Shown: one piece after another, positions 1-64,000 of the stretch
How positions within the stretch are numbered: position 1 is the stretch's first letter
How the letters are laid out: each line of letters starts with the position of its first letter
Origin: Dyadobacter sp. CECT 9275
GTDB taxonomy: Bacteria; Bacteroidota; Bacteroidia; Cytophagales; Spirosomataceae
Assembly (NCBI RefSeq): GCF_907164905.1
Contig: NZ_CAJRAF010000002.1
Location: 1,178,001-1,242,000 of the forward strand
Direction of reading: 5' to 3'
Length of the DNA: 64,000 nucleotides
Made by a program: the position numbers and the translations under genes
The notes under the pieces: generated by a model
The model's database searches: none
What the model was told of the DNA's origin: nothing
What the model saw: the letters and a program-made list of their open reading frames with translations, nothing else

Positions 1-137
1 CTGCCTGGGCATTTGAAATGTATGGGAGGAAGGTAGAAAAGGCCATGAATATGAAGAAGAAAGGCGCCGGGCCGGAAGTGGTTTTTGAGGAGGATTTGTT
101 TGCGGCTCTGAGTGATTTAGGGCTCTTACGTACCTAA
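1..137 (+). CDS. C-terminal fragment of unidentified protein
   Basis: An open frame enters from the left edge and ends at TAA 135-137, giving the last 44 residues (AWAFEMYGRKVEKAM at its start). The tail is Lys- and Glu-rich and shows no motif I recognise. It runs in the same direction as the transfer operon at 7.7 kb, so it may be a mobilisation gene of the same element, but that is inference from position. Its stop overlaps the 3' end of the convergent DUF4238 gene by 4 nt. Confidence 0.6.
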   Translation, partial: AWAFEMYGRKVEKAMNMKKKGAGPEVVFEEDLFAALSDLGLLRT

Positions 138-1105
138 ACACCATGCCTTTTTTCTTCAATAGACTTCCATTCATCGAACACTCTCTTAACTTTTTGCAGA
201 TGGTCAGAATTGCTTGCATAAATATCATCTACGCAATTCCACGCTACTAAAGAATTAAACAGTGTGACCGTTTCTGTCGGTGCCTTTTCATAAAGAACCT
301 TCTGAATATCAGTGTTTTGAATGGGATATCCATAATGCTTCATGTGAAGGTACTTACGAGAATTAATTGGAAAAATAAACTCAAATGGACCCGCCATTGG
401 CGCATAACCTTTCTCAGTCTGCAAAAATCCAGGATTGTCCGAAAGGATAAACTGATGATCATTCTCGCAAGTCAAAACAGTCCAAACACTGTTAACATGT
501 TTTTCTATCATTATTTCCCGATGCCGAGTTTCCGGTTGGAGGGAATTATTAATCAGAAAGGTATTGTGAAGATCCTTGGGAGTTCGCTGCGCAAACATTA
601 ACGTAGCTAAGTCATCCATGGCATCTGAATTTTTCAAAAGGCCTTTGTATAGTTCATAGTTTTCACCCTCGAGGGCCAAATCAGTGAAGTTTTTCTTAAA
701 AGAATCCTGCAATTTTTTGTTTCCCGCCTCGTCAAAAACCGCATTTCGTACATATTTCGTTCTGGTTCTCAAATGAATGATAATATCACTTAGCCTAATC
801 TTCTCATCCATGGAAATTGTAGGAGTCTCATTTTCAAGAATCTTCCACAGCTCCAAAAAATCACCCTCGTAGGACTGGTTCAAGGTATTTTCGACGTACA
901 AGGGATCCACAACATCCGATGACAAATCAAAATAAAATTGGTCGACTTTATAGTAATTCTTCTCATACCCAACGGCCGCCGGAAAGAATGGCTTTCTAGC
1001 ATGAGCAAATGGTTGTCGAACCTTAAGTCGGAAGAGTTGACCATTCACATTGGTGAACTTTTTTAAAAAAACTTGTGGGATTATGTGATGATCTTTTGAG
1101 GCCAT
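134..1105 (-). CDS. DUF4238 family protein
   Basis: Protein of 323 residues. The N-terminus carries the signature of DUF4238 proteins, KDHHIIPQVFLKKF at about residues 4-17, followed by a mixed alpha/beta body. DUF4238 has no established biochemical role that I know; its members are scattered and often lie on mobile DNA. No signal peptide or membrane segment is visible, so it should be cytoplasmic. It is a single-gene unit, convergent with the partial gene at the left edge, and sits in the cargo segment next to RADAR. A defence role is possible by association only. Confidence 0.75.
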   Translation of the reverse strand: MASKDHHIIPQVFLKKFTNVNGQLFRLKVRQPFAHARKPFFPAAVGYEKNYYKVDQFYFDLSSDVVDPLYVENTLNQSYEGDFLELWKILENETPTISMDEKIRLSDIIIHLRTRTKYVRNAVFDEAGNKKLQDSFKKNFTDLALEGENYELYKGLLKNSDAMDDLATLMFAQRTPKDLHNTFLINNSLQPETRHREIMIEKHVNSVWTVLTCENDHQFILSDNPGFLQTEKGYAPMAGPFEFIFPINSRKYLHMKHYGYPIQNTDIQKVLYEKAPTETVTLFNSLVAWNCVDDIYASNSDHLQKVKRVFDEWKSIEEKRHGV

Positions 1106-1189
1106 AACAGATTGATTTTGTAGGCCTAAAACAAAAAGCTAGAGAGAAAAATTCGGCATAAATTAGCTGCGACAAACTCGTCCGGATAA

Positions 1190-1402
1190 TCAGCTTTTCA
1201 TCTTCCCAACATCCTGGAAGAAAAACACCAGCTGTTTGAAAGGGACAAACCGGTCGTGACCTTTCGGGTCATAACCGGATTCCCGGCTGAAAAATGTGAA
1301 GCCGGTGTACATATCCCAAAGATCTTCAATCCAGGTCTCAGCGTCACTTTGGCTAAGCAGCTCTTTGACCTTCCGACCATAGGCTAAGTAAAGCTGGTGC
1401 AA
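1190..1402 (-). CDS. Small hypothetical protein, possible gene remnant
   Basis: Open frame of 70 residues beginning with TTG; no ATG is available at its N-terminus and an in-frame stop lies just upstream. The composition (aromatic and acidic, no low-complexity runs) looks protein-like, so it may be the C-terminal part of a decayed gene. No family recognised. It is downstream of nothing on its strand and has no visible ribosome binding site. Whether it is expressed is doubtful. Confidence 0.3.
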   Translation of the reverse strand: MHQLYLAYGRKVKELLSQSDAETWIEDLWDMYTGFTFFSRESGYDPKGHDRFVPFKQLVFFFQDVGKMKS

Positions 1403-1623
1403 TGCCGAGCCTTAAGACTCCTTTGAGTGTGGCAGTGTGTCTAATTTGTTGATTATAAGTTTGGTTCAAAAGCCTGCGTTTACATTTTCTGCTAAGCACA
1501 GGCTGCCGTGGCTTGTTCCCAACGCAACCGGCCGGTAACATACATTGTGATCTCGGTAACATATCCGAGCACTTCCGGGCAGATTTATATAAATTACCTT
1601 TTTTAACCAAACCCCCTTTCCAC

Positions 1624-2040
1624 ATGGCACATACTACCTCCACTCCGAAGATCCACGAGGGCTGTAACTTAAAACGATTCAGAGAGTTATGTAACTACAA
1701 GCAAGACGCGCTGACGTTTGAGCTCGGCGCAGATTGAAACCAGCAAAAAATCTCCCTCCTTGAACAAAAAGAAAAGATCGATTCCGATATTTTGGAGCAA
1801 GTCGCGGCGATTCACAAAATCCCGGCTGAGGCGATTCGGAATTTTGATGAAGATCAAGCTATCACGGTTATTTCCAGCACCTTCAACCACAACGCCGCTG
1901 TTGTGAACAATAATCCCGTATTTCATCCAATTAAAAAGCTCATTCAGCTTCACGAAGAGAAGATTGCTTTGTATGAGCGGATGTTGAAGGAGAAGGATGA
2001 GATGATGGGGAAATTGGAAAGATTAATTGATGGTAAATAA
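1624..2040 (+). pseudogene. HTH (XRE-type) regulator interrupted by in-frame TGA
   Basis: A single reading frame from ATG 1624 to TAA 2040 is broken only by TGA at 1735-1737. Before the stop it reads a short HTH start (LKRFRELCNYKQDALTFELG). After it, the same frame continues NQQKISLLEQKEKID, then a long acidic and lysine-rich coiled C-terminal half. In Bacteroidetes regulators of this kind the residue before NQ(K/Q)KIS is, as I recall, a conserved Trp, so TGG to TGA is the simplest explanation. The frame is otherwise intact over 139 codons, pointing to a recent loss or a base-call error. It faces the RADAR operon tail to tail and may once have regulated the cargo. Confidence 0.75.
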
Positions 2041-2123
2041 TTTTTCCTATTTGAGTATCCAGACGCGCTAAATAAAAACGGAAATCTCTTTCCATTTCCT
2101 AATGTTTTCATCAGAATAGATAA

Positions 2124-4751
2124 CTATAAATTGAAACTTTGCTCTAATCCCATTTTTCTTATGTTGTCAAGCCACTGGTAAATCACTGTCGGGGAATACC
2201 TTGGTCGACCGGAAGAGTCAAGCTCTTTTTCCAATGCAATCGCCATTAACGCATATTCATTTTCAAGCGAGGTGTTGAATATTCCCTGGTCGTCTGTATT
2301 AATGGAGACGAAAAGCTGAGGACATTCATCAAGTAATGCGTTAGAAGTTTCTAGTCCCAAGTTATAGAATTTCATAATTGGATGCTTTGCATAGCTTCCA
2401 AAGGTACCAATAAGGAAATTTGACGTTGGATTACATTCAACTCCAATATTTAATGACTTAACATGGTTCCGGTACAACCGCTGCACTTCTGCTACTAACT
2501 TTATGTAGTCTTGCGTAATCTCAAACTGACGAATGCTCGCGCCTTCTGACTTTACACGAGGATTGAAATGGTATTGCTGATAGAGCCATTGTACTGCTCG
2601 GCTTTTTCGGATCTGCGAATTGCTCGGGTACGAATAATTTATTTTACATCGATCCCAGTAAGTCAAATTGGTAATCTGATCCAAATTATTAGTATCAAAT
2701 TGGTATAGATTCGGATCATCACCCCTCAACTTCCATGAATCAAAAAAAACCATATGCGAGAAGTATGTGTTTTTTTGAGTATTGTCAAGGCTGTCTGAGT
2801 AAATCTCTCGAAATAGGCCTTCGTAAGTTTTTTCTAACCTGTTCACTTCCGTCCTGCAAATGTCTATGCCAAATTTCCGTATTCTAGCCAAAAGCCAAAC
2901 AATATTATCTAAAATCATTTCCTTCGGAAGCATCAACTTCATTTTCTTAAAGCAATAAAATTCTGCAACGTCAATACCGAGAGCGAGGGCATGACCAACT
3001 CTATCTCCCTGATTTAACCCTAAAAAAAGAATTGCTTCGTCGATTGCTCTAATTCCATCTACAACATCGTAAAAATCTTCTCCAACGTGAAAGGTAGCTG
3101 AAAGCTTATGCTCTGATTGTGACATCCGGAGTTGATTCTGCGCACCGCTGAGCTTATGATCCTTCAAGTATCGGAAAGCGTGAGCAAACACTTCTGGCCT
3201 TGCCGAAAATTCAGATGATGCTGCGTCAATACCTCTGATCAATTGCGATTTGTCGTAAAATGACTCACGTAGCCCAACTATGGCAAATGCCTGACGTTTA
3301 ATCTCTGATCTTAGCGCTTGATGACGAGATGTCACACTACTTACAAGAGCATTTTCTATTCTTTGATCAGATTTTTTTATAAAATGCAGGGTATAAAAAT
3401 GGCGTTCGGTTCTGATTGATTCAGATTCGTTAGTAGACTCCAGCATTGGATAGTGTCGTTGAATAGCCTTTTCATCAATCATAGCATGATATTTGTCAAG
3501 GCTGTCTCGCAACTGGATAGAGGTGAGCTTTGGAGCAATTCTTGTCTCAAAGCTCAATAATTTATTAAATTTCAAAGAATCATTAACTGCCATTCCAACG
3601 AAGGCAACCTCATAAATGCTCCCTTCTGTAATAAATAATTCTTTTCGATCTTGGTATTTTAGGAAATTACCAAACCCAGTCTTTAAATTAATCTGAATTA
3701 GTTCAGACCTCAATGTATATTTGATCAACAGATATGCATAAAGTAAATGTTGATACGAAAGGAAGCTTGGGTCATGGGTATAAATTAACTTAAAATTTTC
3801 ATAGAGGAATTTTCGTTCACCAACCAAGAGAAATGAGCCGTTAAAATTTTGATCAGACATTTCCTTTGGAATGGCATAATCCGCGGCCTGAAAACCCCCA
3901 TTGTATTTAAAATGATATCCCATCAAATACCGTAATGTTTCAATTTCCTCTATTACGGATTCTCGATTTAAAACTAACTCATAGGAGTCAGTATTATTTG
4001 ATGGATTACCCAATAAATTCATATTTATTTCACCAACACTTACACCGTTGATTTTACAAAATAGCCATTGTCTAATATATGCTGCTTTGAGAACCAAAAT
4101 GTTAAGCTGTTTTTCCTTCACGTTGAAAGAATTGGAAACAGAGGTGAGCAATCGCAGATCCGCACTGAGTTTCCGGAAGGCACTCTCATGGCTACCTGGA
4201 TGGTTCATTAGTGACATCCAACTTAAATCAAATACAGGTCCCGAACCCTTCAAATGGAAATGATTTTCTGCTATGCCTTGGTTTAACATTACTCTTAGGC
4301 GGCGATTATTAGATGAAATCACCGGACGCCATGCAAAATAGTCTCTCCTACGCTTGGACCTTACATCCATATATGCCAAATACGAGCATGTAAATAGATC
4401 TTCACCCAGCGGGTGAGACATTTCACGCCATTTCAGCAAATGCTTATACTCCACAAAAGGCTCCAAATTGCTTTCTGTCAATACATGCTTGGTAAAGTGT
4501 ACTAATAGGTAATAAATTGATTTCTTTCTACTTTGATGGTAATAGTCCAGAAACCAATCCTGGTCTAGTTTTTGATATACATTTATTATCTCTTCCAAGC
4601 CATAGTGCGTGAATAAACTATAACCCTTTTCTAAAAAATCTGCCTGACTGAAAAAGGGGTGAAAAGACTCATTCGCTCCTGCGGATAGAACTTTATCTGG
4701 GCACTGCTTCCCAAAAATTATGTTAATAGCATCCTGTAAATTGTCCATCAA
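2124..4751 (-). CDS. rdrB: RADAR defence adenosine deaminase RdrB
   Basis: Protein of 875 residues, much longer than a metabolic adenosine deaminase. It keeps the metal and catalytic motifs of the family in order: ENHFHLKGSG with the HxH pair at 164 and 166, HVGED at 555-559, RVGHA with His587, and INTDD with Asp820-Asp821. RdrB proteins form large shells that deaminate adenosine (in RNA and/or nucleotides such as ATP) during phage infection, working with the ATPase RdrA. Here it follows rdrA with a 4-nt overlap, the usual RADAR order. The large insertions between motifs match RdrB rather than Add. No third RADAR gene (membrane accessory) is seen nearby. Confidence 0.88.
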   Translation of the reverse strand: MMDNLQDAINIIFGKQCPDKVLSAGANESFHPFFSQADFLEKGYSLFTHYGLEEIINVYQKLDQDWFLDYYHQSRKKSIYYLLVHFTKHVLTESNLEPFVEYKHLLKWREMSHPLGEDLFTCSYLAYMDVRSKRRRDYFAWRPVISSNNRRLRVMLNQGIAENHFHLKGSGPVFDLSWMSLMNHPGSHESAFRKLSADLRLLTSVSNSFNVKEKQLNILVLKAAYIRQWLFCKINGVSVGEINMNLLGNPSNNTDSYELVLNRESVIEEIETLRYLMGYHFKYNGGFQAADYAIPKEMSDQNFNGSFLLVGERKFLYENFKLIYTHDPSFLSYQHLLYAYLLIKYTLRSELIQINLKTGFGNFLKYQDRKELFITEGSIYEVAFVGMAVNDSLKFNKLLSFETRIAPKLTSIQLRDSLDKYHAMIDEKAIQRHYPMLESTNESESIRTERHFYTLHFIKKSDQRIENALVSSVTSRHQALRSEIKRQAFAIVGLRESFYDKSQLIRGIDAASSEFSARPEVFAHAFRYLKDHKLSGAQNQLRMSQSEHKLSATFHVGEDFYDVVDGIRAIDEAILFLGLNQGDRVGHALALGIDVAEFYCFKKMKLMLPKEMILDNIVWLLARIRKFGIDICRTEVNRLEKTYEGLFREIYSDSLDNTQKNTYFSHMVFFDSWKLRGDDPNLYQFDTNNLDQITNLTYWDRCKINYSYPSNSQIRKSRAVQWLYQQYHFNPRVKSEGASIRQFEITQDYIKLVAEVQRLYRNHVKSLNIGVECNPTSNFLIGTFGSYAKHPIMKFYNLGLETSNALLDECPQLFVSINTDDQGIFNTSLENEYALMAIALEKELDSSGRPRYSPTVIYQWLDNIRKMGLEQSFNL

Positions 4752-7468
4752 CGCATCTGATTTAAATAGTTTTTGATACGATTAAGGCCATCCTCGAGAT
4801 CTAAATCCATGAGTTTTCTAAATTCCTCTAGTTTTTCTCTCGGGTAGGAGCTATCTGCAAAACTCTTAACAACAGTATTCATAGCTTGCTTAGCCCCCCG
4901 TGGAGACTGCTCTTGTGGATTGGCAAAATATCGATTGTAATTTCGCAGCAATTCCCGAGCTGTATTCTTATCTTGTTGGCTAAATGTCTCTCTTTCGTCA
5001 GACATATCGAACAAGCCGTCAACAATATCAAACACATTCCGATTTTCGTCCATGTCATTCCATTTATGATAGACAGGATGATCGACTACCTTATGTTTGA
5101 GATCCAATGCAATGTAAGGGTACTTTTCCTTGATTCTGTCCAAAGCCTGATCGGCGCTTATCAACATATAGTCTTTTATCGCCGCGCTGTAACTTCCGAC
5201 ACTATCACTTTTATGCTGTCTCTTACTGATCTCATCGAGTGTCTGCAAAAACTCTAAGTAAAACATGTTGTTGTTGAGGAAGCTTTGGAGGGAATTTGAC
5301 TCATTCCATTCCAACAGTTCTCGATACAGTTGACTACTATTAGCATCTTCGCTAGTCTTCATCAAGGAACGCCATACGTCAGTCGCAAACATGCTGTTGG
5401 ATAATGGAGCTAGAGGGGAAAATATGGCATGTTCAATATTCCCTCCTTGACTATTTAGTTCTTTAAAAAATGGGCTTTCCTTTTTGTCGCGATAGTCATT
5501 TTGATAAACGCCTAGAAATTGAATAAAAAATCCCAACCAGTATCTTTCTTCATCGCTCAATTCATCCCATTGATTGAGTCTAAAAGTGACCCAATCTCTC
5601 CTTTTACCGCCTCTTCGCTGAACAGGAAATACTTCGTTATATCCGTTGAAGTATCCGCCCATAGTTGCTTGCATCAGCTTGCTGGGATTTGACCTTTCCA
5701 TAATTTTGGTTCTGACGGCCAAATAAATAGAAATATAATCTAAAAACTTAACGGCTAACTCATCGTGATTTCTTACGTTGTCATAAAACCTCTTCAATAC
5801 AGAATAAGTATCACCTAAGGAAACGTTTCCTGGATTTTTAGGATACAAAAGATAATTAAAATCGTTTTTATTGGAAATATCGAAATGTTCTCGAATGATA
5901 CCCATAAAATTTAAAAAGTGAAGATTCATCATTTGGAACTCTTGTTTTTCCAAATTTATAAAAATGTCGACCAGTTTTGAAGGGAGCTCATTTTGGGCAA
6001 TATCAACGATATAATTTTTAAGATTTGAAAGACTGTCGACGGACAGCGTTATAGCACCAATCAGGCTATGAACTTGACGTAATGTATTTGGGATAATAGC
6101 GTTCAGCCGGTAGGTGGGCTTGTTAATAAATACACCGGTCTTGCTGTAAATTAGATCCAGCACTACATCTTGCAAATTGTTGCCAACAAAAACCTCTGTT
6201 CCGATTTTATCCGATTCGGCATATTGTGATAAATAATTAAGTGGCTTATTTTCAGTGAAAAGTTCCTTATCTATGTTTATAATAAACTTGTCAATTTTAG
6301 GAGTAACATATTTACCTTCGCGAAACTCGATTGGTAAAGGATTTGTGTCAGTTATCACCGGCATCGACAGTATATGAGAAAGAGGAAAAAGCTTTTCGAC
6401 GTATCTGTTTGCTTGAATTCTCAATGGGTCGATATGAAAATTTCCTTCTCTTGGGCCATTCTCATTTATGTTAATTCTCTGCGAATATCCTCTACCTTCA
6501 TTTATTGTAATGGTGTGGCTTGTTTTCCGATCTTCAAACCTAGCTGGTAGTCTCCCAAACTGGTTTAAAAAATTATTCTCGACTGATTGATAGACCTGCT
6601 CTATTCTGCAAGAGACGAGGATTAAAATTTTATGCTGAATTAAGAATTGTCGAATGTCTTCGAGCATTTTATAGGTATCTGCCATGTTTAGATCAAAATC
6701 ATCAATGGCAATTACAAGAAATTCACATTGCTCCACTTTATCGAGGTACACGTCAATAAGACTTGTAAAACTAGAATACAAATTACTGCCGTAGGCTAGC
6801 GCACTTAACGCATCAATAGGCTCACGATCATAAATGTACTTTTTTCCTCCGTTTATTACTTTTAGATTAGTGAATACTTTTTGAAATTCTTTTAATACCA
6901 GCCTTTTGTCATCATGATTTATCTCCTTTCCTGAATTTGAGAAACTATTTTGAAATTTGGAGAACATCTTTGCGACGATAATTTCAAAGAGTGTTTCCTC
7001 TCCTTTGAATAAAGAGGGATCTATAATATCCAAGGAGGCAAATTTTCTGTTTATTATTTCAGAAATAGGGAAATCCAAGAAAAAATCAACTTTTTTGAAT
7101 TTTTGTATGTTCGTCAAACTTTTCAGGAACGAAACCATCGACGAACTCTTTCCTCTACCTCGTTCTCCTGAGAAAACTATTATGTTGTTGTATACATCCA
7201 AATCAGATTTAGCACTTTCATTTTGCCTTACTATTTCATAAGTGTTCCGGAATGCATCCTTATAAATTTTGAAAAATATGGATTTAGAAAATTCTTTACC
7301 ATCTTCAATTCTTACTTTATATTCATCTGAAATATCAATAAGGAGAGTTGTCGAATGCTGATTGTTTTTCAATGAATTCATACTGTATAGAGGTTTAATT
7401 TTATCAATATGGGCTATGACTGCTGCAACTAAATATTCTGCGAAATCCTCTGGCATCAAACTCCCCAT
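4748..7468 (-). CDS. rdrA: RADAR defence ATPase RdrA
   Basis: Protein of 906 residues with a Walker A motif GERGRGKSSS at 101-110 and a Walker B strand LVIAIDDFD at about 251-259, near the N-terminus, followed by a long helical C-terminal region. This is the layout of RdrA, the AAA+-like ATPase that assembles with RdrB and activates the RADAR response to phage. The pair is translationally coupled (ATG of rdrB overlaps the rdrA stop). Two starts are possible: ATG 7468, or ATG 7456, which has GGGGAG a few bases upstream. The operon is more A+T-rich than the tra genes beside it, consistent with cargo acquired separately. Confidence 0.88.
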   Translation of the reverse strand: MGSLMPEDFAEYLVAAVIAHIDKIKPLYSMNSLKNNQHSTTLLIDISDEYKVRIEDGKEFSKSIFFKIYKDAFRNTYEIVRQNESAKSDLDVYNNIIVFSGERGRGKSSSMVSFLKSLTNIQKFKKVDFFLDFPISEIINRKFASLDIIDPSLFKGEETLFEIIVAKMFSKFQNSFSNSGKEINHDDKRLVLKEFQKVFTNLKVINGGKKYIYDREPIDALSALAYGSNLYSSFTSLIDVYLDKVEQCEFLVIAIDDFDLNMADTYKMLEDIRQFLIQHKILILVSCRIEQVYQSVENNFLNQFGRLPARFEDRKTSHTITINEGRGYSQRININENGPREGNFHIDPLRIQANRYVEKLFPLSHILSMPVITDTNPLPIEFREGKYVTPKIDKFIINIDKELFTENKPLNYLSQYAESDKIGTEVFVGNNLQDVVLDLIYSKTGVFINKPTYRLNAIIPNTLRQVHSLIGAITLSVDSLSNLKNYIVDIAQNELPSKLVDIFINLEKQEFQMMNLHFLNFMGIIREHFDISNKNDFNYLLYPKNPGNVSLGDTYSVLKRFYDNVRNHDELAVKFLDYISIYLAVRTKIMERSNPSKLMQATMGGYFNGYNEVFPVQRRGGKRRDWVTFRLNQWDELSDEERYWLGFFIQFLGVYQNDYRDKKESPFFKELNSQGGNIEHAIFSPLAPLSNSMFATDVWRSLMKTSEDANSSQLYRELLEWNESNSLQSFLNNNMFYLEFLQTLDEISKRQHKSDSVGSYSAAIKDYMLISADQALDRIKEKYPYIALDLKHKVVDHPVYHKWNDMDENRNVFDIVDGLFDMSDERETFSQQDKNTARELLRNYNRYFANPQEQSPRGAKQAMNTVVKSFADSSYPREKLEEFRKLMDLDLEDGLNRIKNYLNQMR

Positions 7469-7737
7469 GCGGGGGTATATTGTTCAGCAGGGCTTGTGTA
7501 AAAATCGTAATTTAAATCATATTTATTCAAATCCAAACGCCACATACTCAATCCCAGGAGCTTTGTATAAATGAATTTTAACACTTATCTTATAAGACCC
7601 TGTTATTTTCGGGTACAACAGTCGCAGCAGGGGTACAACAAAAAGTTGTACTTGAAGAGCTTTGATTTCTGATGTTGTTTTGTCATGTCCTTTCGAGAAA
7701 GGCAAGAGCATTCATCCACTTCAAAACAGCTAGGCTT
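7469..7737. other. Intergenic gap between divergent RADAR and tra operons
   Basis: About 270 bp between the rdrA start (minus) and the first tra gene (plus). Both operons should be transcribed away from it, so their promoters are expected here. I see A+T-rich stretches but no clean TTTG-N19-TATATTTG promoter, and no convincing gene. Confidence 0.4.
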
Positions 7738-8221
7738 ATGTTACCACATTTCACCTGGACGGATTACTCTCTGGCAGTGGCGGTTATTGGGATTGTCTAT
7801 TATTTGATCGTCGGTGCGCTGTTCTACCGGCAGGAAATCAAAACGTTTTTCAGCTCGCAAAACAAGCTTTGGCAGCGGGCGGAGAAGCCTCCCCCGAGCG
7901 GCTAACCAACTAAGTGAGCCGGAGGCTGTTGAAAGCGAAAAAGCTGAACGGAAAAGACCACCCTGGCAAAATGAAGAAGTGTTCGGTAAGGTGGAAGAGC
8001 TGGCCCAGCAAATCAGGATCAGCATATCGGAAGCCTGCCAAAAAGGATATGAACGGAGAGACCTGATCTTTCTGATCCAGCTATTAATCAAATACTTTTC
8101 TGCCATCAAAGGCAGCCCGTTCCGCCCGGCGATCGATAATGTGATCACTTCGGAATCAGCAAAATATGGCTTCATCAACCTCAGTGCTGTAGAGCTAGAG
8201 GAAGTCTGGAAGGAGGTTTAA
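7738..8221 (+). pseudogene. Conjugal transfer membrane protein, frameshifted at a C run
   Basis: The first part (ATG 7738) reads a short N-terminus with one membrane segment (YSLAVAVIGIVYYLIVGALF), then charged residues up to TAA 7903-7905. The next frame carries the natural continuation, RAANQLSEPEAVESEK and a helical domain ending at 8221. The frames join at CCTCCCCCGAGC near 7890-7897: removing one C from the C5 run gives one protein of about 160 residues. It is the first gene before traE, where Bacteroidetes tra operons often carry a small single-pass membrane protein. It is a recent indel, a sequencing error or +1 slippage. Confidence 0.65.
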
Positions 8222-8320
8222 TGATGAGCCCGCTCTCCTGCGCTCCCTGGTCAACCGATCAGGGAGCTGCAAGGAGACAAACCAAGCAAATCAATTCAAA
8301 AACAATAATCAACGAGGCGT

Positions 8321-8647
8321 ATGAAATGTGGGAAAGCAGCCCTTTCGATCAGGGCAAAACAAGTATGGGCATCAGCATTGCTCGCAGTGGTGACAACCGT
8401 GGTCAAAGCGCAAGACGGTGCGGCAGGTATTTCAGAAGCGGACAGCCAGGTGCGTAGCTATTTTGAGCCGGGTACACAGCTTATGTATGCCATTGGCGCG
8501 GTACTTGGTCTAGTAGGCGCAGTGAAGGTCTTCCAGAAATGGAATGCCGGGGACAATGATACCGGCAAGGTCGCAGCGGCGTGGTTTGGCAGCTGCATTT
8601 TCCTCGTAGTGGTGGCTACTGTGCTGCAATCTTTCTTCGGCCTATAA
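8321..8647 (+). CDS. traE: Conjugative transposon protein TraE (DUF4134)
   Basis: Protein of 108 residues with three hydrophobic segments (about 14-30, 54-70, 84-104) and the TraE pattern: an N-terminal signal-like segment followed by a small, VirB2-like membrane core. DUF4134 proteins are inner-membrane parts of the Bacteroidetes type IV secretion channel and are presumed pilin-like. The gene sits between the frameshifted membrane gene and traF, the conserved order. Another frame is open across its 5' half but has no family resemblance. Confidence 0.85.
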   Translation: MKCGKAALSIRAKQVWASALLAVVTTVVKAQDGAAGISEADSQVRSYFEPGTQLMYAIGAVLGLVGAVKVFQKWNAGDNDTGKVAAAWFGSCIFLVVVATVLQSFFGL

Positions 8648-8658
8648 AGGTAACCGTT

Positions 8659-9000
8659 ATGGCGGGCACAAGCGTTTACCAAATCAACAAGGGGATCAAT
8701 ACGTCCATTGAGTTCAAGGGTCTCAAAGCGCAGTACATCTGGTATATGGGTGGGGCGGCAATCGTGTTGTTTGCAATTTATACACTGCTGTATATCTGCG
8801 GGATCCGTTCTTACATCTGCGTGGGGATTGTGGTTTGCCTGGGTATTCCGATGATCATGGGGATTTACCATTTGAGCTCGGCATATGGAGAGCATGGCGT
8901 CACCAAGATGCTGGCGCGGCGAAGTATTCCCAGATATGTGAAGTCTAATTCGAGGCGCATTTTCAAAACCAGCACGATTAATGGAAAAGTTACTGGATGA
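8659..9000 (+). CDS. traF: Conjugative transposon protein TraF (DUF4133)
   Basis: Protein of 113 residues starting MAGTSVYQINKGIN, typical of DUF4133, with two adjacent membrane segments (about 30-65) and a basic C-terminus. DUF4133 proteins resemble VirB3, the small membrane partner of the VirB4-type ATPase. In keeping with this its 3' end overlaps the start of traG, the VirB4-like gene, by 20 nt. ATG 8659 is preferred over upstream codons of the frame, which lie inside traE. Confidence 0.88.
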   Translation: MAGTSVYQINKGINTSIEFKGLKAQYIWYMGGAAIVLFAIYTLLYICGIRSYICVGIVVCLGIPMIMGIYHLSSAYGEHGVTKMLARRSIPRYVKSNSRRIFKTSTINGKVTG

Positions 9001-10966
9001 TCTGATCCCGATCATGGATGTGGAGCACGATTGTATCCTATCCAAGCAGGGAGACATCACGGTGGTATTTCAGGCAGATTTGCCTGAAATATTCACCCTC
9101 TCTGACCACGACTATGAGGCGTTTCACCAAACGTGGGTGAAAGCGCTCCGCGTGCTGCCAGCACATTCGGTCTTCTACAAGCAGGATTGGTTTGTCGACA
9201 GTCGCTATCAGCCGGACTTTTCCCGTGAAGACAAAAGTTTTTTGTCCATGCAAAGCGAGCGGCATTTCAACGAGCGGCCGTTTTTGGATCACAGCTGCTA
9301 CATCTTCATCACCAAAAAGCCAGCAAACCGGAAGGTTTCCAGCTCGCTGGTATCAAACCTGGTCAGGCCAACGCTGATGCCCGAGGAAACGATGGACGAG
9401 AAAGTATTGCAGGATCTGCATAGCTGTGTCGGCCAGTTCCGCCACATCATGGAAGACAGCGGATTTGTAAAGCTGCGCAGATTGAAAGACAATGAGCTTT
9501 GGAGCAGCGGCGCGAAGGCAGGAATCATTGAACAGTATTGTTACCTTTCCGGCAAAGGTGAGCCATTGATCAAGGATATGCAGTTTGATGAAAACATCCG
9601 GATCGGCAGCCAGCACTGTCAGCTCTACACGCTGGCAGATACCGAAGACTTACCGGCAACCTGCGGTTCGCAAAACAGCTTCGATCGGTACTCAACCGAC
9701 AAGACCAAATTTAGCATTGGGTACGCTTCCTCATTGGGCCAACTTTTGAGCTGCAACCACATTTACAACCAATACATTTTCATCGACGACGGGCCGAAAA
9801 CGCTCAGGAAGATGGAAACCAAAAGGTTGCGGCTCCAATCGCTGGCAGCTTATTCCCGAAAGAATGCGATTGCGCTCGACGCAACAAATGCATTTCTGAA
9901 TGAAGCTATATCAGGACAGCGGATGCCGGTGAGGGCGCATTTCAATCTGCTGGTTTGGACTGAAAAGCAGAAAGAACTCAACGAGCTGAACAACAAAGTT
10001 TCCGCAGCACTAGCCCAAATGGAAGCTGTCGCAAAAAAGGAGACAACTGGTGCACCCCAGATTTATTGGGCAGGCATTCCCGGCAACGCGGCGGATTTTC
10101 CAATGAATGAGACGTTTGATTGTTTCGCCGAGCAGGCTTCGTGCTTTCTGAACCTGGAAACAGGTTATCGCTCTTCGATCAGTCCGGTCGGCTTACGGCT
10201 AGGTGATCGGCTCACCGGAAAACCTGTTCACGTCGACATCAGCGATGAGCCAATCAAAAGAGGGATCTGTACGAACCGGAACAAATTCATTCTCGGGCCC
10301 TCCGGAAGTGGCAAGTCGTTTTTCACCAACCACATGGTCAGGAGCTATTATGAGCAAGGCTCGCATATTGTGCTGGTGGATGTGGGGCACTCTTACAAAG
10401 GCTTGTGTGATCTGGTGAATGGCTACTATTTCACATATCAGGAAACCAATCCAATCAAGTTTAACCCGTTCCATATCGCAGAGGGGGACTCGCTGGATAC
10501 TGAAAAAAAGGAAAGCATCAAGACGCTGATCTTGGCACTTTGGAAAAAGGACAATGAGGTTTTTAAGCGGAGCGAATATGTGGCTTTGTCCAATGCGCTG
10601 ACATTGTACTACGCCTACATTAATGAATACGAGGAATTCGCCTGTTTCAATACCTTCTACGAATTTCTGAGGGACGAGTTTGTGCCGATTCTGGACGAGG
10701 ACAAAGTCAAAGATAGGGATTTTGATGTGGCCAATCTTCTTTATGTTTTGCGGCCATACTACAAGGGAGGGGAATTCGATTACCTGCTGAATGCGACCGA
10801 AAACATCGATCTACTGAACGAGCGGTTTATCGTCTTTGAGCTGGACAACATCAAAGATCACCCAATCCTGTTTCCGGTCGTAACGATCATTATCATGGAG
10901 GTTTTCATCAGCAAAATGAGGAAGCTGAAAGGGATCAGGAAGATGATATTGATTGAAGAAGCCTGG
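8981..10966 (+). CDS. traG: TraG VirB4-like conjugation ATPase, exon 1
   Basis: Exon 1 encodes 662 residues of the TraG family ATPase that energises the conjugation channel. The N-terminal half is the TraG/VirB4 N-terminal domain. Walker A GPSGSGKS lies at 439-446, and the exon ends in Walker B, LIEEAW at 657-662. The group II intron starts directly after TGG (10964-10966). Joined to exon 2 (13343-13816), the product is 819 residues, normal for the family. Unspliced, the frame runs only seven residues into the intron (VRREAA-stop), which would remove the C-terminal ATPase core, so transfer should depend on splicing. Confidence 0.9.
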
Positions 10967-11555
10967 GTGCGACGAGAAGCCGCATAAGTGATTGTCTGGC
11001 AATATGACCAGACCCGCTGTTTCGTCAGCGGTAACCTACCGACACATGCATCGCTGGTAACGGTGGTGTGTGAAGCTGTCGGGACAATGCAGCCTTCCTG
11101 GAAAGGAGGAGCAAAAGCCGTGAGGCTGCGCAACTGTCCCTAGTATCAGGGGATATGGGTGCTAGGTTGAGTGGTATGGCTAACATAAGTGAACCGTCGT
11201 TTGAACCGCCGTAACTTCGAATAAGCCAAAGATACTGATAGGCTTTAACCCAAAATGGGACGCAGTCGGCTACCCCCGTCCATGCATGGGGTACACGAAC
11301 AAAGCACTGCCGGTGGATAGACGGGGCCTAACCCACTCATATGTCACTTATGCGGAACTCGGTAAGCCCGTATCGTTCCTGCACTTAGGGCAGGAAAGCA
11401 AACCGTAAGGCGAGCCGATAATGGTGCGGGTAGAGGATTGCAGAGAAAGCGAAAGCCATCTGATAATAAGATGGATAGGGGTTTAAATGTCACCCCACGC
11501 GAAAGCGGGCAGACTTCTGCATGGTAACTTATTACAATAACCTTACAGAACTTTC

Positions 11556-11563
11556 AAAGGAGG
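11556..11563 (+). promoter_or_regulatory. Strong Shine-Dalgarno of the intron-encoded protein
   Basis: AAAGGAGG lies 7 nt before ATG 11571. Almost no other gene in the window has such a site, since Bacteroidota rely little on Shine-Dalgarno pairing. It suggests that the intron came from, or also spreads in, a host that uses them. Confidence 0.75.
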
Positions 11564-11570
11564 AAAGCAA

Positions 11571-13232
11571 ATGAACGTAATTAAAAAGACGTGTGCGCCT
11601 GCCAACAAGGCCGAAAACTGGGACAGCATAGACTGGGCCAGTTGTGAGGCTGGTGTCCGAAAGCTGCAAGAGCGTATTGTAAAAGCTCAGAAAGAAGGCA
11701 AACATAACAAGGTGAAAGCCCTGCAATGGATGCTGACGCATTCGTTCCACGCCAAAGCTTTGGCCGTGAAACGAGTAACTTCAAACAAAGGTAAGAATAC
11801 AGCGGGTGTGGATGCAGTTCTCTGGTCTACGCCAAATGCAAAGTATCAGGCCATTACCGACCTGAAAAGACGGGGATACCAACCCCAACCGTTAAAACGG
11901 GTGAACATTGCCAAGAAGAACGGGAAGCTACGCCCTTTGGGCATACCTACCATGAAAGACAGAGCCATGCAGGCCTTACACCTGATGGCGCTGGAACCAG
12001 TGACGGAAACCATAGCTGACAGCCACTCGTACGGCTTCCGCAAGGAACGCAGTACGGCCGATGCCATGTCACTTTGTTTCAATCTGCTTTCAAAAAGGGT
12101 ATCGCCACAATGGGTATTAGAAGCCGACATCAAGGGATGCTTCGACCACATCAGCCATCAGTGGTTACAAAACCATGCGCCAACCGATAAGGTAGTGCTG
12201 CAAAAATGGCTGAAAAGTGGATTCATATTCGAAAAGAAACTATTCCCGACAGAAGAAGGCACTCCGCAAGGAGGTATCATTTCCCCTACTCTTGCCAATC
12301 TGACCCTGGATGGCTTGCAAGTCTTACTTGCAGAAAAATTCAGAAAGAGACAGGCTAATCTGGAATTGATTGTTCCAAAGATAAACCTTGTCCGCTATGC
12401 TGACGATTTTATTATCACGGGTACTAGCAGAAAGCAACTCGAAAACGAAGTGCTGCCCCTGATCAAGGATTTTCTATCGGAAAGAGGGTTAGAGCTCTCC
12501 ATGGAAAAAACCAAGATTACGCACATTACAGAGGGGTTTGACTTTCTTGGCTTCAACATCCGTAAATATGATAACGGCAAGCTTCTGATTAAACCATCCA
12601 AGGACAGCCTGAAGCGATTCTCCGAAAAAGTGGCGGCAATCATTGATGCCAATAAAACTAGTCGGCAGGACGTACTCATCAGGCAGTTGAACCCAGTTAT
12701 CACGGGATGGGCAAACTACTATAAAAGCTGTGTAGCATCCGAGACTTTCAGGAAGGCAGATTCACTGATATTCAAAAAGCTGTGGGCATGGGCTATGAGA
12801 AGGCACCCCAAAAAGGGCAAGTTCTGGGTCGCAAGCAAGTATTTCCGCAAAGTCAAGAACAGAAACTGGACATTCGCCGTCGATACACCTGACTTTAAGA
12901 GCAGAAACGAAGTGTTCTCTCTGAAAAGGTTGTACGACACAAAGATACTCCGCCACGTTCAGATTAAGCAGGAAGCTAACCCCTTCGATCCTGAGTGGAA
13001 ACCCTATTTTGACCAAAGGGAGGCATACAAGATGCTCGAATCCCTTGGGGGTAAGAAGTCGCTACTCCACTTGTGGAAGCGGCAAAAACGCACCTGCCCC
13101 TTCTGCGGCAAACTAATCGGACGAGAGATCCCCTGGGGTACTATTGCCCTGATGGAAGAAGGACAAAAGAGAAACTTCCTCGTTCATGATGTCTGTCGAA
13201 GAAGCTACCACCAATTAAAATTGAAGTTATGA
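11571..13232 (+). CDS. ltrA: Group II intron reverse transcriptase/maturase
   Basis: Protein of 553 residues encoded in intron domain IV. It has RT blocks with the catalytic YADD at 276-279 and the upstream SYGFRKERST and GTPQGGIISP motifs. The maturase X domain follows (NPVITGWANYYK), then a Cys-rich C-terminus (CPFCGK, later HDVCRRSYHQ) resembling an HNH endonuclease domain. The protein binds its own intron RNA, assists splicing and primes reverse transcription at the DNA target. No frame disruption is visible. The HNH domain looks somewhat degenerate, so second-strand cleavage is less certain than RT activity. Confidence 0.95.
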   Translation: MNVIKKTCAPANKAENWDSIDWASCEAGVRKLQERIVKAQKEGKHNKVKALQWMLTHSFHAKALAVKRVTSNKGKNTAGVDAVLWSTPNAKYQAITDLKRRGYQPQPLKRVNIAKKNGKLRPLGIPTMKDRAMQALHLMALEPVTETIADSHSYGFRKERSTADAMSLCFNLLSKRVSPQWVLEADIKGCFDHISHQWLQNHAPTDKVVLQKWLKSGFIFEKKLFPTEEGTPQGGIISPTLANLTLDGLQVLLAEKFRKRQANLELIVPKINLVRYADDFIITGTSRKQLENEVLPLIKDFLSERGLELSMEKTKITHITEGFDFLGFNIRKYDNGKLLIKPSKDSLKRFSEKVAAIIDANKTSRQDVLIRQLNPVITGWANYYKSCVASETFRKADSLIFKKLWAWAMRRHPKKGKFWVASKYFRKVKNRNWTFAVDTPDFKSRNEVFSLKRLYDTKILRHVQIKQEANPFDPEWKPYFDQREAYKMLESLGGKKSLLHLWKRQKRTCPFCGKLIGREIPWGTIALMEEGQKRNFLVHDVCRRSYHQLKLKL

Positions 13233-13267
13233 TGAGCTGGTTCCTACTTAGGAATTTTAAGTTACCT

Positions 13268-13301
13268 GAGCCGTATGAGGGGAAACTCTCACGTACGGTT
13301 C
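13268..13301 (+). ncRNA. Group II intron domain V
   Basis: A 34-nt hairpin starting GAGCCGTATG and ending CACGTACGGTTC around a GAAA tetraloop. This is the canonical domain V with the catalytic-triad stem. Domain VI, with its branch-point region, follows at about 13302-13340. Confidence 0.93.
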
Positions 13302-13342
13302 TTAGGGGGGAAAGCGGGAGTAATCCTGCTGACCTACCCGAC

Positions 13343-13816
13343 AAGGCGATCGCAAAAGAAGGCATGGCGGATTACATCAAATACCTTTTCAAAACGGTCC
13401 GGAAATATTTGGGCGAGGCGATTGTAGTTACTCAGGAAGTAGAGGACATTATCAGTTCTCCCGTAGTCAAGCAGGCCATTATTAATAACAGCGACTGCAA
13501 AATCCTGCTAGACCAGAGCAAGTATCAAAACAAGTTTGGCCAGATACAGGAACTGCTTGGCCTGACTGAAAAAGAGAAAACACTTATTCTTTCCGTAAAC
13601 AAAGCCAACGATCCGCTCCGGAAGTACAAGGAGGTTTTTATCAGTTTGGGAGGGACGCTCTCACGAGTGTATCGCACCGAGGTGAGCTTGGAGGAGTATC
13701 TGTGTTACACGACCGAAGAAAGCGAGAAAATCAAGGTGATTGATTACGCGGCTCGTTTCGGCAGCATGCAAAAAGGGATTGCGGCATTGGCAGAGGAGAT
13801 CAGATCAACATCATGA
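13343..13816 (+). CDS. traG: TraG VirB4-like conjugation ATPase, exon 2
   Basis: Exon 2 gives 157 residues beginning KAIAKEGMADYIKYLFKTVR, which follows directly on LIEEAW of exon 1 in the TraG family. It carries the rest of the ATPase core (VTQEVEDIISSP, and the NNSDCKILLDQ segment) and the C-terminal helices. The upstream part of the same open frame, 13229-13342, is intron sequence and not translated in spliced mRNA. The stop at 13814-13816 overlaps the ATG of the next gene by 4 nt. Confidence 0.9.
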   Translation, partial: KAIAKEGMADYIKYLFKTVRKYLGEAIVVTQEVEDIISSPVVKQAIINNSDCKILLDQSKYQNKFGQIQELLGLTEKEKTLILSVNKANDPLRKYKEVFISLGGTLSRVYRTEVSLEEYLCYTTEESEKIKVIDYAARFGSMQKGIAALAEEIRSTS

Positions 13817-14490
13817 GAAAGAACATTCTATTTTTCACATTGGCCTTCGCACTTGTCGCGACACCGGTCAAGGAAGCAGAAGCAGCGAATCCTTGGGCGG
13901 CGATTATCAAAGCAGCGATTAAAAAGGTAGTGAAGGCGGTCGATTTGATGATCCAAAGGCGGCAAAACAAGGTAATCCGGCTCCAAAATGCACAGAAAGC
14001 TATTGAAAACACAATGGCGAAACTGCAACTGGATGAAATCACCGACTGGGTAAAAAAGCAGCGGGATCTTTACAAAAAGTACTACGACGAGCTCAAAAAG
14101 GTCAAGGGAGTCATCGCTTATTACTTCAAGATCAAACAGATTGCTGACAAAAACTCAAAGTTGGTCGACGAATACCGAAGGTTTTGGGGATTGGTTTCCA
14201 ATGACAAGCATTTCACCACACAGGAGCTAGACTACATCTTCAAGGTGTATGTAGGCATCCTGGAAAATTCCTCCAAGAACGTTGACCTGCTGAAAATGAT
14301 TGTCGAGTCCTTCACGATGCAGATGACTGATGCTAAACGGCTTGAACTGATCGAAAATGCGGCTGACAAAACCGACCAGCTATATAATGACCTGACTAGG
14401 TTCAACCAGGAAAATGCGATGCTAAGTATCAGCCGGGCCAAAAGCCAGCATGAAGTGGGTGTGATGAAAAAGTTGTACGGGATCAACTAA
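13813..14490 (+). CDS. TraI-like conjugal transfer protein, paralogue 1
   Basis: Protein of 225 residues with an N-terminal signal peptide (FFTLAFALVATPVKEAEA) and a long, lysine-rich helical body with coiled-coil character. It belongs to the secreted helical proteins, about 210 residues long, found between traG and traJ in Bacteroidetes elements. Annotations vary between TraI (DUF4141-like) and, misleadingly, TerB-like. The role is probably periplasmic, similar to VirB5, but this is inference. It overlaps the traG stop and is the first of three related tandem genes. Confidence 0.65.
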   Translation: MRKNILFFTLAFALVATPVKEAEAANPWAAIIKAAIKKVVKAVDLMIQRRQNKVIRLQNAQKAIENTMAKLQLDEITDWVKKQRDLYKKYYDELKKVKGVIAYYFKIKQIADKNSKLVDEYRRFWGLVSNDKHFTTQELDYIFKVYVGILENSSKNVDLLKMIVESFTMQMTDAKRLELIENAADKTDQLYNDLTRFNQENAMLSISRAKSQHEVGVMKKLYGIN

Positions 14491-14498
14491 CCTGGATT

Positions 14499-15140
14499 AT
14501 GAGAACAGTCCTGATTATCCTGACCATGATTTTCATCAATACGAGCTTGCAGGCGCAAACATTCAAGGAATGGTTCCGGCAAAAAAAGACGCAGAAGAAG
14601 TACCTGATCGAGCAGATCGCCCAGTTGAAGATCTATTTGGAGCTCACAGAAAAAGGCTACAAGATCGCCAAGGAAGGCTTAACGATGATCGGCGACTTGA
14701 AAAGAGGTGAATTCAAACTGCATAAAAACTACTTCGATTCATTGAAGGTGGTCAATCCGAAGATTGCTGATCTACCGAAAGTTGAATGGATCGGGACATT
14801 TTACGGAGAGGTCAAAAGCGTGTGTAGCTCCTGCATTTCGAAACTCAGTCAAAGTGGGTATTTGACAAGCGATGAGCTGGCTTACCTGCGATCGGTTTTT
14901 GATCGTGTAACTGCGGACTCGGACAAAATCCAGACGACTATAAAAGAGATTACCAGTGACGGGAACCTGGCTATGACCGACAACGAGCGATTGAAAAGGA
15001 TCGACGAGCTTTACGATCAAATTCTTTTCAACTACACGTTTTCAAAGGCGTTTTGCAACGAATCCGCGGTGCTGGCAGCAGCCAGGATGAAAGAGAAAGA
15101 GGATGTGGTAACCGGCCGACAATTACACGGCGCAAATTGA
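14499..15140 (+). CDS. TraI-like conjugal transfer protein, paralogue 2
   Basis: Protein of 213 residues with a cleavable signal peptide (LIILTMIFINTSLQAQ). The body is helical, with the pattern ..LELTEKGYKIAKEGL..IGDLKRGEFKLH. shared with the next gene. Two close cysteines (CSSC, about residue 110) are absent from its neighbours and might form a disulfide in the periplasm. It is likely a periplasmic component of the transfer apparatus, by position and family resemblance. Confidence 0.65.
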   Translation: MRTVLIILTMIFINTSLQAQTFKEWFRQKKTQKKYLIEQIAQLKIYLELTEKGYKIAKEGLTMIGDLKRGEFKLHKNYFDSLKVVNPKIADLPKVEWIGTFYGEVKSVCSSCISKLSQSGYLTSDELAYLRSVFDRVTADSDKIQTTIKEITSDGNLAMTDNERLKRIDELYDQILFNYTFSKAFCNESAVLAAARMKEKEDVVTGRQLHGAN

Positions 15141-15146
15141 AACGCA

Positions 15147-15779
15147 ATGAGAATCGCCCTGATAGTACTTATAGCAATCGCGTTGGCCGTTCCGAACCAG
15201 ACAAAAGCGCAAACTCCCGAGGTAACTCAATTGATCTTAAACATCCAAAAGCTGAACCAGCTGCGGAAGATCCTCAAAGAATTGAAAGCTGGGTATGACA
15301 TTCTTTTTAAAGGTTATACGACGATTAAGGATATTTCCAAAGGAAACTTCAAGCTTCACGAGGCATTTCTGGACGGGTTGCTAGAAGTAAGCCCAGCTGT
15401 GAAACGCTACAAACGCATTGCAGAAATCGTGGATTTTCAATTGAAACTGGTTTCCGAATATCGAGCAGCGTTCGCACAATTCCAGTCAGGGAAGTACTTT
15501 AATAAGGACGAGCTGGATTATATGTCAAGGGTTTATGCCCGGTTAATCAACCAAAGCATTAAGAATCTGGACGCACTTACAATGGTGGTGACTGCCAAGA
15601 AAATGCGGATGTCGGATGATGAACGCCTGGCAGCAATCGACAAAATTCACGAAGAGATGCAGGATCAATTGATATTCCTGCGCCATTTCAATTCAACTGC
15701 CGCCACACTCGGCTTGCAGCGTGCCAAAGTTTTTGTGGAGGTAGAAACGAGTGCACACCTAAACGGCGTCAATCCATAA
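15147..15779 (+). CDS. TraI-like conjugal transfer protein, paralogue 3
   Basis: Protein of 210 residues with a signal peptide ending near QTKAQ. It shares with paralogue 2 the segment LKAGYDILFKGYTTIKDI..GNFKLHEAFLDGL and the late helix MSDDERLAAIDKIHEEM. It is followed after 11 nt by traJ. Three adjacent copies suggest duplication and specialisation within the channel. Confidence 0.65.
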   Translation: MRIALIVLIAIALAVPNQTKAQTPEVTQLILNIQKLNQLRKILKELKAGYDILFKGYTTIKDISKGNFKLHEAFLDGLLEVSPAVKRYKRIAEIVDFQLKLVSEYRAAFAQFQSGKYFNKDELDYMSRVYARLINQSIKNLDALTMVVTAKKMRMSDDERLAAIDKIHEEMQDQLIFLRHFNSTAATLGLQRAKVFVEVETSAHLNGVNP

Positions 15780-15790
15780 TCCAAAATTTT

Positions 15791-16912
15791 ATGAATGCAT
15801 TGATTAGAACCGCCTTAGTAGCGGTGATTGGCATCGCTTTGCCTCAAATGGCTTCTGCACAAGGGTATCCAGATCAGATCAGCGGACTGCATAGCGTGCT
15901 CGACAAGCTTTATGATGAAATGATGCCGATGTGCGCAAAGTTGATTGGCGTAGCCAGGGGAATAGCAGGGTTTGCAGCAATCTGGTACATAGCAGCGCGC
16001 ATTTGGCGACATCTTGCAAATGCGGAAGCCATCGACTTTTATCCTCTGTTCCGGCCATTTGCGATTGGGTTTGCCATTCTGATTTTCCCTTCGGTGTTGG
16101 CGATGATCAATGGGATCATGTCGCCGGTAGTCAACGCCACCGCTGCAATGGTGGATGGCTCGAATGAGGCAATCACCATCCTGTTGAAGAAAAAGGAGGA
16201 GGCAATTATGAAAACCAACGCGTGGCAAATGTATGTGGGCGCAGCGGGCAATGGCGACCGGGACAAATGGTATAAATACACGCACGGAAATGAGGAGCCT
16301 TCGGGTGAAGGAATTTTCGCAAGCGTAGGCAATGATATCAAATTCTCGATGGCCAAGGCTTCCTACAATTTTCGCAACTCTATCAAGGAGTGGCTGAGCG
16401 AGATTTTGCGGCTGCTGTTCGAGGCTGCTGCGCTTTGCATCAATACGCTGAGAACATTTCAGTTAATAGTGCTCGCCATCGTTGGGCCGATTGCTTTCGG
16501 AATTTCAGTTTTTGACGGGTTCCAGTTTACGTTAACCGGCTGGATTGCCAGGTACATAAACATTTTCCTTTGGCTGCCAGTCGCAAACATCTTCGGGGCC
16601 ATCATCGGAAAGATCCAGGAAATGATGCTGACGCTGGATATTAGTCAGGTTGAAGGTGCGGGTGATACCTTTTTCAGCTCTACGGACTTAGCCTATCTGG
16701 TATTCCTCATTATCGGTATTGTCGGGTATTTCTCGGTTCCTGCGGTTGCAGGGTTCATTATCCAGGCAGGGGGCGGAAACCCTTATCTGTATAAGGTAAC
16801 CACACTTTTCTCTCAAACGGCGACCGGTTTCGGCAACAGAGCATTTCCCGCTGGCGGTGGCTTCGGGTCACTACCGAGAAACACGGCGATGCCTAAATCT
16901 CAGAATTTTTAA
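15791..16912 (+). CDS. traJ: Conjugative transposon protein TraJ
   Basis: Protein of 373 residues with a signal peptide (ALPQMASAQG) and several membrane segments: about 60-76, 88-106, 205-240 and 265-285, and one near 300-320. TraJ is the VirB6-like polytopic inner-membrane protein of Bacteroidetes conjugation systems, forming part of the DNA path. The motif region QISGLHSVLDKLYDEMMPMC near the N-terminus is typical. It sits between the TraI-like genes and traK, the conserved order. Confidence 0.9.
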   Translation: MNALIRTALVAVIGIALPQMASAQGYPDQISGLHSVLDKLYDEMMPMCAKLIGVARGIAGFAAIWYIAARIWRHLANAEAIDFYPLFRPFAIGFAILIFPSVLAMINGIMSPVVNATAAMVDGSNEAITILLKKKEEAIMKTNAWQMYVGAAGNGDRDKWYKYTHGNEEPSGEGIFASVGNDIKFSMAKASYNFRNSIKEWLSEILRLLFEAAALCINTLRTFQLIVLAIVGPIAFGISVFDGFQFTLTGWIARYINIFLWLPVANIFGAIIGKIQEMMLTLDISQVEGAGDTFFSSTDLAYLVFLIIGIVGYFSVPAVAGFIIQAGGGNPYLYKVTTLFSQTATGFGNRAFPAGGGFGSLPRNTAMPKSQNF

Positions 16913-16923
16913 CCAATCATGTC

Positions 16924-17541
16924 ATGTTTACAAAAGCCAAAAATCTGGAAACAGCATTCCGGCATGTGCGCGGATTTACAATGCTGGTGGTGGTGGGCTG
17001 CATAGGTTTCTGCTGCTTTGCGATCTACAAAAGTTATCAGCTGGTGGATGAAACTCAGGACAAAGTCTACATCCTGGCAAGCGGAAAAGTGCTCGATGCC
17101 TATGCGTCTGAACGAAATGAAAATATTCCGGTCGAAGCCCGGGATCATGTGGCCACCTTCCACCGGTACTTCTTCACCCTCGACCCTGACGATAAGGTGA
17201 TACAATCCAATTTGGTAAGGGCTCTTTATCTGGCAGATGTCTCAGCCAAAGCTCAATATGAAAATTTGAAAGAGTCGGGCTACTACGCCAGCATCATCTC
17301 AGCGAACATTAGCCAACAGATCAGCATTGATACGGTGGAGGTGAAGACCGAAGATTATCCTTACCAATTCCGATGTGTTGCTTCCCAGCGCATCATTCGC
17401 TCCACCAGCATCGTCACCCGGCGATTAGTGACGGAAGGCTTTCTTAGAAGCGTGTCCAGAAGTGATAACAATCCGCATGGATTCCTGATCGAACGATGGA
17501 CAACGCTTGAAAACAAAGACATCAATGTTCAAAACCGATAG
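16924..17541 (+). CDS. traK: Conjugative transposon protein TraK
   Basis: Protein of 205 residues with a short cytoplasmic N-terminus (KAKNLETAFRHVRGF), one membrane anchor (about 20-40) and a periplasmic domain. It matches TraK, the VirB8-like assembly factor. The segment PVEARDHVATFHRYFFTLDPDD is the usual family core. It is followed after 3 nt by the traL-like gene. Confidence 0.9.
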   Translation: MFTKAKNLETAFRHVRGFTMLVVVGCIGFCCFAIYKSYQLVDETQDKVYILASGKVLDAYASERNENIPVEARDHVATFHRYFFTLDPDDKVIQSNLVRALYLADVSAKAQYENLKESGYYASIISANISQQISIDTVEVKTEDYPYQFRCVASQRIIRSTSIVTRRLVTEGFLRSVSRSDNNPHGFLIERWTTLENKDINVQNR

Positions 17542-17544
17542 CTT

Positions 17545-17967
17545 ATGTTTTACAATTTCAACAGACACAGACACATGGAGGCGGAAATGGCCGACAGTCT
17601 TGGCCGCAGTGTACCAGAACCAGCCAAGTTTCAAGGAAATCGGAAATGGGGACTTTGGAAAAGAATCACTGTGAGGTTGGCACGACTGCCGCTGAAATGG
17701 CAGCACGCGCTGTTAGTTGCGCTACTCTCGGGTGGAATCGGATACAGTTTTTCGCTGATCCTGCCCGACTATCAAATTGCCGCATTGTCAAGGGTCTTCA
17801 CAAACGATAGCAGAAACCAAAAGATAATCAAAGCGGCGACGCCAAGTCCTCGCCAGCAGGCTTTTGAAGCGTATGTCGACAGCTTAGAGCATGCACACGT
17901 CCGGGACAGCATTTATCAATCACAACAAACCGCAAAAGGTTATGCAGAACAAACCATACACCCGTAA
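17545..17967 (+). CDS. traL: TraL-like small membrane protein
   Basis: Protein of 140 residues with a basic, cytoplasmic first half (WGLWKRITVRLARLPLKWQ), one membrane segment near 57-75 and a charged tail. Position and topology match TraL, a small partner between TraK and TraM. Sequence similarity to better-known TraL proteins is weak by eye, so the call rests mainly on synteny. Its last 26 nt overlap traM. Confidence 0.65.
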   Translation: MFYNFNRHRHMEAEMADSLGRSVPEPAKFQGNRKWGLWKRITVRLARLPLKWQHALLVALLSGGIGYSFSLILPDYQIAALSRVFTNDSRNQKIIKAATPSPRQQAFEAYVDSLEHAHVRDSIYQSQQTAKGYAEQTIHP

Positions 17968-19258
17968 ATTCTTACAAAAGCGTAAGTTTTATACAGTCCT
18001 GCCACTTCTGGTTTTTCCATTTCTCACATTGATCGTCTGGGCATTATTTGGCAAGGGAGACGGAGGATTGGTTTTATCAAAAGAGCGAAAAGGGTTGATT
18101 ATGAGCCTTCCAGATGCCTTTTTGAAAGATGAGAAGGATTTGAATAAAATGGGCTACTATAAGAAGGCTGCCGAAGATTCTGCAAGGCTCCGTGATCTGA
18201 TTGAGAAAGACCCGTACTATCAGGACACGCTACTTGCCTCGAAATCCGGCCCTTTGGGTGTGCCGCTCAAAAATCTGGAAGGGCCGGGAAAAACTAAGAA
18301 AGGAAGCGCTGGCCAAACTTCTGAAAATGCTGATCCGGCTGACAAAGAGGTGTTCAAAAAACTTCAAGAACTGGACAAGGTCTTATCAAAAACCAGCAAT
18401 CCAAATTTTGACGATCCCGCTAAGCCCAAAGTAGCTGCGGCACAAGAGGAGGATACAAATCACGAGCGACTTGCGCAGTTAGAACAGATGATGGCTGGCC
18501 TTGGGGAAGAAGACGAGCCAATCACTGAGGTCGATCCGGAAATGACCGAGCTCAATGGAATGCTTGACAAGATAATGCAAATTCAAAATCCGGATCTGCA
18601 ACTTGAACAGACTCGAAAGCTATCGCTTGAAAACAGAAAGCAGGTCTTTCCTGTAACAGCGGTCACTGACCAAGTGCATTTCACCTTTCTTAGTGGGCAG
18701 CGCGAACCCGAAGATAGTTTAAAGCATCTCACTTCGAATCAGATAAATGGTTTTCATTCGCTAGAAGATCATCGAGGTGCGAGCCAAAATCAAAACGCAA
18801 TTGAAGCGGTGATCGATCAAAATCAAACGCTCGTGACGGGAGCTACCATCAAATTTCGGTTGACCACGGACGTCTTTATAGCGGGCACTCGTATCCCGGC
18901 CGGTAGTTTTGTGTTCGGAAAGAGCAGCCTCAATCAGGAAAGGCTTCGCGTTAATATTGAGTCTGTCAAGTCTGGAAATTCTTTACATCCCGTCAGCTTA
19001 ACGGTTTATGACATGGATGGAATGGAAGGAATTTACGTTCCCGGCGCACTTTCTCGCGATGTTGGTAAACAGTCCTCTGACCGTGCGATTCAAGGGATTA
19101 ACATTCCAATCATCGACCCTTCTTTCGGCGCACAAGCCGCAAGTGCAGGTATCGAAGCTGCGAAGACATTTCTCGGCCGAAAAACAAAGCTTATCCAAGT
19201 TTCATTGAAGGCTGGCTATAAGGTGCTTCTCAAAGACGCCAACTCCAAACCGATCTAA
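17942..19258 (+). CDS. traM: Conjugative transposon protein TraM
   Basis: Protein of 438 residues from ATG 17942 (MQNKPYTRKFLQKRKFY). This start is preferred over an upstream ATG at 17891 because it is preceded by AAAAGG and matches the usual TraM N-terminus. One membrane segment lies at about 20-38, then a long charged linker rich in Asp, Glu and Lys. The C-terminal domain (about 225-430) holds the TraM fold, with IEAVIDQNQTLVTGATIKFR. TraM is the VirB10-like protein linking inner and outer membrane parts of the channel. Confidence 0.88.
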   Translation: MQNKPYTRKFLQKRKFYTVLPLLVFPFLTLIVWALFGKGDGGLVLSKERKGLIMSLPDAFLKDEKDLNKMGYYKKAAEDSARLRDLIEKDPYYQDTLLASKSGPLGVPLKNLEGPGKTKKGSAGQTSENADPADKEVFKKLQELDKVLSKTSNPNFDDPAKPKVAAAQEEDTNHERLAQLEQMMAGLGEEDEPITEVDPEMTELNGMLDKIMQIQNPDLQLEQTRKLSLENRKQVFPVTAVTDQVHFTFLSGQREPEDSLKHLTSNQINGFHSLEDHRGASQNQNAIEAVIDQNQTLVTGATIKFRLTTDVFIAGTRIPAGSFVFGKSSLNQERLRVNIESVKSGNSLHPVSLTVYDMDGMEGIYVPGALSRDVGKQSSDRAIQGINIPIIDPSFGAQAASAGIEAAKTFLGRKTKLIQVSLKAGYKVLLKDANSKPI

Positions 19259-19286
19259 TCTCAATTCATTCTAAGATTCAACTATC

Positions 19287-20114
19287 ATGAGAAATTTTCT
19301 TTTGAGTCAGCTACTGCTATGCCTGAGCTTTGTCGGAATAGCCATTTGCCAAGGCGTCGAAACGAGCGCTATACAAGCAATTCCACTTGAAATCACCACC
19401 AGCAAAACTACCCACCTAGTATTTCCATACAACATCAAAACGGTGGACCGAGGGAATGGAGAAATCCTCGCGCAAACGGCAGCTGGCTTTGACAACGTCC
19501 TGCAAGTCAAAGCCGCTATGGCATCTTTCGATACGACCAATCTGACTGTTATCACAGGTGATGGGACGCTTTACTCGTTTATAGCGAGCTACTGTCCGAA
19601 TCCTGTCTCAATTAATATAAGAATCGGTAAATCAATGAACGTTGGCGCTACGTCAGTAGCAGAACCAAACGAAGCGGAGATTGAGCATGCGTTAATCCAA
19701 GCTAGTCAAAACGATTCCAGTAATGTCAGTATAAAAGATCAATCTTCTCAGGCAAAATTAGAGCTATCAGGTATTTACATCTGCGGCGATATTTTGCTTT
19801 GCAAACTGACGCTTACCAACAATTCGCCTATCAAATATGATATCGAGACCCTTACGCTTTCCATCAGGGACAAAAAACGACCTAAGCGTACAGCGATTCA
19901 GGAAACCTATATCAAGCCATTCCGCGTGCTGAGTGATACGACCTCAGTCGGCCCAAACGCGCAGCACACTTTCGTTTACGCAATACCCAAGATGACAATT
20001 CCGGACAAAAAGCTTTTGTCAATCGCGCTCTATGAAAAAAACGGCGGCAGGCATCTGAACCTTAAAGTTCGAAACAGGCATATCCTGAAATCCCTTCCAT
20101 TGACGACTAAATAA
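19287..20114 (+). CDS. traN: Conjugative transposon protein TraN (DUF4138)
   Basis: Protein of 275 residues with a signal peptide (LLCLSFVGIAICQG) and the DUF4138 core starting TSKTTHLVFPYNIKTVDRG at about residue 40. TraN is the VirB9-like outer-membrane-associated partner of TraM. The gene begins 28 nt after traM and is the last of the classical channel genes here. No traO, traP or traQ genes are recognisable downstream. Confidence 0.88.
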   Translation: MRNFLLSQLLLCLSFVGIAICQGVETSAIQAIPLEITTSKTTHLVFPYNIKTVDRGNGEILAQTAAGFDNVLQVKAAMASFDTTNLTVITGDGTLYSFIASYCPNPVSINIRIGKSMNVGATSVAEPNEAEIEHALIQASQNDSSNVSIKDQSSQAKLELSGIYICGDILLCKLTLTNNSPIKYDIETLTLSIRDKKRPKRTAIQETYIKPFRVLSDTTSVGPNAQHTFVYAIPKMTIPDKKLLSIALYEKNGGRHLNLKVRNRHILKSLPLTTK

Positions 20115-20137
20115 TTCAACCTTAAATCATAGAAATC

Positions 20138-20932
20138 ATGAATGAGAAAAATTTCGAATACCTACGCGATCAGGTAAAGTATTCAGGTTTTGGCGACGGG
20201 CTGGAGGCTCAGCTGAGAGAGAACATCAAAAAGCAACCGCTTGAATTCAGCGTGCAACATCAAACAGCATTCGGTAAAGATGAGGTAACAAGTACGCTGA
20301 ACTTCAAAAGGTCATCGATTACCGATATGTACTTTTTCAATAACTATCAGACTTCTATAAAACCTGACAAGTCAACCGAAAAGGTGAATCAAACCTTTTA
20401 CATGGGCAAGGATAACAACATCACCCTAAAAGAAGGTTACAATCTAATAAGTGGCCGGGCAGTGAACAAGGATCTGACCAACAAGGAAGGAAAGATTTAC
20501 AATGCCTGGCTTGAAATGGACTTCAAGCAAACCGATGCAGCCGGTAATTTCAGACTCAAACAATATCACCAGAACTACGGTTTTGACCTAAATAAGGAGT
20601 TGGCTAGCCTGCCGATTAAAGAACTCCAAAATAATCAGGATCGTGAAAGGATCATCGATTCCCTCCAAAAAGGAAACAGGCAGCTCGTTACGTTTCTAGA
20701 AAACGGCACAGAACAACGCAGACATATTGAGGCCAATCCCCAATTTAAGTCTGTTACCGTCTACGATGCAAACATGCACCGAATCTATTGCAAGCAATCA
20801 CAGCAGGTTTCGAGAGGAATCGCCAACAAAAGTGAACAAAAGCCGGCTGACGAGCTCGTAGGTGGCGAAGGAGAGTATCATCGTGCGCCTAAAAAGCCAA
20901 AGAAATCAAAGTCAATGTCGATTAGTCAGTGA
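20138..20932 (+). CDS. DUF3945-like plasmid/ICE protein
   Basis: Protein of 264 residues starting MNEKNFEYLRDQVKYSGFGD. This N-terminal pattern, with SDMYFFNNY-like text in the middle and GYNLISGRAVNKDL, recalls the DUF3945/DUF4099 proteins carried by Bacteroidetes mobile elements. The C-terminus is basic (KKPKKSKS), which suggests nucleic-acid contact. No enzyme motif is visible. It is co-directional with traN, separated by 23 nt, and probably part of the same transcript. Confidence 0.55.
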   Translation: MNEKNFEYLRDQVKYSGFGDGLEAQLRENIKKQPLEFSVQHQTAFGKDEVTSTLNFKRSSITDMYFFNNYQTSIKPDKSTEKVNQTFYMGKDNNITLKEGYNLISGRAVNKDLTNKEGKIYNAWLEMDFKQTDAAGNFRLKQYHQNYGFDLNKELASLPIKELQNNQDRERIIDSLQKGNRQLVTFLENGTEQRRHIEANPQFKSVTVYDANMHRIYCKQSQQVSRGIANKSEQKPADELVGGEGEYHRAPKKPKKSKSMSISQ

Positions 20933-20935
20933 GCC

Positions 20936-21217
20936 ATGGATATCGGAAACCAACTAAACCGCTTTTTTGGGAAGATCAGTGCCGACGCGAGAATTAACGT
21001 TACCCACATAAGTGTCTTCACCGCGATTCTCCAAGCAGCCGGGAAACTCGAAACAGGTACACTTTGCATGTTTGGATTTGAATTAATGCAGCTAGCCAAA
21101 ATATCAAGCGGCAAAACGTACTACCGAACGGTACGCGAACTGAGTCAGTTTGGGTATATCGCATATGAGCCATCATTTAACAAAAACAGGCCCAGCAAGA
21201 TTATCCTACCGGAATAA
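20936..21217 (+). CDS. Small winged-helix-like protein, copy A
   Basis: Protein of 93 residues resembling the product at 21510-21791: both start with ...F.KI(S/L)AD.R..V.H and end ...(T/A)YY/H..(V/L)(R/K)EL..FGYI.Y.PSF. The layout looks like a winged helix with a C-terminal beta wing. It is probably a DNA-binding accessory protein (transfer or excision control), but the function is inferred only from size and context. Confidence 0.55.
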   Translation: MDIGNQLNRFFGKISADARINVTHISVFTAILQAAGKLETGTLCMFGFELMQLAKISSGKTYYRTVRELSQFGYIAYEPSFNKNRPSKIILPE

Positions 21218-21240
21218 AGTCTCCAAAACCTGTATCTATA

Positions 21241-21513
21241 ATGAACATCGAAGTCATCACAAAAGAAGATTTGCAATTGCTAAGGCGGGAGCTTTTAGAA
21301 GACTTGAAAAAGATTCTTACAGCGACCCGAACGGAGCCACGGAAATGGCTGAAGAGTGCCGATGTACGTAAAATGCTCAACATTTCGGCCGGCACGCTTC
21401 AAAACCTCCGGGTGTCGGGTCATTTGAAACCCAACAAGATTGGAGGCTCATTTTACTATGCATTGGGAGATATCGAGCTGCTGCTCCATGCGGAAACTAA
21501 AAGAAAGAAATGA
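21241..21513 (+). CDS. Helix-turn-helix excisionase-like protein
   Basis: Protein of 90 residues. Its second half reads WLKSADVRKMLNISAGTLQN..VSGHLKPNKIGG.FYYALGDIELLL, the MerR-like HTH_17 fold found in excisionase/AlpA-type proteins and in many small Bacteroidetes element proteins. The first half is a short amphipathic helix. It is likely a recombination directionality factor or transcription regulator for the element. Its end overlaps the next gene by 4 nt. Confidence 0.75.
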   Translation: MNIEVITKEDLQLLRRELLEDLKKILTATRTEPRKWLKSADVRKMLNISAGTLQNLRVSGHLKPNKIGGSFYYALGDIELLLHAETKRKK

Positions 21514-21791
21514 TGGAAAGACCAATTTCAAAGCATTTTGCAAAAATCCTGGCTGACCGCCGGGTGAAAGTCTGGCACGTGGGAACGTATCTCGCATTGT
21601 TACTAATTTGGGACCGGAACCGTCAGTCTAGCCCGTTTCAGGTAACTCGAGCACTAATCATGCAACTCGCCCGCACTCGAAGTTCTGCTACGTACCACAA
21701 GTATCTAAAGGAGCTCGAAGCGTTCGGATACATCAAATACCTGCCCTCTTTTCATCCCAAGCAAGGCAGCAAGGTATGGCTTGTCAAGTAA
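21510..21791 (+). CDS. Small winged-helix-like protein, copy B
   Basis: Protein of 93 residues, a diverged paralogue of the product at 20936-21217, of equal length, ending ...LEAFGYIKYLPSF plus a basic tail. It starts within the stop of the excisionase-like gene (ATGATGG), so the two are translationally coupled. Together with copy A it brackets the HTH gene. Confidence 0.55.
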   Translation: MMERPISKHFAKILADRRVKVWHVGTYLALLLIWDRNRQSSPFQVTRALIMQLARTRSSATYHKYLKELEAFGYIKYLPSFHPKQGSKVWLVK

Positions 21792-21882
21792 TTGCAATTT
21801 CTATGCAGGCTTGTCTCAATGCTGGAAACAGCTGCGGAAACAGACTACCTTGGATCTGAAATAACAAAAAATCATTGGAGCT

Positions 21883-22134
21883 ATGATCATTGCATTCAGT
21901 ATGACTTCGGTCATGGTTTACGGTTTACTCTTGTTTTCAGCTGGGCTAGGAATACGGCTCTTAATAGGAAGGCGCAGATTCAACAGGCGAGGACTTGGCG
22001 GCGCACAATTCTATGATAACTATTGGAGTGCGATATTCATTTCGACGCTAGAAGGTCTTTTTATGCTGTTCTCTGCCGGATGCATCGTCGCTGGGCTTCT
22101 CTTGTGCTTAGTCGAAATCTTAAATACCAGATAG
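21883..22134 (+). CDS. Small two-pass membrane protein
   Basis: Protein of 83 residues with two hydrophobic segments (about 5-27 and 52-75) separated by a basic loop (IGRRRFNRRGLGG). No family recognised. It is the last gene before a strong terminator and is probably the end of the tra transcript. Confidence 0.5.
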   Translation: MIIAFSMTSVMVYGLLLFSAGLGIRLLIGRRRFNRRGLGGAQFYDNYWSAIFISTLEGLFMLFSAGCIVAGLLLCLVEILNTR

Positions 22135-22157
22135 ATTAGAGTTTCTATGACAATCAA

Positions 22158-22210
22158 CCGCCTTCGGATCGGAGCCAATTGAGGCTTCGACCCGAAGGCG
22201 GCTTTTGTTT
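22158..22210 (+). terminator. Rho-independent terminator at the end of the tra region
   Basis: CCGCCTTCGG at 22158-22167 pairs with CCGAAGGCGG at 22192-22201 and is followed by CTTTTGTTTT. It closes the plus-strand transcript after the gene ending at 22134. Confidence 0.8.
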
Positions 22211-22230
22211 TCATATTTATAAATTTAAAT

Positions 22231-22253
22231 GCCGCCCCGTCTCCGGGGGCGGC
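22231..22253 (-). terminator. GC-rich hairpin after DUF932 gene
   Basis: GCCGCCCC pairs with GGGGCGGC around a 7-nt loop, just 3' of the minus-strand DUF932 stop codon. The T tract on that strand is weak, so termination may be moderate. Confidence 0.6.
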
Positions 22254-22260
22254 GATTCTT

Positions 22261-23313
22261 TTAGTTAAGATTGAAAGCATTTGTACCTCGGCGGGCAAAT
22301 TCATCACACAAGTTGAATGCTGCCTGTCCTCGCAACTGACCTGTTCCACCGAGCACAATTGATTTGAGTTTTGCTTCGTCGTCGGTAAACTTGCGGACAT
22401 TCTGAAAATACCCTGTGACTGCATTGTAAGCGCCAAACACGGTTCCCATCGTAGTCCGGAGCTGCTGAGTAGGATTACTAAGCGCATATTCATACACATC
22501 ATCGACAATATTAAGGAACTGGGTAGACAGCGCATGAACCTTTCCGTCGCGAATATTCCCGAGGACTTCCTTGTTTGGTGCCATCGCAATTTCGATAAGC
22601 TTTTTTAGCTCGGGATCACTAATACGCTTCTTCGCCCAAGTGTTGAATACCTGACCGACTTCGTCGCTAAACCGGTTGGCTATACCCATCAAGTTATGTG
22701 CTGTTCTGAGCCGGTCCTTAGCATTGCTGGTGTGGCGAATTTTAACAACATTGGTCATGTTTTTCATAGCAGCGTTCAGCGTGTTTGCGCATACGATCCG
22801 GACCGGTGTAAACGCAGCCGTGATACTACCGCTACCGTCGTGGGAGGTCGTAAGAAAGAGATATTTTTCGATCAGGTCATCGGCCCCAACTTGAATATAA
22901 CCCGGCAACTTGGCGGTAATAAAAATCCTTTCTCCTTTGCCCAACGCACCAGCAGTCTCATACAAAATCCCGTCCCCACCCACGATGCTGTCAAAGAATG
23001 TGAATGCATCGCGATTTTGAACTATCTGGTATTCTCTACCAACTACACCGAGTACCGCTTTTGTATCAGCTCGCATAGTTGCGAAATACCCCCCGACCGG
23101 CACAAAGGGTTCTGATTGATCGCTTCCCTCAGACGGCAAATTAGCCAGGAGAGTAGCCTTTTGAACCTCGTAATCCAGGCCCGCAAAAGCGATCGCCTCG
23201 GCGCTAGTTGGGTATTCGTCGACGATCCGTCCGAGGCAATGCCACGGTTTTTCCTTTACAGAAAAGAATGAGTGTTCGCCGGTAGTCTCGTTGAAATTCA
23301 AATTGTGAGCCAT
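22261..23313 (-). CDS. DUF932 phage/plasmid-like protein
   Basis: Protein of 350 residues of the DUF932 family (TIGR03299-like). It starts MAHNLNFNETTGEHSFFSVKEKPWHCLG and carries the conserved SHDGSGSITAAFTPVRIVC core near residues 150-170. These proteins are common on plasmids, phages and ICEs; the biochemical function is not established. It has its own transcription unit, pointing towards the tra operon, with a GC-rich hairpin at its end. Confidence 0.85.
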   Translation of the reverse strand: MAHNLNFNETTGEHSFFSVKEKPWHCLGRIVDEYPTSAEAIAFAGLDYEVQKATLLANLPSEGSDQSEPFVPVGGYFATMRADTKAVLGVVGREYQIVQNRDAFTFFDSIVGGDGILYETAGALGKGERIFITAKLPGYIQVGADDLIEKYLFLTTSHDGSGSITAAFTPVRIVCANTLNAAMKNMTNVVKIRHTSNAKDRLRTAHNLMGIANRFSDEVGQVFNTWAKKRISDPELKKLIEIAMAPNKEVLGNIRDGKVHALSTQFLNIVDDVYEYALSNPTQQLRTTMGTVFGAYNAVTGYFQNVRKFTDDEAKLKSIVLGGTGQLRGQAAFNLCDEFARRGTNAFNLN

Positions 23314-23798
23314 GATCTTAACATGTTAGAAGTTGAAAATTGTTTTTCACTCTTCCTCTCGCTCTCTTTAAATGGATGTTTGACAAAGAAAAAACGAGAA
23401 AAAGTAAGCCCTTCTAACAGTGGCCCTTTATCAGCCAAAAGGAAATGGAATAAGTGCACGCATGTGCTGGCGGCGTGATTTTGATAGGTCTGAACAATAG
23501 AAAAGCCGCCATTATGCCGGAAGCTTTTGGCGGCTTTAAACAATAACTGAAATACTAGGGCCACTTATTTAGCTGCCCTTTTGCCGAGTTTGTTTGTCAA
23601 ACATACCTTGAGGGTCAAAACCTCTATTAACTCTTCGTAGGTAGCCCTTCAAACAAATAACTTTTCTGACTAAATTGTGTCTTTAATGGCTGGCTGCGGA
23701 CGGACTTATGTTTAATCATGGTGGATTATCACAAACCGTCCGCGCTCTCCACCTATGGATCCTACTTACATGTCACTCAAAAAGTGAAAAAGACGAAC
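23314..23798. other. Gene-free region with hairpins before the integrase
   Basis: 485 bp without a supported gene. It holds a hairpin of AAAGCCGCC (23502-23510) with GGCGGCTTT (23529-23537), placed to end the minus-strand integrase transcript. A second inverted repeat, GCGGACGG/CCGTCCGC (23696-23703 and 23736-23743), encloses about 32 nt and could be a regulatory or transfer-related site. The promoter of the DUF932 gene should be here too. Confidence 0.55.
23502..23537 (-). terminator. Hairpin downstream of the integrase gene
   Basis: A nine-base-pair stem of AAAGCCGCC with GGCGGCTTT, 18-nt loop, followed on the minus strand by a short T run. It lies about 260 nt beyond the integrase stop. 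Confidence 0.55.
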
Positions 23799-25079
23799 CT
23801 AATCGCTGTTTTTGGTATGGAGTAGTTCAGATAGTCTTCTCATGTCCTGACTTAATTTTGCATCAACGACCTTTGCATATATTTGGGTAGTTTTTAAGCT
23901 ACGATGACCCAGCATTCTGGAGACACTTTCTATCGGAACACCATTGGAAAGTGTGACAGTGGTCGCAAAAGTATGCCGGGCTAGGTGAAAGGTGATCGGC
24001 TTTCGAATGTTACAAACATCCCCGATTTCTTTGAGATATGCGTTCATCTTTTGGTTAGATAACACAGGAAGCAAAAGACCTCGCTCTGCGCCTGCATGAT
24101 TTTCGTATTTTCTTAGTAGCCTTAATGCCTGGGGCAGCAGTGGAATTCTAGCAACTGAGTCTGTTTTTTGCCGTTTAATATTAATCCATTTTTCTCCGAC
24201 AGTGCCTTCGCCAATGTCCGACGCTTTTAGTTTCGCAACATCCGCGTACGCAAGCCCAGTGTAGCAGCAAAATAGAAAGATATCTCTCACCTGTTCAAGA
24301 CGAGGAATATCGAAATTCTTACCTTCAATGGATTTCATTTCCTGCTCAGTTAACGCTGTCCGGTCCACTTCGTGTTTTGCCATTTTGAATGCAAAAAAGG
24401 GGTCGCGAGGTATGAATTCGCTTTTAACACAGATCAAAACGATCTTTTTCAAGTTGGCCAAGTATTTCATCGTAGCGTTATGCCCGACTTTTTTAACGCT
24501 TTTGAGGTAAAATTCGAAGTTGGAAATAAATTGAAAATTTAGTTTACTGACATCCATCTGTTTAGCATTGAACTTCCAAAAAATAAATTCACGTGTGTGC
24601 CTTAAGGTTGTCTGATAGCGCAAGTAGGTAGCATATGCGTATTCTATCCCTACAAGATCATTGATCTTTGAATTGTGATCTTCAAACACTTTCAATAAGT
24701 CAACTGATTTTTCGTCGACACCTAACCACTTGTTTTTAAAAACTTCAATCGACATCACCAATCCTTCCTGAATAATCTGCCGTTGAATACCATGCGCTTT
24801 ACCAATAAGAGAATCCAAAAAAACATTGATCTCTCTAGCTTCAATTGATGATCCCTTGACTCTTCCGGAGTCGGCCGACCATTTTTCCTCCAGAACCGTC
24901 TTTCCTGTCGATGTCTCAAACCTTGATCCGCCAATCGTGACCCTGATATAAATTGGCAATTGGCGGTTCCGATTGATCTTTGACTTTCTAACTGAAAAAA
25001 GAACATTCATGCTTGCTTCCATCTCTCCGTTTTTTTGTTTAAAAGTATATTTCAAAAACTTATCATTCAAGATGTTCAT
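23799..25079 (-). CDS. int: Tyrosine recombinase (site-specific integrase)
   Basis: Protein of 426 residues with the three parts of Bacteroidetes integrases: an N-terminal arm-binding domain (about 20-100), a SAM-like core-binding domain (about 120-220) and a catalytic domain. Catalytic residues seen are HLAR with His365 and Arg368, LGH near 391, and the nucleophile in IYAKV, Tyr401. The first catalytic Arg position reads TGLAYADV, as is usual in this Bacteroidetes group. It lies beside arm-type repeats and a tRNA-like core at 25.1-25.5 kb. It could serve the ICE or the adjoining phage, and position alone does not decide. Confidence 0.93.
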   Translation of the reverse strand: MNILNDKFLKYTFKQKNGEMEASMNVLFSVRKSKINRNRQLPIYIRVTIGGSRFETSTGKTVLEEKWSADSGRVKGSSIEAREINVFLDSLIGKAHGIQRQIIQEGLVMSIEVFKNKWLGVDEKSVDLLKVFEDHNSKINDLVGIEYAYATYLRYQTTLRHTREFIFWKFNAKQMDVSKLNFQFISNFEFYLKSVKKVGHNATMKYLANLKKIVLICVKSEFIPRDPFFAFKMAKHEVDRTALTEQEMKSIEGKNFDIPRLEQVRDIFLFCCYTGLAYADVAKLKASDIGEGTVGEKWINIKRQKTDSVARIPLLPQALRLLRKYENHAGAERGLLLPVLSNQKMNAYLKEIGDVCNIRKPITFHLARHTFATTVTLSNGVPIESVSRMLGHRSLKTTQIYAKVVDAKLSQDMRRLSELLHTKNSD

Positions 25080-25123
25080 TTTGTGAACATCTTACTGTTT
25101 CACAGCACCTTACAAGTGTCGAA

Positions 25124-25177
25124 GGGACGAATTCGGGACTAAATTTGGTAGGATCAGATCAGTCCCGAATTCGTCCC
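25124..25177. repeat. Perfect 17-bp inverted repeat, probable integrase arm sites
   Basis: GGGACGAATTCGGGACT at 25124-25140 is repeated inverted at 25161-25177 with a 20-nt spacer. A third partial copy on the minus strand lies at 25361-25373. They sit just upstream of the int start codon, where arm-type or Xis sites are expected. Confidence 0.7.
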
Positions 25178-25280
25178 GTGGCTTTTGATAAAAAATGAAT
25201 GTTTTGCAATCTCCGGCAGAAAAGAAAATGCGCGAAAATGATTGATCTACGGGCATTTTGAGCGTTTAATTGTACTTAGA

Positions 25281-25303
25281 GTGGAAGCGGAGGGAGTCGA
25301 AAC
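25281..25303 (-). other. tRNA 3'-end-like sequence, putative att core
   Basis: On the minus strand the segment reads TTCGACTCCCTCCGCTTCCA, like the T-loop to acceptor end of a tRNA gene. The rest of a tRNA is absent, as in an att core duplicated by integration at a tRNA 3' end. The host tRNA copy is not in the window, so this is unproven. Confidence 0.5.
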
Positions 25304-25404
25304 CACACCCACAAAAAGCTAATAATCAAACTCTTAGACACCCACAACATTCATTACCACCGAATTCGTCCCTTAGGCCTGAACTTAGAGTAGCGGAAAA
25401 AAGC

Positions 25405-25435
25405 AAAAGCCCGTAAATCAGTTTTACGGGCTTTT
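25405..25435. terminator. Bidirectional rho-independent terminator
   Basis: A perfect 13-bp stem, AAAAGCCCGTAAA with TTTACGGGCTTTT, around a 5-nt loop. A runs on one side and T runs on the other make it work in both directions. It separates the integrase segment from the phage lysogeny genes. Confidence 0.9.
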
Positions 25436-25624
25436 GAAAGATTTGATTATTACTCTTGTGGAGACGGAGGTTGAAGAACAGCCCGGCAATACAATTTCTA
25501 ATAACCGCAATTTTAAAGGATTTGGCCGCTTTTTATGGTCCGAAAATCTCTTTGTTTAAATGGTGGTAGCCATTTTTGCGGTCGTTCCCTGTCGATTAAT
25601 TAATCAACTATGACGCATCCGCAG

Positions 25625-26089
25625 TTAGTTTGGACGGCTATTTTTCAAAGCGAAACTAAGGCTTGACAAATTTGCAATGCCTATATTTTTCCTTACGATT
25701 GATGTAAGTTTTTCGCTTGATCCTGGCCGGTCTACCTGTGGGTGATTGGATACGCCCTTACCCTTTCCCAGCAGAGCCTCATTTCGGAGCGCCTCTTTAT
25801 ACATTGATTGAACGGCGTTTCTTTCTGCTTCAAGTTCCATCACCTTCTTTTTTAATTCTTCAACTGGATGCTCTGACTTTTTTCCAGTGAGAATATAAGT
25901 CGAGTCAAAATCATCAAACTTATTCGCCAATAAGGCAAATATCTGCATGTTCGGCTTACTCCCCCTATTGGTGTAATTGTAAAAACTTTGCGGGGTCTTA
26001 CCTATAGCTATCGCAACCGGCGTAGGACCTCCTTTTTCGTTGATCCAATCTACAAATCGATTCATAATTTCTTTCATAGTTTTATTCAA
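25625..26089 (-). CDS. Phage repressor-like HTH protein
   Basis: Protein of 154 residues. The N-terminal HTH (about 8-65) reads RFVDWINEKGGPTPVAIAIG then TPQSFYNYTNRGSKPN, followed by a coiled coil (about 75-110) and no peptidase domain. It is transcribed leftward, divergent from the phage early genes, with its own start next to the tandem operator at 26086-26117. This is the classic place for a lysogeny repressor. Lack of a LexA-like protease domain suggests induction other than RecA-mediated self-cleavage. Confidence 0.75.
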   Translation of the reverse strand: MNKTMKEIMNRFVDWINEKGGPTPVAIAIGKTPQSFYNYTNRGSKPNMQIFALLANKFDDFDSTYILTGKKSEHPVEELKKKVMELEAERNAVQSMYKEALRNEALLGKGKGVSNHPQVDRPGSSEKLTSIVRKNIGIANLSSLSFALKNSRPN

Positions 26090-26123
26090 TTGTTTGTTTT
26101 AATTATTCGATTGTTTATATTTG
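26086..26123 (+). promoter_or_regulatory. Early promoter with tandem operator
   Basis: A textbook Bacteroidota promoter: TTTG at 26093-26096, a 19-nt spacer and TATATTTG at 26116-26123. Overlapping it are two direct repeats, TCAATTGTTTG (26086-26096) and TCGATTGTTTA (26107-26117), 21 bp apart, two helical turns. The same arrangement recurs at 37309-37340. The likely binder is the adjacent repressor. Confidence 0.8.
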
Positions 26124-26150
26124 TAATCATTAATAAATAATAATTACACT

Positions 26151-26444
26151 ATGGGTAACAAAGATAAACAAGAGTTGAACAATTCCAAACAAGTGAAAGA
26201 CTTGAATTATTTATTGGATGTGTTCCCTAAGTGGTTTAACGTATACAAAACCATTGCAGAAAGGCTTAACAGTAAGGGTATTAGGACCGCGTACGGCAAA
26301 GAATACGCGTACAATAATGTTTATCAATGCGTGAAAGGAAGATGGTACGATCCCAATATTCATGAAGAATTGGCCACAATTCGAAAAGAATATATAGCGA
26401 AACAGAACAAAATTAAGAATCTGGAGTCAATCGAAGCGCGCTAA
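26151..26444 (+). CDS. First phage early protein, Cro-like position
   Basis: Protein of 97 residues with a helical core (FPKWFNVYKTIAERLNSKGI) and a segment AYNNVYQCVKGRWYDPN that resembles the end of an HTH. It is the first gene after the early promoter and divergent from the repressor, so a Cro-like or replication-accessory role is plausible. No family recognised with certainty. Confidence 0.55.
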   Translation: MGNKDKQELNNSKQVKDLNYLLDVFPKWFNVYKTIAERLNSKGIRTAYGKEYAYNNVYQCVKGRWYDPNIHEELATIRKEYIAKQNKIKNLESIEAR

Positions 26445-26454
26445 ATCTCGCAAA

Positions 26455-27150
26455 ATGAGCAGTTACGAATATACCCGCGCTTGGTTTGATTTTGCTTTTG
26501 AAAATACAGACATGGTGAGCGGTAATCACACCGGAGTATACCTATGGAATGTCGAACTGAATAACCGGCTAGGGTGGGTCAAGAAATTTGCTTCACCGGC
26601 TTCCCAGGCTATGATGGCAAATGGTATAAAATCCTACAATACCTATAAAAAAGTGCTATCAGATTTGGTAGAATGGGGCTTTATCGAAATGGTTCAGGAA
26701 TCGAAAAATCAGTACACCGCTTGCATAGTTGCTCTATCAAATTTTGACAAAGCACTTGACAAAGCACTTGACAAAGCACTTACAACGCACTGTACAACGC
26801 AAAGTGAAAGCACTGTACAAAGCATTGATAGTATAATTAAACCAATAAACCAACAAACCAATAAACCAATAAACATAGAGTTTCAGGTTTTTTGGGATTT
26901 GTACGGGAAAAAGGATGACAAGGTAAAATGCCAAAAAAAATGGAATTCATTGACGGATAGTGAACGAGAGCTAATCATTGATGACATCCCGAAATACAGG
27001 ACAACGATAACCGAAATAAAATACCAGAAGAACCCGCTTACTTACCTGAACGGCAAGTGCTGGCTTGACGAAAGGAACTTTGGATTGCCCGAAGCAAAAG
27101 TTTACCCCATTCAGCCACGAAGAAAATATCTAAACGATCCGTCACCATGA
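26455..27150 (+). CDS. Phage replication initiator/organiser-like protein
   Basis: Protein of 231 residues. The N-terminal part (about 1-95) has the winged-helix look of phage replisome organisers (SYNTYKKVLSDLVEWGFIEM). A repetitive linker follows (DKALDKALDKAL, then Asn/Pro/Thr-rich), and then a C-terminal helical domain with FWDLYGKKDDKVKCQKKWN, a pattern common in phage DnaD/O-like proteins. It lies directly upstream of a DnaB-like helicase gene. The linker is encoded by tandem DNA repeats that could form the origin, as in lambda O. Confidence 0.65.
   Translation: MSSYEYTRAWFDFAFENTDMVSGNHTGVYLWNVELNNRLGWVKKFASPASQAMMANGIKSYNTYKKVLSDLVEWGFIEMVQESKNQYTACIVALSNFDKALDKALDKALTTHCTTQSESTVQSIDSIIKPINQQTNKPINIEFQVFWDLYGKKDDKVKCQKKWNSLTDSERELIIDDIPKYRTTITEIKYQKNPLTYLNGKCWLDERNFGLPEAKVYPIQPRRKYLNDPSP
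26746..26781 (+). repeat. Three tandem 12-bp repeats inside the initiator gene (possible ori iterons)
   Basis: GACAAAGCACTT occurs three times in a row. Further related AAAGCA/CACT words run up to about 26825, followed by an A+T-rich tract with repeated AAACCAAT words (26835-26875). This is the pattern of iterons plus an unwinding element. Confidence 0.65.
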
Positions 27151-27359
27151 CAAATAAAATTCCTGTCGGACTGGTAAAAAAAATGATGATTTCCAGCCAA
27201 GAATCAAGACAAGACTTGAAACAGCGGCTAAAAACGCATGAAGGAAGGCTAGAATCGCTTTACGAAATGCTGGCCGATGGAGACATAACAGACGATCAAT
27301 TCAATCACTTTTACGCAATTTCTCTACGTGGATCAAATAGCTCCTCCCCAAAGTTTTGA
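27147..27359 (+). CDS. Small hypothetical phage protein
   Basis: Protein of 70 residues, helical and charged (QESRQDLKQRLKTHEGRLESLYEML). Its ATG overlaps the stop of the initiator gene, and its 3' end overlaps the helicase start by 32 nt. This tight coupling suggests a replication accessory such as a helicase loader fragment, but no motif proves it. Confidence 0.5.
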   Translation: MTNKIPVGLVKKMMISSQESRQDLKQRLKTHEGRLESLYEMLADGDITDDQFNHFYAISLRGSNSSSPKF

Positions 27360-28743
27360 GATCGAGAAAGACGTACTTTCTGTGATCTGCAACAGGCCTG
27401 AGCTGATTTATCAGGTCGAAGACCTCTTGGATGATGATTGTTTTTACAACAGCGACAACCGGTATCTTTTTTCAGTCGTGATGAAAGTACACTTCTCCGG
27501 CGTGGCAGTTACGCAAAGCTCTATTCTTCCACAAATTATTACATCCGGACGAAAAGACATTCTGGATCATTACCAGCAAATGAAGAAGTATTTCACATCG
27601 GAACGGTCGCTGGTGAACAATGCAGAGGCCCTGGTTGAGTTATCTACAAAACGTGCACTTTTGACAAAATCGCTCAGGATTCTGCAAATGATTGAACTGA
27701 ACGAAACGATTGAAGACATCGAATCTGAGGTAACAGATGCTACAAATATCGTGATGACGCGCAATAAGCAGACGGAAGCGATTTCCATGGGTGAAGCCGT
27801 AGACGGTCTTTATGACCTAATGCACCGGGATCCGGTTAATGGAATTACCGGGATACCGACCGGAATTAGCTCACTGGACAAGATTACCGGTGGTTGGGAG
27901 TATGACGACAAGGTGATTATCGCAGCGCGGCCGGGAATGGGTAAAACGATTGCGGCTACGTTTCATTCGTTTCATTCGGCTTCTATCGGCTATCCAACTG
28001 CTTTAATTTCCTTGGAAGTTCGGCCGGCAAAGCTCGCAGGACGGATGATGTCCAACGCTTCTGGATTCAATTCAAGTGACATCACAAAAGGGCGGCTGGC
28101 GGATAATCAGAAAAGAATTATTACCGAGATTGGAGACAAGTCGAAGTCTATCCCGCTTTACTTCTACGACAATACCAGATCCAGGGATATTAACGACATC
28201 TGCAGAACGATACGGACGTGGCACCGAAAGTACGGGATTAAGATTGTTTATCTTGACTATATCGGACTTTGCCGGGACAGAACGATTCGGAACTCTTCTG
28301 ATAAAACGGCGATAACTGAAAGCGTTCAAAGCAAGTTGACGGAACTTGGAGATCACTTAGGAATCCCGCTAATCATATTTTCGCAGCTCAATCGAGGCTC
28401 AGAGGAAAAGTCTGACAGGAGACCCACGCTTAGCAATTTAAAGAGCTCAGGGAAACTGGAAGAAGACGCGACAAGGGTAATTTTCCTTTACCGGCAGGAT
28501 TACTACGATTCCAACGAATCCGAAGCCAGAGGAGAGAACTTTATTCCTAGCAACGACATGGAATACATCTTTGCAAAGAATCGCGAAGGAGAACTTGGAC
28601 CGGTTCTGCTAAAATGCAACGTAGCTCAGAACAGGATTTACGACAACAATCAGACAAGTCACATCCATTCTGCCAAGCAAATCGAAGACTATTACAAGAA
28701 CACAGCGCTCAACGGAATTCCAATGTCACTAGGTTTCGCATAA
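27328..28743 (+). CDS. dnaB: DnaB-like replicative DNA helicase
   Basis: Protein of 471 residues from GTG 27328. It has an N-terminal DnaB domain (EKDVLSVICNRPELI) and a RecA-like C-terminal domain with Walker A ARPGMGKT, the IVYLDYIGL strand, the SQLNRGSE motif and the late ATRVIFLYRQDYY segment. It unwinds DNA at the phage replication fork. It lies directly after the initiator genes, forming the phage replication module. Length is normal for the family. Confidence 0.92.
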   Translation: MDQIAPPQSFEIEKDVLSVICNRPELIYQVEDLLDDDCFYNSDNRYLFSVVMKVHFSGVAVTQSSILPQIITSGRKDILDHYQQMKKYFTSERSLVNNAEALVELSTKRALLTKSLRILQMIELNETIEDIESEVTDATNIVMTRNKQTEAISMGEAVDGLYDLMHRDPVNGITGIPTGISSLDKITGGWEYDDKVIIAARPGMGKTIAATFHSFHSASIGYPTALISLEVRPAKLAGRMMSNASGFNSSDITKGRLADNQKRIITEIGDKSKSIPLYFYDNTRSRDINDICRTIRTWHRKYGIKIVYLDYIGLCRDRTIRNSSDKTAITESVQSKLTELGDHLGIPLIIFSQLNRGSEEKSDRRPTLSNLKSSGKLEEDATRVIFLYRQDYYDSNESEARGENFIPSNDMEYIFAKNREGELGPVLLKCNVAQNRIYDNNQTSHIHSAKQIEDYYKNTALNGIPMSLGFA

Positions 28744-28744
28744 T

Positions 28745-29098
28745 ATGAAAACACCCACCATCGACCAAATAGTAAAAGTCCTGTACGAAACCATGCCTAT
28801 GGCAAGACGTGAGCAGGTCGTAAACTCAGCTAAGGAGATTCAAAAAATATTTGGTAACAATCCAAAAAAACAATTAGTTATGAAAAACACGTTCAAACAA
28901 GGAAATCTCTGGGCCGCCTTGATGGTATCGAAAGCCACAAAAAACATATCGCTTGACGAAGCTGCTTTCGAAATAGGAGTATCTAGATCTACAATGTATC
29001 GAATTAGAGATAATCACCCGCCGTCAGTTGAAACGCTTGGAAGGATTTGTAAGTGGCTAAAAGTATCACCATTAATGTTTTATGACCTATCAGACTAG
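28745..29098 (+). CDS. XRE-family HTH protein
   Basis: Protein of 117 residues. The C-terminal half is an HTH of the Cro/C1 type (ISLDEAAFEIGVSRSTMYRI, then SVETLGRICKWLKVSPLMFY). The N-terminal 50 residues are helical and unlike other regulators. It follows the helicase after 1 nt. It may regulate the next promoters or the replication module. Confidence 0.7.
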   Translation: MKTPTIDQIVKVLYETMPMARREQVVNSAKEIQKIFGNNPKKQLVMKNTFKQGNLWAALMVSKATKNISLDEAAFEIGVSRSTMYRIRDNHPPSVETLGRICKWLKVSPLMFYDLSD

Positions 29099-29112
29099 GT
29101 ATTTATTTAATT

Positions 29113-29133
29113 CATGATCGGCAAATACAAATC
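29113..29133 (+). repeat. 21-bp direct repeat, left copy
   Basis: Identical to 29762-29782, where it forms the start codon and first residues (MIGKYKS) of the next gene. Here it opens a ten-codon dead-end frame. The two copies flank the nuclease-like gene at 29143-29766. Confidence 0.85.
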
Positions 29134-29142
29134 AGAACAGAG

Positions 29143-29766
29143 ATGAAAACACAAAGTGAACAAGAACTTGCCAAGGACTTCATTGCTTTTTTTCAAGATC
29201 AGGACATGTACTTTGAAGTGCCGGTTGCAGGTGGAATCATAGATATAGTTGTCAAAACAGATCTCATAATAACCGCTATTGAGGTAAAAACGTGCTTTAA
29301 TTTTGCTGTTCTGGAACAAGCGATAAGAAATAAGAGATTCGCTCATTACTCATACATCGCAGTACCTAAGGGAAATAAAAGATGGTTTCAGGAGCAGGTT
29401 TGTAAAGATTACGGCGTCGGACTGCTTGAATCCTGGAATGGGTATGTGTCCGAAATTGTTCGACCAAAGCTAAACAGGAAGGTAGTAAGGATTTCAATAG
29501 AGCAATATCATAAAGAATCTGTTGCGGGGTCGCAAAATGAAAGAATGACTGCTTTTAAAAACTTTGTGAAACAGCTTCAATTGATGGCAATCAGATACCC
29601 GGCGGGTATAGAATTCAATGATATTTTCAAAACTGGCTACTCGCATTACTCATCTGTTAGCTCTTTGAAATCTTGCGTTTCGCAGTATGTCTCACGTGGA
29701 ATAATTACCGGTATCAAAATAGAAAACGGGAGAATCTATCCGGTTCCAAACACTACACCGCCATGA
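29143..29766 (+). CDS. PD-(D/E)XK nuclease-like protein
   Basis: Protein of 207 residues. The N-terminal half has the PD-(D/E)XK nuclease layout: GGIIDIVVKT then ITAIEVKT (about residues 30-55), i.e. D...ExK, with a following helix. The C-terminal part (about 125-205) looks like a winged-helix DNA-binding domain (ELNDIFKTGYSHYSSVSSLK-like). It may be a restriction-like or exclusion nuclease, or a DNA-repair nuclease. It is bracketed by a 21-bp direct repeat, a sign that it entered as an insertion. Confidence 0.65.
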   Translation: MKTQSEQELAKDFIAFFQDQDMYFEVPVAGGIIDIVVKTDLIITAIEVKTCFNFAVLEQAIRNKRFAHYSYIAVPKGNKRWFQEQVCKDYGVGLLESWNGYVSEIVRPKLNRKVVRISIEQYHKESVAGSQNERMTAFKNFVKQLQLMAIRYPAGIEFNDIFKTGYSHYSSVSSLKSCVSQYVSRGIITGIKIENGRIYPVPNTTPP

Positions 29767-29978
29767 TCGGCAAATACAAATCCTTAACCGGAAAGTCTGA
29801 ATATGAAGTTTTCTGGGGGGCGCATACAGACGGAAAGAAAAAGACGCAAAGCCTGATGTGTAAGCGGACAAAGTGCTCAGTCGCCGGAGCTGTTTTGAAT
29901 GATCCTTTTCCGATTGACGAAAAATATATTACCTGGTTGTTAAAACTTAAATCCTGGGAGAAGATTCCAGAAATGTAA
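29763..29978 (+). CDS. Small hypothetical phage protein
   Basis: Protein of 71 residues starting MIGKYKSLTGKSEYEVFWGA. It overlaps the stop of the nuclease-like gene (ATGA). No family recognised. The first 18 bases are duplicated at 29114 upstream of the nuclease gene, so this was probably the original gene at this place before the nuclease gene was inserted. Confidence 0.55.
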   Translation: MIGKYKSLTGKSEYEVFWGAHTDGKKKTQSLMCKRTKCSVAGAVLNDPFPIDEKYITWLLKLKSWEKIPEM

Positions 29979-29995
29979 ATCTGTAAAAATTAGAA

Positions 29996-31156
29996 ATGTG
30001 GATCTTACCGAACAATCACCCATTATCCTCTCACTTTGCCCAGGAATACGCGGAATCGAACGAGGACTTGAAAGAATATTTCGATCAGTCCGAGTTGCCG
30101 CTTATGTGGAAGTCGAAGCCTTTATCGTGGAAAACCTTCTTACGGCAATGGAAGCGGGTTTGGTGGATGCAGCACCTATCTGGTCGAATCTTAAAACCTT
30201 CAACCCGGATCCGTTTCGAGACCGCATTGATGGAATCATTGGAGGTTATCCTTGTCAACCATTTAGCCTTGCAGGAAACAGAAACGGGGTTCAGGATCCA
30301 AGACACCTTTGGCCGTTTATATACTCGATCGTTAAGCAAAGCAGGCCGACATGGTGCTTCTTTGAAAACGTCAGAGGGCACTTATCAATGGGATATCCAG
30401 AAGTTTACCGAAACTTACGGGATCTGGGTTACCGTGTTGAGCCAGGAATCTATTCAGCGGAAGAAGTCGGCGCTCCGCACCAAAGGGATAGATTATTCAT
30501 CCTTGCCATTATGGAAGACACCACTTTCTTCCGAGAACGAGGGGGGAGTGTTGGAAATACGCAGCGGAACGAATGCAAAAATCAAGCTCAGGGATCAGTC
30601 GGTGCATTGGGGAACTCCACTTGCCTCAGACCACGGAGGGACAACAAGGGAAGATTTCAGTCCCAAATTATCAGAACAGATTCAGAATTTTCCGACCCCG
30701 ATTTCCAGTCCCTGGAAATCGGGTCACTCCAACCTGAACCGAAAAAATGCTCCACCGCTCAGCGAGGTAGTTCTGAAAAACTGGCCGACACCAATAACCA
30801 GCAGGGGCGACTATCAGAACCAGAAGAATGGAGAAAGGGCCCCGAAGCTGAACGGAGCAGTAACGAATTGGCCAACACCGGTTACGATGGACAAAATGGC
30901 TCCAAAGACGGACAAGGCACTGATCAGAGAGAAAGTGGAAATTCGACCGGGTCGCGCAAGTTTTTCAAATCTTCGGGACTCCGTAATCAGCGGCTCTATG
31001 ACAGATTTCCAGCCGGACAAGGTGAACATCAATACGACTGGGAAGAGTCGCGCACGATTGAATCCAGCCTGGTCTATACAGTTAATGGGTACAACTTTAC
31101 AGAAGATCTTCACCGTGCCATTGGCAATTCAGTGGTTGAACAAACCGCAGAAATAG
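29996..31156 (+). CDS. Overlapping open frame (386 codons) on the cytosine methyltransferase gene
   Basis: Starts at ATG 29996, two bases before the GTG of the methyltransferase, and stays open for 386 codons. The product has an ordered text: SLKTSEGTYQWDIQKF, repeated F/WPTP words (NFPTPISS, NWPTPITS, NWPTPVTM) and LNPAWSIQLMG near the end. I recall phage proteins with WPTP repeats and LNPxWVExLMG ends annotated on their own, so this frame may encode a real protein. WPTP and LADT are the two frame readings of one DNA word. Expression is unproven. Confidence 0.45.
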   Translation: MWILPNNHPLSSHFAQEYAESNEDLKEYFDQSELPLMWKSKPLSWKTFLRQWKRVWWMQHLSGRILKPSTRIRFETALMESLEVILVNHLALQETETGFRIQDTFGRLYTRSLSKAGRHGASLKTSEGTYQWDIQKFTETYGIWVTVLSQESIQRKKSALRTKGIDYSSLPLWKTPLSSENEGGVLEIRSGTNAKIKLRDQSVHWGTPLASDHGGTTREDFSPKLSEQIQNFPTPISSPWKSGHSNLNRKNAPPLSEVVLKNWPTPITSRGDYQNQKNGERAPKLNGAVTNWPTPVTMDKMAPKTDKALIREKVEIRPGRASFSNLRDSVISGSMTDFQPDKVNINTTGKSRARLNPAWSIQLMGTTLQKIFTVPLAIQWLNKPQK

Positions 31157-31197
31157 CGTTCAGGGATTTACTCAATAAGCACTTTTCAAAGCAATAA
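29998..31197 (+). CDS. DNA cytosine-5 methyltransferase
   Basis: Protein of 399 residues from GTG 29998. Motifs of C5 methyltransferases are in order: SLCPGIRGIERGLER (SAM loop, diverged), GGYPCQPF with catalytic Cys86, FFENVRG with Glu123, HQRDRLF at 161-167, and a C-terminal IGNSVVEQTAEIAF (376 on). The 200-residue variable region contains repeated LADT/LANT words, typical of phage Dcm proteins. No partner endonuclease is next to it, so it likely protects phage DNA from host restriction. A second open frame covers it from 29996 to 31156. Confidence 0.9.
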   Translation: MDLTEQSPIILSLCPGIRGIERGLERIFRSVRVAAYVEVEAFIVENLLTAMEAGLVDAAPIWSNLKTFNPDPFRDRIDGIIGGYPCQPFSLAGNRNGVQDPRHLWPFIYSIVKQSRPTWCFFENVRGHLSMGYPEVYRNLRDLGYRVEPGIYSAEEVGAPHQRDRLFILAIMEDTTFFRERGGSVGNTQRNECKNQAQGSVGALGNSTCLRPRRDNKGRFQSQIIRTDSEFSDPDFQSLEIGSLQPEPKKCSTAQRGSSEKLADTNNQQGRLSEPEEWRKGPEAERSSNELANTGYDGQNGSKDGQGTDQRESGNSTGSRKFFKSSGLRNQRLYDRFPAGQGEHQYDWEESRTIESSLVYTVNGYNFTEDLHRAIGNSVVEQTAEIAFRDLLNKHFSKQ

Positions 31198-31203
31198 ACG
31201 AGT

Positions 31204-31485
31204 ATGAACAACACTCATTCAGCAATCATTATCACGGATGATTTAAAAATCTTCGTTGATGGCATCCCGGACACCTGCGATCACGATGATAAAGGAGACC
31301 CAATATTATGGTCTGCCTCCGGAAAAACGATCCACTGGCACACTTACCAGCAGTGGGCTCATCTACCTTCGAGGGAGAGACACCGGCTTATCTGCGACTA
31401 TCACGACGAAATAGAAGATCCGGTAGTTGGCAGTTGTGTAAGCTGCTCCAAATGTAAAAAACCATTTTCACCACCAATGTTTTAA
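31204..31485 (+). CDS. Hypothetical protein with C-terminal CxxC
   Basis: Protein of 93 residues ending with SCVSCSKCKKPFSPP, a CxxCxxC cluster that may bind zinc. The middle is acidic and histidine-rich (TCDHDDKGD). Probably a small nucleic-acid- or protein-binding phage factor. No family recognised. Confidence 0.5.
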   Translation: MNNTHSAIIITDDLKIFVDGIPDTCDHDDKGDPILWSASGKTIHWHTYQQWAHLPSRERHRLICDYHDEIEDPVVGSCVSCSKCKKPFSPPMF

Positions 31486-31489
31486 ACCA

Positions 31490-31852
31490 ATGAACGATTC
31501 TCAAAAACTCGACAACATGAGCAAAATACTGCTCGCAACATCTACCATTAATTACATGGCAAATACAATAAATGGAGTGATTATAGACTTCCAGAATATT
31601 GAAAATTGTCAGACAACTACGCAAAGTGATTGGCCGAAGCAAATAATGGCCGAATCATTAAAAAATAAACAAGAATTTATGGCCGAAATGACTAAAAAAC
31701 TTTCTGATATAGTCGAAGAGTTTGGCAATTATCTAAATGACAATGACATTGTGTGTGAGATTGATATGAGAATTAACCGCGCTCCATGCGAGATTTTACT
31801 TTTAGGTATGGATGAATGCGAAAATAGCTACGACCGAGCGGAACTGGAATGA
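31490..31852 (+). CDS. Hypothetical phage protein
   Basis: Protein of 120 residues, mostly helical (MSKILLATSTINYMANTING.., later KQEFMAEMTKKLSDIVEEFG). No motif recognised. Its stop overlaps the start of the HNH/NinG-like gene, so the two are co-translated. Confidence 0.5.
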   Translation: MNDSQKLDNMSKILLATSTINYMANTINGVIIDFQNIENCQTTTQSDWPKQIMAESLKNKQEFMAEMTKKLSDIVEEFGNYLNDNDIVCEIDMRINRAPCEILLLGMDECENSYDRAELE

Positions 31853-32247
31853 AACAATGCACTCACCCCGGCTGCACCTACACAGTTTTCGGAAAAGGCT
31901 ACTGCAAAAACCACCAGGGATACCGACCGGATTTCAAAAGTCACAAATCAAAAAAGCATGTTAAAATAAAACCGGTGAGCAAAAAGCATTCAAAGGAGCT
32001 TAAAACGTACAGCCAGCTACGTAAGGAGTTCCTGGAAAAGTTTGAAAACATGTTTTGCGCGGTTTATCCGCACCTGTTGGCAACTGAAGTGCACCATACC
32101 AAGGGCAGGGGAAAATACCTGAATGATACCGATACATGGTTGGCAGTAAGCCGGGAGGGGCATATCTGGATACACGAAAACCCTAAGCTGTCCCGCGAAA
32201 GAGGGTTTATGAAAAGCAGAATTAAAATGTCGGATGATTTAACGTAA
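31849..32247 (+). CDS. NinG/HNH-like recombination nuclease
   Basis: Protein of 132 residues. The N-terminus has a cysteine/histidine cluster (CTHPGCTYTVFGKGYCKNHQ), then a basic linker and an HNH-like centre, EVHHTKGRGKYL, with a later His (WIHENP). This matches the NinG (Rap) type of phage recombination endonuclease, which cuts branched DNA. It fits with the RusA-like and ERF genes of this phage. Confidence 0.7.
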   Translation: MKQCTHPGCTYTVFGKGYCKNHQGYRPDFKSHKSKKHVKIKPVSKKHSKELKTYSQLRKEFLEKFENMFCAVYPHLLATEVHHTKGRGKYLNDTDTWLAVSREGHIWIHENPKLSRERGFMKSRIKMSDDLT

Positions 32248-32253
32248 AAACAC

Positions 32254-32895
32254 ATGAACACTTACAGCAAGTATTTCCCAAATGTTTTTCTAGCAAAATG
32301 TGAAGAGCAGCACGAAAAAGGCTCGACGATCATACTGGAAACAAGATACGGCCAGGAGCATGAATGCATAGTATTTAACCTGATCTACCAGAAAGACGGA
32401 TTTTTCTTTTATTCAATCGTTCGCGCAGATGGCTTTAATGTGCAAGAATGGGCGAAAAGAAAAGCAGAACGATTGAATAATGCAAGTACTCGGGCTAACG
32501 CCAAAAGTAGTGCGCTTTGGGAGGCTTCCCACGAAGGCAAAGATTTCCTCACGCTGGCAGAACCTATTAAAGCAGGACACCACAGCGAAGGAAGGCACCG
32601 GGGCCTTATAGAGAGAAACCATAACCGGATGAGCAAGTCGGTCGAGTTTTCTCAGAAGGCAGACGAATACAGCGCCAGGGCAGACTATTGGGAAAGGAAA
32701 GCCGACACAATCAATCTGTCCATGCCGGAAAGCATTGAATATTTTGAATTCAAACTTGAAGAAGCAATCCGGAAACACCAAGGCTTAAAGGACGGAAGCA
32801 TTAAAAGGGATCATTCGTTTTCCCTCACTTACGCAAAGAAGGAGGTGAAGGAGCTGACCCAGAAAGTCGAATTGGCTAAAAAGCTGTGGGAATAA
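32254..32895 (+). CDS. DUF3560 domain protein
   Basis: Protein of 213 residues. The segment GHHSEGRHRGLIERNHNRM.KSVE (about 108-130), followed by a long coiled coil with AEYSARADYWERKAD, is the hallmark of DUF3560. These proteins occur on plasmids and phages; the function is not known. The first 60 residues form a small beta domain. It stands alone 26 nt before the next gene. Confidence 0.75.
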   Translation: MNTYSKYFPNVFLAKCEEQHEKGSTIILETRYGQEHECIVFNLIYQKDGFFFYSIVRADGFNVQEWAKRKAERLNNASTRANAKSSALWEASHEGKDFLTLAEPIKAGHHSEGRHRGLIERNHNRMSKSVEFSQKADEYSARADYWERKADTINLSMPESIEYFEFKLEEAIRKHQGLKDGSIKRDHSFSLTYAKKEVKELTQKVELAKKLWE

Positions 32896-32920
32896 TTTAA
32901 CCAAGTCAAACAAAAAACTT

Positions 32921-33175
32921 ATGAAAAATTACGTAGTAGGCATTCATGCAATTTTCGAGCACAATCTTAAACTATTTACAGTTACAGCAGAAAATGAATA
33001 CGAAGCTGTAAAAGCAGCAATGGTCGAATCATGCGACTCGGAAGAAGATAAACAATATGAAATTGATCATCAAAACTCAGATTATTATCCCGATAGTTAC
33101 GATGAACTAAATAATGTTTACGAAGAGATGGCATTTTCTGTCATCGAGGTCGGTTCTTTTTTACTAAACAATTAA
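32921..33175 (+). CDS. Small acidic hypothetical protein
   Basis: Protein of 84 residues, strongly acidic in its second half (CDSEEDKQYEIDHQNSDYYPD). The first half is a beta-rich segment. Acidic early phage proteins of this size often mimic DNA or inhibit host factors, but nothing specific is visible here. Confidence 0.5.
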   Translation: MKNYVVGIHAIFEHNLKLFTVTAENEYEAVKAAMVESCDSEEDKQYEIDHQNSDYYPDSYDELNNVYEEMAFSVIEVGSFLLNN

Positions 33176-33186
33176 CGATTTAACTA

Positions 33187-33627
33187 ATGGCCTCCTACGA
33201 AAGTAAAAGTTTAAATGATGAATGGTATACACCAGAGTACATTTTCAAGGCATTGGAGTGCGAATTCGACTTGGATGTTGCCGCACCATTCGACCTTACT
33301 CATATTAAGGTTCCAGCCAAAGCGTTCATTCACAAGGATTCACTTAATGAAAGATGGGAAGGATTTGTCTGGATGAATCCCCCGTTTAGCGGTCGAAACA
33401 GCAAAGAGAAGTGGCTGGATAAAATATTTAACCACGGAAACGGGATAGCCTTAACGCCGGATCGTACCAGCGCTCCATGGTGGCCTGTTGCTGCAAAACA
33501 GTGTGATGCACTACTATTTGTAACTGGAAAAGTGAAATTCATAAAGCCTGATGGCAGCACAGGAGATTCGCCGAGCACAGGCACTACGCTTTTTGCCTAT
33601 GGAGACAAGGCTGTTGCTTGCCTGTAA
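33187..33627 (+). CDS. Phage N6-adenine DNA methyltransferase (Dam family)
   Basis: Protein of 146 residues. It starts with SLNDEWYTPEYIFKAL, has DVAAPFDL (SAM contact) and the catalytic WMNPPFSG (about 58-65), and ends with SPSTGTTLFAYG. This is the small phage Dam family (PF05869 type), shorter than cellular Dam. It adds methyl groups to adenine in phage DNA. No cognate endonuclease nearby; likely anti-restriction. Confidence 0.88.
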   Translation: MASYESKSLNDEWYTPEYIFKALECEFDLDVAAPFDLTHIKVPAKAFIHKDSLNERWEGFVWMNPPFSGRNSKEKWLDKIFNHGNGIALTPDRTSAPWWPVAAKQCDALLFVTGKVKFIKPDGSTGDSPSTGTTLFAYGDKAVACL

Positions 33628-33683
33628 AATGCAGAAAGAAATGGATTAGGAATTGTTTTAAGAGTTCGTAAACCAACAGAAAA

Positions 33684-34427
33684 ATGCCAATAAGCCACGT
33701 AGAGCACTGCGATAACATGGAATTCATGTCCCGGTACCCGGATAAGTTTTTTGACTTGGCTATTCCAGATCCTCCGTACTTTTCTGGCCCAGAAAAAAGG
33801 AAGTTTTATGGGCAGCAGTTTTCATCCATAAAAGTTAAGCGCGTGGATTACCCCGTAACGTCAACCTGGGGGCTTCCTTCCGATAAAACATTCGAAGAAA
33901 TATTTAGGGTTTCAATAAATCAGGTTGTTTGGGGCGCGAATTACTTCCCACAACTTGGACCAGTTCATAAGACACCACGAAGAAACGAATTTGATGAGTG
34001 GCTTACGGATCATCCAAAAGGATGGATTGTATGGGATAAATGCAATGGAACTTCGAGCTTTAATGATTATGAGTTGGCCTGGACATCATTTGATTTACCC
34101 ACAGTCATATTCCGGTTCATGTGGTTAGGGATGTTTCAAGGGAAATCAATAGCCGAAGGACATATTCAGCGCGGCAATAAACAGAATAATCAAAAGCGAA
34201 TCCATCCGACTGAGAAGCCATTTGAATTGTACATGTGGACTTTTTTGAATTATTGTCAACCAGGATTTAAAATTTTGGACCCGTATTTAGGGTCTCAGTC
34301 GAGTCGTATTGTCGCTCATGATATGGGATTCGATTATTACGGCTGTGAAGCAGATATTACTCATTTTAATTCCGGATGCAAACGATACGATCAACACATT
34401 CGCCAATTATCCCTATTCTCCGCATGA
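33684..34427 (+). CDS. DNA methyltransferase with DPPY motif
   Basis: Protein of 247 residues. Motif IV DPPYFSGP lies near residue 28-35, after CDNMEFMSRYPDKFFDL, and the SAM-binding motif is at the C-terminal end (ILDPYLGSQSSRIVAHDMGF). HPTEKP (about 174) precedes it. This order is that of the beta-class N6-adenine or N4-cytosine methyltransferases. The motif I reading is DPYLGSQS rather than DPFxGxGT, a diverged but known phage form. Third methyltransferase in 4.5 kb. Confidence 0.88.
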   Translation: MPISHVEHCDNMEFMSRYPDKFFDLAIPDPPYFSGPEKRKFYGQQFSSIKVKRVDYPVTSTWGLPSDKTFEEIFRVSINQVVWGANYFPQLGPVHKTPRRNEFDEWLTDHPKGWIVWDKCNGTSSFNDYELAWTSFDLPTVIFRFMWLGMFQGKSIAEGHIQRGNKQNNQKRIHPTEKPFELYMWTFLNYCQPGFKILDPYLGSQSSRIVAHDMGFDYYGCEADITHFNSGCKRYDQHIRQLSLFSA

Positions 34428-34660
34428 AACCCTTCCTAACCGCTTTCTTTCAGGTCATGTTTGTTTGCGCTAATACAGTAATGCTTTCACACAGCAATTA
34501 CCCGGGTGTGGCAGTGTGCTCATTCCTGATCAGCTTCTTATGGACTATGAATGTCAGGTCTGCATTGGGTACATGGCAAACGCGAGCTTTATATTGCTTA
34601 GGGGCTTGCTGTGGCTCGTTGACCGGGTTGTTTCTTTCAAACCTAATTGTAAAAGAATGA
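34424..34660 (+). CDS. Small membrane protein
   Basis: Protein of 78 residues from ATG 34424, which overlaps the methyltransferase stop (ATGA). Three hydrophobic stretches (about 5-22, 25-42, 52-70). No family recognised. Possibly a phage exclusion or holin-like factor, by topology only. Confidence 0.5.
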   Translation: MKPFLTAFFQVMFVCANTVMLSHSNYPGVAVCSFLISFLWTMNVRSALGTWQTRALYCLGACCGSLTGLFLSNLIVKE

Positions 34661-35034
34661 ATAAGGATAAACAACGAAGAATAGAAGCTCGGAAACTTCT
34701 GCTAAGAAAAGAAGATCCTTTTGTAGAGATTGATCTGTCCAAGATAGATCATCCTGCTTGGATGACAAGGTGCTTTCGCAATAACAGATATACAGTTATG
34801 ATTGATGATCAATGCAAAGTATCGACAGGAACGGCGATTCGAGCGATGGTGCAAAGCCACCTTAATCTTCCTATTCAGAATCATTGGTCCGAGATGCAAA
34901 GAATCAAAAATGTCATTTTTGGCCCCGAAACAACGGCTATTGAATATTATCCAGCTGAGAGTAGGTTAGAAAATCGGGAAAATATTTATTGGATGTGGGT
35001 GTTTAATGATGGATTATTGCCAATTCCAGTTTGA
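34657..35034 (+). CDS. Hypothetical phage protein (DUF7694-like)
   Basis: Protein of 125 residues from ATG 34657, coupled to the preceding stop. The text DHPAWMTRCFRNNRYTVMI ... NHWSEMQRIKNVIFGPETTAIEYYPAE resembles a widespread small phage family in which a short beta domain is followed by W..(M/L)Q.IK. Function unknown. Confidence 0.55.
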   Translation: MNKDKQRRIEARKLLLRKEDPFVEIDLSKIDHPAWMTRCFRNNRYTVMIDDQCKVSTGTAIRAMVQSHLNLPIQNHWSEMQRIKNVIFGPETTAIEYYPAESRLENRENIYWMWVFNDGLLPIPV

Positions 35035-35035
35035 T

Positions 35036-35308
35036 ATGGTAGCAAATCTTAGAAAAATGCACGAGTGGCTACTTGCGGCTAGACACCGAGAGGCTCTGAA
35101 AGCAGAAAATTACGAGCTGTGCAAAATGATTCAGGAAGAAATTGACGAAAGGATTGAAAATAATACAATCAATCATGCTTTCATGGATGGCTTTCGATAT
35201 TGGGATAAGAATCTAAAAAAATTTACAGGCCCTCCGAATTTTGGGCCCTACAACGGACTTTTTAAAAACTATAAATATCATAAAGAAAATGAGAGAGATA
35301 AAATTTAG
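35036..35308 (+). CDS. Hypothetical helical protein
   Basis: Protein of about 90 residues from ATG 35036 (MVANLRKMHEWLLAARHREA). An upstream ATG at 35006 would add 10 residues inside the preceding gene. Helical, with an aromatic C-terminus. The end overlaps the YopX-like start. No family recognised. Confidence 0.45.
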   Translation: MVANLRKMHEWLLAARHREALKAENYELCKMIQEEIDERIENNTINHAFMDGFRYWDKNLKKFTGPPNFGPYNGLFKNYKYHKENERDKI

Positions 35309-35678
35309 AGGGAAGCGCCTTGATACACATGAATGGGTGTACGGATGGTATGTTAACAAGAAGAAGGACAAACATCAAATTGTTACAAGCGAAAGTATAT
35401 TTCCTGTTTCGGTAAAAGATTTTACCGTTGGTCAATTTACCGGACTGATAGACAAAAACGGCGTTGAGATATACGATGGGGACAGGATACTTTATTCAAA
35501 TGTATTGGAACGTGGAGAAGGGATTATTACATTCCATCTTGGATTCAATATCGAGTGGGACTTAAATACGGTAGTGACATCCAATCCTTCATTGATTAGT
35601 CCTCTGTTTTATTTTGGATGCGCAAAGGAAATAGAAGTGATCGGAAATATTCATGATAACCCGGAGTTGATCAAATAG
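35289..35678 (+). CDS. YopX family protein
   Basis: Protein of 129 residues from ATG 35289, starting MREIKFRGKRLDTHEWVYGW and containing VGQFTGLIDKNGVEIYDGDRI, the hallmarks of YopX (PF09643). It ends with EVIGNIHDNPELI. YopX proteins are common on phages of Firmicutes and Bacteroidota; the function is not established. Confidence 0.9.
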   Translation: MREIKFRGKRLDTHEWVYGWYVNKKKDKHQIVTSESIFPVSVKDFTVGQFTGLIDKNGVEIYDGDRILYSNVLERGEGIITFHLGFNIEWDLNTVVTSNPSLISPLFYFGCAKEIEVIGNIHDNPELIK

Positions 35679-35681
35679 CTA

Positions 35682-36038
35682 ATGACCACAGAAATAACCT
35701 TCCCCGGCAACATCCCCGGCATGAATGGGAAAAATGGATTACTTCGGACTAATTGGCGTAAAAGAAACCGCATCCGTGATAAATGGATCTGGCATGTTAA
35801 GGCGGCAACCAAAAACAAACATCCCGGCCAGGTAAAACTATTGTTGACCCGCTACGGTTTTTCAACTCCCCTGGATTACGACAACCTGGTTGCAACTGGC
35901 AAGATTCTCATAGATGCTATGGTTCATGCTGGAGTGATCGTAGACGATAAACCGGCCATTATTTCGGAGCGTGAATATGTTCAGGTAAAAACCTCAAAGG
36001 ACGGTCAGAAGACAGTGATAACTATAACTGATCTGTAA
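35682..36038 (+). CDS. RusA-like Holliday junction resolvase
   Basis: Protein of 118 residues. The signature PLDYDNLVATGKILIDAMVHAGVIVDDKPAII matches the RusA active-site block, with aspartates at the DxDN position and in the late VDDK. The short N-terminal strand (ITFPGNIPGMNGKNGLLR) fits the family. It resolves four-way junctions formed during phage recombination, together with the ERF annealing protein and the NinG-like nuclease. Confidence 0.85.
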   Translation: MTTEITFPGNIPGMNGKNGLLRTNWRKRNRIRDKWIWHVKAATKNKHPGQVKLLLTRYGFSTPLDYDNLVATGKILIDAMVHAGVIVDDKPAIISEREYVQVKTSKDGQKTVITITDL

Positions 36039-36154
36039 AGCCTTCAAAATGATCGACATTGTTATCAATATGGCAATAGGCGAAAGACTTTCTGTTGATT
36101 GATATACCGGATCCTGATGGGGTGATTTTGTGAAGCTTAATGAGATGCTTAAAA

Positions 36155-36751
36155 TTATGCCTTAAAAAAAGGCGATAATGACATAGGATTGTTGTGAATT
36201 CCCTGTAAGTACTCCCGCGACTCAACCTTTAAAAGATTGTTATACCACAATACAGCCTCTTTTCTAGTTACTCGGTATATCTTCATCGCTGTAAGGGCAG
36301 AGATAACAAATGTCAGCAATGAAAAATTTACAATAATCACTACGTATATTGGAGTATTATAAAACACGCTCCAATTGAAATTATGAGCTAATTTACGTTG
36401 TAGATTTGATATGTCAGGATTGCTTGACCGTATCATTTCAATGCTTTTCTCTAATTCGTAAGATTGCAAAACATGCATTCTGTAGAAATTAAAAAACATG
36501 CGTAAATGAAGGGCGGAAGATCTTCTACATGAATGTAGATCAGAGGCAACTTCATTGACAGCAAGAATCTGCTTAACAACCTTGAAGTCTTCCAAGTTGA
36601 TGTTGTCGTTTTTACGGAGATAATCCATAACCTCCCTCTGAAATTCAGAAAATCGCAGTCTTGAAGCGGTATATTTTTGAATCGACCTAAGCCTATTCGT
36701 GTAAGCCGCAGCGGAAAATGCCGCTATGAATAGAAAAAGAGTAAAGCCCAT
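36155..36751 (-). CDS. Membrane protein on the minus strand (possible moron)
   Basis: Protein of 198 residues with a hydrophobic N-terminus (GFTLFLFIAAFSAAAYTN), a long helical domain (about 25-125) and a second membrane segment near 130-155 (YVVIIVNFSLLTFVI). It opposes all surrounding early genes. Genes of this kind in prophages are often expressed in the lysogen and block other phages. That is inference; no family recognised. Confidence 0.5.
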   Translation of the reverse strand: MGFTLFLFIAAFSAAAYTNRLRSIQKYTASRLRFSEFQREVMDYLRKNDNINLEDFKVVKQILAVNEVASDLHSCRRSSALHLRMFFNFYRMHVLQSYELEKSIEMIRSSNPDISNLQRKLAHNFNWSVFYNTPIYVVIIVNFSLLTFVISALTAMKIYRVTRKEAVLWYNNLLKVESREYLQGIHNNPMSLSPFFKA

Positions 36752-36762
36752 GCTTAAAATAT

Positions 36763-37005
36763 TTAAGATTGCTGAGATTGGTTCGCTGGAGTTGTATCTA
36801 GTCTTTTCTCTAATATGGCGATAAACTTATCGCGGTAATCTTTGTTTTCGTCTGAAAGAGCTTTTATTTGCTTATCCTTTCCGCTTATAATTTGCCTGAT
36901 AAGCAACACTATTATCAACAAACAAACCGCTAAAAGGGCACCTGCCAGGCCCCATTTTGATTCAAGAGCGCTATACAAATCCTTGAACCATAACGCAATA
37001 TTCAT
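36763..37005 (-). CDS. Small anchored coiled-coil protein on the minus strand
   Basis: Protein of 80 residues with a membrane segment (GLAGALLAVCLLIIVLLIR) followed by a charged coiled coil. It is transcribed just before the 198-residue membrane protein (11-nt gap), so the two form one small operon. Topology resembles hemolysin XhlA-like or exclusion proteins. Confidence 0.5.
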   Translation of the reverse strand: MNIALWFKDLYSALESKWGLAGALLAVCLLIIVLLIRQIISGKDKQIKALSDENKDYRDKFIAILEKRLDTTPANQSQQS

Positions 37006-37382
37006 ATATTTCTTTTATTTATTTGTAGAAGGGAGCGAAAATTAAATAGATTTTTATCATAAGAATATTCACTACACCAACTACTTGCTATCAAGCAACA
37101 TTCCTCTAAAAATCATGGTTTTCCATGAGGAAGCCCTAATCCTTCAAAACATGTCCTTCTCCTGGCTGGTTTAAGCCTTGCCATGTCCGGGGAAAGCATG
37201 CGTGTTGACTTGATACTGTTGACATGAAGCGCGAAGCATAAATGACTGAAAAACAAACTATTGAGTTATTTCCTTTGTTATTTTCAAACATTTTACAAAA
37301 ATAACTATTCAATTGTTTGTTTTATACGCTCAATTGTTTGATATTTGTATTGTCAACCTGAGACAATCAAATAACAAACAAG
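37006..37382. other. Divergent intergenic region with second operator/promoter
   Basis: 377 bp without a gene between the minus-strand membrane pair and the next early operon. It holds the repressor-like operator at 37309-37340 and a small hairpin (TCATGG TTTT CCATGA near 37118-37133). A minus-strand promoter for the membrane pair is expected close to 37010-37060, where the sequence is A+T-rich. Confidence 0.6.
37309..37347 (+). promoter_or_regulatory. Second operator/promoter resembling the early promoter
   Basis: Two identical 11-bp repeats TCAATTGTTTG (37309-37319, 37330-37340) spaced 21 bp apart overlap TTTG (37316-37319), a 19-nt spacer and GATATTTG (37340-37347). Sequence and spacing match the operator at 26086-26117, so one repressor may control both operons. 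Confidence 0.75.
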
Positions 37383-37715
37383 ATGAATCCACAATCAACC
37401 ACCGACCAACAAAAAGCACTCTTCGCACATGCGGAATATATTTTCGCTACAATGCCAGGATTCGAGAAGGAAAAGGACTGTCTGATTCAAGGAGCGCTTT
37501 TGACTTTCAAGATTGATAGCGAATACGGAGACTTTAAAGTTTCGACAGAAGTTACAATGCAGGACACTGTTCGCTCAATTCAGGAGCGCCTTCAGGAAGA
37601 AATCGAAGCTCGGTACCGGTATTTGACTGATCTGGACAGCAGGGATGCGGTTGAAGATTTGGGGCGGTCATTTAAAGCTTTGACCATGGGTTATTCAGGT
37701 AGGCTTACACTTTAA
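37383..37715 (+). CDS. Hypothetical early phage protein
   Basis: Protein of 110 residues, first gene after the second operator. It is acidic and helical (SIQERLQEEIEARYRYLTDL). No family recognised. Repressor-type control suggests it acts early in lytic growth. Confidence 0.5.
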   Translation: MNPQSTTDQQKALFAHAEYIFATMPGFEKEKDCLIQGALLTFKIDSEYGDFKVSTEVTMQDTVRSIQERLQEEIEARYRYLTDLDSRDAVEDLGRSFKALTMGYSGRLTL

Positions 37716-37728
37716 ACCTTTTTTCGAT

Positions 37729-38004
37729 ATGAAAATTACTTATAAATCCATTCGCGATCTTAACCAGGATAAGTTTTACGCCAAAAGTGTTAGTTCTAGC
37801 CACGTTTCATATTCTGCGTACTATAAAGAGGCAAATTTTTCAGGGATATGGGTTTCAATTAATAAAATCCTTGGGACCGTGTTTATCTCATCAGTCCCGG
37901 ACTATGAAACAGAAGCTGAAATCATCACCGAAGACGAATTTATTGAATTCTACGAGCAGGCCAAAAAGAGTATCGAAAAGAACCTTCCTGTTTACGCATA
38001 TTAA
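37729..38004 (+). CDS. Hypothetical early phage protein
   Basis: Protein of 91 residues with a beta-rich centre (GIWVSINKILGTVFISSVPD) and an acidic helix (ITEDEFIEFYEQAKKS). Follows the previous gene after 13 nt. No family recognised. Confidence 0.45.
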   Translation: MKITYKSIRDLNQDKFYAKSVSSSHVSYSAYYKEANFSGIWVSINKILGTVFISSVPDYETEAEIITEDEFIEFYEQAKKSIEKNLPVYAY

Positions 38005-38169
38005 AGAAAACACCAGTAGCGGATATGCTGTGTTTAATTCCAGTCCCATTTTTTCACCTAATAAATTATCATGAAATGAGGTAAAGATAAGTAGTGTATA
38101 TCCCTACCCGAATGGGAGTGTTCGGCTAGTATCGGAACGAGGGTTCCGCGGATATCTAAGTTTTGTAGG

Positions 38170-38216
38170 GTAGCGTCGCCAAAAGTGGCCTTGCTGGTTC
38201 GAATCCAGGGCGCTGA
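38170..38216 (+). other. tRNA T-arm-like sequence before DGR target 1
   Basis: The text GCTGGTTCGAATCCAGG followed by GCGCTGAC looks like a T arm and acceptor end, but no matching 5' acceptor strand is present and the T stem has one mismatch. Likely a tRNA fragment, for example left by integration, not a working tRNA. Confidence 0.35.
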
Positions 38217-38238
38217 CAAAGTTCTAAACCAATTTTAC

Positions 38239-38643
38239 ATGAAAACTGAACAAGAATTAATCGACCTCATAATCAGCTACGAAGCTGCTTGTGAATTAAG
38301 AGGTGTAACTCCTTTAACGATAGAAGACTTTGCAAAGCACCCGGAAGAAGACCGCGATTCAGATTTTGCTTCCCATCAGCTTAATGTAATCTGCAGTGCG
38401 TTTTGGAATGGCGAAAAGATTGATTATACGAACTTTAGACAAAAAAAGTATGAGATAATTTGGGTTTGGAATGAGAATACCGCTGGTGGTTCCGGGTTTT
38501 CGTTCGGCGGCGTCCTTTGCCTCGCTTCGGCTTCGTTTGTCGGCGCCCGCCACTCGTACCCTTCTGATCGAATAGCAAGGATAGGAGCAACTCGCTTTGT
38601 AGATATTTATAACCGCTTTCTTTCTCCATACAAACCGAAATGA
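38239..38643 (+). CDS. DGR target protein 1 (variable C-type-lectin-like)
   Basis: Protein of 134 residues from ATG 38239. The N-terminal part (SYEAACELRGVTPLTIEDFA, then FASHQLNVICSAFWNG) is shared with target 2. The C-terminal part carries the variable region AGGSGFSFGGVLCLASASFVGAR, followed by a conserved helix (IARIGATRFVDIYNRFL). This is the layout of small Bacteroidota phage proteins diversified by retroelements, with a lectin-like fold holding variable residues on its surface. The role is probably ligand binding; the partner is unknown. Confidence 0.85.
   Translation: MKTEQELIDLIISYEAACELRGVTPLTIEDFAKHPEEDRDSDFASHQLNVICSAFWNGEKIDYTNFRQKKYEIIWVWNENTAGGSGFSFGGVLCLASASFVGARHSYPSDRIARIGATRFVDIYNRFLSPYKPK
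38480..38548 (+). repeat. DGR variable repeat VR1
   Basis: 69-nt repeat, CCGCTGGTGG at its start and GTCGGCGCCC at its end, inside target gene 1. Relative to VR3 it differs only at TGC for TAC, GCT for TAT and GCT for GAT: first or second codon positions only. Confidence 0.88.
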
Positions 38644-38846
38644 AAACGTATTTCATTCTCCGAATCTGCTGGTTACCGACGCTGGGTTTGATTATCTACC
38701 TGAAATCGTTCGCTGTTTCCTCACTGAACTGGTTCGCAAGCAACCCAACGATGTACAATAAGAGTACAGGTTATTTACCGCTTATTGTAATAATTACGCT
38801 GGCCGCACTTTCCCGTAAAATAATCGCGCGATGGAATGGAAACTGA
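38640..38846 (+). CDS. Small membrane protein
   Basis: Protein of 68 residues whose start overlaps the stop of DGR target 1 (ATGA). Two hydrophobic segments (about 5-28, 45-58) and a basic end. No family recognised; coupling to target 1 hints at a shared role. Confidence 0.5.
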   Translation: MKTYFILRICWLPTLGLIIYLKSFAVSSLNWFASNPTMYNKSTGYLPLIVIITLAALSRKIIARWNGN

Positions 38847-38970
38847 CCTGATTGAAAGAGTTCTCGTGCTGATCCCGGAGGCTAAACCATGGCTGATCGG
38901 AATCGCGATTCTGCTGATTTTTCTGATGGTGTCTACCAGCGTTCTGAAGCGAGACAAGAACAACGTATAG
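38836..38970 (+). CDS. 44-residue single-pass membrane protein
   Basis: A short frame from ATG 38836 overlapping the preceding gene by 11 nt. It reads a short acidic start, one clear membrane helix (WLIGIAILLIFLMVSTSVL) and a basic tail (KRDKNN). Positive-inside topology and gene coupling support it as a real small protein. Function unknown. Confidence 0.5.
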   Translation: METDLIERVLVLIPEAKPWLIGIAILLIFLMVSTSVLKRDKNNV

Positions 38971-38987
38971 GCATAACCGAAAGAGCA

Positions 38988-39149
38988 ATGACAGAGGAAG
39001 AAATATATGAAATGGAATCGGAATTAGCCTGGCAGCAAATACAAAATCCTGACAACGGAGATCGGTACGACACAAAAGGAAATTATTCACATACAGAAAA
39101 CCTAAACCAATATGTCACTTATTCAAAAATTGATAAAAATACAGACTGA
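38988..39149 (+). CDS. Small acidic hypothetical protein
   Basis: Open frame of 53 residues from ATG 38988 (MTEEEIYEMESELAWQQIQN). An upstream in-frame ATG at 38889 would lie inside the previous membrane gene and is less likely. It overlaps the ERF gene by 38 nt. No family recognised. Confidence 0.4.
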   Translation: MTEEEIYEMESELAWQQIQNPDNGDRYDTKGNYSHTENLNQYVTYSKIDKNTD

Positions 39150-39750
39150 GCTTAAAGCTCCTAAAAGCCAGTATAACTCTTTCGGCAAATATAACTACCG
39201 TAATAGTGAAGATATTCTTGAAGCCGCAAAGCCTCTTTTAAGCAGAGAGGGGCTTGCGATCTTAATAAGCGACAGTATCGAGCTTGTTGGTGGGCGGTTC
39301 TATGTCAAATCAACCGCATTGATTACAGACGGAACAGATTCAACTGAGGTTTCTGCATATGCTCGTGAAGAAGAAAGCAAGAAAGGGATGGATGGGTCGC
39401 AGGTAACCGGAGCTAGTTCTTCTTATGCCAGAAAATACGCCTTAAACGGTCTTTTCGCTATCGACGATAACAAGGACAGCGATCATTCGAACACTGGAAA
39501 GGATCAACAAGAAGCTCCAAGACAGTCCATGGAGACTAAAACAAAGACTGAGCAAGCAAAATCGAAGGATGGACGAAAAGCACCTGAAGCTTTAATTTCA
39601 GGCACTGAGAACTGGGAGAAAGTAATTACCAAGCTTACCGAAAAGGGGAAAACTGAGCTAGACTGGAAAAATGAAATAAAGTCATTTTATGTCATCACTG
39701 AAAAAGACGAAAAGCTTCTTTTTGAGCGCATGTCATGGCTACCATTTTAA
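39112..39750 (+). CDS. erf: ERF family single-strand annealing protein
   Basis: Protein of 212 residues. The ERF core is clear: FGKYNYRNSEDILEAAKPLL, then ITDGTDSTEVSAYARE and VTGASSSYARKYALNGLFAI (about 100-120). The C-terminal third is a linker plus a small acidic domain. ERF proteins anneal single strands and drive phage recombination and circularisation. It works with the RusA-like and NinG-like enzymes upstream. Confidence 0.92.
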   Translation: MSLIQKLIKIQTELKAPKSQYNSFGKYNYRNSEDILEAAKPLLSREGLAILISDSIELVGGRFYVKSTALITDGTDSTEVSAYAREEESKKGMDGSQVTGASSSYARKYALNGLFAIDDNKDSDHSNTGKDQQEAPRQSMETKTKTEQAKSKDGRKAPEALISGTENWEKVITKLTEKGKTELDWKNEIKSFYVITEKDEKLLFERMSWLPF

Positions 39751-39769
39751 ACACTAAACAATAAAATAA

Positions 39770-39997
39770 ATGGCTGAATTTTTAGAAGGGTTTATTGTAA
39801 AAAAACCGAACGAGAAAGCGCCTGAATTCGTACTGGCGACAATATCAATGAAAGTTGAAGATGTTATTTCATCGCTCAAAAAGAACGAAAAGAATGGGTG
39901 GGTTAACCTCAATGTTAAAAAGTCAAGAGACGGAAAACTTTATGCCGAAATTGATGATTGGGAACGAAATAGAAGAACGAACGATGACAGATGGTAG
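39770..39997 (+). CDS. Hypothetical protein next to ERF
   Basis: Protein of 75 residues: FLEGFIVKKPNEKAPEFVLA.ISMKVEDVISSL, then GWVNLNVKKSRDGKLYAEID. It resembles a short OB-like protein often found after annealing or SSB genes. It follows ERF by 19 nt. The role as a recombination partner is inferred. Confidence 0.55.
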   Translation: MAEFLEGFIVKKPNEKAPEFVLATISMKVEDVISSLKKNEKNGWVNLNVKKSRDGKLYAEIDDWERNRRTNDDRW

Positions 39998-40340
39998 CCT
40001 ACAAATTCCTTCTTACCACGTCTATCTGTTCAAAAGCTCCGGCATTAACTCGGCGCACTCTGCCAACGTATTTAACACGTTTAAGCCAGCCTTAAAGAGA
40101 AAGTATTTTAGCTCTTTATGTGTTTGGGTGGCTCAATTCGGAGTACTATGGGATGCAGCTTATGGGAAATTCAGAACTGTTTACGAATATGACCATGAGG
40201 CTGATACGATTTGTATCGCAAGTTTTATTCCTGGTGGATACGGATGGAGCGGGGTATTGAGAAATCCGGGATGTAGTTATGTAGCCGCCTATGACGAGTA
40301 TCATGCTCGGAAAGAAATAGAGCAACAAAAAAGGGTTTAG
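39984..40340 (+). CDS. Hypothetical phage protein
   Basis: Protein of 118 residues from ATG 39984, overlapping the previous gene by 14 nt. It is aromatic and rich in beta segments (YHVYLFKSSGINSAHSANVF; CVWVAQFGVLWDAAYGKF). No family recognised. Confidence 0.45.
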   Translation: MTDGSLQIPSYHVYLFKSSGINSAHSANVFNTFKPALKRKYFSSLCVWVAQFGVLWDAAYGKFRTVYEYDHEADTICIASFIPGGYGWSGVLRNPGCSYVAAYDEYHARKEIEQQKRV

Positions 40341-40413
40341 GAGTATTACGGGCCGCCTGCCCTTATCTGGCTCCGCTTTGCGGGATTGATTCACATTTAT
40401 CAAACAAAATAAT

Positions 40414-40893
40414 ATGGAAGCACAAGTTTTAACAATCACAGCATTAAATGCACAGAATGCCTTTAACAAGGCTAATTCTGAAATAAAAAAGACTCTTCAA
40501 AGTCTTTGGCCAGATCATAATTTCAACCGGGATATTACCGAGATGGTGGATAGCTACGAAGCGGCTTGCGAACTGGAAGGAATCACACAATTGACCATTG
40601 CTGATTTCGAATTTCTCCCAGAGCAGGACCGAGAATATCATTTTGTTGATCACCAGCTTAATATTATTCACCGAGCCTTAAATGAAGGGTGGACATGGAA
40701 AGAAGGTGAACGAGGTTACTATCCAGTTTTCAATAGGGCCGCTGGTGGTTCCGGGTTTTCGCTCGGCCTCGTCGGTTACTGCTCTTCGTCTTCGACTGTC
40801 GGCGCCCGCCGGACCTATAAAGACGAGAGATTAGCAATGCACTCGGCTAAAAAGTTCCTACACCTACATTCTGTAATCCAAAACAACGAATAA
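40414..40893 (+). CDS. DGR target protein 2 (variable C-type-lectin-like)
   Basis: Protein of 159 residues. After a 45-residue N-terminal helix it repeats the target-1 text (SYEAACELEGITQLTIADFE, FVDHQLNIIHRALNEG). The variable region AGGSGFSLGLVGYCSSSSTVGAR sits at about 110-132, followed by a short conserved helix (AMHSAKKFLHLHS). It is the most diverged of the three variable regions (eleven base differences from VR3 in seven codons, none at a third position). One nt separates it from target 3. Confidence 0.85.
   Translation: MEAQVLTITALNAQNAFNKANSEIKKTLQSLWPDHNFNRDITEMVDSYEAACELEGITQLTIADFEFLPEQDREYHFVDHQLNIIHRALNEGWTWKEGERGYYPVFNRAAGGSGFSLGLVGYCSSSSTVGARRTYKDERLAMHSAKKFLHLHSVIQNNE
40739..40807 (+). 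repeat. DGR variable repeat VR2
   Basis: 69-nt repeat in target gene 2. Compared with VR3, codons TTC, GGC, CTT, CTC, TAT, GAT and TTT read CTC, CTC, GGT, TGC, TCT, TCT and ACT; third bases are unchanged throughout. Confidence 0.88.
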
Positions 40894-40894
40894 G

Positions 40895-41278
40895 ATGAAT
40901 ATCAGAGAACAAGTAAAAACAATTGAAGACGCGTGCCGGTTACGCGGTGTTGAATACAGCGATATCACACCATGGCCTGAGCCTAAAAACGACTTTCAAA
41001 AAGCTGTAAATAATTTCGCCCATAGCGTGATTGTAATCGAGGCTCTTAATGAAGGCAAAGTTCCGGACTACGACAATGGTGAGCCAAAATTTGAACTGTG
41101 GTGGGATATGAGGGGTCAAGCCGCTGGTGGTTCCGGGTTTTCGTTCGGCGGCGTCCTTTACCTCTATTCGGATTCGTTTGTCGGCGCCCGCCTCGTTTTT
41201 ATCGAGGAAGAAAATGCAGAATACTTTTCTACCCAGTTCCCGCACCTGTTTGAGGGTTTTATGGTGGTGAAAAAATAG
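40895..41278 (+). CDS. DGR target protein 3 (variable C-type-lectin-like)
   Basis: Protein of 127 residues. The N-terminal helices (VKTIEDACRLRGVEYSDITP, FAHSVIVIEALNEG) resemble target 2. The variable region AGGSGFSFGGVLYLYSDSFVGAR begins near residue 77, followed by EENAEYFSTQFPHLFEGF. It is the last target before the putative template repeat and reverse transcriptase. Its 69-nt variable repeat is identical to the template-position copy. Confidence 0.85.
   Translation: MNIREQVKTIEDACRLRGVEYSDITPWPEPKNDFQKAVNNFAHSVIVIEALNEGKVPDYDNGEPKFELWWDMRGQAAGGSGFSFGGVLYLYSDSFVGARLVFIEEENAEYFSTQFPHLFEGFMVVKK
41121..41189 (+). repeat. DGR variable repeat VR3
   Basis: 69-nt repeat in target gene 3, identical over its whole length to the copy at 41302-41370. 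Directly downstream a hairpin CCTCG/CGAGG (41191-41207) may serve retrohoming. Confidence 0.88.
41191..41207 (+). other. Hairpin just 3' of VR3
   Basis: CCTCG and CGAGG pair around a 7-nt loop two bases after the end of VR3. In studied DGRs a hairpin or cruciform after the variable repeat increases homing. VR1 and VR2 lack a clear equivalent. Confidence 0.5.
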
Positions 41279-41301
41279 AAGAAATAGGTTGTGTGCTGTT
41301 G

Positions 41302-41370
41302 CCGCTGGTGGTTCCGGGTTTTCGTTCGGCGGCGTCCTTTACCTCTATTCGGATTCGTTTGTCGGCGCCC
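41302..41370 (+). repeat. Template-position copy of the DGR repeat
   Basis: 69-nt copy between target 3 and the reverse transcriptase, where a template repeat belongs. Its 3' flank (CCCACA for CCCGCC) differs as an IMH* would. However, it lacks AAY codons at the variable sites and is identical to VR3, so it cannot have produced VR1 and VR2. Either the template was overwritten by VR3 sequence, or the true template lies elsewhere. Confidence 0.6.
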
Positions 41371-41493
41371 ACATATGTAAGTCATTAATTAATTTATTGA
41401 CAGCACAGACCTTGCCCACATGGCAAAAAATGACCTCTAAAATTTTATGGGGCTTTGGTAGCGAAAGTGAAGATGACCCGCAAAGCATAGGCA

Positions 41494-42531
41494 ATGAAAA
41501 AATTCGGGAATTTGTACGAGAAGATTTGCAATAGAGAAAACCTATTACTGGCCGACCTGCACGCGAGTAAAGGAAAATCCAGGCAGAAAGATGTGAAGTT
41601 TCATATTCAAAATCGTGAAGCAAACTTGGAATTACTTCATCAGATGTTGGTAAACAAAACTTTTAAAACTTCCGAATACAAAACCTTTACCATTTTCGAG
41701 CCTAAAAAGCGTATTATTTCAAGGCTACCTTATTTCCCTGACAGGCCAGTACAGCATGCTATCATGAATGTGGTTGGTCCTATCTGGCTATCCGTATTCA
41801 CAAAAGATACTTACAGTTGCATAAAAGGCCGGGGCGTTCACCTCGCATTGAAAAATGTGAAGCTCGCCTTGAAGGATGTTCCGAACACTACATATTGTCT
41901 CAAACTGGACATTCAAAAGTTTTACCCCAGTGTTGATCACAAGATTTTAAAACGGATCATCCGGCTTAAAATAAAGGACAATGATGTTTTGGATCTGATT
42001 GATGGCATTATTGATTCATCACCGGGCCTTCCAATTGGCAATTATCTAAGCCAGTTTCTTGGGAATCTGTATCTGACATACTTTGACCATTGGCTTAAAG
42101 AAGTCATGCGTGTAAAATACTACTTCCGGTACTGTGATGACATGGTCATCTTATCAGGATCGAAACAATATTTACACCAGTTGCTCGCAGACATCCGTCT
42201 TTACCTTGACATTGATTTGAATCTTGCATTAAAACCTAACTATCAGATTTTCCCTGTCGAAAGTCGCGGTATTGACTTTCTGGGATACGTAATCAGGCAC
42301 GATTACGTACGGATGCGAAAAAGAATAAAACAAAGCTTTGCCAGGGCAATAGCAAAAAGAAAACCGAAGTTCAGCCTCGAAGCTTACAAGGGCTGGGCAA
42401 AACATGCAAATACTCTCCACCTCATAAAGAAACTTAACGATGACTCAAATAAAAAACTTCAAAGATTTCGGGATAACCGCCGAATTCAAAGGGATGGAAG
42501 GCGAGAAAATAGATATATACCAGGTCCTTAA
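41494..42531 (+). CDS. Diversity-generating retroelement reverse transcriptase
   Basis: Protein of 345 residues of the Bacteroidota DGR type. It starts MKKFGNLYEKICNRENLLLA and has RLPYFPDRPVQHAIMNVV, CIKGRGVH and LDIQKFYPSVDH. The DGR-typical SQ in GNYLSQ is at 186-187 and the catalytic YCDD at 213-216. It copies template RNA with errors at adenines and transfers the cDNA to variable repeats. The second active-site residue is Cys rather than the usual Ala. It is intact and follows the target genes in the same direction. Confidence 0.94.
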   Translation: MKKFGNLYEKICNRENLLLADLHASKGKSRQKDVKFHIQNREANLELLHQMLVNKTFKTSEYKTFTIFEPKKRIISRLPYFPDRPVQHAIMNVVGPIWLSVFTKDTYSCIKGRGVHLALKNVKLALKDVPNTTYCLKLDIQKFYPSVDHKILKRIIRLKIKDNDVLDLIDGIIDSSPGLPIGNYLSQFLGNLYLTYFDHWLKEVMRVKYYFRYCDDMVILSGSKQYLHQLLADIRLYLDIDLNLALKPNYQIFPVESRGIDFLGYVIRHDYVRMRKRIKQSFARAIAKRKPKFSLEAYKGWAKHANTLHLIKKLNDDSNKKLQRFRDNRRIQRDGRRENRYIPGP

Positions 42532-42751
42532 CAAAGAAATTGAGGTTCACCGGTATCGAATAGAAAACTCCAAATATCCCGAGAAAGGAAATGGCAAGCG
42601 CCTCGATATGGAAATAGTTTTCGATGGCCGTAAAAGGGTTGTGTTTTCAGGGTCAGTGATTCTTCAGGAAATAATCAAAAAGATACCGCTCGCATCATTT
42701 CCGTTCAGAACGGTGATTAAAATGATCAACCGACGTCACGAATTTACCTGA
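42440..42751 (+). CDS. Probable DGR accessory protein
   Basis: Protein of 103 residues overlapping the RT 3' end by 92 nt. Its text (FKGMEGEKIDIYQVLNKEIE, then RLDMEIVFDGRKRVVFSGS and IPLASFPFRTVIKMINR) matches, as far as I recall, a small protein found beside DGR RTs in Bacteroidota phages. It is not the four-helix Avd protein by sequence, being mainly beta. It may bind RNA or DNA for the retroelement; this is inference. Confidence 0.6.
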   Translation: MTQIKNFKDFGITAEFKGMEGEKIDIYQVLNKEIEVHRYRIENSKYPEKGNGKRLDMEIVFDGRKRVVFSGSVILQEIIKKIPLASFPFRTVIKMINRRHEFT

Positions 42752-42804
42752 CTGACGATGCGGTTAAGAGTCTCAGATAAATTTCACCTTTAATTATAAA
42801 AATC

Positions 42805-43284
42805 ATGGCCTCATGGTACAATGCGAAGATCCGCTATCAAAAAGAAGATGAAGCGGGGAGCCTCAAAACAATTAACGAATCATACTTGATTGATTCTGTA
42901 AGTTTCACTGAAGCCGAAGCTCGGGCTTATAAACAGATTGTAACTGGCGCAAGTGATTTCGGTGTAATCAGTATTACCCGCATGCGACTTGCCGACCTGT
43001 TTATCTACGAAGAAGGGGAAAAGTGGTACAAAATAAAAGTTGTGTACTTCTCCGTGGACGAAAGATCAGGAAAAGAAAAAAAGGTAGTGAACTACATGCT
43101 GCTGAATGCAGAAAGCGTGCAGCAAGCTCAGGACAGGATCATTGAAGAGCTCAGAAACTTCCTAATTCCGTACGAAATCGAAAGCGTCTCACTTACACCA
43201 ATCCTAGAAGTGTTCCCGTATCAGGCTCCCGACGAACAAGAGGTGCCGGATAATTTCAGGCCTGTTTCGGACGCGCAGCCATGA
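42805..43284 (+). CDS. DUF4494 protein
   Basis: Protein of 159 residues starting MASWYNAKIRYQKEDEAG, with INESYLIDSVSFTEAEARAY and ITRMRLADLFIYEEGEKWYK, the DUF4494 pattern. It is widespread in Bacteroidota phages and elements; function unknown. It overlaps the next gene by 4 nt. Confidence 0.85.
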   Translation: MASWYNAKIRYQKEDEAGSLKTINESYLIDSVSFTEAEARAYKQIVTGASDFGVISITRMRLADLFIYEEGEKWYKIKVVYFSVDERSGKEKKVVNYMLLNAESVQQAQDRIIEELRNFLIPYEIESVSLTPILEVFPYQAPDEQEVPDNFRPVSDAQP

Positions 43285-43808
43285 AAATTATTTGTGCTCA
43301 CTGTAACAAAGAGGCGGACTTGCCAACAGGGAAAGTCAACTACTCCGTAAAAAAGGGATGGAAGGTATTTTGTTCGCGATCATGCTCTTCAGCGGCGCGA
43401 AGAGCAAACAGGACACCGGAAGAATGGAAGCAAATTAAGGCGGATTACGACAAAAAAAGGCGCGCTGATCTTGGCGACGTCCTTAAAATGCAAAAGGCTG
43501 AATACTTCAAAAGAACCTACGATCCTGTCAAAGCCGCTATTCAAAGAAAAAAGAGGATGCCTTCGCACGTTGAGTATTGTCGCCGACCAGAATATCGACA
43601 AAAAAAGAAGGCATACGACGAAGTCTATCAGGCCAAAAGGCTTTATGGAGAGCACTGGGAAAGTGCAATCATATTAAAAAATCTTGAATGTCATATCGAT
43701 AACAGAGAAGTGAAACAATCAAATAATTTAATTAACAAATCACAAAAACGAAAACGGTTATGGACCAAAATTCTGAATCAAAAATTGAACTCACTGCCAA
43801 CAACTTGA
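43281..43808 (+). CDS. Zinc-finger phage protein
   Basis: Protein of 175 residues. The N-terminus has two cysteine pairs (CAHC at 5-8; CSRSC near 31-35), a likely zinc site, then a long basic helical region (QKKKAYDEVYQAKRLY). The basic C-terminus suggests nucleic-acid binding. No family recognised. It overlaps the next gene by 49 nt. Confidence 0.55.
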   Translation: MKIICAHCNKEADLPTGKVNYSVKKGWKVFCSRSCSSAARRANRTPEEWKQIKADYDKKRRADLGDVLKMQKAEYFKRTYDPVKAAIQRKKRMPSHVEYCRRPEYRQKKKAYDEVYQAKRLYGEHWESAIILKNLECHIDNREVKQSNNLINKSQKRKRLWTKILNQKLNSLPTT

Positions 43809-43993
43809 AGAACGCCCTTTGGGATACCCTTCAAAAAGTACAGTCCGGCAATATGGAGCCCGGTCAAGCAGATTCTATTGCCACTTCGGCAAGGGAGATA
43901 TTAAGAACAACTTCAGTTCAACTCAAAGTGGCCCAGCAGTCAAAAAGGCCGATCCCCTCAGACGTGCTGTCGTTTTCTGAAAACCAAAAGTGA
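43760..43993 (+). CDS. Hypothetical helical phage protein
   Basis: Protein of 77 residues, one helical hairpin: ALWDTLQKVQSGNMEPGQADSIATSAREILRTTSVQLK. This resembles small phage proteins found near recombination or packaging genes, with unknown role. Confidence 0.5.
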   Translation: MDQNSESKIELTANNLKNALWDTLQKVQSGNMEPGQADSIATSAREILRTTSVQLKVAQQSKRPIPSDVLSFSENQK

Positions 43994-44050
43994 TTTTCAC
44001 GGCGCATGCATAATAGTGTGCGCCAATATGTATCCGCATCCAGCATCAAA

Positions 44051-44311
44051 ATGAAAAAACAAGCAAGAGTCTCTATAAAGGAGCCTGTAAAACCTACAAA
44101 GGAAGTCAAAGCCGATTTATCGAAAGGAATCTACAAAGGAGAGATTCGGAGTATCGTCGGCCAGCATAGATTACTTGTCCGCGCATCTGGTAAGGAGTCG
44201 TTCATTTATGTCGATAAATCCGGAGTTGAAGCGATAAAGGAAAAGTACGGAAAAGACTTCATCCGGAATTGCGGGGTTGTTAAAAAGGATCATAAGCCAC
44301 AATTTAAATAA
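44051..44311 (+). CDS. Small basic phage protein
   Basis: Protein of 86 residues from ATG 44051. Basic N-terminus (KKQARVSIKEPVKPTKEVK), then a small beta domain (GEIRSIVGQHRLLVRASGKE). An upstream ATG at 44006 would add 15 residues of less typical text. No family recognised. Confidence 0.45.
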   Translation: MKKQARVSIKEPVKPTKEVKADLSKGIYKGEIRSIVGQHRLLVRASGKESFIYVDKSGVEAIKEKYGKDFIRNCGVVKKDHKPQFK

Positions 44312-44320
44312 AGACTCAAG

Positions 44321-44611
44321 ATGTCAAGGACAACAACTTTATTAAGAAGGCCAGACGGATCAAAAGTTGAAATAACCGTTGAGTTTTGGGTGAATATTCG
44401 CAAAGAAAATTACTCCGTGGTTGTTAATTTTTGCGCCCCTGGAAAGCGGAAATTTAAACCGTTGTATGATTCGGATACTTGGCAGTATCGAAACCTTTCT
44501 TTGCCTGAGCGACTGGAATATGCACGGAAAAAGCAACTGGAAGTGTGCACCGAAGAAGAAATTTACGAAGCAAAATTAAAGTGTTGGGAATCTTTAAAGC
44601 CTGAAAAATAA
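44321..44611 (+). CDS. Hypothetical phage protein
   Basis: Protein of 96 residues: beta-rich first half (KVEITVEFWVNIRKENYSVV), helical second half (LPERLEYARKKQLEVCTEEE). Its stop overlaps the start of the next gene by 1 nt. No family recognised. Confidence 0.5.
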   Translation: MSRTTTLLRRPDGSKVEITVEFWVNIRKENYSVVVNFCAPGKRKFKPLYDSDTWQYRNLSLPERLEYARKKQLEVCTEEEIYEAKLKCWESLKPEK

Positions 44612-44910
44612 TGGGAGATTTCATTTCATCCAAAACGGTGGCGACCAGGAAAGAGCACAAATGCTTTACCTGTTGCAGAAATATGCCAAAAGGCAGCACA
44701 ATGTTAGCTAGCACAAACAAGGAGGACGGTCAAATTTACACCTTGTATATCTGTCAAACTTGTGTTGACGTCATCCATGAGTTTCCCCATTTCGAAGGTA
44801 GTGAGTGGCTTTACGAACATGAGACAATTCGTGAAGCTCTCGCGCCAGGTCAAACCCCGGAGCAGCTACTGGAGGATCTGAGAAATTCAAAACCATCATT
44901 AAACAGTTAA
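44611..44910 (+). CDS. Zinc-ribbon-like phage protein
   Basis: Protein of 99 residues with two cysteine pairs, CFTCC (18-22) and CQTC (48-51), spaced like a zinc ribbon: HKCFTCCRNMPKGSTMLAS ... YICQTCVDVIHEF. Similar short proteins occur in many phages of Bacteroidota. Role unknown, perhaps nucleic-acid binding. Confidence 0.6.
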   Translation: MGDFISSKTVATRKEHKCFTCCRNMPKGSTMLASTNKEDGQIYTLYICQTCVDVIHEFPHFEGSEWLYEHETIREALAPGQTPEQLLEDLRNSKPSLNS

Positions 44911-44915
44911 ACACC

Positions 44916-45146
44916 ATGGCAGCAACAAGAATAATGCCCATGCACATCTGGGCCTTGCTCGACGCAAATTTACGGCGTCAAACCGGTTACGGAGCCTGGT
45001 ACTGGTACGGAGTTGAAAGAAAGAAAAGATCAGTACCTATGTCAAGATTAAATTTAATCGTAGCAAGGTTATCTTGGAGGAATTCGCCGGAAGGAATTGA
45101 ATTTTGGGAGCAGGTTTATAACGAGTACAAAAATCTGAAACCATGA
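44916..45146 (+). CDS. Hypothetical small protein
   Basis: Protein of 76 residues, aromatic near the start (YGAWYWYGVERKKR). Overlaps the next gene by 4 nt. No family recognised. Confidence 0.4.
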   Translation: MAATRIMPMHIWALLDANLRRQTGYGAWYWYGVERKKRSVPMSRLNLIVARLSWRNSPEGIEFWEQVYNEYKNLKP

Positions 45147-45376
45147 AAACTGAAAAACAGGAATTAGAAATTGAAGTAAAATATTTTGAAACTGACGATG
45201 AACGAGCAGACAAAAGGAACGGCTTGAAACTACGAAACAACAGCCCGGAGCTAATCAATTACGCCGTCGAATTTTCCTTAAAAATGCACGTAGACGAGGG
45301 TATTATTACATTAGAAAGGATTGACAACGTATTGATTACAAATGTTGCCGTCTATGTAATTGTGTTTAAGCAGTAG
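45143..45376 (+). CDS. Hypothetical small protein
   Basis: Protein of 77 residues: charged N-terminal half (VKYFETDDERADKRNGLKLR), beta C-terminal half. Coupled to the preceding gene. No family recognised. Confidence 0.4.
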   Translation: MKTEKQELEIEVKYFETDDERADKRNGLKLRNNSPELINYAVEFSLKMHVDEGIITLERIDNVLITNVAVYVIVFKQ

Positions 45377-45415
45377 TCTGGGTTTATAATTAGATACTTT
45401 AAAAAAGCAGAAACC

Positions 45416-45646
45416 ATGAAATTTAAACCTGGGCAAATCTGGGAAACACGCGACGGGAAAAGTCACGTGGTGATAGTAAGAATTTTAGAAGAAGAAGCAA
45501 TGTACCCGGTGAGAGGTATAAACGACTGCTGGACGGATGCAGGTCGATATATAAGCATTGGGTACATCAGGGAATACAATTTTATGGACCTCGTAAAACT
45601 GGTCGGCTTCGTAAAAGTAAAATCAAATAACAGTTCAAAACCTTAA
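45416..45646 (+). CDS. Hypothetical small protein
   Basis: Protein of 76 residues with a small beta-barrel look (FKPGQIWETRDGKSHVVIVR). FKPGQIWxTRDG recalls SH3-like small phage proteins. Function unknown. Confidence 0.45.
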   Translation: MKFKPGQIWETRDGKSHVVIVRILEEEAMYPVRGINDCWTDAGRYISIGYIREYNFMDLVKLVGFVKVKSNNSSKP

Positions 45647-45658
45647 CAGATTTCAATA

Positions 45659-45844
45659 ATGGAAATATTACTGATGCTGGGCTTGATGGCTGTCGTAATG
45701 GTAGGCGCTCAGATTTTTGCCGAATTGCTAATAGTTATTCTGAAATTATTTTGGATGTTCTGTTGCCTAATCGGTTCCTGCCTACTTGGTATTTCGCAGT
45801 GGATCACGATTCAAATTATGAAAGTTTGGAGTTTAAAACCTTAA
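45659..45844 (+). CDS. Small membrane protein
   Basis: Protein of 61 residues, almost wholly hydrophobic with two membrane helices and a short basic end. By size it could be a holin-like or exclusion protein, but it lies far from any lysis gene. No family recognised. Confidence 0.4.
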   Translation: MEILLMLGLMAVVMVGAQIFAELLIVILKLFWMFCCLIGSCLLGISQWITIQIMKVWSLKP

Positions 45845-45859
45845 CATAAACGAACCCTT

Positions 45860-46138
45860 ATGAGCTCATTCGGACAAATATTTTTCACTACCGATAAGTG
45901 GAAAGATGCATTCCAGTGCTGGGACGATAATCAGCATTTGTATGAAGGTAAGATACAGATGGTTATCAACACAAACTTTTTCACGTCTGGCTATTGGATT
46001 GAAGACATCGGCAAAGAGCTGGCGCACGGCGACATCGTGTACGATTCTAACAAAAAGGTGCAGGCGCTAAAAGCTAGAATTGAGTCGGAAATAGACAGGG
46101 CCGAAAGCGATGGATGTTCCCCGCAATTTGTAAACTAA
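45860..46138 (+). CDS. Hypothetical phage protein
   Basis: Protein of 92 residues with FGQIFFTTDKWKDAFQCWDD at its start and an acidic helix at the end. No family recognised. Located in the early operon of short genes that share AAACCTTAACA-type leaders. Confidence 0.4.
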   Translation: MSSFGQIFFTTDKWKDAFQCWDDNQHLYEGKIQMVINTNFFTSGYWIEDIGKELAHGDIVYDSNKKVQALKARIESEIDRAESDGCSPQFVN

Positions 46139-46159
46139 AAACCTTAACAGAGTCGAACC

Positions 46160-46663
46160 ATGAAATCATTCGAAGATTTTTTGATCGAGGTCTTTATTGA
46201 GCGTTCCGAAAACCCCAACCCGGAACACGTTCAAAACGCGGCAAGGAACTACGAGAAGATGCGCGCCATGTTTCCATTTATCGACGCGGTACATCACGCT
46301 TCGATTGAGGCAGCACAGCGATATTCTGACCAGAATGGAAAAGGCAATCAATCCCTATTCGACCTGGAAAAAGAGCGATTCCAGTGGAGCCAACGAACAT
46401 TCCGGGCGGCGAGCCCTTCCGGTTGTCTTTTCCACCTTCGACGGGAAATTAAGGAGATAGACGCAAGCCTGAATGCTGGAAACCCCGACCCGGTCGAGTT
46501 CGCGGATGCTCAAATGATGCTGTGGGATACAATGCAGCGGTGCGGCATATCCCTGGATGAAATGTTTCAGGCATTCCGCGACAAATTCGAAAAGAACAAG
46601 CGTCGGAAGTGGAACCAGCAACCGGAAGGTCACTATGAGCACGAAAGAGGAATTCACGATTAA
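46160..46663 (+). CDS. DUF550 / dATP-dGTP diphosphohydrolase-like protein
   Basis: Protein of 167 residues. The C-terminal half carries the DUF550 text: WSQRTFRAASPSGCLFHLRREI then EIDASLNAGNPDPVEFADAQMMLW and FRDKFEKNKRRKW. DUF550 is related to the MazG-type all-alpha NTP pyrophosphohydrolases and has been linked to dATP/dGTP hydrolysis. The acidic metal ligands of MazG lie at HLRREIKEID and EFADAQ. A role in modifying the nucleotide pool during infection is likely. Confidence 0.78.
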   Translation: MKSFEDFLIEVFIERSENPNPEHVQNAARNYEKMRAMFPFIDAVHHASIEAAQRYSDQNGKGNQSLFDLEKERFQWSQRTFRAASPSGCLFHLRREIKEIDASLNAGNPDPVEFADAQMMLWDTMQRCGISLDEMFQAFRDKFEKNKRRKWNQQPEGHYEHERGIHD

Positions 46664-46675
46664 ACTTTAACAGCT

Positions 46676-46933
46676 ATGAACCAGGAATACGGATGTGGCC
46701 TCGATTCAGAGGTGTTTGAGTGCCACCGATGCAAAGGCCAGTTTAATCATACACAAGGTACGTGGTTACCTGCCGGAGAAACAGAAATCCAATTTATGAA
46801 GGAGATAGAGGGGCGTAGTTTGGGGGATACGAGATTCTTTACCTGGGACCTTCGTGAACCGGAAGTGATAACCAGCGACGATTTTACTTGTTACGATTGT
46901 ATAACTGAAAACGATGTTTTCTTAGAGCTATGA
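46676..46933 (+). CDS. Cysteine-rich small phage protein
   Basis: Protein of 85 residues with CHRCKGQF (16-23) and CYDC near 74-77, a zinc-ribbon-like pair. Acidic overall. Similar in layout to the product at 44611-44910. No family recognised. Confidence 0.5.
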   Translation: MNQEYGCGLDSEVFECHRCKGQFNHTQGTWLPAGETEIQFMKEIEGRSLGDTRFFTWDLREPEVITSDDFTCYDCITENDVFLEL

Positions 46934-46957
46934 TGAAAATATGTAAAGAACAGTTTA

Positions 46958-47209
46958 TTGAGCGAAGACAGAATCGTATCTCCTAAAAGAGCAAAAGAAA
47001 TAATTTCTGGCGTCTTAAGAGATCAGTCTTATTTTATTTGTCATAAAGCCAGTATTGATGGTAAAGACATTTGCTGCAGAAAATTTTACGATGAGATGGG
47101 GGATAATAGCCAGTTGATTCGAATAGCTGAAAGACTTAATGCCATTCAGTTTGTTGAGATGCCGGAGACAGAAAAATTGCCAACCTGGAAAGAAATGCAT
47201 AAAAGTTAA
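46958..47209 (+). CDS. Hypothetical phage protein
   Basis: Open frame of 83 residues beginning with TTG 46958 (MSEDRIVSPKRAKEIISGVL). Mixed charged sequence, with ICHKASIDGKDICCRKFYDE in the middle. It is the last small gene before the putative structured RNA and the late region. No family recognised. Confidence 0.45.
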   Translation: MSEDRIVSPKRAKEIISGVLRDQSYFICHKASIDGKDICCRKFYDEMGDNSQLIRIAERLNAIQFVEMPETEKLPTWKEMHKS

Positions 47210-47245
47210 TTAATCCAACCCAAACAAACTAAGCGATTCAAACGG

Positions 47246-47373
47246 AGGCTGCTGGTAAGGCAAAACGGCTTCCGGAACGTCGGTGTTAACGCGGGAATTA
47301 CAAATTCCGTCGTTTAAGGCTCATTCGGGTTAATCCAGGATCGAAGTACAACGACGGGTACTATCGGCAGCTT
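47246..47373 (+). ncRNA. Candidate structured RNA
   Basis: An 11-bp closing helix forms between AGGCTGCTGGT (47246-47256) and ATCGGCAGCTT (47363-47373), allowing G-U pairs. Inside it CCGTCGTT (47307-47314) pairs with AACGACGG (47350-47357). GGAATT/AATTCC (47294-47308) is an alternative inner hairpin sharing two bases. No known RNA family recognised. Confidence 0.4.
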
Positions 47374-47464
47374 TGTGAAGTGAGAGATGTTTTAGAAAAA
47401 AGTTGAAAATATTTTATCTAAGCGCTTTTTTGTACCTAAACAATAAGTTGTAAGTAATTTTATT

Positions 47465-47487
47465 TCGTTTTTATTACATTTGGAATA
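47465..47487 (+). promoter_or_regulatory. Late-promoter-like motif, copy 1
   Basis: 23-nt motif starting TCGTTTTTATT and ending GAATA; 21 of 23 bases match the copy at 54881-54903. A TATATTTG box follows at 47493-47500. It lies before the first late gene. Confidence 0.6.
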
Positions 47488-47528
47488 TTTAGTATATTTG
47501 AGAAAAATTGAACCATAAAAATACAGCC

Positions 47529-47984
47529 ATGAGAAAACTTGCCATTTTTACGCTTCTCTCACTTTTCTTCCTTATAGGCGCGTTGGATGCGGCGCATGCC
47601 CAGGTAAAAGACAAGGATAAGAGTGAAAGCAGATTCCTGCCATTGATATCCAAAACAACCGGTAAGACGATTGATACCCTTTCTAATGCCACAACAAAGA
47701 GGCAGACGGTTAAGGCGGAAGGTTACTACAACACCGTTTCTATCATAACCACTTTAAAAAAGAACAGCGGCACCATGGCCGGGAAATTGTATTTCCAGCT
47801 TTCTCACGACGGTATTCATTTTGCCAGGGCAGGAGGCGCTGATTCATTAACCGTAACCAATGTAGACTCGCTAAGCAAAGAGTTTAACATATCTCCTTCC
47901 AGAGCTTTGTTTTACCGAATCGAGTTCGTCGGATCTGGTACTCAGTCAACAAGGTTCAATAGTACCGCGATTTTGAGGAAATAA
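47529..47984 (+). CDS. Secreted protein at the start of the late region
   Basis: Protein of 151 residues from ATG 47529, with a signal peptide (KLAIFTLLSLFFLIGALDAA, ending HAQ). The mature part is a small beta domain (KLYFQLSHDGIHFARAGGAD). An exported phage protein next to the packaging genes is unusual; it may act in the envelope as an exclusion or conversion factor. An upstream ATG at 47508 would add seven residues before the signal peptide. No family recognised. Confidence 0.6.
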   Translation: MRKLAIFTLLSLFFLIGALDAAHAQVKDKDKSESRFLPLISKTTGKTIDTLSNATTKRQTVKAEGYYNTVSIITTLKKNSGTMAGKLYFQLSHDGIHFARAGGADSLTVTNVDSLSKEFNISPSRALFYRIEFVGSGTQSTRFNSTAILRK

Positions 47985-48004
47985 GTATAGTGGTGGTAAG
48001 GTAA

Positions 48005-48039
48005 AAGCCCGACAACTTAATCAAGGGTCGGGCTTTTTG
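48005..48039 (+). terminator. Rho-independent terminator before terminase genes
   Basis: AAAGCCCGAC and GTCGGGCTTT pair around a 12-nt loop and are followed by a T run. It ends the transcript of the secreted protein gene, so that gene is its own unit. Confidence 0.88.
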
Positions 48040-48064
48040 TTTGAATAACCTAAATTATCCGTAT

Positions 48065-48565
48065 ATGGCAGGAGGGCGGCCAACAAAATATGACGGGGGG
48101 TATCACCCTAAATTGGCCTACAAACTTTGTCTCTTGGGCCACACAAACAACGAAATTGCTGAATTTTTCGATGTAAATATTGATACGATTTACGAATGGC
48201 AAAAAATACACGAAGAGTTTTCCGACGCACTTACGCGCGGAAAAGTTGTAGCAGATGCAAAAGTTGCCCAGGCGGTGTATAAAGCAGCTATAGGTTTCAG
48301 GCACAAGGAAACTAAGTTTTTTGTAATCCGGGATGAAATAAAGACCGAGGACACAATCAAACAATATCCTCCTGACATGAAAGCTGCAGCCATGTGGCTA
48401 AGCAACAGAACCAAAAATTGGAGAGCTCGCCCAGCAGAGCAAAAGCCGGATGGCGATGGAGAGGAAGGCGGAAGATCAAAATCAATAACCTTTACGGTAA
48501 AAGACCCAGTTAAAAATACTCAGATAACCCTGGATATAGGTGGAGCTAACGAGGAAACAGTTTGA
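48065..48565 (+). CDS. Terminase small subunit-like protein
   Basis: Protein of 166 residues from ATG 48065 (an in-frame TTG at 48041 is less likely). It has GRPTKYDGGYHPKLAYKLCL, an HTH (NNEIAEFFDVNIDTIYEWQK) and a C-terminal region (MKAAAMWLSNRTKNWRARPA). This is the layout of phage small terminase subunits, which bind the packaging site. It overlaps the large subunit gene by 26 nt. Confidence 0.85.
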   Translation: MAGGRPTKYDGGYHPKLAYKLCLLGHTNNEIAEFFDVNIDTIYEWQKIHEEFSDALTRGKVVADAKVAQAVYKAAIGFRHKETKFFVIRDEIKTEDTIKQYPPDMKAAAMWLSNRTKNWRARPAEQKPDGDGEEGGRSKSITFTVKDPVKNTQITLDIGGANEETV

Positions 48566-49919
48566 AGCGATGCAACTTTTGGAGAAACCGAAAGTTAATT
48601 TCATTTTATACGGAGGCGCTATCCGGGGGGCTAAAACCATTTGGCTTGCGATTACATTTGCTTATCTGGCCATTTTCTATCCGAATTCCAGATGGGCGAT
48701 CATGCGGGCAGACAGGCCTAAAATCAAAAATAACCTTCTCCCGTCGGTCAACTTTGTTTACTCTCAAAGGGAAATAAGTCAACATATAGTTGACCGAAAC
48801 CGTCAAGATTTAACTTATACTTTTGAAAATGGATCCGTGATTCAATTATTTGCCGAGAGTTATACTCAGGACAAAGATATGACGCGTTTTCATGGATTAG
48901 AAGTAAATGGATTCGGATGTGATGAACTGCCGGAGTTCCAAGAACAAACCTTAGACAAATGCTTTGAGCGTGCCGGATCATGGCTGAATGCGGGTTACGG
49001 AGCAAACGGAAAGAAACCAAGGCCATTGGTTTTGGGGTCTGCCAATCCTACCAAGAATTGGGTAAAAACCCGGATTTATGACAAGTGGAAAGATGGATGC
49101 CTACCAGAAGGATGGGAATATGTACAGGCCAAAGTGTCAGACAACCCGTATGTCCCTGAATCGTATAAATTGAGTCTCAAGGCCAATATGACCACAATTA
49201 ACTACCAGCGATTTGTGGATGGTGACTGGGAATGGGTAGAAAGCAATGGTCACGAATGGCTACACGAATTCAACTACACACAACACGTCCGGAAAGTTGC
49301 ATACATGCCGGGCCTTCCAACATATTTAACCTTCGACTTCAACGTATTGCCCTACATGACAATGCTTTGCTTTCAAGTCGAAGAGATCGCAGGTGGGTAC
49401 AGGGTAAGATTTTACGATGAGTTCTGTTTAGAACACCCGAGAAACACCGCAGAAGATGTTTGCAAAGCGTGGATTCAGAAATATCCAAAGGTTTACGGAT
49501 CGGCTCCGGTGAGTTACTGCGGTGATGCCTCCGGGGAAAATAGAATACCAGGTTTTGGTGAAAGAAAGGCGTTTAACCCGGTCCGGGAAACTTTAAAACC
49601 ATTTTTACACTCGTCATCCAACCGGGTTTACAAAAAGCAATTCTTCAATGAATTTCTCCGGAAGTTTCTAAACGACATACTGAGCGGCCATTTGCCGGTT
49701 GAAGTTTGGATTGATGAAACGAACTGTCCCAAATTGATCAAGGACATTCAAGAAACGCTTGAAAGCCAATCGGGGGGATTCACAAAAGAAAAAGTAGTCC
49801 AGGAGAAAACCGGATTGAAATACGAGAAAAACGGGCACTGCGTCGATGCTTTCAAATACGGATTGCTTTCTGTGTTCTCAAAAACTTATGAAGAAAAATA
49901 TCACAAAGTTCAATATTAG
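48540..49919 (+). CDS. terL: Terminase large subunit
   Basis: Protein of 459 residues. The ATPase domain has Walker A GGAIRGAKT (25-33) and a Walker B-like GFGCDELPE near 123-131. The nuclease domain has acidic residues in LTFDFNVLPY and YCGDASGENR. It drives DNA packaging and cuts the concatemer. A normal length for a compact phage terminase; the end HCVDAFKYGLLSVF is typical. Confidence 0.93.
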   Translation: MELTRKQFEAMQLLEKPKVNFILYGGAIRGAKTIWLAITFAYLAIFYPNSRWAIMRADRPKIKNNLLPSVNFVYSQREISQHIVDRNRQDLTYTFENGSVIQLFAESYTQDKDMTRFHGLEVNGFGCDELPEFQEQTLDKCFERAGSWLNAGYGANGKKPRPLVLGSANPTKNWVKTRIYDKWKDGCLPEGWEYVQAKVSDNPYVPESYKLSLKANMTTINYQRFVDGDWEWVESNGHEWLHEFNYTQHVRKVAYMPGLPTYLTFDFNVLPYMTMLCFQVEEIAGGYRVRFYDEFCLEHPRNTAEDVCKAWIQKYPKVYGSAPVSYCGDASGENRIPGFGERKAFNPVRETLKPFLHSSSNRVYKKQFFNEFLRKFLNDILSGHLPVEVWIDETNCPKLIKDIQETLESQSGGFTKEKVVQEKTGLKYEKNGHCVDAFKYGLLSVFSKTYEEKYHKVQY

Positions 49920-49925
49920 CCAGCC

Positions 49926-51725
49926 ATGATATCAATAGGACAGGGAATATCAATTATGCTCCCCAGGATTGACAGCCAAACCAGGCACGAGTTTTATGAT
50001 CGTACCGTAGATCGTCGGAAGTTGTACCATGCAATGATGACCGGCGATGACATTGAATCATATCTCATGCGGTTTGAACGGAGAGAAACGGCGGAGCAGT
50101 TCAATTTACGAAAGCGGGTTACCCAACAGTGTGTTTCCCCAGCCATAAACGAGGCTGCGGCTCAGTTTTATAAAACCTCCCGGTATCCCAACATCAAAAA
50201 GGAGATTTCGTATAAAACTGATTCGGGAAAGTTGGCCAGGCTGGAAGAGGCTTTAAAAACCTTCTGCTACGGCGGTGATGTTCAGTCTTATCTAGCGCTC
50301 GAATTTGACCGAAGAAGCCTGATCGATCCAAACGCCTTTCTAGTAATAGATTTCTCTGATTTCGATGCAATGCAGAACCAGAAGCCCGGATGTTACGGCG
50401 TTTTTGTGCCTTGCGATAATGTGGTTGATTTTGAATTTCTTCCGAATGATGAACTCAATTACCTGATAATTGAAAGGGGTGTAGAAATATTTGATAAAGA
50501 CGGGCTTATTGTAAAACTCAAAGACTACATCGGGTACTTGGGTAATGAAATCCTGATTTATGAGGAAATTCACGAAGATAGAAGATTGCTTTTAGGCGAG
50601 ACAGTGAGCGCCGGAGCTACATCTTACAATTTCCGCCAGCTTGAATCAGCAGCTGGCCAGGTGCAGGCCTACCGACTTGGTTACATTAAAGACCCGATAA
50701 CCAACTACCGAACCGTTATTTCCCCGCTGGATACAGCCGAAACCGTTGTAATGGATTTGAATAACGATAAATCCAATTACGACCAGACTAAAATGTTTCA
50801 CTGCTTTCCGCAGAAATTTGCGTTTGAAAAGCCGTGCCCTGGTGTTGATAGTTTGACGACGTGCAACCACGGGTTTGATCCAGCAGGCAACAAGTGTGCG
50901 GCATGTCACGGCTCAGGCATATTGATCCATGAAAGTGCCAGCGACGTTATAACATTTCCTTTGCCAACAGACAGCGAAGACTATCCGGTAAAGCTGTCGG
51001 AAATGGTTCATTACGCAGAGATGAGTATTGACATCATAAAGCATCTTCGAGAAGATCTTGAAGGCTCAAAAATGGGAATCATGCGGGCCATCTTCAATAC
51101 CGAATCTGCCGTAAAAACAGACGGCAAGGTAAAAGTTGAGAATACAGCAACAGAGTTCACCATTAAGGCAGACGACAAGAATAATACCCTCCTTCCCTTC
51201 TGTGAGCACAAAAGCAAGTTTTACAAGTTCATTGTTCGTCAGATTGCGTTGTTTAATGATCTGGCCGACGGACTTCAAATCTTGTTTGAATATCCAGCAT
51301 CTTTAAGGCTCGAAACAGTTGAAGAGCTTCAAGCCAAATTTGCAACATTGGTTAACGCGAACGCCAGCCCTACCCTACTCGACGACATTGAAAAAGAAAT
51401 CGCTTCAAAACGGTTTGTCGATGATCCGGAAGGCTTAAAAAAATACGAAATCTGGAAAATGCACCGACCATTTAGAAACCGGCCCAGCACAGAGGTGGAA
51501 TTTGCCATCGGAAACGGATCCGTTCCAAAATACCTGGAAGTATTATGGGCGAGTTACGAACAAATCATGACTGAGCTGGAAAATGAGAATTCAGGATTTT
51601 ACAACAAGGCTTATGCCGAACGGGCAAAACTTATAAAAGAACGCGCTCAGCAGTATGTAGCAGAATTAGAGCCAGCGGTACCAGAAGGCGGGTTTTTGAA
51701 TCAACCGAAAGTACCGTTAGGGTAA
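49926..51725 (+). CDS. Phage portal protein
   Basis: Protein of 599 residues directly downstream of the terminase. The centre has the portal layout with a long helical stem (about 345-440) and a C-terminal region ending near EGGFLNQPKVPLG. Near residues 310-335 it contains TCNHGFDPAGNKCAACHGSG, a CxxH..CxxCxGxG zinc-binding-like insertion that is not common in portals. Position and size, with no other candidate, make the assignment firm. Confidence 0.8.
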   Translation: MISIGQGISIMLPRIDSQTRHEFYDRTVDRRKLYHAMMTGDDIESYLMRFERRETAEQFNLRKRVTQQCVSPAINEAAAQFYKTSRYPNIKKEISYKTDSGKLARLEEALKTFCYGGDVQSYLALEFDRRSLIDPNAFLVIDFSDFDAMQNQKPGCYGVFVPCDNVVDFEFLPNDELNYLIIERGVEIFDKDGLIVKLKDYIGYLGNEILIYEEIHEDRRLLLGETVSAGATSYNFRQLESAAGQVQAYRLGYIKDPITNYRTVISPLDTAETVVMDLNNDKSNYDQTKMFHCFPQKFAFEKPCPGVDSLTTCNHGFDPAGNKCAACHGSGILIHESASDVITFPLPTDSEDYPVKLSEMVHYAEMSIDIIKHLREDLEGSKMGIMRAIFNTESAVKTDGKVKVENTATEFTIKADDKNNTLLPFCEHKSKFYKFIVRQIALFNDLADGLQILFEYPASLRLETVEELQAKFATLVNANASPTLLDDIEKEIASKRFVDDPEGLKKYEIWKMHRPFRNRPSTEVEFAIGNGSVPKYLEVLWASYEQIMTELENENSGFYNKAYAERAKLIKERAQQYVAELEPAVPEGGFLNQPKVPLG

Positions 51726-51950
51726 GAATATAATCCGCCTGGGATTTGTAACAGAGGTATTCGCCCTGATAAGCGGGAAGTTGTCATAGACCGATAATGA
51801 TTAAATAAGGCGCTTTATCCCTCCGGGGCTTCGGCTCGATATAGGTAAAGTGTTGGAGTGAGTTGGGCGAATGGAAAGATATCATGACTCATTTAATCAA
51901 AGACTGACACCGGGAAAGACTGGTATTTTTTCACTTTAAACACTAAGGCA
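51726..51950 (+). ncRNA. Structured intergenic region after the portal gene
   Basis: No gene. ATTCGCCC (51759-51766) pairs with GGGCGAAT (51865-51872), enclosing a stem CTTTATCC/GGTAAAG (51813-51820 and 51844-51850, one bulge) and CCC/GGG near 51765-51776. The region could be an RNA element or part of a packaging signal. No known family recognised. Confidence 0.4.
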
Positions 51951-52193
51951 ATGGCACAACGCTTAAAAGCAAAGTTTAGAATAATGTCTGTGGCGCCTCA
52001 GTCTGAGGGCGCAAGTACAGTAGAATTAAAAGCCAGTGCAGTGTATGGCACTGAGGGAGTAAATGCGGATTTCACTTCGGTTACTCCCTGGGGAGAGCTT
52101 CGCATGGGGATAGAGCTTACAGCTCCGGCAGCATCCGTTCTTAAAGAGGGAGACGATATTTATTTGTATCTCGAAAAAATAGAAAAAGAGTAA
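51951..52193 (+). CDS. Hypothetical structural-region protein
   Basis: Protein of 80 residues of beta composition: KAKFRIMSVAPQSEGASTVE ... WGELRMGIELTAPAASVL. Small proteins with such text occur near portal genes in Bacteroidota phages. Function unknown, perhaps a capsid decoration factor. Confidence 0.5.
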   Translation: MAQRLKAKFRIMSVAPQSEGASTVELKASAVYGTEGVNADFTSVTPWGELRMGIELTAPAASVLKEGDDIYLYLEKIEKE

Positions 52194-52195
52194 CA

Positions 52196-52381
52196 ATGAC
52201 ATTCGCAGTTTGTCCAATGAACGATTCGGCCCCGCATGACATTTGGTCAACAGCCTGTGAATGCGGGTGCCGTGTTACATTTGCCGAAAATGGCAATATG
52301 ACGATCATTCACGAAGCCCATGATGAATGTGTGGTAGAGTCATGGGGTGTTTTCGAGCAAGAAAAATTACCTGAACCATGA
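52196..52381 (+). CDS. Hypothetical small protein with Cys/His residues
   Basis: Protein of 61 residues: MTFAVCPMNDSAPHDIWSTA then CECGCRVTF. Cys and His residues may hold a metal. It follows the previous gene after 2 nt. No family recognised. Confidence 0.4.
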   Translation: MTFAVCPMNDSAPHDIWSTACECGCRVTFAENGNMTIIHEAHDECVVESWGVFEQEKLPEP

Positions 52382-52414
52382 CAAATCAAAGTTGACTTAA
52401 TATAATCACTGGTT

Positions 52415-52948
52415 ATGGTTACAAAACTGGGCTACAACACAAGCATATTCGAGGGTGCCAGAGCGCTTATTGAATCGCATCATGTAGGTGTGGATCTAAT
52501 TATGTGCATCCTTGGACGAAGAATTTCTGATGGAAATTTCAGAGCAGTTTACGAACATGCATTAGATCCTACCAAAGTTATAAAAATAGAGTACGGATTC
52601 AGCAGAAAAGATACTCATGATTGCATAATGCAAAACAGCTTTTGTAACATCCAGGAATTCCTATTGTGGCGAGAAATTGAAGGGTTAACAGGCAAACTCA
52701 AATGGGTAAAAAATTGGTTTGCTCCAATTGAATGGATTAGCCCTAGCGGACATATCATGTGCATGGAGAAAACCGAACAACTCCCTGATAGAAAAAGACC
52801 TGGTAAAATCCCTGAATTTCTCTGGGACGTTAAGCAAGAAAACTTCGGATGGATCGGAGATAAGTTTGTTTGTCACGATTATGCTCACGTTTCGGCACTG
52901 ATCACATACGAAAAGAAGTTTCAAAAGGTTAAAGACTACTGGAATTAA
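52415..52948 (+). CDS. Hypothetical protein, kinase-like motifs uncertain
   Basis: Protein of 177 residues: SDGNFRAVYEHALDPTKVIK (about 33-52) looks like a glycine-poor nucleotide-binding loop followed by a beta3 lysine, and CHDYAHVSA near 160 is HDxxH-like. The layout faintly resembles small phage kinase-like proteins but lacks a clear HRD or DFG motif. I do not assign a function. Confidence 0.45.
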   Translation: MVTKLGYNTSIFEGARALIESHHVGVDLIMCILGRRISDGNFRAVYEHALDPTKVIKIEYGFSRKDTHDCIMQNSFCNIQEFLLWREIEGLTGKLKWVKNWFAPIEWISPSGHIMCMEKTEQLPDRKRPGKIPEFLWDVKQENFGWIGDKFVCHDYAHVSALITYEKKFQKVKDYWN

Positions 52949-53013
52949 AATAATACAACGAATTTATAGCAGTTCCCGTAAAAGCATTCACCAATTATCA
53001 ATAAAATACAATT

Positions 53014-53898
53014 GTGGACGACAACGAACGTATCAAAAAGATTGAAGAGATTCAATTAGCCCTGGAAGCCTCTGTAAAGAAGGCCGAAGATCAGCTGTTT
53101 GATCTGTTGATGCTCAATTGGTCGGAAGTCAGGAACAACCCATCAACGATCCGCAGATTATGGGCAAAGTTTGCGCGTGAACATTACCTACCGCTTATAA
53201 CTCAGTTCAAAACGGACATTGAAACCGTGTTGGTTCTGAATGAGGAATACTTTGCCGCCACCGGAACAACCGAAAAGGTTAAAAGCATCGCCAAAACGGT
53301 CAGCACCTATGTTGATGATCGGATGGGGATTGATGCCACTGGGAAAATCATCAAAGAGGGATATCTTGATACTCTTATCCAAGATCAAACCGCCAAGCGA
53401 AAAGTTCAGCAGTACTTTTACAAAACCAGGTCCCTAAAAAATGAAACTTCGCTTAAGTTAGAAGTAAAAGAGCTGGTAAAAGGCGTTGAGAACAAGGGAG
53501 GCGTTGTTGATAGGTTTTTCAAGGACAATGTTTACGATACTTACCAGGAAGCAGACCGGTTGACCCAAAACCAATACGCGCAAGAATTGGAGCTGCCTGC
53601 TGCTCTTTACGTAGGTGGGTTGATCGAAGGATCACGGGCATTTTGTAAGGAACGGAACCGGAAAATATTTCTCCGGGAGGAAATTGCTTTGTTTGGAACA
53701 CCTGAGGACACATTTGGCGGATACTCGGACAAATCGAAAGGAAAATTTGACGGAAAGCCCAAAGATGGTTATGATCCTTTCACGCAATGCGGCGGCCACG
53801 GGTGCCGACATCATCTTTCCTGGCTGACGGCTGAATTTGCAGCCGTCCGGGATAAAACGTTACAAATTGTTGATGGTAAACTTGTTAGGATTTCGTAA
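53014..53898 (+). CDS. Head morphogenesis/minor capsid protein
   Basis: Protein of 294 residues from GTG 53014. Long helices, then FCKERNRKIFLREEIALFG and a C-terminal CGGHGCRHHLSWLT (about 265-280), the CxxxxCRHxxxxL ending of SPP1 gp7/Mu gpF-like proteins. These assist head assembly and DNA ejection. It lies in the normal place between portal and scaffold. Confidence 0.78.
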   Translation: MDDNERIKKIEEIQLALEASVKKAEDQLFDLLMLNWSEVRNNPSTIRRLWAKFAREHYLPLITQFKTDIETVLVLNEEYFAATGTTEKVKSIAKTVSTYVDDRMGIDATGKIIKEGYLDTLIQDQTAKRKVQQYFYKTRSLKNETSLKLEVKELVKGVENKGGVVDRFFKDNVYDTYQEADRLTQNQYAQELELPAALYVGGLIEGSRAFCKERNRKIFLREEIALFGTPEDTFGGYSDKSKGKFDGKPKDGYDPFTQCGGHGCRHHLSWLTAEFAAVRDKTLQIVDGKLVRIS

Positions 53899-53925
53899 AT
53901 TGCATAAAACAAAACCACTATATCA

Positions 53926-54285
53926 ATGGAAGAGCAAGATAAGTTAGAATCTCCCGACCCTCACTCATGTTATTCACCAGAAATTTTTTGGAAACTGTTT
54001 AGGGGCGGTGCATACAGAAGCGAGTGTAGTAATTTTGCAAAAATATATCCTGCACTTTCAGCCGAAGACATAGAAATTCTTTTGAGTGTTAGGGCGAATC
54101 TACATGAAACTATTAAAGTTGAGCATGAATTCATCACAGAAGATGGATTTAACTATAGTTTGGTTAGGTTTATTAAAAGATCTGCATCATTTCCATCCCG
54201 GAAATTTGTTTGGGGGGATTGGAATCCTACTCAATCAGATTTCATTAATGAGAAAATTATAGAAGCTTTGGATTCTATAATATAG
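53926..54285 (+). CDS. Hypothetical phage protein
   Basis: Protein of 119 residues with acidic and aromatic text (PDPHSCYSPEIFWKLFRGGA). No family recognised. Gene spacing (27 nt) fits the structural operon. Confidence 0.45.
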   Translation: MEEQDKLESPDPHSCYSPEIFWKLFRGGAYRSECSNFAKIYPALSAEDIEILLSVRANLHETIKVEHEFITEDGFNYSLVRFIKRSASFPSRKFVWGDWNPTQSDFINEKIIEALDSII

Positions 54286-54295
54286 GACACGCACC

Positions 54296-54682
54296 ATGCC
54301 TAACGACGACGAACCGACCTCAATGGAAGAGCAACTAAAGATAAAAGCCACGGATCGAGATACACAGGTCTTGTATGAAAACTTTTTAAGGGTTATTCAG
54401 AAAACTAAGGATGAAAATATTCACGAATGTGCCTGGTATCCGTTACATCTTTCCGATTTTGACTCGGAAAATGAAAAAATACTCGAAGTATGGGGGCCCG
54501 CTTTTAAAGAAGCCTCTTTAAGATTAATTCAAGATGGGTATCATGTAACAGAATTAATGTCCAACTATGGTTACGGTAGAAAATATAAGGAGATTTTAAT
54601 TTGTTGGAGTGATGAAGCTTTAAAACAAGCCCAGGAAACAGGATATCCGTTTTTAAAACTACCAGATGCAATCATTGCCTGA
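54296..54682 (+). CDS. Hypothetical phage protein
   Basis: Protein of 128 residues, helical (EEQLKIKATDRDTQVLYENF; FDSENEKILEVWGPAFKEAS). Its last 17 nt overlap the next small frame. No family recognised. Confidence 0.45.
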   Translation: MPNDDEPTSMEEQLKIKATDRDTQVLYENFLRVIQKTKDENIHECAWYPLHLSDFDSENEKILEVWGPAFKEASLRLIQDGYHVTELMSNYGYGRKYKEILICWSDEALKQAQETGYPFLKLPDAIIA

Positions 54683-54842
54683 AGACGACGAACCAACCCC
54701 AGCGGAAAAGCAAACAACAGAAGCATTTGAAGCGCTACCAGAAGAACAAAAGGTTCAGTTCTTTGTGACTTACGCCATGATGCTACTCGACAGAGATCAA
54801 ATTAAGAACGTGATTCGCATACTCCAACAAAGAATAGGATGA
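54666..54842 (+). CDS. 58-residue acidic hypothetical protein
   Basis: ATG 54666 opens a frame of 58 residues (MQSLPEDDEPTPAEKQTTEA; then VQFFVTYAMMLLDRDQIKNV). Its start resembles the start of the preceding product (PNDDEPTSMEEQ), suggesting a local duplication. Good helix composition. Function unknown. Confidence 0.5.
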   Translation: MQSLPEDDEPTPAEKQTTEAFEALPEEQKVQFFVTYAMMLLDRDQIKNVIRILQQRIG

Positions 54843-54880
54843 TTGTTTTGATATTCTCTATTTTTTTGCATTAATTTATA

Positions 54881-54903
54881 TCGTTTTTATTTCATTTAGA
54901 ATA
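54881..54903 (+). promoter_or_regulatory. Late-promoter-like motif, copy 2
   Basis: Matches the motif at 47465-47487 at 21 of 23 positions (TCGTTTTTATTTCATTT at its start). The next ATG is only 10 nt downstream, so the transcript, if it begins here, would be almost leaderless. Confidence 0.55.
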
Positions 54904-54912
54904 AAATTAGCC

Positions 54913-55284
54913 ATGGCCCAGGAAGAACAAAAATATCTCGCTCAAAAAGACGGTTACTCATCTCGCTATTTCACAATGAAACAGCTTGAATCAATGGGTA
55001 CAGATCCAGGAGGTGAATCATACGACGGCTGGAAGATTATCGAAAAGCCGGAAACCCCTGACGAGATAAAACCAAAGGCTCCGAAAGAACCAAAGGCTCC
55101 GAAAGAACCAAAGGCTCCGAAAGAACCAAAGGCTCCTGGTACAAAAAAGCAACCAAAAAAAGAAGATAGCCATGAATCTACTGGAAAATCAAAAAAAGGT
55201 GATGGGGGCGACAATATCGATCCCGAACGTTCAGCGCAGCCGGATCCCGCATCAGGTAGCGAAGGGGACAGCAAAGCCAACTGA
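54913..55284 (+). CDS. Repeat-containing basic protein
   Basis: Protein of 123 residues. A short globular start (KYLAQKDGYSSRYFTMKQLE) is followed by PKAPKE repeats (about 57-77) and a disordered Lys, Gly and Ser tail. Pro/Lys linkers of this kind occur in phage head proteins. The repeats are tandem 18-nt units in DNA. Function unknown. Confidence 0.5.
   Translation: MAQEEQKYLAQKDGYSSRYFTMKQLESMGTDPGGESYDGWKIIEKPETPDEIKPKAPKEPKAPKEPKAPKEPKAPGTKKQPKKEDSHESTGKSKKGDGGDNIDPERSAQPDPASGSEGDSKAN
55074..55137 (+). repeat. Tandem 18-bp repeat in coding sequence
   Basis: The unit AAGGCTCCGAAAGAACCA occurs three times in a row, then a partial copy, encoding KAPKEP. Unit number is likely to vary by slippage. 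Confidence 0.85.
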
Positions 55285-55350
55285 TCATATTGCAAAAGTC
55301 CTGGGAAGATAATCACAGGACTTCATGTTCAATTCTAATCAGTTAGCGGA

Positions 55351-55524
55351 ATGTCACAGAAAAAACAAACAATGCTTGTTATACAGCATACTAGCAGTAC
55401 GCACAAGCAGGACATTTCAGAAGCAGAGTTTAATAAACTTCGTCCGGAGATCAAATCGAAATACAAGATCTTGGAGAGAAGCGAGGTTAAAACACCTGCA
55501 GAAATAAGTCCAATCGACAATTAA
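55351..55524 (+). CDS. 57-residue basic hypothetical protein
   Basis: ATG 55351 opens 57 residues (MSQKKQTMLVIQHTSSTHKQ; then FNKLRPEIKSKYKILE). The lysine-rich helical middle looks protein-like. It lies between the repeat protein and the scaffold gene. No family recognised. Confidence 0.5.
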   Translation: MSQKKQTMLVIQHTSSTHKQDISEAEFNKLRPEIKSKYKILERSEVKTPAEISPIDN

Positions 55525-55655
55525 ATCTTTGGGTATCCACCCGCATCGGAAAAAAAATACTTGGTAGCCTGTACCGCACACAGGAAGCAATCAAAATTAT
55601 TTTTCACAATTGGCAGAAGTGCCGCACAACTCTTGGAGGAATCCGACATTCATCT

Positions 55656-56564
55656 ATGGAAATAGAACAACTTTTAAAGATCATAAGCCAGATTCTAGGT
55701 ATTCCAGTGGCACAAGCCAAGGAATTAATAGAAGCAGAAGATGGCGAAAAAGCAGTAGCAGACCTAAGTAAAGAAAATCTCAAAAAGAAGTTTGACGCCG
55801 GGCATAAAAAAGGTATGGGACAAAGCGCCGAGACACTTGCTAAGGCAATTTCAGACGAATTAGAGATTGATGTCAACGGCTCAACACCGGCGGATATCGC
55901 TTCTTCACTGAAAACTGCATTTGAAACCAGATCAGCAGAAGGTATTTCAGAGGAAACCGTAAAAGGCACCGAGGCTTATAAAGCTCTGCAAGCAGATTTA
56001 ACCCGCGCACAGCAGGAACAAAATAAACTTGTTGAGAAAAAGGTCAAAGAGGCTTTGAAGGAAAAAGAGGCTGATTACCAGAAAAACCTGAAAGCCGCAA
56101 AACGAGAGGCTCTTAATACCGAGCTGACCGCAAGGGCCGAAAAGTGGCTGACTGACAACAATGCAATACTGCATAAGGATCCAGAAAAGCGGAGACTGCA
56201 GATAAAGGAATTGGTTGATAAGTTGGGTTCGTTTGAAATCGAGCGCGACGGGGAAACCTTCCTGATTAGTAAGGACGGACAACCGTTGACTGATCAAAGC
56301 GGACACAATGCAGGTTTGGATCAAGTGTTCAAAGATTATGATCACCTTTTTCACTTCCAGGAAGTACAGCAGCGCCAATCAAGCGGGCTGCCAGCCGGTG
56401 GAATACAATCAGGAGGTCAGTCGAAGTTCACTCACTTTAAAGGAAAGGTTCCAGAAAACCAGGATGAAATGAATAAGATCAATTTGGAATACGCTGAAAA
56501 GAAGATTTCCAGAGAGGCCTACCAGGAAGTTAAAGCGGCTTTTGCTGAGCAACCAACAAAATAA
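55656..56564 (+). CDS. Phage scaffold-like protein
   Basis: Protein of 302 residues, highly charged and helical: a short N-terminal domain, a coiled coil (about 105-180) and a Gly/Gln-rich C-terminal region. Its place immediately upstream of the major capsid gene and its composition are those of phage scaffolding proteins, which guide shell assembly. It overlaps nothing; the capsid ATG follows 1 nt after its stop. Confidence 0.75.
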   Translation: MEIEQLLKIISQILGIPVAQAKELIEAEDGEKAVADLSKENLKKKFDAGHKKGMGQSAETLAKAISDELEIDVNGSTPADIASSLKTAFETRSAEGISEETVKGTEAYKALQADLTRAQQEQNKLVEKKVKEALKEKEADYQKNLKAAKREALNTELTARAEKWLTDNNAILHKDPEKRRLQIKELVDKLGSFEIERDGETFLISKDGQPLTDQSGHNAGLDQVFKDYDHLFHFQEVQQRQSSGLPAGGIQSGGQSKFTHFKGKVPENQDEMNKINLEYAEKKISREAYQEVKAAFAEQPTK

Positions 56565-56565
56565 A

Positions 56566-57663
56566 ATGGCATTAGGAGTATTTACCCCGTCTGTTATGCC
56601 TCAGATTTTAGCGAATCTTGAGGACTCAATGACAGATTCCCGTGTACAGCAACGTCATAATCTCATGCCGAAACATGAGATACTTCGTCTTGTGAAAGAG
56701 CAAGAAACAGCAACATTTGAAAGTGTTCGGCCAAATGACCGTAAGTGTGAGGAGTTCAGTGTTGCATGGCTGGAGGAATCCGATACCGAAGCAACCGTTC
56801 ATACATCAGTCGACGCTATTCACAGAGCGCCTTGCTCTATTTCCGGCGAGCAACTTCAAAGCAACAAAAAGACCTACAAGGTAGACAAGTCGGTAAAATA
56901 TACCGTAGAAATCAAAGACGAAGATTGCGGTAACATGTTCGATACTGAATCAAAAGTAGCTCTTGCACTTCTTCAGGGTCAGAAAAAACTTGTTGCCGCA
57001 CTAGCGAAAACGCTACCTGGATATATCTATGCTTATGCCGGGGTCAATCAGGCAGATGGAATTGATTTTGACGGTAATATTGGAGAAAACGACTCGACAG
57101 ATCCGTTCGTAACAATTGCGCCTGCTGATCTCATTGCGGAAAAAACCATTCCATATCTGACCATGCTTGCAGAGTTCAATACACTGCAAAATCCAATATT
57201 GGTAGATGGAGGTATGTTTTTCCTTGATCGTTGGAAGGCTCAGGCACAAGCGGGAACCAACGCGGGTGATGTTGGTAACGAAAACTTCTGGGCTTTGGCA
57301 AACTACAACCAAGATATCTGGAATATGAACAAAGCCGGTTATCTAAACTGGGCGTTTGTTATCGACCGTGGGAATTTGGCTCTTCCGATTGTTTCTTTCT
57401 TCCCTCGCTTAGGTGGGGATAACGAGGTTGTTGCAGATAAATATATCTACAGTATCCCTCTTGCCGGTATTACACTTGGCGGGCAACCGGTTTACATCGA
57501 CGTTACTTACACAAAGTCAGAATCGCAAATTGGTTCGACAGGACGTTGTGAATTGGTCCATGTATTCAACATGGAGTTGAAATTCAATTTATGGCAAGCC
57601 CCAAGATACACGACTGATCCTGTAACTGGAATCATCGCGCTGAAAAAAGGTTTAGCCGCGTAA
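56566..57663 (+). CDS. Major capsid protein
   Basis: Protein of 365 residues from ATG 56566 (MALGVFTPSVMPQILANLED), preferred over an upstream ATG inside the scaffold gene. Text such as VDKSVKYTVEIKDEDCGNMF and LPIVSFFPRLGGDNEVVADK, a beta-rich body and the position after the scaffold identify the main shell protein. The fold is probably HK97-like, as for tailed phages. No cleavage site is obvious. Confidence 0.85.
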   Translation: MALGVFTPSVMPQILANLEDSMTDSRVQQRHNLMPKHEILRLVKEQETATFESVRPNDRKCEEFSVAWLEESDTEATVHTSVDAIHRAPCSISGEQLQSNKKTYKVDKSVKYTVEIKDEDCGNMFDTESKVALALLQGQKKLVAALAKTLPGYIYAYAGVNQADGIDFDGNIGENDSTDPFVTIAPADLIAEKTIPYLTMLAEFNTLQNPILVDGGMFFLDRWKAQAQAGTNAGDVGNENFWALANYNQDIWNMNKAGYLNWAFVIDRGNLALPIVSFFPRLGGDNEVVADKYIYSIPLAGITLGGQPVYIDVTYTKSESQIGSTGRCELVHVFNMELKFNLWQAPRYTTDPVTGIIALKKGLAA

Positions 57664-57674
57664 ACAAATAACGG

Positions 57675-57968
57675 ATGGCGTCTGCTTGTTATAATTTGTG
57701 GAGAGTATACACCAACAGCAAAGGTAAATCCAAATGGGTTAATGAGGGACCGGCACCAGATATGTCGTGTCCCTCATGTCCTGATATAGGATTCCCGCCT
57801 GATGGCTATTGGAACGGATCAGCGGCGTGTTCTGGTGGAAATATCCAAAAATACGTGGCCGACGGTCTGGGTGGCGAAAGATTGGGTGATATTCTTGTTT
57901 ATTCTTCTCCTGTCTGCAATGGTGATTACTACTTAGGACAGGGCCCGATTTCAAACTACTACCCATGA
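57675..57968 (+). CDS. Hypothetical Cys-rich structural protein
   Basis: Protein of 97 residues with several cysteines and glycines (PDMSCPSCPDIGFPPDGYWN; SGGNIQKYVADGLGG). It might be a head decoration or neck protein. The stop overlaps the oxygenase start (ATGA). Confidence 0.45.
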   Translation: MASACYNLWRVYTNSKGKSKWVNEGPAPDMSCPSCPDIGFPPDGYWNGSAACSGGNIQKYVADGLGGERLGDILVYSSPVCNGDYYLGQGPISNYYP

Positions 57969-58591
57969 GCATATCGGATGAATTGCTAATCCACAAATTG
58001 TTTTACATCGACAACATGATTTCTCCTGAAACATGTATGACGATGTATCTGGATATGAGCGAAAACGCGGTATTCCAGTCAAGTATGGTTTCAGATAAAC
58101 GAGGTGACCGAAATGCCGCAACCGACACAAATTATAATGACATCACTCATGACGGAAGGATTTCAGAAACGGCCTTTGCACATACTTACACAGAAAAAAC
58201 CAGAAACGCTTTGGCGCTCATCGCAAAAGATGTTGCGTCAATTTTGGGTGTTGATACAAACCAGTTTGAACCTTGGCAGTGCACAAGATATCGCAGCGGA
58301 GGCCTGTTTGATTATCATGATGATTGCGGTAACTGGGCTTCTAATGAGCGTCTTTATACAGTTATGCTCACACTTCGGGCTCCCGACTTCGGCGGCGGAA
58401 CTCATTTCCCAAGGCTAAACAAAGAGATACCAAGCAAAATGGCAAGGCTGTTAATTTGGCGGAATCTAGATGAAGACTTCCTGTGTGACGGAACCTCAAT
58501 GCATGCTGGAATGCCAGTTGGGAAGGAAGGGGAAGAAGACGAAAAAATGATTGTTGTAACCTGGGTAAGAAGACTTAAGTATGTATCCTGA
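57965..58591 (+). CDS. 2-oxoglutarate/Fe(II)-dependent oxygenase (prolyl-4-hydroxylase-like)
   Basis: Protein of 208 residues. The metal site is complete: YHDD with His118 and Asp120, and SMHAGMPV with His180. The strand FGGGTHFPRL and a later Lys for 2-oxoglutarate complete the P4H-type fold. It probably hydroxylates a protein side chain or nucleobase. It sits in the capsid-neck operon, coupled to both neighbours by ATGA overlaps, so a structural protein or the phage DNA may be the substrate. Confidence 0.85.
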   Translation: MSISDELLIHKLFYIDNMISPETCMTMYLDMSENAVFQSSMVSDKRGDRNAATDTNYNDITHDGRISETAFAHTYTEKTRNALALIAKDVASILGVDTNQFEPWQCTRYRSGGLFDYHDDCGNWASNERLYTVMLTLRAPDFGGGTHFPRLNKEIPSKMARLLIWRNLDEDFLCDGTSMHAGMPVGKEGEEDEKMIVVTWVRRLKYVS

Positions 58592-59615
58592 TTGTCTGGA
58601 AAATCTGTTGGGTTTAATAAGCGAGGATTGCTCATGCACCGATCTTGGCGCTATTGCCAACGAGTCGAGCATAAATCTATTTGTCGATCAAGATCCAAAT
58701 TATGACGCATGCCGATTTAAAGTTGGATCAAGTGATTGTGATTTGATCTCATTGCTCAATAAAAGCCGGGCCGAAGCATATCGTCAGGTTTCCATGGATT
58801 TACCAGCAGTGTTGAGCAAATCGATCAGTGTCAAAGCGGATTCGATGTATTACATTGGTCAGCCAAGCATTGGAAGATATCTTTTAACCTCGGAAGTACC
58901 TGCTCATCCATCAATCAAAATTGCTACCAATGTACGGCCAGGTGCTTATGTTGGAATTAAGAAAATAGGGCTAATGCTTTCCCCTGTTTCCGGGGCTTTT
59001 GACTTGGATCTTCGGGTTTACCGGCTGTTGAATGAGACTGAAAGGGAACTGCTGAAAACATGGTCGATTAATGTTGCAAACTTTTCAGTTAATACTAAAA
59101 CTGTTGAAGAGCTGCGTCTGCCATGCGACGGGTATACCTATTTGATCGAATATGACTTCGATCCAGAAGTTTTCCGTGTTCCTGAAACCAGATATCACTG
59201 CTCATGCGGGGATAAAATCAAAAATGCCAAGGATTTCATTTATGAGCAGATATTTGATGAGGCTGGGAATAAAGCCGATGTCAAATCCTACGGAATTTCC
59301 ATACCCGCAACAATGGGATGTGAACAAGGATCTGTCGTGTGCTCATTGATGAATAATCCTGATTACAAAACTGTAATTGGCTTCATGGTTCGTAATAAAA
59401 CCTTGCAATTGGTTTTACAAAAGCAGGTGACCCGGCAGGAGGTAAATAGAACCACGCTTCTTTCTCCCGAGGACCTTGCCAACGCAATAAGTAATTTCAG
59501 CATGCAATACACAAACCGGTTAACCTGGTTTCAGCACGAAAAGAATTTCAACGTGGACGGGTTTTGTCTAAGTTGCGGCGGACCCAGAAAAATAAATATG
59601 CTTACAGGGCGATGA
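58581..59615 (+). CDS. Hypothetical structural protein (neck/tail region)
   Basis: Protein of 344 residues. Five cysteines lie in two groups (EDCSCTDLG; YHCSCGDKIKN). A beta-rich centre (VRPGAYVGIKKIGLMLSPVS) suggests a jelly-roll or Ig-like module. Likely a minor structural protein, judged from position only. It is coupled to the oxygenase gene. Confidence 0.5.
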   Translation: MYPDCLENLLGLISEDCSCTDLGAIANESSINLFVDQDPNYDACRFKVGSSDCDLISLLNKSRAEAYRQVSMDLPAVLSKSISVKADSMYYIGQPSIGRYLLTSEVPAHPSIKIATNVRPGAYVGIKKIGLMLSPVSGAFDLDLRVYRLLNETERELLKTWSINVANFSVNTKTVEELRLPCDGYTYLIEYDFDPEVFRVPETRYHCSCGDKIKNAKDFIYEQIFDEAGNKADVKSYGISIPATMGCEQGSVVCSLMNNPDYKTVIGFMVRNKTLQLVLQKQVTRQEVNRTTLLSPEDLANAISNFSMQYTNRLTWFQHEKNFNVDGFCLSCGGPRKINMLTGR

Positions 59616-60148
59616 CCATAAAAGAATTCCGACTTCATCTCGCTAAAATCAAACAGCGTATCAACGATGAGCTACCGAAGTTATCGGAGCAAGTCGCTGT
59701 TGCAACTCTCAGTTTGGTTAAGGATAGAAGTATTGAGGAAGGTATCAGCATTGGCGGGAACGAATCAAATAAAGCGGAGTATTCCAAAAAAACATTTCCA
59801 ACAACCCGATTAAAAGGGAAAGAAAGAAACGCTGGAGGTCGCGCTTACATCGAAGCAAATGCCCTGGGCAACTGGGCCGGGTTCCGACAAGCGCAAGGCT
59901 TAAAATCTGACAAAGTGAATCTATCCTATACAAACCGTATGTGGACGGGAATTCAGGTATTAAGCACGACACAAACAGGATATGGAAAGTTCCAGTCCAT
60001 TATCGGGGCCGCTGATCAGGAAACAAGGGATAAAATAGAGGCAAATGTGGAGAGATTCGGCATGTTTCTCGATCCAACGCCTGACGAAATAGAAATTGGC
60101 CGGGATTCGGCTACTGTTGTTATAAACCGCCTGATCCGAGATGTGTAA
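59612..60148 (+). CDS. Neck or tail-completion protein (HK97 gp10-like)
   Basis: Protein of 178 residues from ATG 59612, overlapping the preceding stop (ATGA). The first 50 residues are a helical pair (IKQRINDELPKLSEQVAVAT), followed by a beta section. Size and position suit a gp10-like head-tail connector. By-eye similarity is weak. Confidence 0.5.
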   Translation: MTIKEFRLHLAKIKQRINDELPKLSEQVAVATLSLVKDRSIEEGISIGGNESNKAEYSKKTFPTTRLKGKERNAGGRAYIEANALGNWAGFRQAQGLKSDKVNLSYTNRMWTGIQVLSTTQTGYGKFQSIIGAADQETRDKIEANVERFGMFLDPTPDEIEIGRDSATVVINRLIRDV

Positions 60149-60414
60149 TGTATATACTGGTCCGGGACGTAGTGGAAAAATGCACAGAAAACTGTGAAGG
60201 TGTTAAACTTTCTCAGATATGTGAAAAAGCAAATGCAGCGGAGTCGATTAAGGTGGATTTCTTCGGAATCATTCAGGTAACCGACGACTTTTTGTTTGGA
60301 TTTTTATCTCAGTTAAAGAATACTGAAACCTCATTAACACAGCTTCAATATGTCAGAACTCCCGCTTACATCCGCAGAAAAATTCAAAAAGTTTGTCAAG
60401 TTGTGGGGCAGTAG
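60148..60414 (+). CDS. Hypothetical neck-region protein
   Basis: Protein of 88 residues starting at the last base of the previous gene. Cysteines CTENCEGVKLSQIC near the start. No family recognised. Confidence 0.4.
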   Translation: MYILVRDVVEKCTENCEGVKLSQICEKANAAESIKVDFFGIIQVTDDFLFGFLSQLKNTETSLTQLQYVRTPAYIRRKIQKVCQVVGQ

Positions 60415-60577
60415 GATACTCGTGGTTATCGCAATCGCTTTTTTCCGCATTGTCGCTGTTGTTTTCCTTGCTGTCGGATTAGCAATACTACTTATCGCCA
60501 TGCTGGCTATCGGGGCTCATAGAACAGGCGTTTTAATGCGTCAATTATCATCCATTTTAATAAACTCCCCGCTATGA
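60350..60577 (+). CDS. Small membrane protein in neck region
   Basis: Protein of 75 residues with a strong membrane segment (VVIAIAFFRIVAVVFLAVGL). Unusual among structural genes. It overlaps the previous gene by 65 nt and the next by 4 nt. Could be holin-like; not proven. Confidence 0.4.
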   Translation: MSELPLTSAEKFKKFVKLWGSRILVVIAIAFFRIVAVVFLAVGLAILLIAMLAIGAHRTGVLMRQLSSILINSPL

Positions 60578-61182
60578 CACACGAAGTTGCGCGCGTCCTG
60601 GCTACTGCATTAATGCCGATGTATAACCATCAGCTCGTTACAGTGTTGGGTGGTTTGGTTAAAATGGCCTTGACCGACAAGGGAGGTAAAACCGTACGAT
60701 TCCCAGTACCCCACAGCGACGCATCCCAGCCAATGCAGATTGATAACAATGCTTTCATTCCGGATGCCAAACAAAGGGCAATTATATATTTCGAGGGCAC
60801 CGATTCTGATATCGTATCCTTCGATCGAGATAAAAGCCGAATGAGAACAAACTTGAAGCTTATTTGCTGGTACAATCTGAACATGTTCCAGGTTGAAGGT
60901 TCCAATTCGGTGGCGGTTACATTACTTAACAACGTTTTGGGTCTATTGCCGTCAGCATCAGCGCTACCTGGGGAAATCCTGGCACTGAAAACCGTAGCCA
61001 CGAAGGTTATTGATAAAGGACCAAATCTTTTTTCTCAATACACCTATAAAGAAGAGCGCAGCCAGTACCTTCAGGATCCTTATTACGCATTCGGGATTGA
61101 CTTATCCTGCACATATCAAATCAATCACACATCGGATTGCCATGGAAAACTTATACCGGTCGATACTGTTGAATGCTGTTAG
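60574..61182 (+). CDS. Tail terminator/completion-like protein
   Basis: Protein of 202 residues: VARVLATALMPMYNHQLVTV at the start, then LKLICWYNLNMFQVEG. Its size and place before the tail genes suit a tail-completion or minor tail protein. No certain family. Confidence 0.45.
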   Translation: MTHEVARVLATALMPMYNHQLVTVLGGLVKMALTDKGGKTVRFPVPHSDASQPMQIDNNAFIPDAKQRAIIYFEGTDSDIVSFDRDKSRMRTNLKLICWYNLNMFQVEGSNSVAVTLLNNVLGLLPSASALPGEILALKTVATKVIDKGPNLFSQYTYKEERSQYLQDPYYAFGIDLSCTYQINHTSDCHGKLIPVDTVECC

Positions 61183-61486
61183 TATTTCGCTGATCGCCTC
61201 TGTTATCGCCTTTGTGTACGTCACTATTCTAACCCAGCCGGGCCACGTGCTTTCCTGGTGGAAGCGATTTGTCTGGGACGCCTATGGAATAGTTATTAAA
61301 ACTCAGGAGCAACAGGAAAAATACCTCTGGGTGTTAAATCCAATTCTTGAATGTGAGCTCTGCGTTTCGGGACAGCTTGCCCTTTGGCTTTTTATTTTCA
61401 CAATACCATTTAATTTAATCGGGATTATTTTTTCTATATGTCTGTCGATACTGCTAACGAAAATACTGAGCCGGTTGCTGGCTTAA
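61142..61486 (+). CDS. Two-pass membrane protein overlapping tail genes
   Basis: Protein of 114 residues from ATG 61142 with two membrane segments (about 10-30 and 85-110), LECELCVSGQLALW between them and a basic loop. It overlaps the preceding gene by 41 nt and the chaperone gene by 49 nt. Function unknown, possibly an exclusion factor. Confidence 0.4.
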   Translation: MENLYRSILLNAVSISLIASVIAFVYVTILTQPGHVLSWWKRFVWDAYGIVIKTQEQQEKYLWVLNPILECELCVSGQLALWLFIFTIPFNLIGIIFSICLSILLTKILSRLLA

Positions 61487-61998
61487 TCCAAATACCTCAT
61501 ACAGCCAAATCTTTTGAGGCGGGAGGCCATACCTATCATGTCGAAGACTCGCTATCCATCGAAAGATACAAAGCCTTCCAGCGGATGGAAATTGAACTCG
61601 GGTATGGGTATAATTTCTCAGCACTCACAGATAAACTTCAGTTAGCCTATCAGTACCAGAACGAGAGAAAATTTGCCGACGTTTCGGTGATCCTTTATCA
61701 GTTAATCGAGGGTGCAGTTGCAATCAGTGAAAAGAAACCTACTGCTTTATACGTGGCTACTCTATTCATTAACCGGTCCGATGAAGACCGGACGGTATGG
61801 AGCCGGACAATTGCCGAAGAAAAACTGAAAGACTGGAATAATATCGACGCCAATTTTTTTTTGATTGTGGCTCTAAGCAGAGTAAGAAATTTCGGGAAGA
61901 GTTTGAACGAAATTTCCCAGCTACTCGAATCAGTAGGCGCAATAAACAAGACGATAGCGGACGACCTGTTTCCTGCCGATCCAGAATTAAACAGTTAA
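61438..61998 (+). CDS. Tail assembly chaperone
   Basis: Protein of 186 residues, acidic and helical, directly upstream of the tape measure gene, like lambda gpG. It reads IPHTAKSFEAGGHTYHVEDS and later FLIVALSRVRNFGKSLNEIS. A run of nine T (61854-61862) lies in its 3' third. A -1 frame beyond it stays open to 62168, the usual sign of a frameshifted longer form that recruits the tail subunits to the tape measure. Confidence 0.75.
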   Translation: MSVDTANENTEPVAGLIQIPHTAKSFEAGGHTYHVEDSLSIERYKAFQRMEIELGYGYNFSALTDKLQLAYQYQNERKFADVSVILYQLIEGAVAISEKKPTALYVATLFINRSDEDRTVWSRTIAEEKLKDWNNIDANFFLIVALSRVRNFGKSLNEISQLLESVGAINKTIADDLFPADPELNS

Positions 61999-62168
61999 GC
62001 GATTATTGGGCAGAAGTGCAACACACAATGCTGGAAGTTGCTTCATTCCCGGATCAAAACCGAATGGACACCTTTGATTTCTTTCACCAGTACCGCGTGT
62101 GGGAAAAAAGGGCGAAACAAAAAGTTGAACAATTAAGATCGAAGAGCAGTGGCAGACATAGAAAGTAA
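61860..62168 (+). CDS. -1 frame extension of the tail chaperone
   Basis: Frame entered by a -1 shift at TTTTTTT inside AATTTTTTTTTG (heptamer T TTT TTT in the zero frame). It is open to TAA 62166-62168 and ends with a protein-like segment (SDYWAEVQHTMLEVASFPDQ, then FFHQYRVWEKRAKQKVEQL). An independent start at ATG 62028 is possible instead. Its 3' end overlaps the tape measure start by 20 nt. The exact slip site is inferred. Confidence 0.5.
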   Translation, partial: FDCGSKQSKKFREEFERNFPATRISRRNKQDDSGRPVSCRSRIKQLSDYWAEVQHTMLEVASFPDQNRMDTFDFFHQYRVWEKRAKQKVEQLRSKSSGRHRK

Positions 62169-64000
62169 ATATGACCTGGACGTTTCCAGCCTGTTGAATA
62201 AACTCAATCAGGTTGAAAACGCTTTTGGCGCCCATGAGGAGAAAATAAAAAAACTTGCCTCAATTGATCCATTCAAACAGGCATCAAAGGGTGCTGCAAC
62301 TTTTGACAAAGAAATGTCAGAGGGAGTGCGCACCTATGCGATGAACGAAGAAGCCGCCAGGGGTTTGACCGGTGAGCTAAAACGTATCGGCGATGAGATG
62401 GGAAAGGTCAACACCAAGAAAAAAGAGTTTGTAGCCGCTGATAAATACAAAGCCGTAAAAACAGAACTTTCCTCAGTAAAAGAAGAGCTCAAAAAGGTAA
62501 ATAAAGAACTTGACGAGCAAGCCAACAAAGCAAAAGGAGCATCCGGTGGATTCGGCTCTATGTCAAAAGGAATCGGCATGATCAAAGGTGCTTTCCAGGC
62601 TTTTATTGGTTTGCAGGCTGTTCAGTTCATTTATAATCTGGGAATGTCGGTTTTTAACACGACCGCTCAGTTTGAAAAATACAGTAAAGTTCTTGAAAAC
62701 GCACTTGGTAGCCAGGATTTGGCGGAAATGAGCATGGAAGCTCTTAAAAAAATCGCCGCTGAAACTGCTTTCGGGCTGGATGAGTTGACGGAAGGTTATG
62801 TGAAGATGGTAAATAGAGGCTTACGTCCATCCACCCAGGAGATTGTGAAACTAACCGATCTGGCGGCTTCTCAGGGGAAATCCTTTGATCAGTTGGTTGA
62901 AGCTGTTTTGGATGCGCAGACCGGCGAGTTTGAGCGACTCAAAGAGTTTGGTATTAAAGCAAAAAAGACCGGAGATGATGTTTCACTGGCCTTCAAAGGG
63001 CAAACCGTAAAAGTAAAAGCCACCGAGAAAGCAATTTACGATGCGGTTATTGCAATGGGTGCTATGAACGGAGTAGCTGGCCAGAACGCGGAACTTATGG
63101 AAACCCTTGGAGGGAAAACCAGCAATTTGAGCGACAATATTGATAGCCTTGCCGTTAAGCTGGGTGATGTATTAATGCCCGTTTTTAACGGAGTTCTCAA
63201 CGGCTTGAATAATGGTGTTTCGGCATTGAGTTCTCTTTTGTCTTCTTTTACCAGGTGGGCCGGGATCACAGATGGCGTTGAAAGCTCTCTTGCTGATCTG
63301 AATGACCAGCAAAAAATAACGATCGATGCTGAGAAGAGATTAAACCCGCTTATCGCACGGTATGAAGAGTTGAAAGGGAAGACCAACCTCAATAAACAGG
63401 AACAGGAAGAACTCCGGAAAGTAATCGATGAGATTCAGAAGATCGTTCCAATGGCCGCCACCGCCTTTGATCAATACGGAAAGGCCCTGGACATCAACAA
63501 AGATAAAGTTGATGAATACATCAAAAAGAATCAGGGGTTAACCAAGGAAATGAAGCTCCTTGCCAATCAGAATATCACCAAAGAACTGGACGATTTAGGC
63601 AAAAAACAACTCGTTCTCATAAAGGAATTGAACCAGGGATATGAGGAAGTATATGTAAACGGAGTCAGGAGCGAACAGAAACTTACCAACGAGCAGATCG
63701 TTAAAAGACAAATTGCACTCAACGATATTAAAAATCAAACGATCAAACTCCGCCGGGCCTTGCGGGGATTGGATAGCGATTACGTGAGGCCAACCGGCGA
63801 ATTGCCGACAACGGGGGGTACATTAAGCAATGCGGCACCCGGGTTAAGTGACGCAGAAAAGAGAAAACTGGAAGAGGCTCTTAAAAAATACAATGAGGAG
63901 CGAATCAAACTTGAACAGGAATATGGGAAGGAAAGGCTCGAACTGCTCAAAGATGATGAGCTGAAATATATTGACGAAAAAGCCAAACTAGCCAAAAAGG
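62149..64000 (+). CDS. Tape measure protein, N-terminal part (partial)
   Basis: The frame begins at GTG 62149 (ADIESKYDLDVSSLLNKLNQ) and runs off the window, so the protein is incomplete. Long amphipathic helices (about 25-150), a hydrophobic GlyMet/Phe segment (MIKGAFQAFIGLQAVQFIYN) and a coiled coil at the right edge are typical. Tape measures set tail length and are ejected with the DNA. It follows the chaperone pair, as in lambda-type tails. Confidence 0.9.
   Translation, partial: MADIESKYDLDVSSLLNKLNQVENAFGAHEEKIKKLASIDPFKQASKGAATFDKEMSEGVRTYAMNEEAARGLTGELKRIGDEMGKVNTKKKEFVAADKYKAVKTELSSVKEELKKVNKELDEQANKAKGASGGFGSMSKGIGMIKGAFQAFIGLQAVQFIYNLGMSVFNTTAQFEKYSKVLENALGSQDLAEMSMEALKKIAAETAFGLDELTEGYVKMVNRGLRPSTQEIVKLTDLAASQGKSFDQLVEAVLDAQTGEFERLKEFGIKAKKTGDDVSLAFKGQTVKVKATEKAIYDAVIAMGAMNGVAGQNAELMETLGGKTSNLSDNIDSLAVKLGDVLMPVFNGVLNGLNNGVSALSSLLSSFTRWAGITDGVESSLADLNDQQKITIDAEKRLNPLIARYEELKGKTNLNKQEQEELRKVIDEIQKIVPMAATAFDQYGKALDINKDKVDEYIKKNQGLTKEMKLLANQNITKELDDLGKKQLVLIKELNQGYEEVYVNGVRSEQKLTNEQIVKRQIALNDIKNQTIKLRRALRGLDSDYVRPTGELPTTGGTLSNAAPGLSDAEKRKLEEALKKYNEERIKLEQEYGKERLELLKDDELKYIDEKAKLAKK

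What the first reader, a model, noticed from the sequence alone, without database searches (positions are those of the whole stretch)
38239..42751. Diversity-generating retroelement with three lectin-like target genes
One RT (SQ at 186-187, YCDD at 213-216), an accessory gene, and three related proteins whose 69-nt repeats end in GTCGGCGCCC. Repeats VR1-VR3 differ from one another only at eight codons that share their third base. Three targets served by one RT in a phage or prophage allow combined diversification of related surface-type proteins. Motifs are read directly; the biology follows from the DGR family.
Basis: partly seen in the sequence, partly recalled or inferred. Interest (0 to 1): 0.88.

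Follow-up and report, generated by a model that had tools for sequence, protein, structure and literature searches.

The report
Retroelement whose template was overwritten
A bacterial prophage carries a protein-diversifying retroelement whose master template, normally rich in the mutable base A, appears to have been replaced by a copy of one of its own products, so most of its power to diversify seems lost.

Summary
In detail: one DGR-type RT, a small RT-adjacent gene, and three related targets whose 69-nt repeats differ only in first and second bases of eight codons. The fourth copy (41301-41370), at the template (TR) position, is identical to VR3 and holds 3 adenines; 187 related templates hold 14-42. 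In the wider set 244 of 262 relatives show an adenine-biased TR/VR pair. No further copy was found in this genome. The TR-bracketing stem, TR-type 3' border and RT catalytic residues are kept. So this is a DGR by descent whose template was overwritten by VR-type sequence, most likely from VR3. VR1 shares 10 of 14 variable sites with the new template and differs at its 3 adenines plus one T, as if homing ran again from it. 'Lectin-like' is unsupported. An assembly fault cannot be excluded without reads. Side finding: a clade-specific RT partner gene with a predicted OB-like fold (213 of 274 loci). All nine literature searches failed, so novelty in print is untested beyond passages of two papers.

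The parts
38239..38643 (+). Target gene 1 (134 aa from the ATG), VR near C-terminus
   Evidence: best relative L005:4497-4907, E 3.2e-46
38479..38548 (+). Variable repeat VR1: 10 of 14 variable sites shared with VR3 and the template copy
40414..40893 (+). Target gene 2 (159 aa)
   Evidence: best relative L005:4907-5392, E 3.8e-35
40738..40807 (+). Variable repeat VR2: 12 differences from the template copy, 2 of them at its adenines
40895..41278 (+). Target gene 3 (127 aa)
   Evidence: best relative L005:5398-5781, E 3.1e-29
41120..41189 (+). Variable repeat VR3, identical to the template-slot copy
41292..41299 (+). 5' arm of the stem that brackets TR (follows conserved GGTTG at 41287-41291)
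41301..41370 (+). Template-repeat slot, now holding VR-type sequence with 3 adenines
41400..41407 (+). 3' arm of the TR-bracketing stem
41408..41489 (+). Spacer between TR and RT; sub-threshold Rfam RT-17 match (25.7 bits, gathering score 40.4, E 0.14)
41494..42531 (+). DGR-type reverse transcriptase, 345 aa, catalytic aspartates present
42440..42751 (+). RT-overlapping partner gene (103 aa), predicted OB-like fold

Best explanation
The locus descends from an ordinary Bacteroidota-phage diversity-generating retroelement whose template repeat has been overwritten by variable-repeat sequence. Shown: the copy in the template position is identical to VR3, has 3 adenines where measured related templates have 14 or more, and carries the VR-type base at a diagnostic 5' site, while the TR-bracketing stem, the TR-type sequence beyond the 3' border and the RT catalytic residues are kept. 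Inferred: VR3 DNA was copied into TR 181 bp away, across short shared ends (about 9 nt on the left, 10 nt on the right), probably by annealing or gene conversion. Inferred: homing then ran at least once more from the overwritten template, because VR1 shares ten variable states with it and differs at its three remaining adenines. By adenine mutagenesis the element could now write at most 64 sequences.
For: Slot copy equals VR3, 70/70 nt. Three adenines (4% of the slot) against 14-42, median 21, at least 20% of the repeat, in 187 relatives. In one search, 4442 of 4647 mismatches of A-biased TR/VR pairs lie at TR adenines. In one search, 244 of 262 relatives are canonical; the other 18 had no such pair, and one search found no relative among 189 loci whose slot copy matches a VR without mismatch. 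Nearest relatives with the same targets have templates with 17-19 adenines (L005, L154, L006, L086). The template adenine about 60 nt from the TR end is A in 4 of 4 of those templates and G in all 9 of their VRs; the window's slot has G. The slot is the real TR slot: the flanking arms pair in 91.6% of cells over 140 anchored loci of 213 (shuffled between loci 63.8%, highest 67.9%; slid at most 50.3%), and the window keeps all 8 pairs. Border CCC|ACATATG is kept, versus CCC|GCC in its VRs. VR1-VR3 share 10 of 14 variable sites, VR1-VR2 and VR2-VR3 2 each. All three slot adenines lie among the four VR1 differences (by hand, 11/1001 = 0.011). RT keeps 99 of 105 conserved columns. No other copy found in the 7.23-Mb genome.
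Against: One genome only; no relative found shares the converted template, and no reads were available to rule out an assembly or polishing fault. The diagnostic 5' site is a single position and could have been G already. One of the four VR1 differences is at a T, which needs an ordinary substitution or an earlier, slightly different overwritten template. VR-to-VR copying may occur in the family (L226 has two VRs identical at 22 of 22 TR-A sites), so part of the VR1-VR3 likeness could be direct copying. The VRs here hold few adenines at the 14 sites (5 of 42, by hand) against 35% at template adenines in relatives (2420 of 6838); VR2's share is not explained. RT activity is unproven and 6 of 105 conserved RT columns differ, one of them (G190) next to the SQ motif.
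Confidence: 0.78

Rival explanations
1. The template overwrote itself: adenine-mutagenised cDNA made from TR homed into TR instead of VR, perhaps in more than one step, and the same cDNA or a later faithful copy went into VR3.
For: Gives the same end state. In BPP-1, direction is set by a 21-bp sequence with five TR/VR mismatches at the 3' end and 8 bp of homology suffices for 5' integration (PMC3240598, Introduction and passages), so leaky direction is conceivable. VR1's T difference fits a two-step erosion.
Against: The overwritten tract seems to reach the 5' zone, where VRs of relatives are mostly G and do not look randomised (G 78% at 60-65 nt from the TR end); mutagenised cDNA would give G there about a third of the time (36% over all template adenines). 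The TR-type 3' border is unchanged.
Confidence: 0.15
2. Assembly or polishing artefact: VR3 sequence was written over the true template in the consensus.
For: The copies start 181 bp apart, share ends and are 70/70 identical; only one assembly was seen.
Against: The genome is in 4 contigs at 100% completeness, which suggests good data. The VR1 pattern (3 of 3 slot adenines changed, ten other states shared) is expected from a really overwritten template and not from an artefact (inference).
Confidence: 0.07
3. The RT has a different mutation spectrum and the slot is an ordinary, current template.
For: VR2 differs from the slot at 12 sites, of which 10 are not adenine.
Against: VR3 is identical and VR1 has 3 of 4 differences at adenine. 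The relatives measured, up to 68% identical in RT, use adenine. RT catalytic residues are present.
Confidence: 0.03
4. The slot copy is a duplicated VR fragment and the true template was lost or lies outside the held genome.
For: No A-rich copy is held; a plasmid or missing contig is possible.
Against: The copy lies exactly inside the conserved TR-bracketing stem, at the usual distance from RT, with the TR-type 3' border.
Confidence: 0.03

Closest known systems
Bordetella phage BPP-1 DGR (PMC3240598: abstract, Introduction and passages read)
   Same: RT family (best PDB match 8ub7, which I recall as the BPP-1 RT complex), TR next to RT, VR in the target gene, TR/VR difference at the 3' end
   Different: In BPP-1 the TR is reported to remain unchanged and transfer is one-way. 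Here TR has become VR-like. The RT partner is predicted beta-rich, unlike Avd, which I recall as a helical bundle. Targets are not recognisably lectins.
Bacteroidota phage DGRs of PHROG 1423 (L005, L006, L086, L154 and others)
   Same: RT 62-68% identical, related targets, same RT partner gene, same TR-bracketing stem
   Different: The four named have adenine-rich templates (17-19 A)
DGR clusters with under 75% of mismatches at adenine: 7 clusters (the paper has 1318 RT clusters; Roux et al. 2021, PMC8144416, two of three parts of Results and one Methods section read)
   Same: Low adenine bias between TR and VR
   Different: Their cause is in supplements I did not see; whether any is a template overwritten by a VR is unknown to me

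Membership tests
Diversity-generating retroelement | RT of the DGR clade with catalytic YxDD and SQ motif (motif recalled) | tested here: met
   by similarity, no tree was built
Diversity-generating retroelement | Near-identical repeats in target ORF(s) and beside the RT | tested here: met
Diversity-generating retroelement | TR/VR mismatches fall on TR adenines; adenine-bearing template | tested here: not met
   VR3 0 mismatches, VR2 2 of 12 at adenine, VR1 3 of 4; 3 adenines in the slot. 244 of 262 relatives meet it.
Diversity-generating retroelement | TR lies in a conserved RNA context upstream of RT | tested here: met
Diversity-generating retroelement | TR and VR differ at the 3' border (direction signal) | tested here: met
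   CCC|ACATATG versus CCC|GCC; its role in this family was not tested
Diversity-generating retroelement | Avd-type accessory protein | tested here: inconclusive
   No convincing Pfam match; model beta-rich and OB-like
Diversity-generating retroelement | Mutagenic homing activity | not testable with these tools
   needs reads or culture
C-type lectin DGR target | C-type lectin fold around the VR | tested here: inconclusive
   Model of target 3 shows no PDB match at E<=0.001; the VR stretch has lower pLDDT (62-73)

The most novel reading that the evidence does not exclude
Template overwriting is a recurring, useful outcome: a phage can write a successful VR back into its template, locking most positions and restricting further diversification to the few adenines that remain, so that the 'immutable' template is itself heritable memory. 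Repeated rounds would form a ratchet that ends DGR activity.
Probability: 0.15. Interest if true: 0.85.

Novelty: new variant of a known kind. Interest (0 to 1): 0.6.

Why it matters
DGRs are described as one-way: the template stays unchanged while the target varies. A natural case in which product sequence has replaced the template would show how a DGR can lose or narrow its function while its genes stay intact. It would make testable what really protects the template, and it warns that repeat-based DGR searches can misread such loci. The covarying TR-bracketing stem and the OB-like RT partner gene also give testable parts for a large phage DGR clade.

Tried and rejected
Looked for an A-rich template elsewhere in the window and the genome (exact; with up to 3 mismatches): only the four known copies. 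Looked for the slot sequence in IMG/VR: none. Looked for other converted templates: none in 189 loci with slot pairs. Loci without a detected pair were other things as far as I could see: L124 has a template with an internal deletion (by eye); L041, L058 and L125 have displaced templates; L295 shows none within 620 nt (by eye); L306 gave no clear template.

Rows set aside. In one search, L275 (4 of 9) and L318 (16 of 29) gave weakly A-biased slot pairs; by eye their slot copies do bear adenines. The other low-A rows there end at -205 to -239 and are VR-VR pairs by position. Searches count the window as A-biased through its VR1 pair alone (3 of 4); I subtract it. Near-duplicates remain.

One search's first stem test mis-anchored the window and was replaced (140 of 213 anchored, 73 dropped). 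Hairpins downstream of VRs: a 5-bp one after VR3 only, not clearly conserved, not used. Rfam: sub-threshold RT-17 match; at gathering score ten relatives gave only two tRNAs. Target fold: the five BFVD hits at E<=0.001 are uncharacterised phage proteins. The crAss-like phage record (same RT family, tail-protein neighbour) was looked at and not used. Literature: all nine paper runs failed, so I make no claim that template overwriting is unreported.

Full report
What is there. The window is G000:C2:1178001-1242000 of a 7.23-Mb genome in 4 contigs. Two same-genus genomes with the RT have contig lengths equal to the Dyadobacter records L085 and L086, so I infer a Dyadobacter host. Integrase, replicative helicase, DNA methyltransferases, Erf, terminase subunits and portal make this a prophage. 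The finding's elements are all present: RT 41494-42531, a small gene 42440-42751 overlapping its end, and three target genes with a shared repeat.

The repeats. Within the 69-nt repeat, VR1, VR2 and VR3 differ at 14 positions, all in the first or second base of eight codons. That is the pattern DGR mutagenesis leaves when the template has adenines at those positions. A fourth copy lies at 41301-41370, with 123 nt between it and the RT. It is identical to VR3 over all 70 nt and has three adenines.

What the slot should hold. I fetched RT relatives from viral contigs and genomes and searched genomes of the genus, family and order. In one search, 200 distinct loci (window included) had at least 600 nt upstream of the RT; 190 had an adenine-biased TR/VR pair, and 4442 of 4647 mismatches in those pairs were at TR adenines. 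The window is one of the 190 only through its VR1 pair (3 of 4). In one search, 189 loci (window included) had a slot pair of at least 50 nt; the window is the only one whose slot copy has no mismatch to a VR. In one search the templates of 187 relatives have 14 to 42 adenines (median 21; 20-42% of the repeat); the window's has 3 (4%). With more loci, 448 records gave 263 distinct loci; 244 of 262 relatives were canonical. Of the 18 others, 15 have a stretch with at least 6 NAY codons in 14 near the RT (some may be chance, and L306's does not look like a template); L124, L125 and L295 do not.

The slot is the true template slot. In relatives, two 8-nt arms, one just before TR and one about 30 nt after it, pair with each other. 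Over 140 of 213 loci that could be anchored without looking at complementarity, 91.6% of cells pair, against 63.8% when arms are shuffled between loci and at most 50.3% when slid. The window's arms pair fully. Beyond the repeat the slot reads CCC|ACATATG, like the templates of L154 and L006, while its VRs read CCC|GCC. The RT keeps 99 of the 105 columns conserved in at least 93% of 213 distinct RTs, catalytic aspartates included; six differ, among them G190 near the SQ motif.

How it came about. In the four nearest relatives examined, a template adenine about 60 nt from the 3' end is G in all nine VRs, and the window's slot has G there. In 145 loci, template adenines in this 5' zone (60-77 nt) appear as G in VRs 78-86% of the time, unlike most of the interior. 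So the donor looks like a resident VR, and VR3 is the one that matches. This rests on one site and on inference. VR1 shares 10 of 14 variable sites with the slot; VR2 shares 2. VR1's four differences include all three slot adenines. In 13 relatives with three VRs the largest pairwise share at such sites is 0.23-0.58 in 12 and 1.0 in L226. The simplest order is: VR2 written from the old template; VR3 copied into the template; VR1 written from the new template, plus one T change. Two successive overwritings would explain the T without an extra mutation. One thing is unexplained: the three VRs hold adenine at only 5 of 42 site-states (by hand), against 35% in relatives.

What it can do now. Three adenines allow at most 64 sequences. 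Whether homing still happens cannot be told from one genome.

What is known. Guo et al. 2011 (PMC3240598; abstract, Introduction and passages read) state that TR remains unchanged and that transfer is one-way, with direction set by a 21-bp sequence having five TR/VR mismatches. Roux et al. 2021 (PMC8144416; [quoted passage not shown] I could not search the literature further: all nine paper runs failed.

Verdict. DGR ancestry is firm. As it stands the element fails the adenine-template criterion, so I describe it as a template-overwritten derivative of a DGR, not as a normal working one.

Noticed in passing
window 42440-42751: RT-overlapping gene family, clade-specific (213 of 274 loci), predicted OB-like fold; possible non-Avd DGR accessory protein.
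   Followed up: partly
window 41287-41407: Covarying stem that encloses the template repeat in the clade.
   Followed up: yes
window 11571-13232: Another reverse-transcriptase ORF, strong PF00078 match (E 1.3e-43 at G000:C2:1189907-1190560); group II intron type is my guess.
   Followed up: no
L124 upstream of RT: Template with an internal deletion, with a VR-like stretch upstream (by eye).
   Followed up: no
L226: Two VRs identical at 22 of 22 template-adenine positions, suggesting recent VR duplication or copying.
   Followed up: no
L006 1635-2132: A VR-bearing ORF (1635-2051) lies directly before a tRNA gene (2061-2132), perhaps an attachment site.
   Followed up: no
window 38110-38230: tRNA-like T-arm sequence before target gene 1 that ARAGORN and Rfam do not call.
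   Followed up: no
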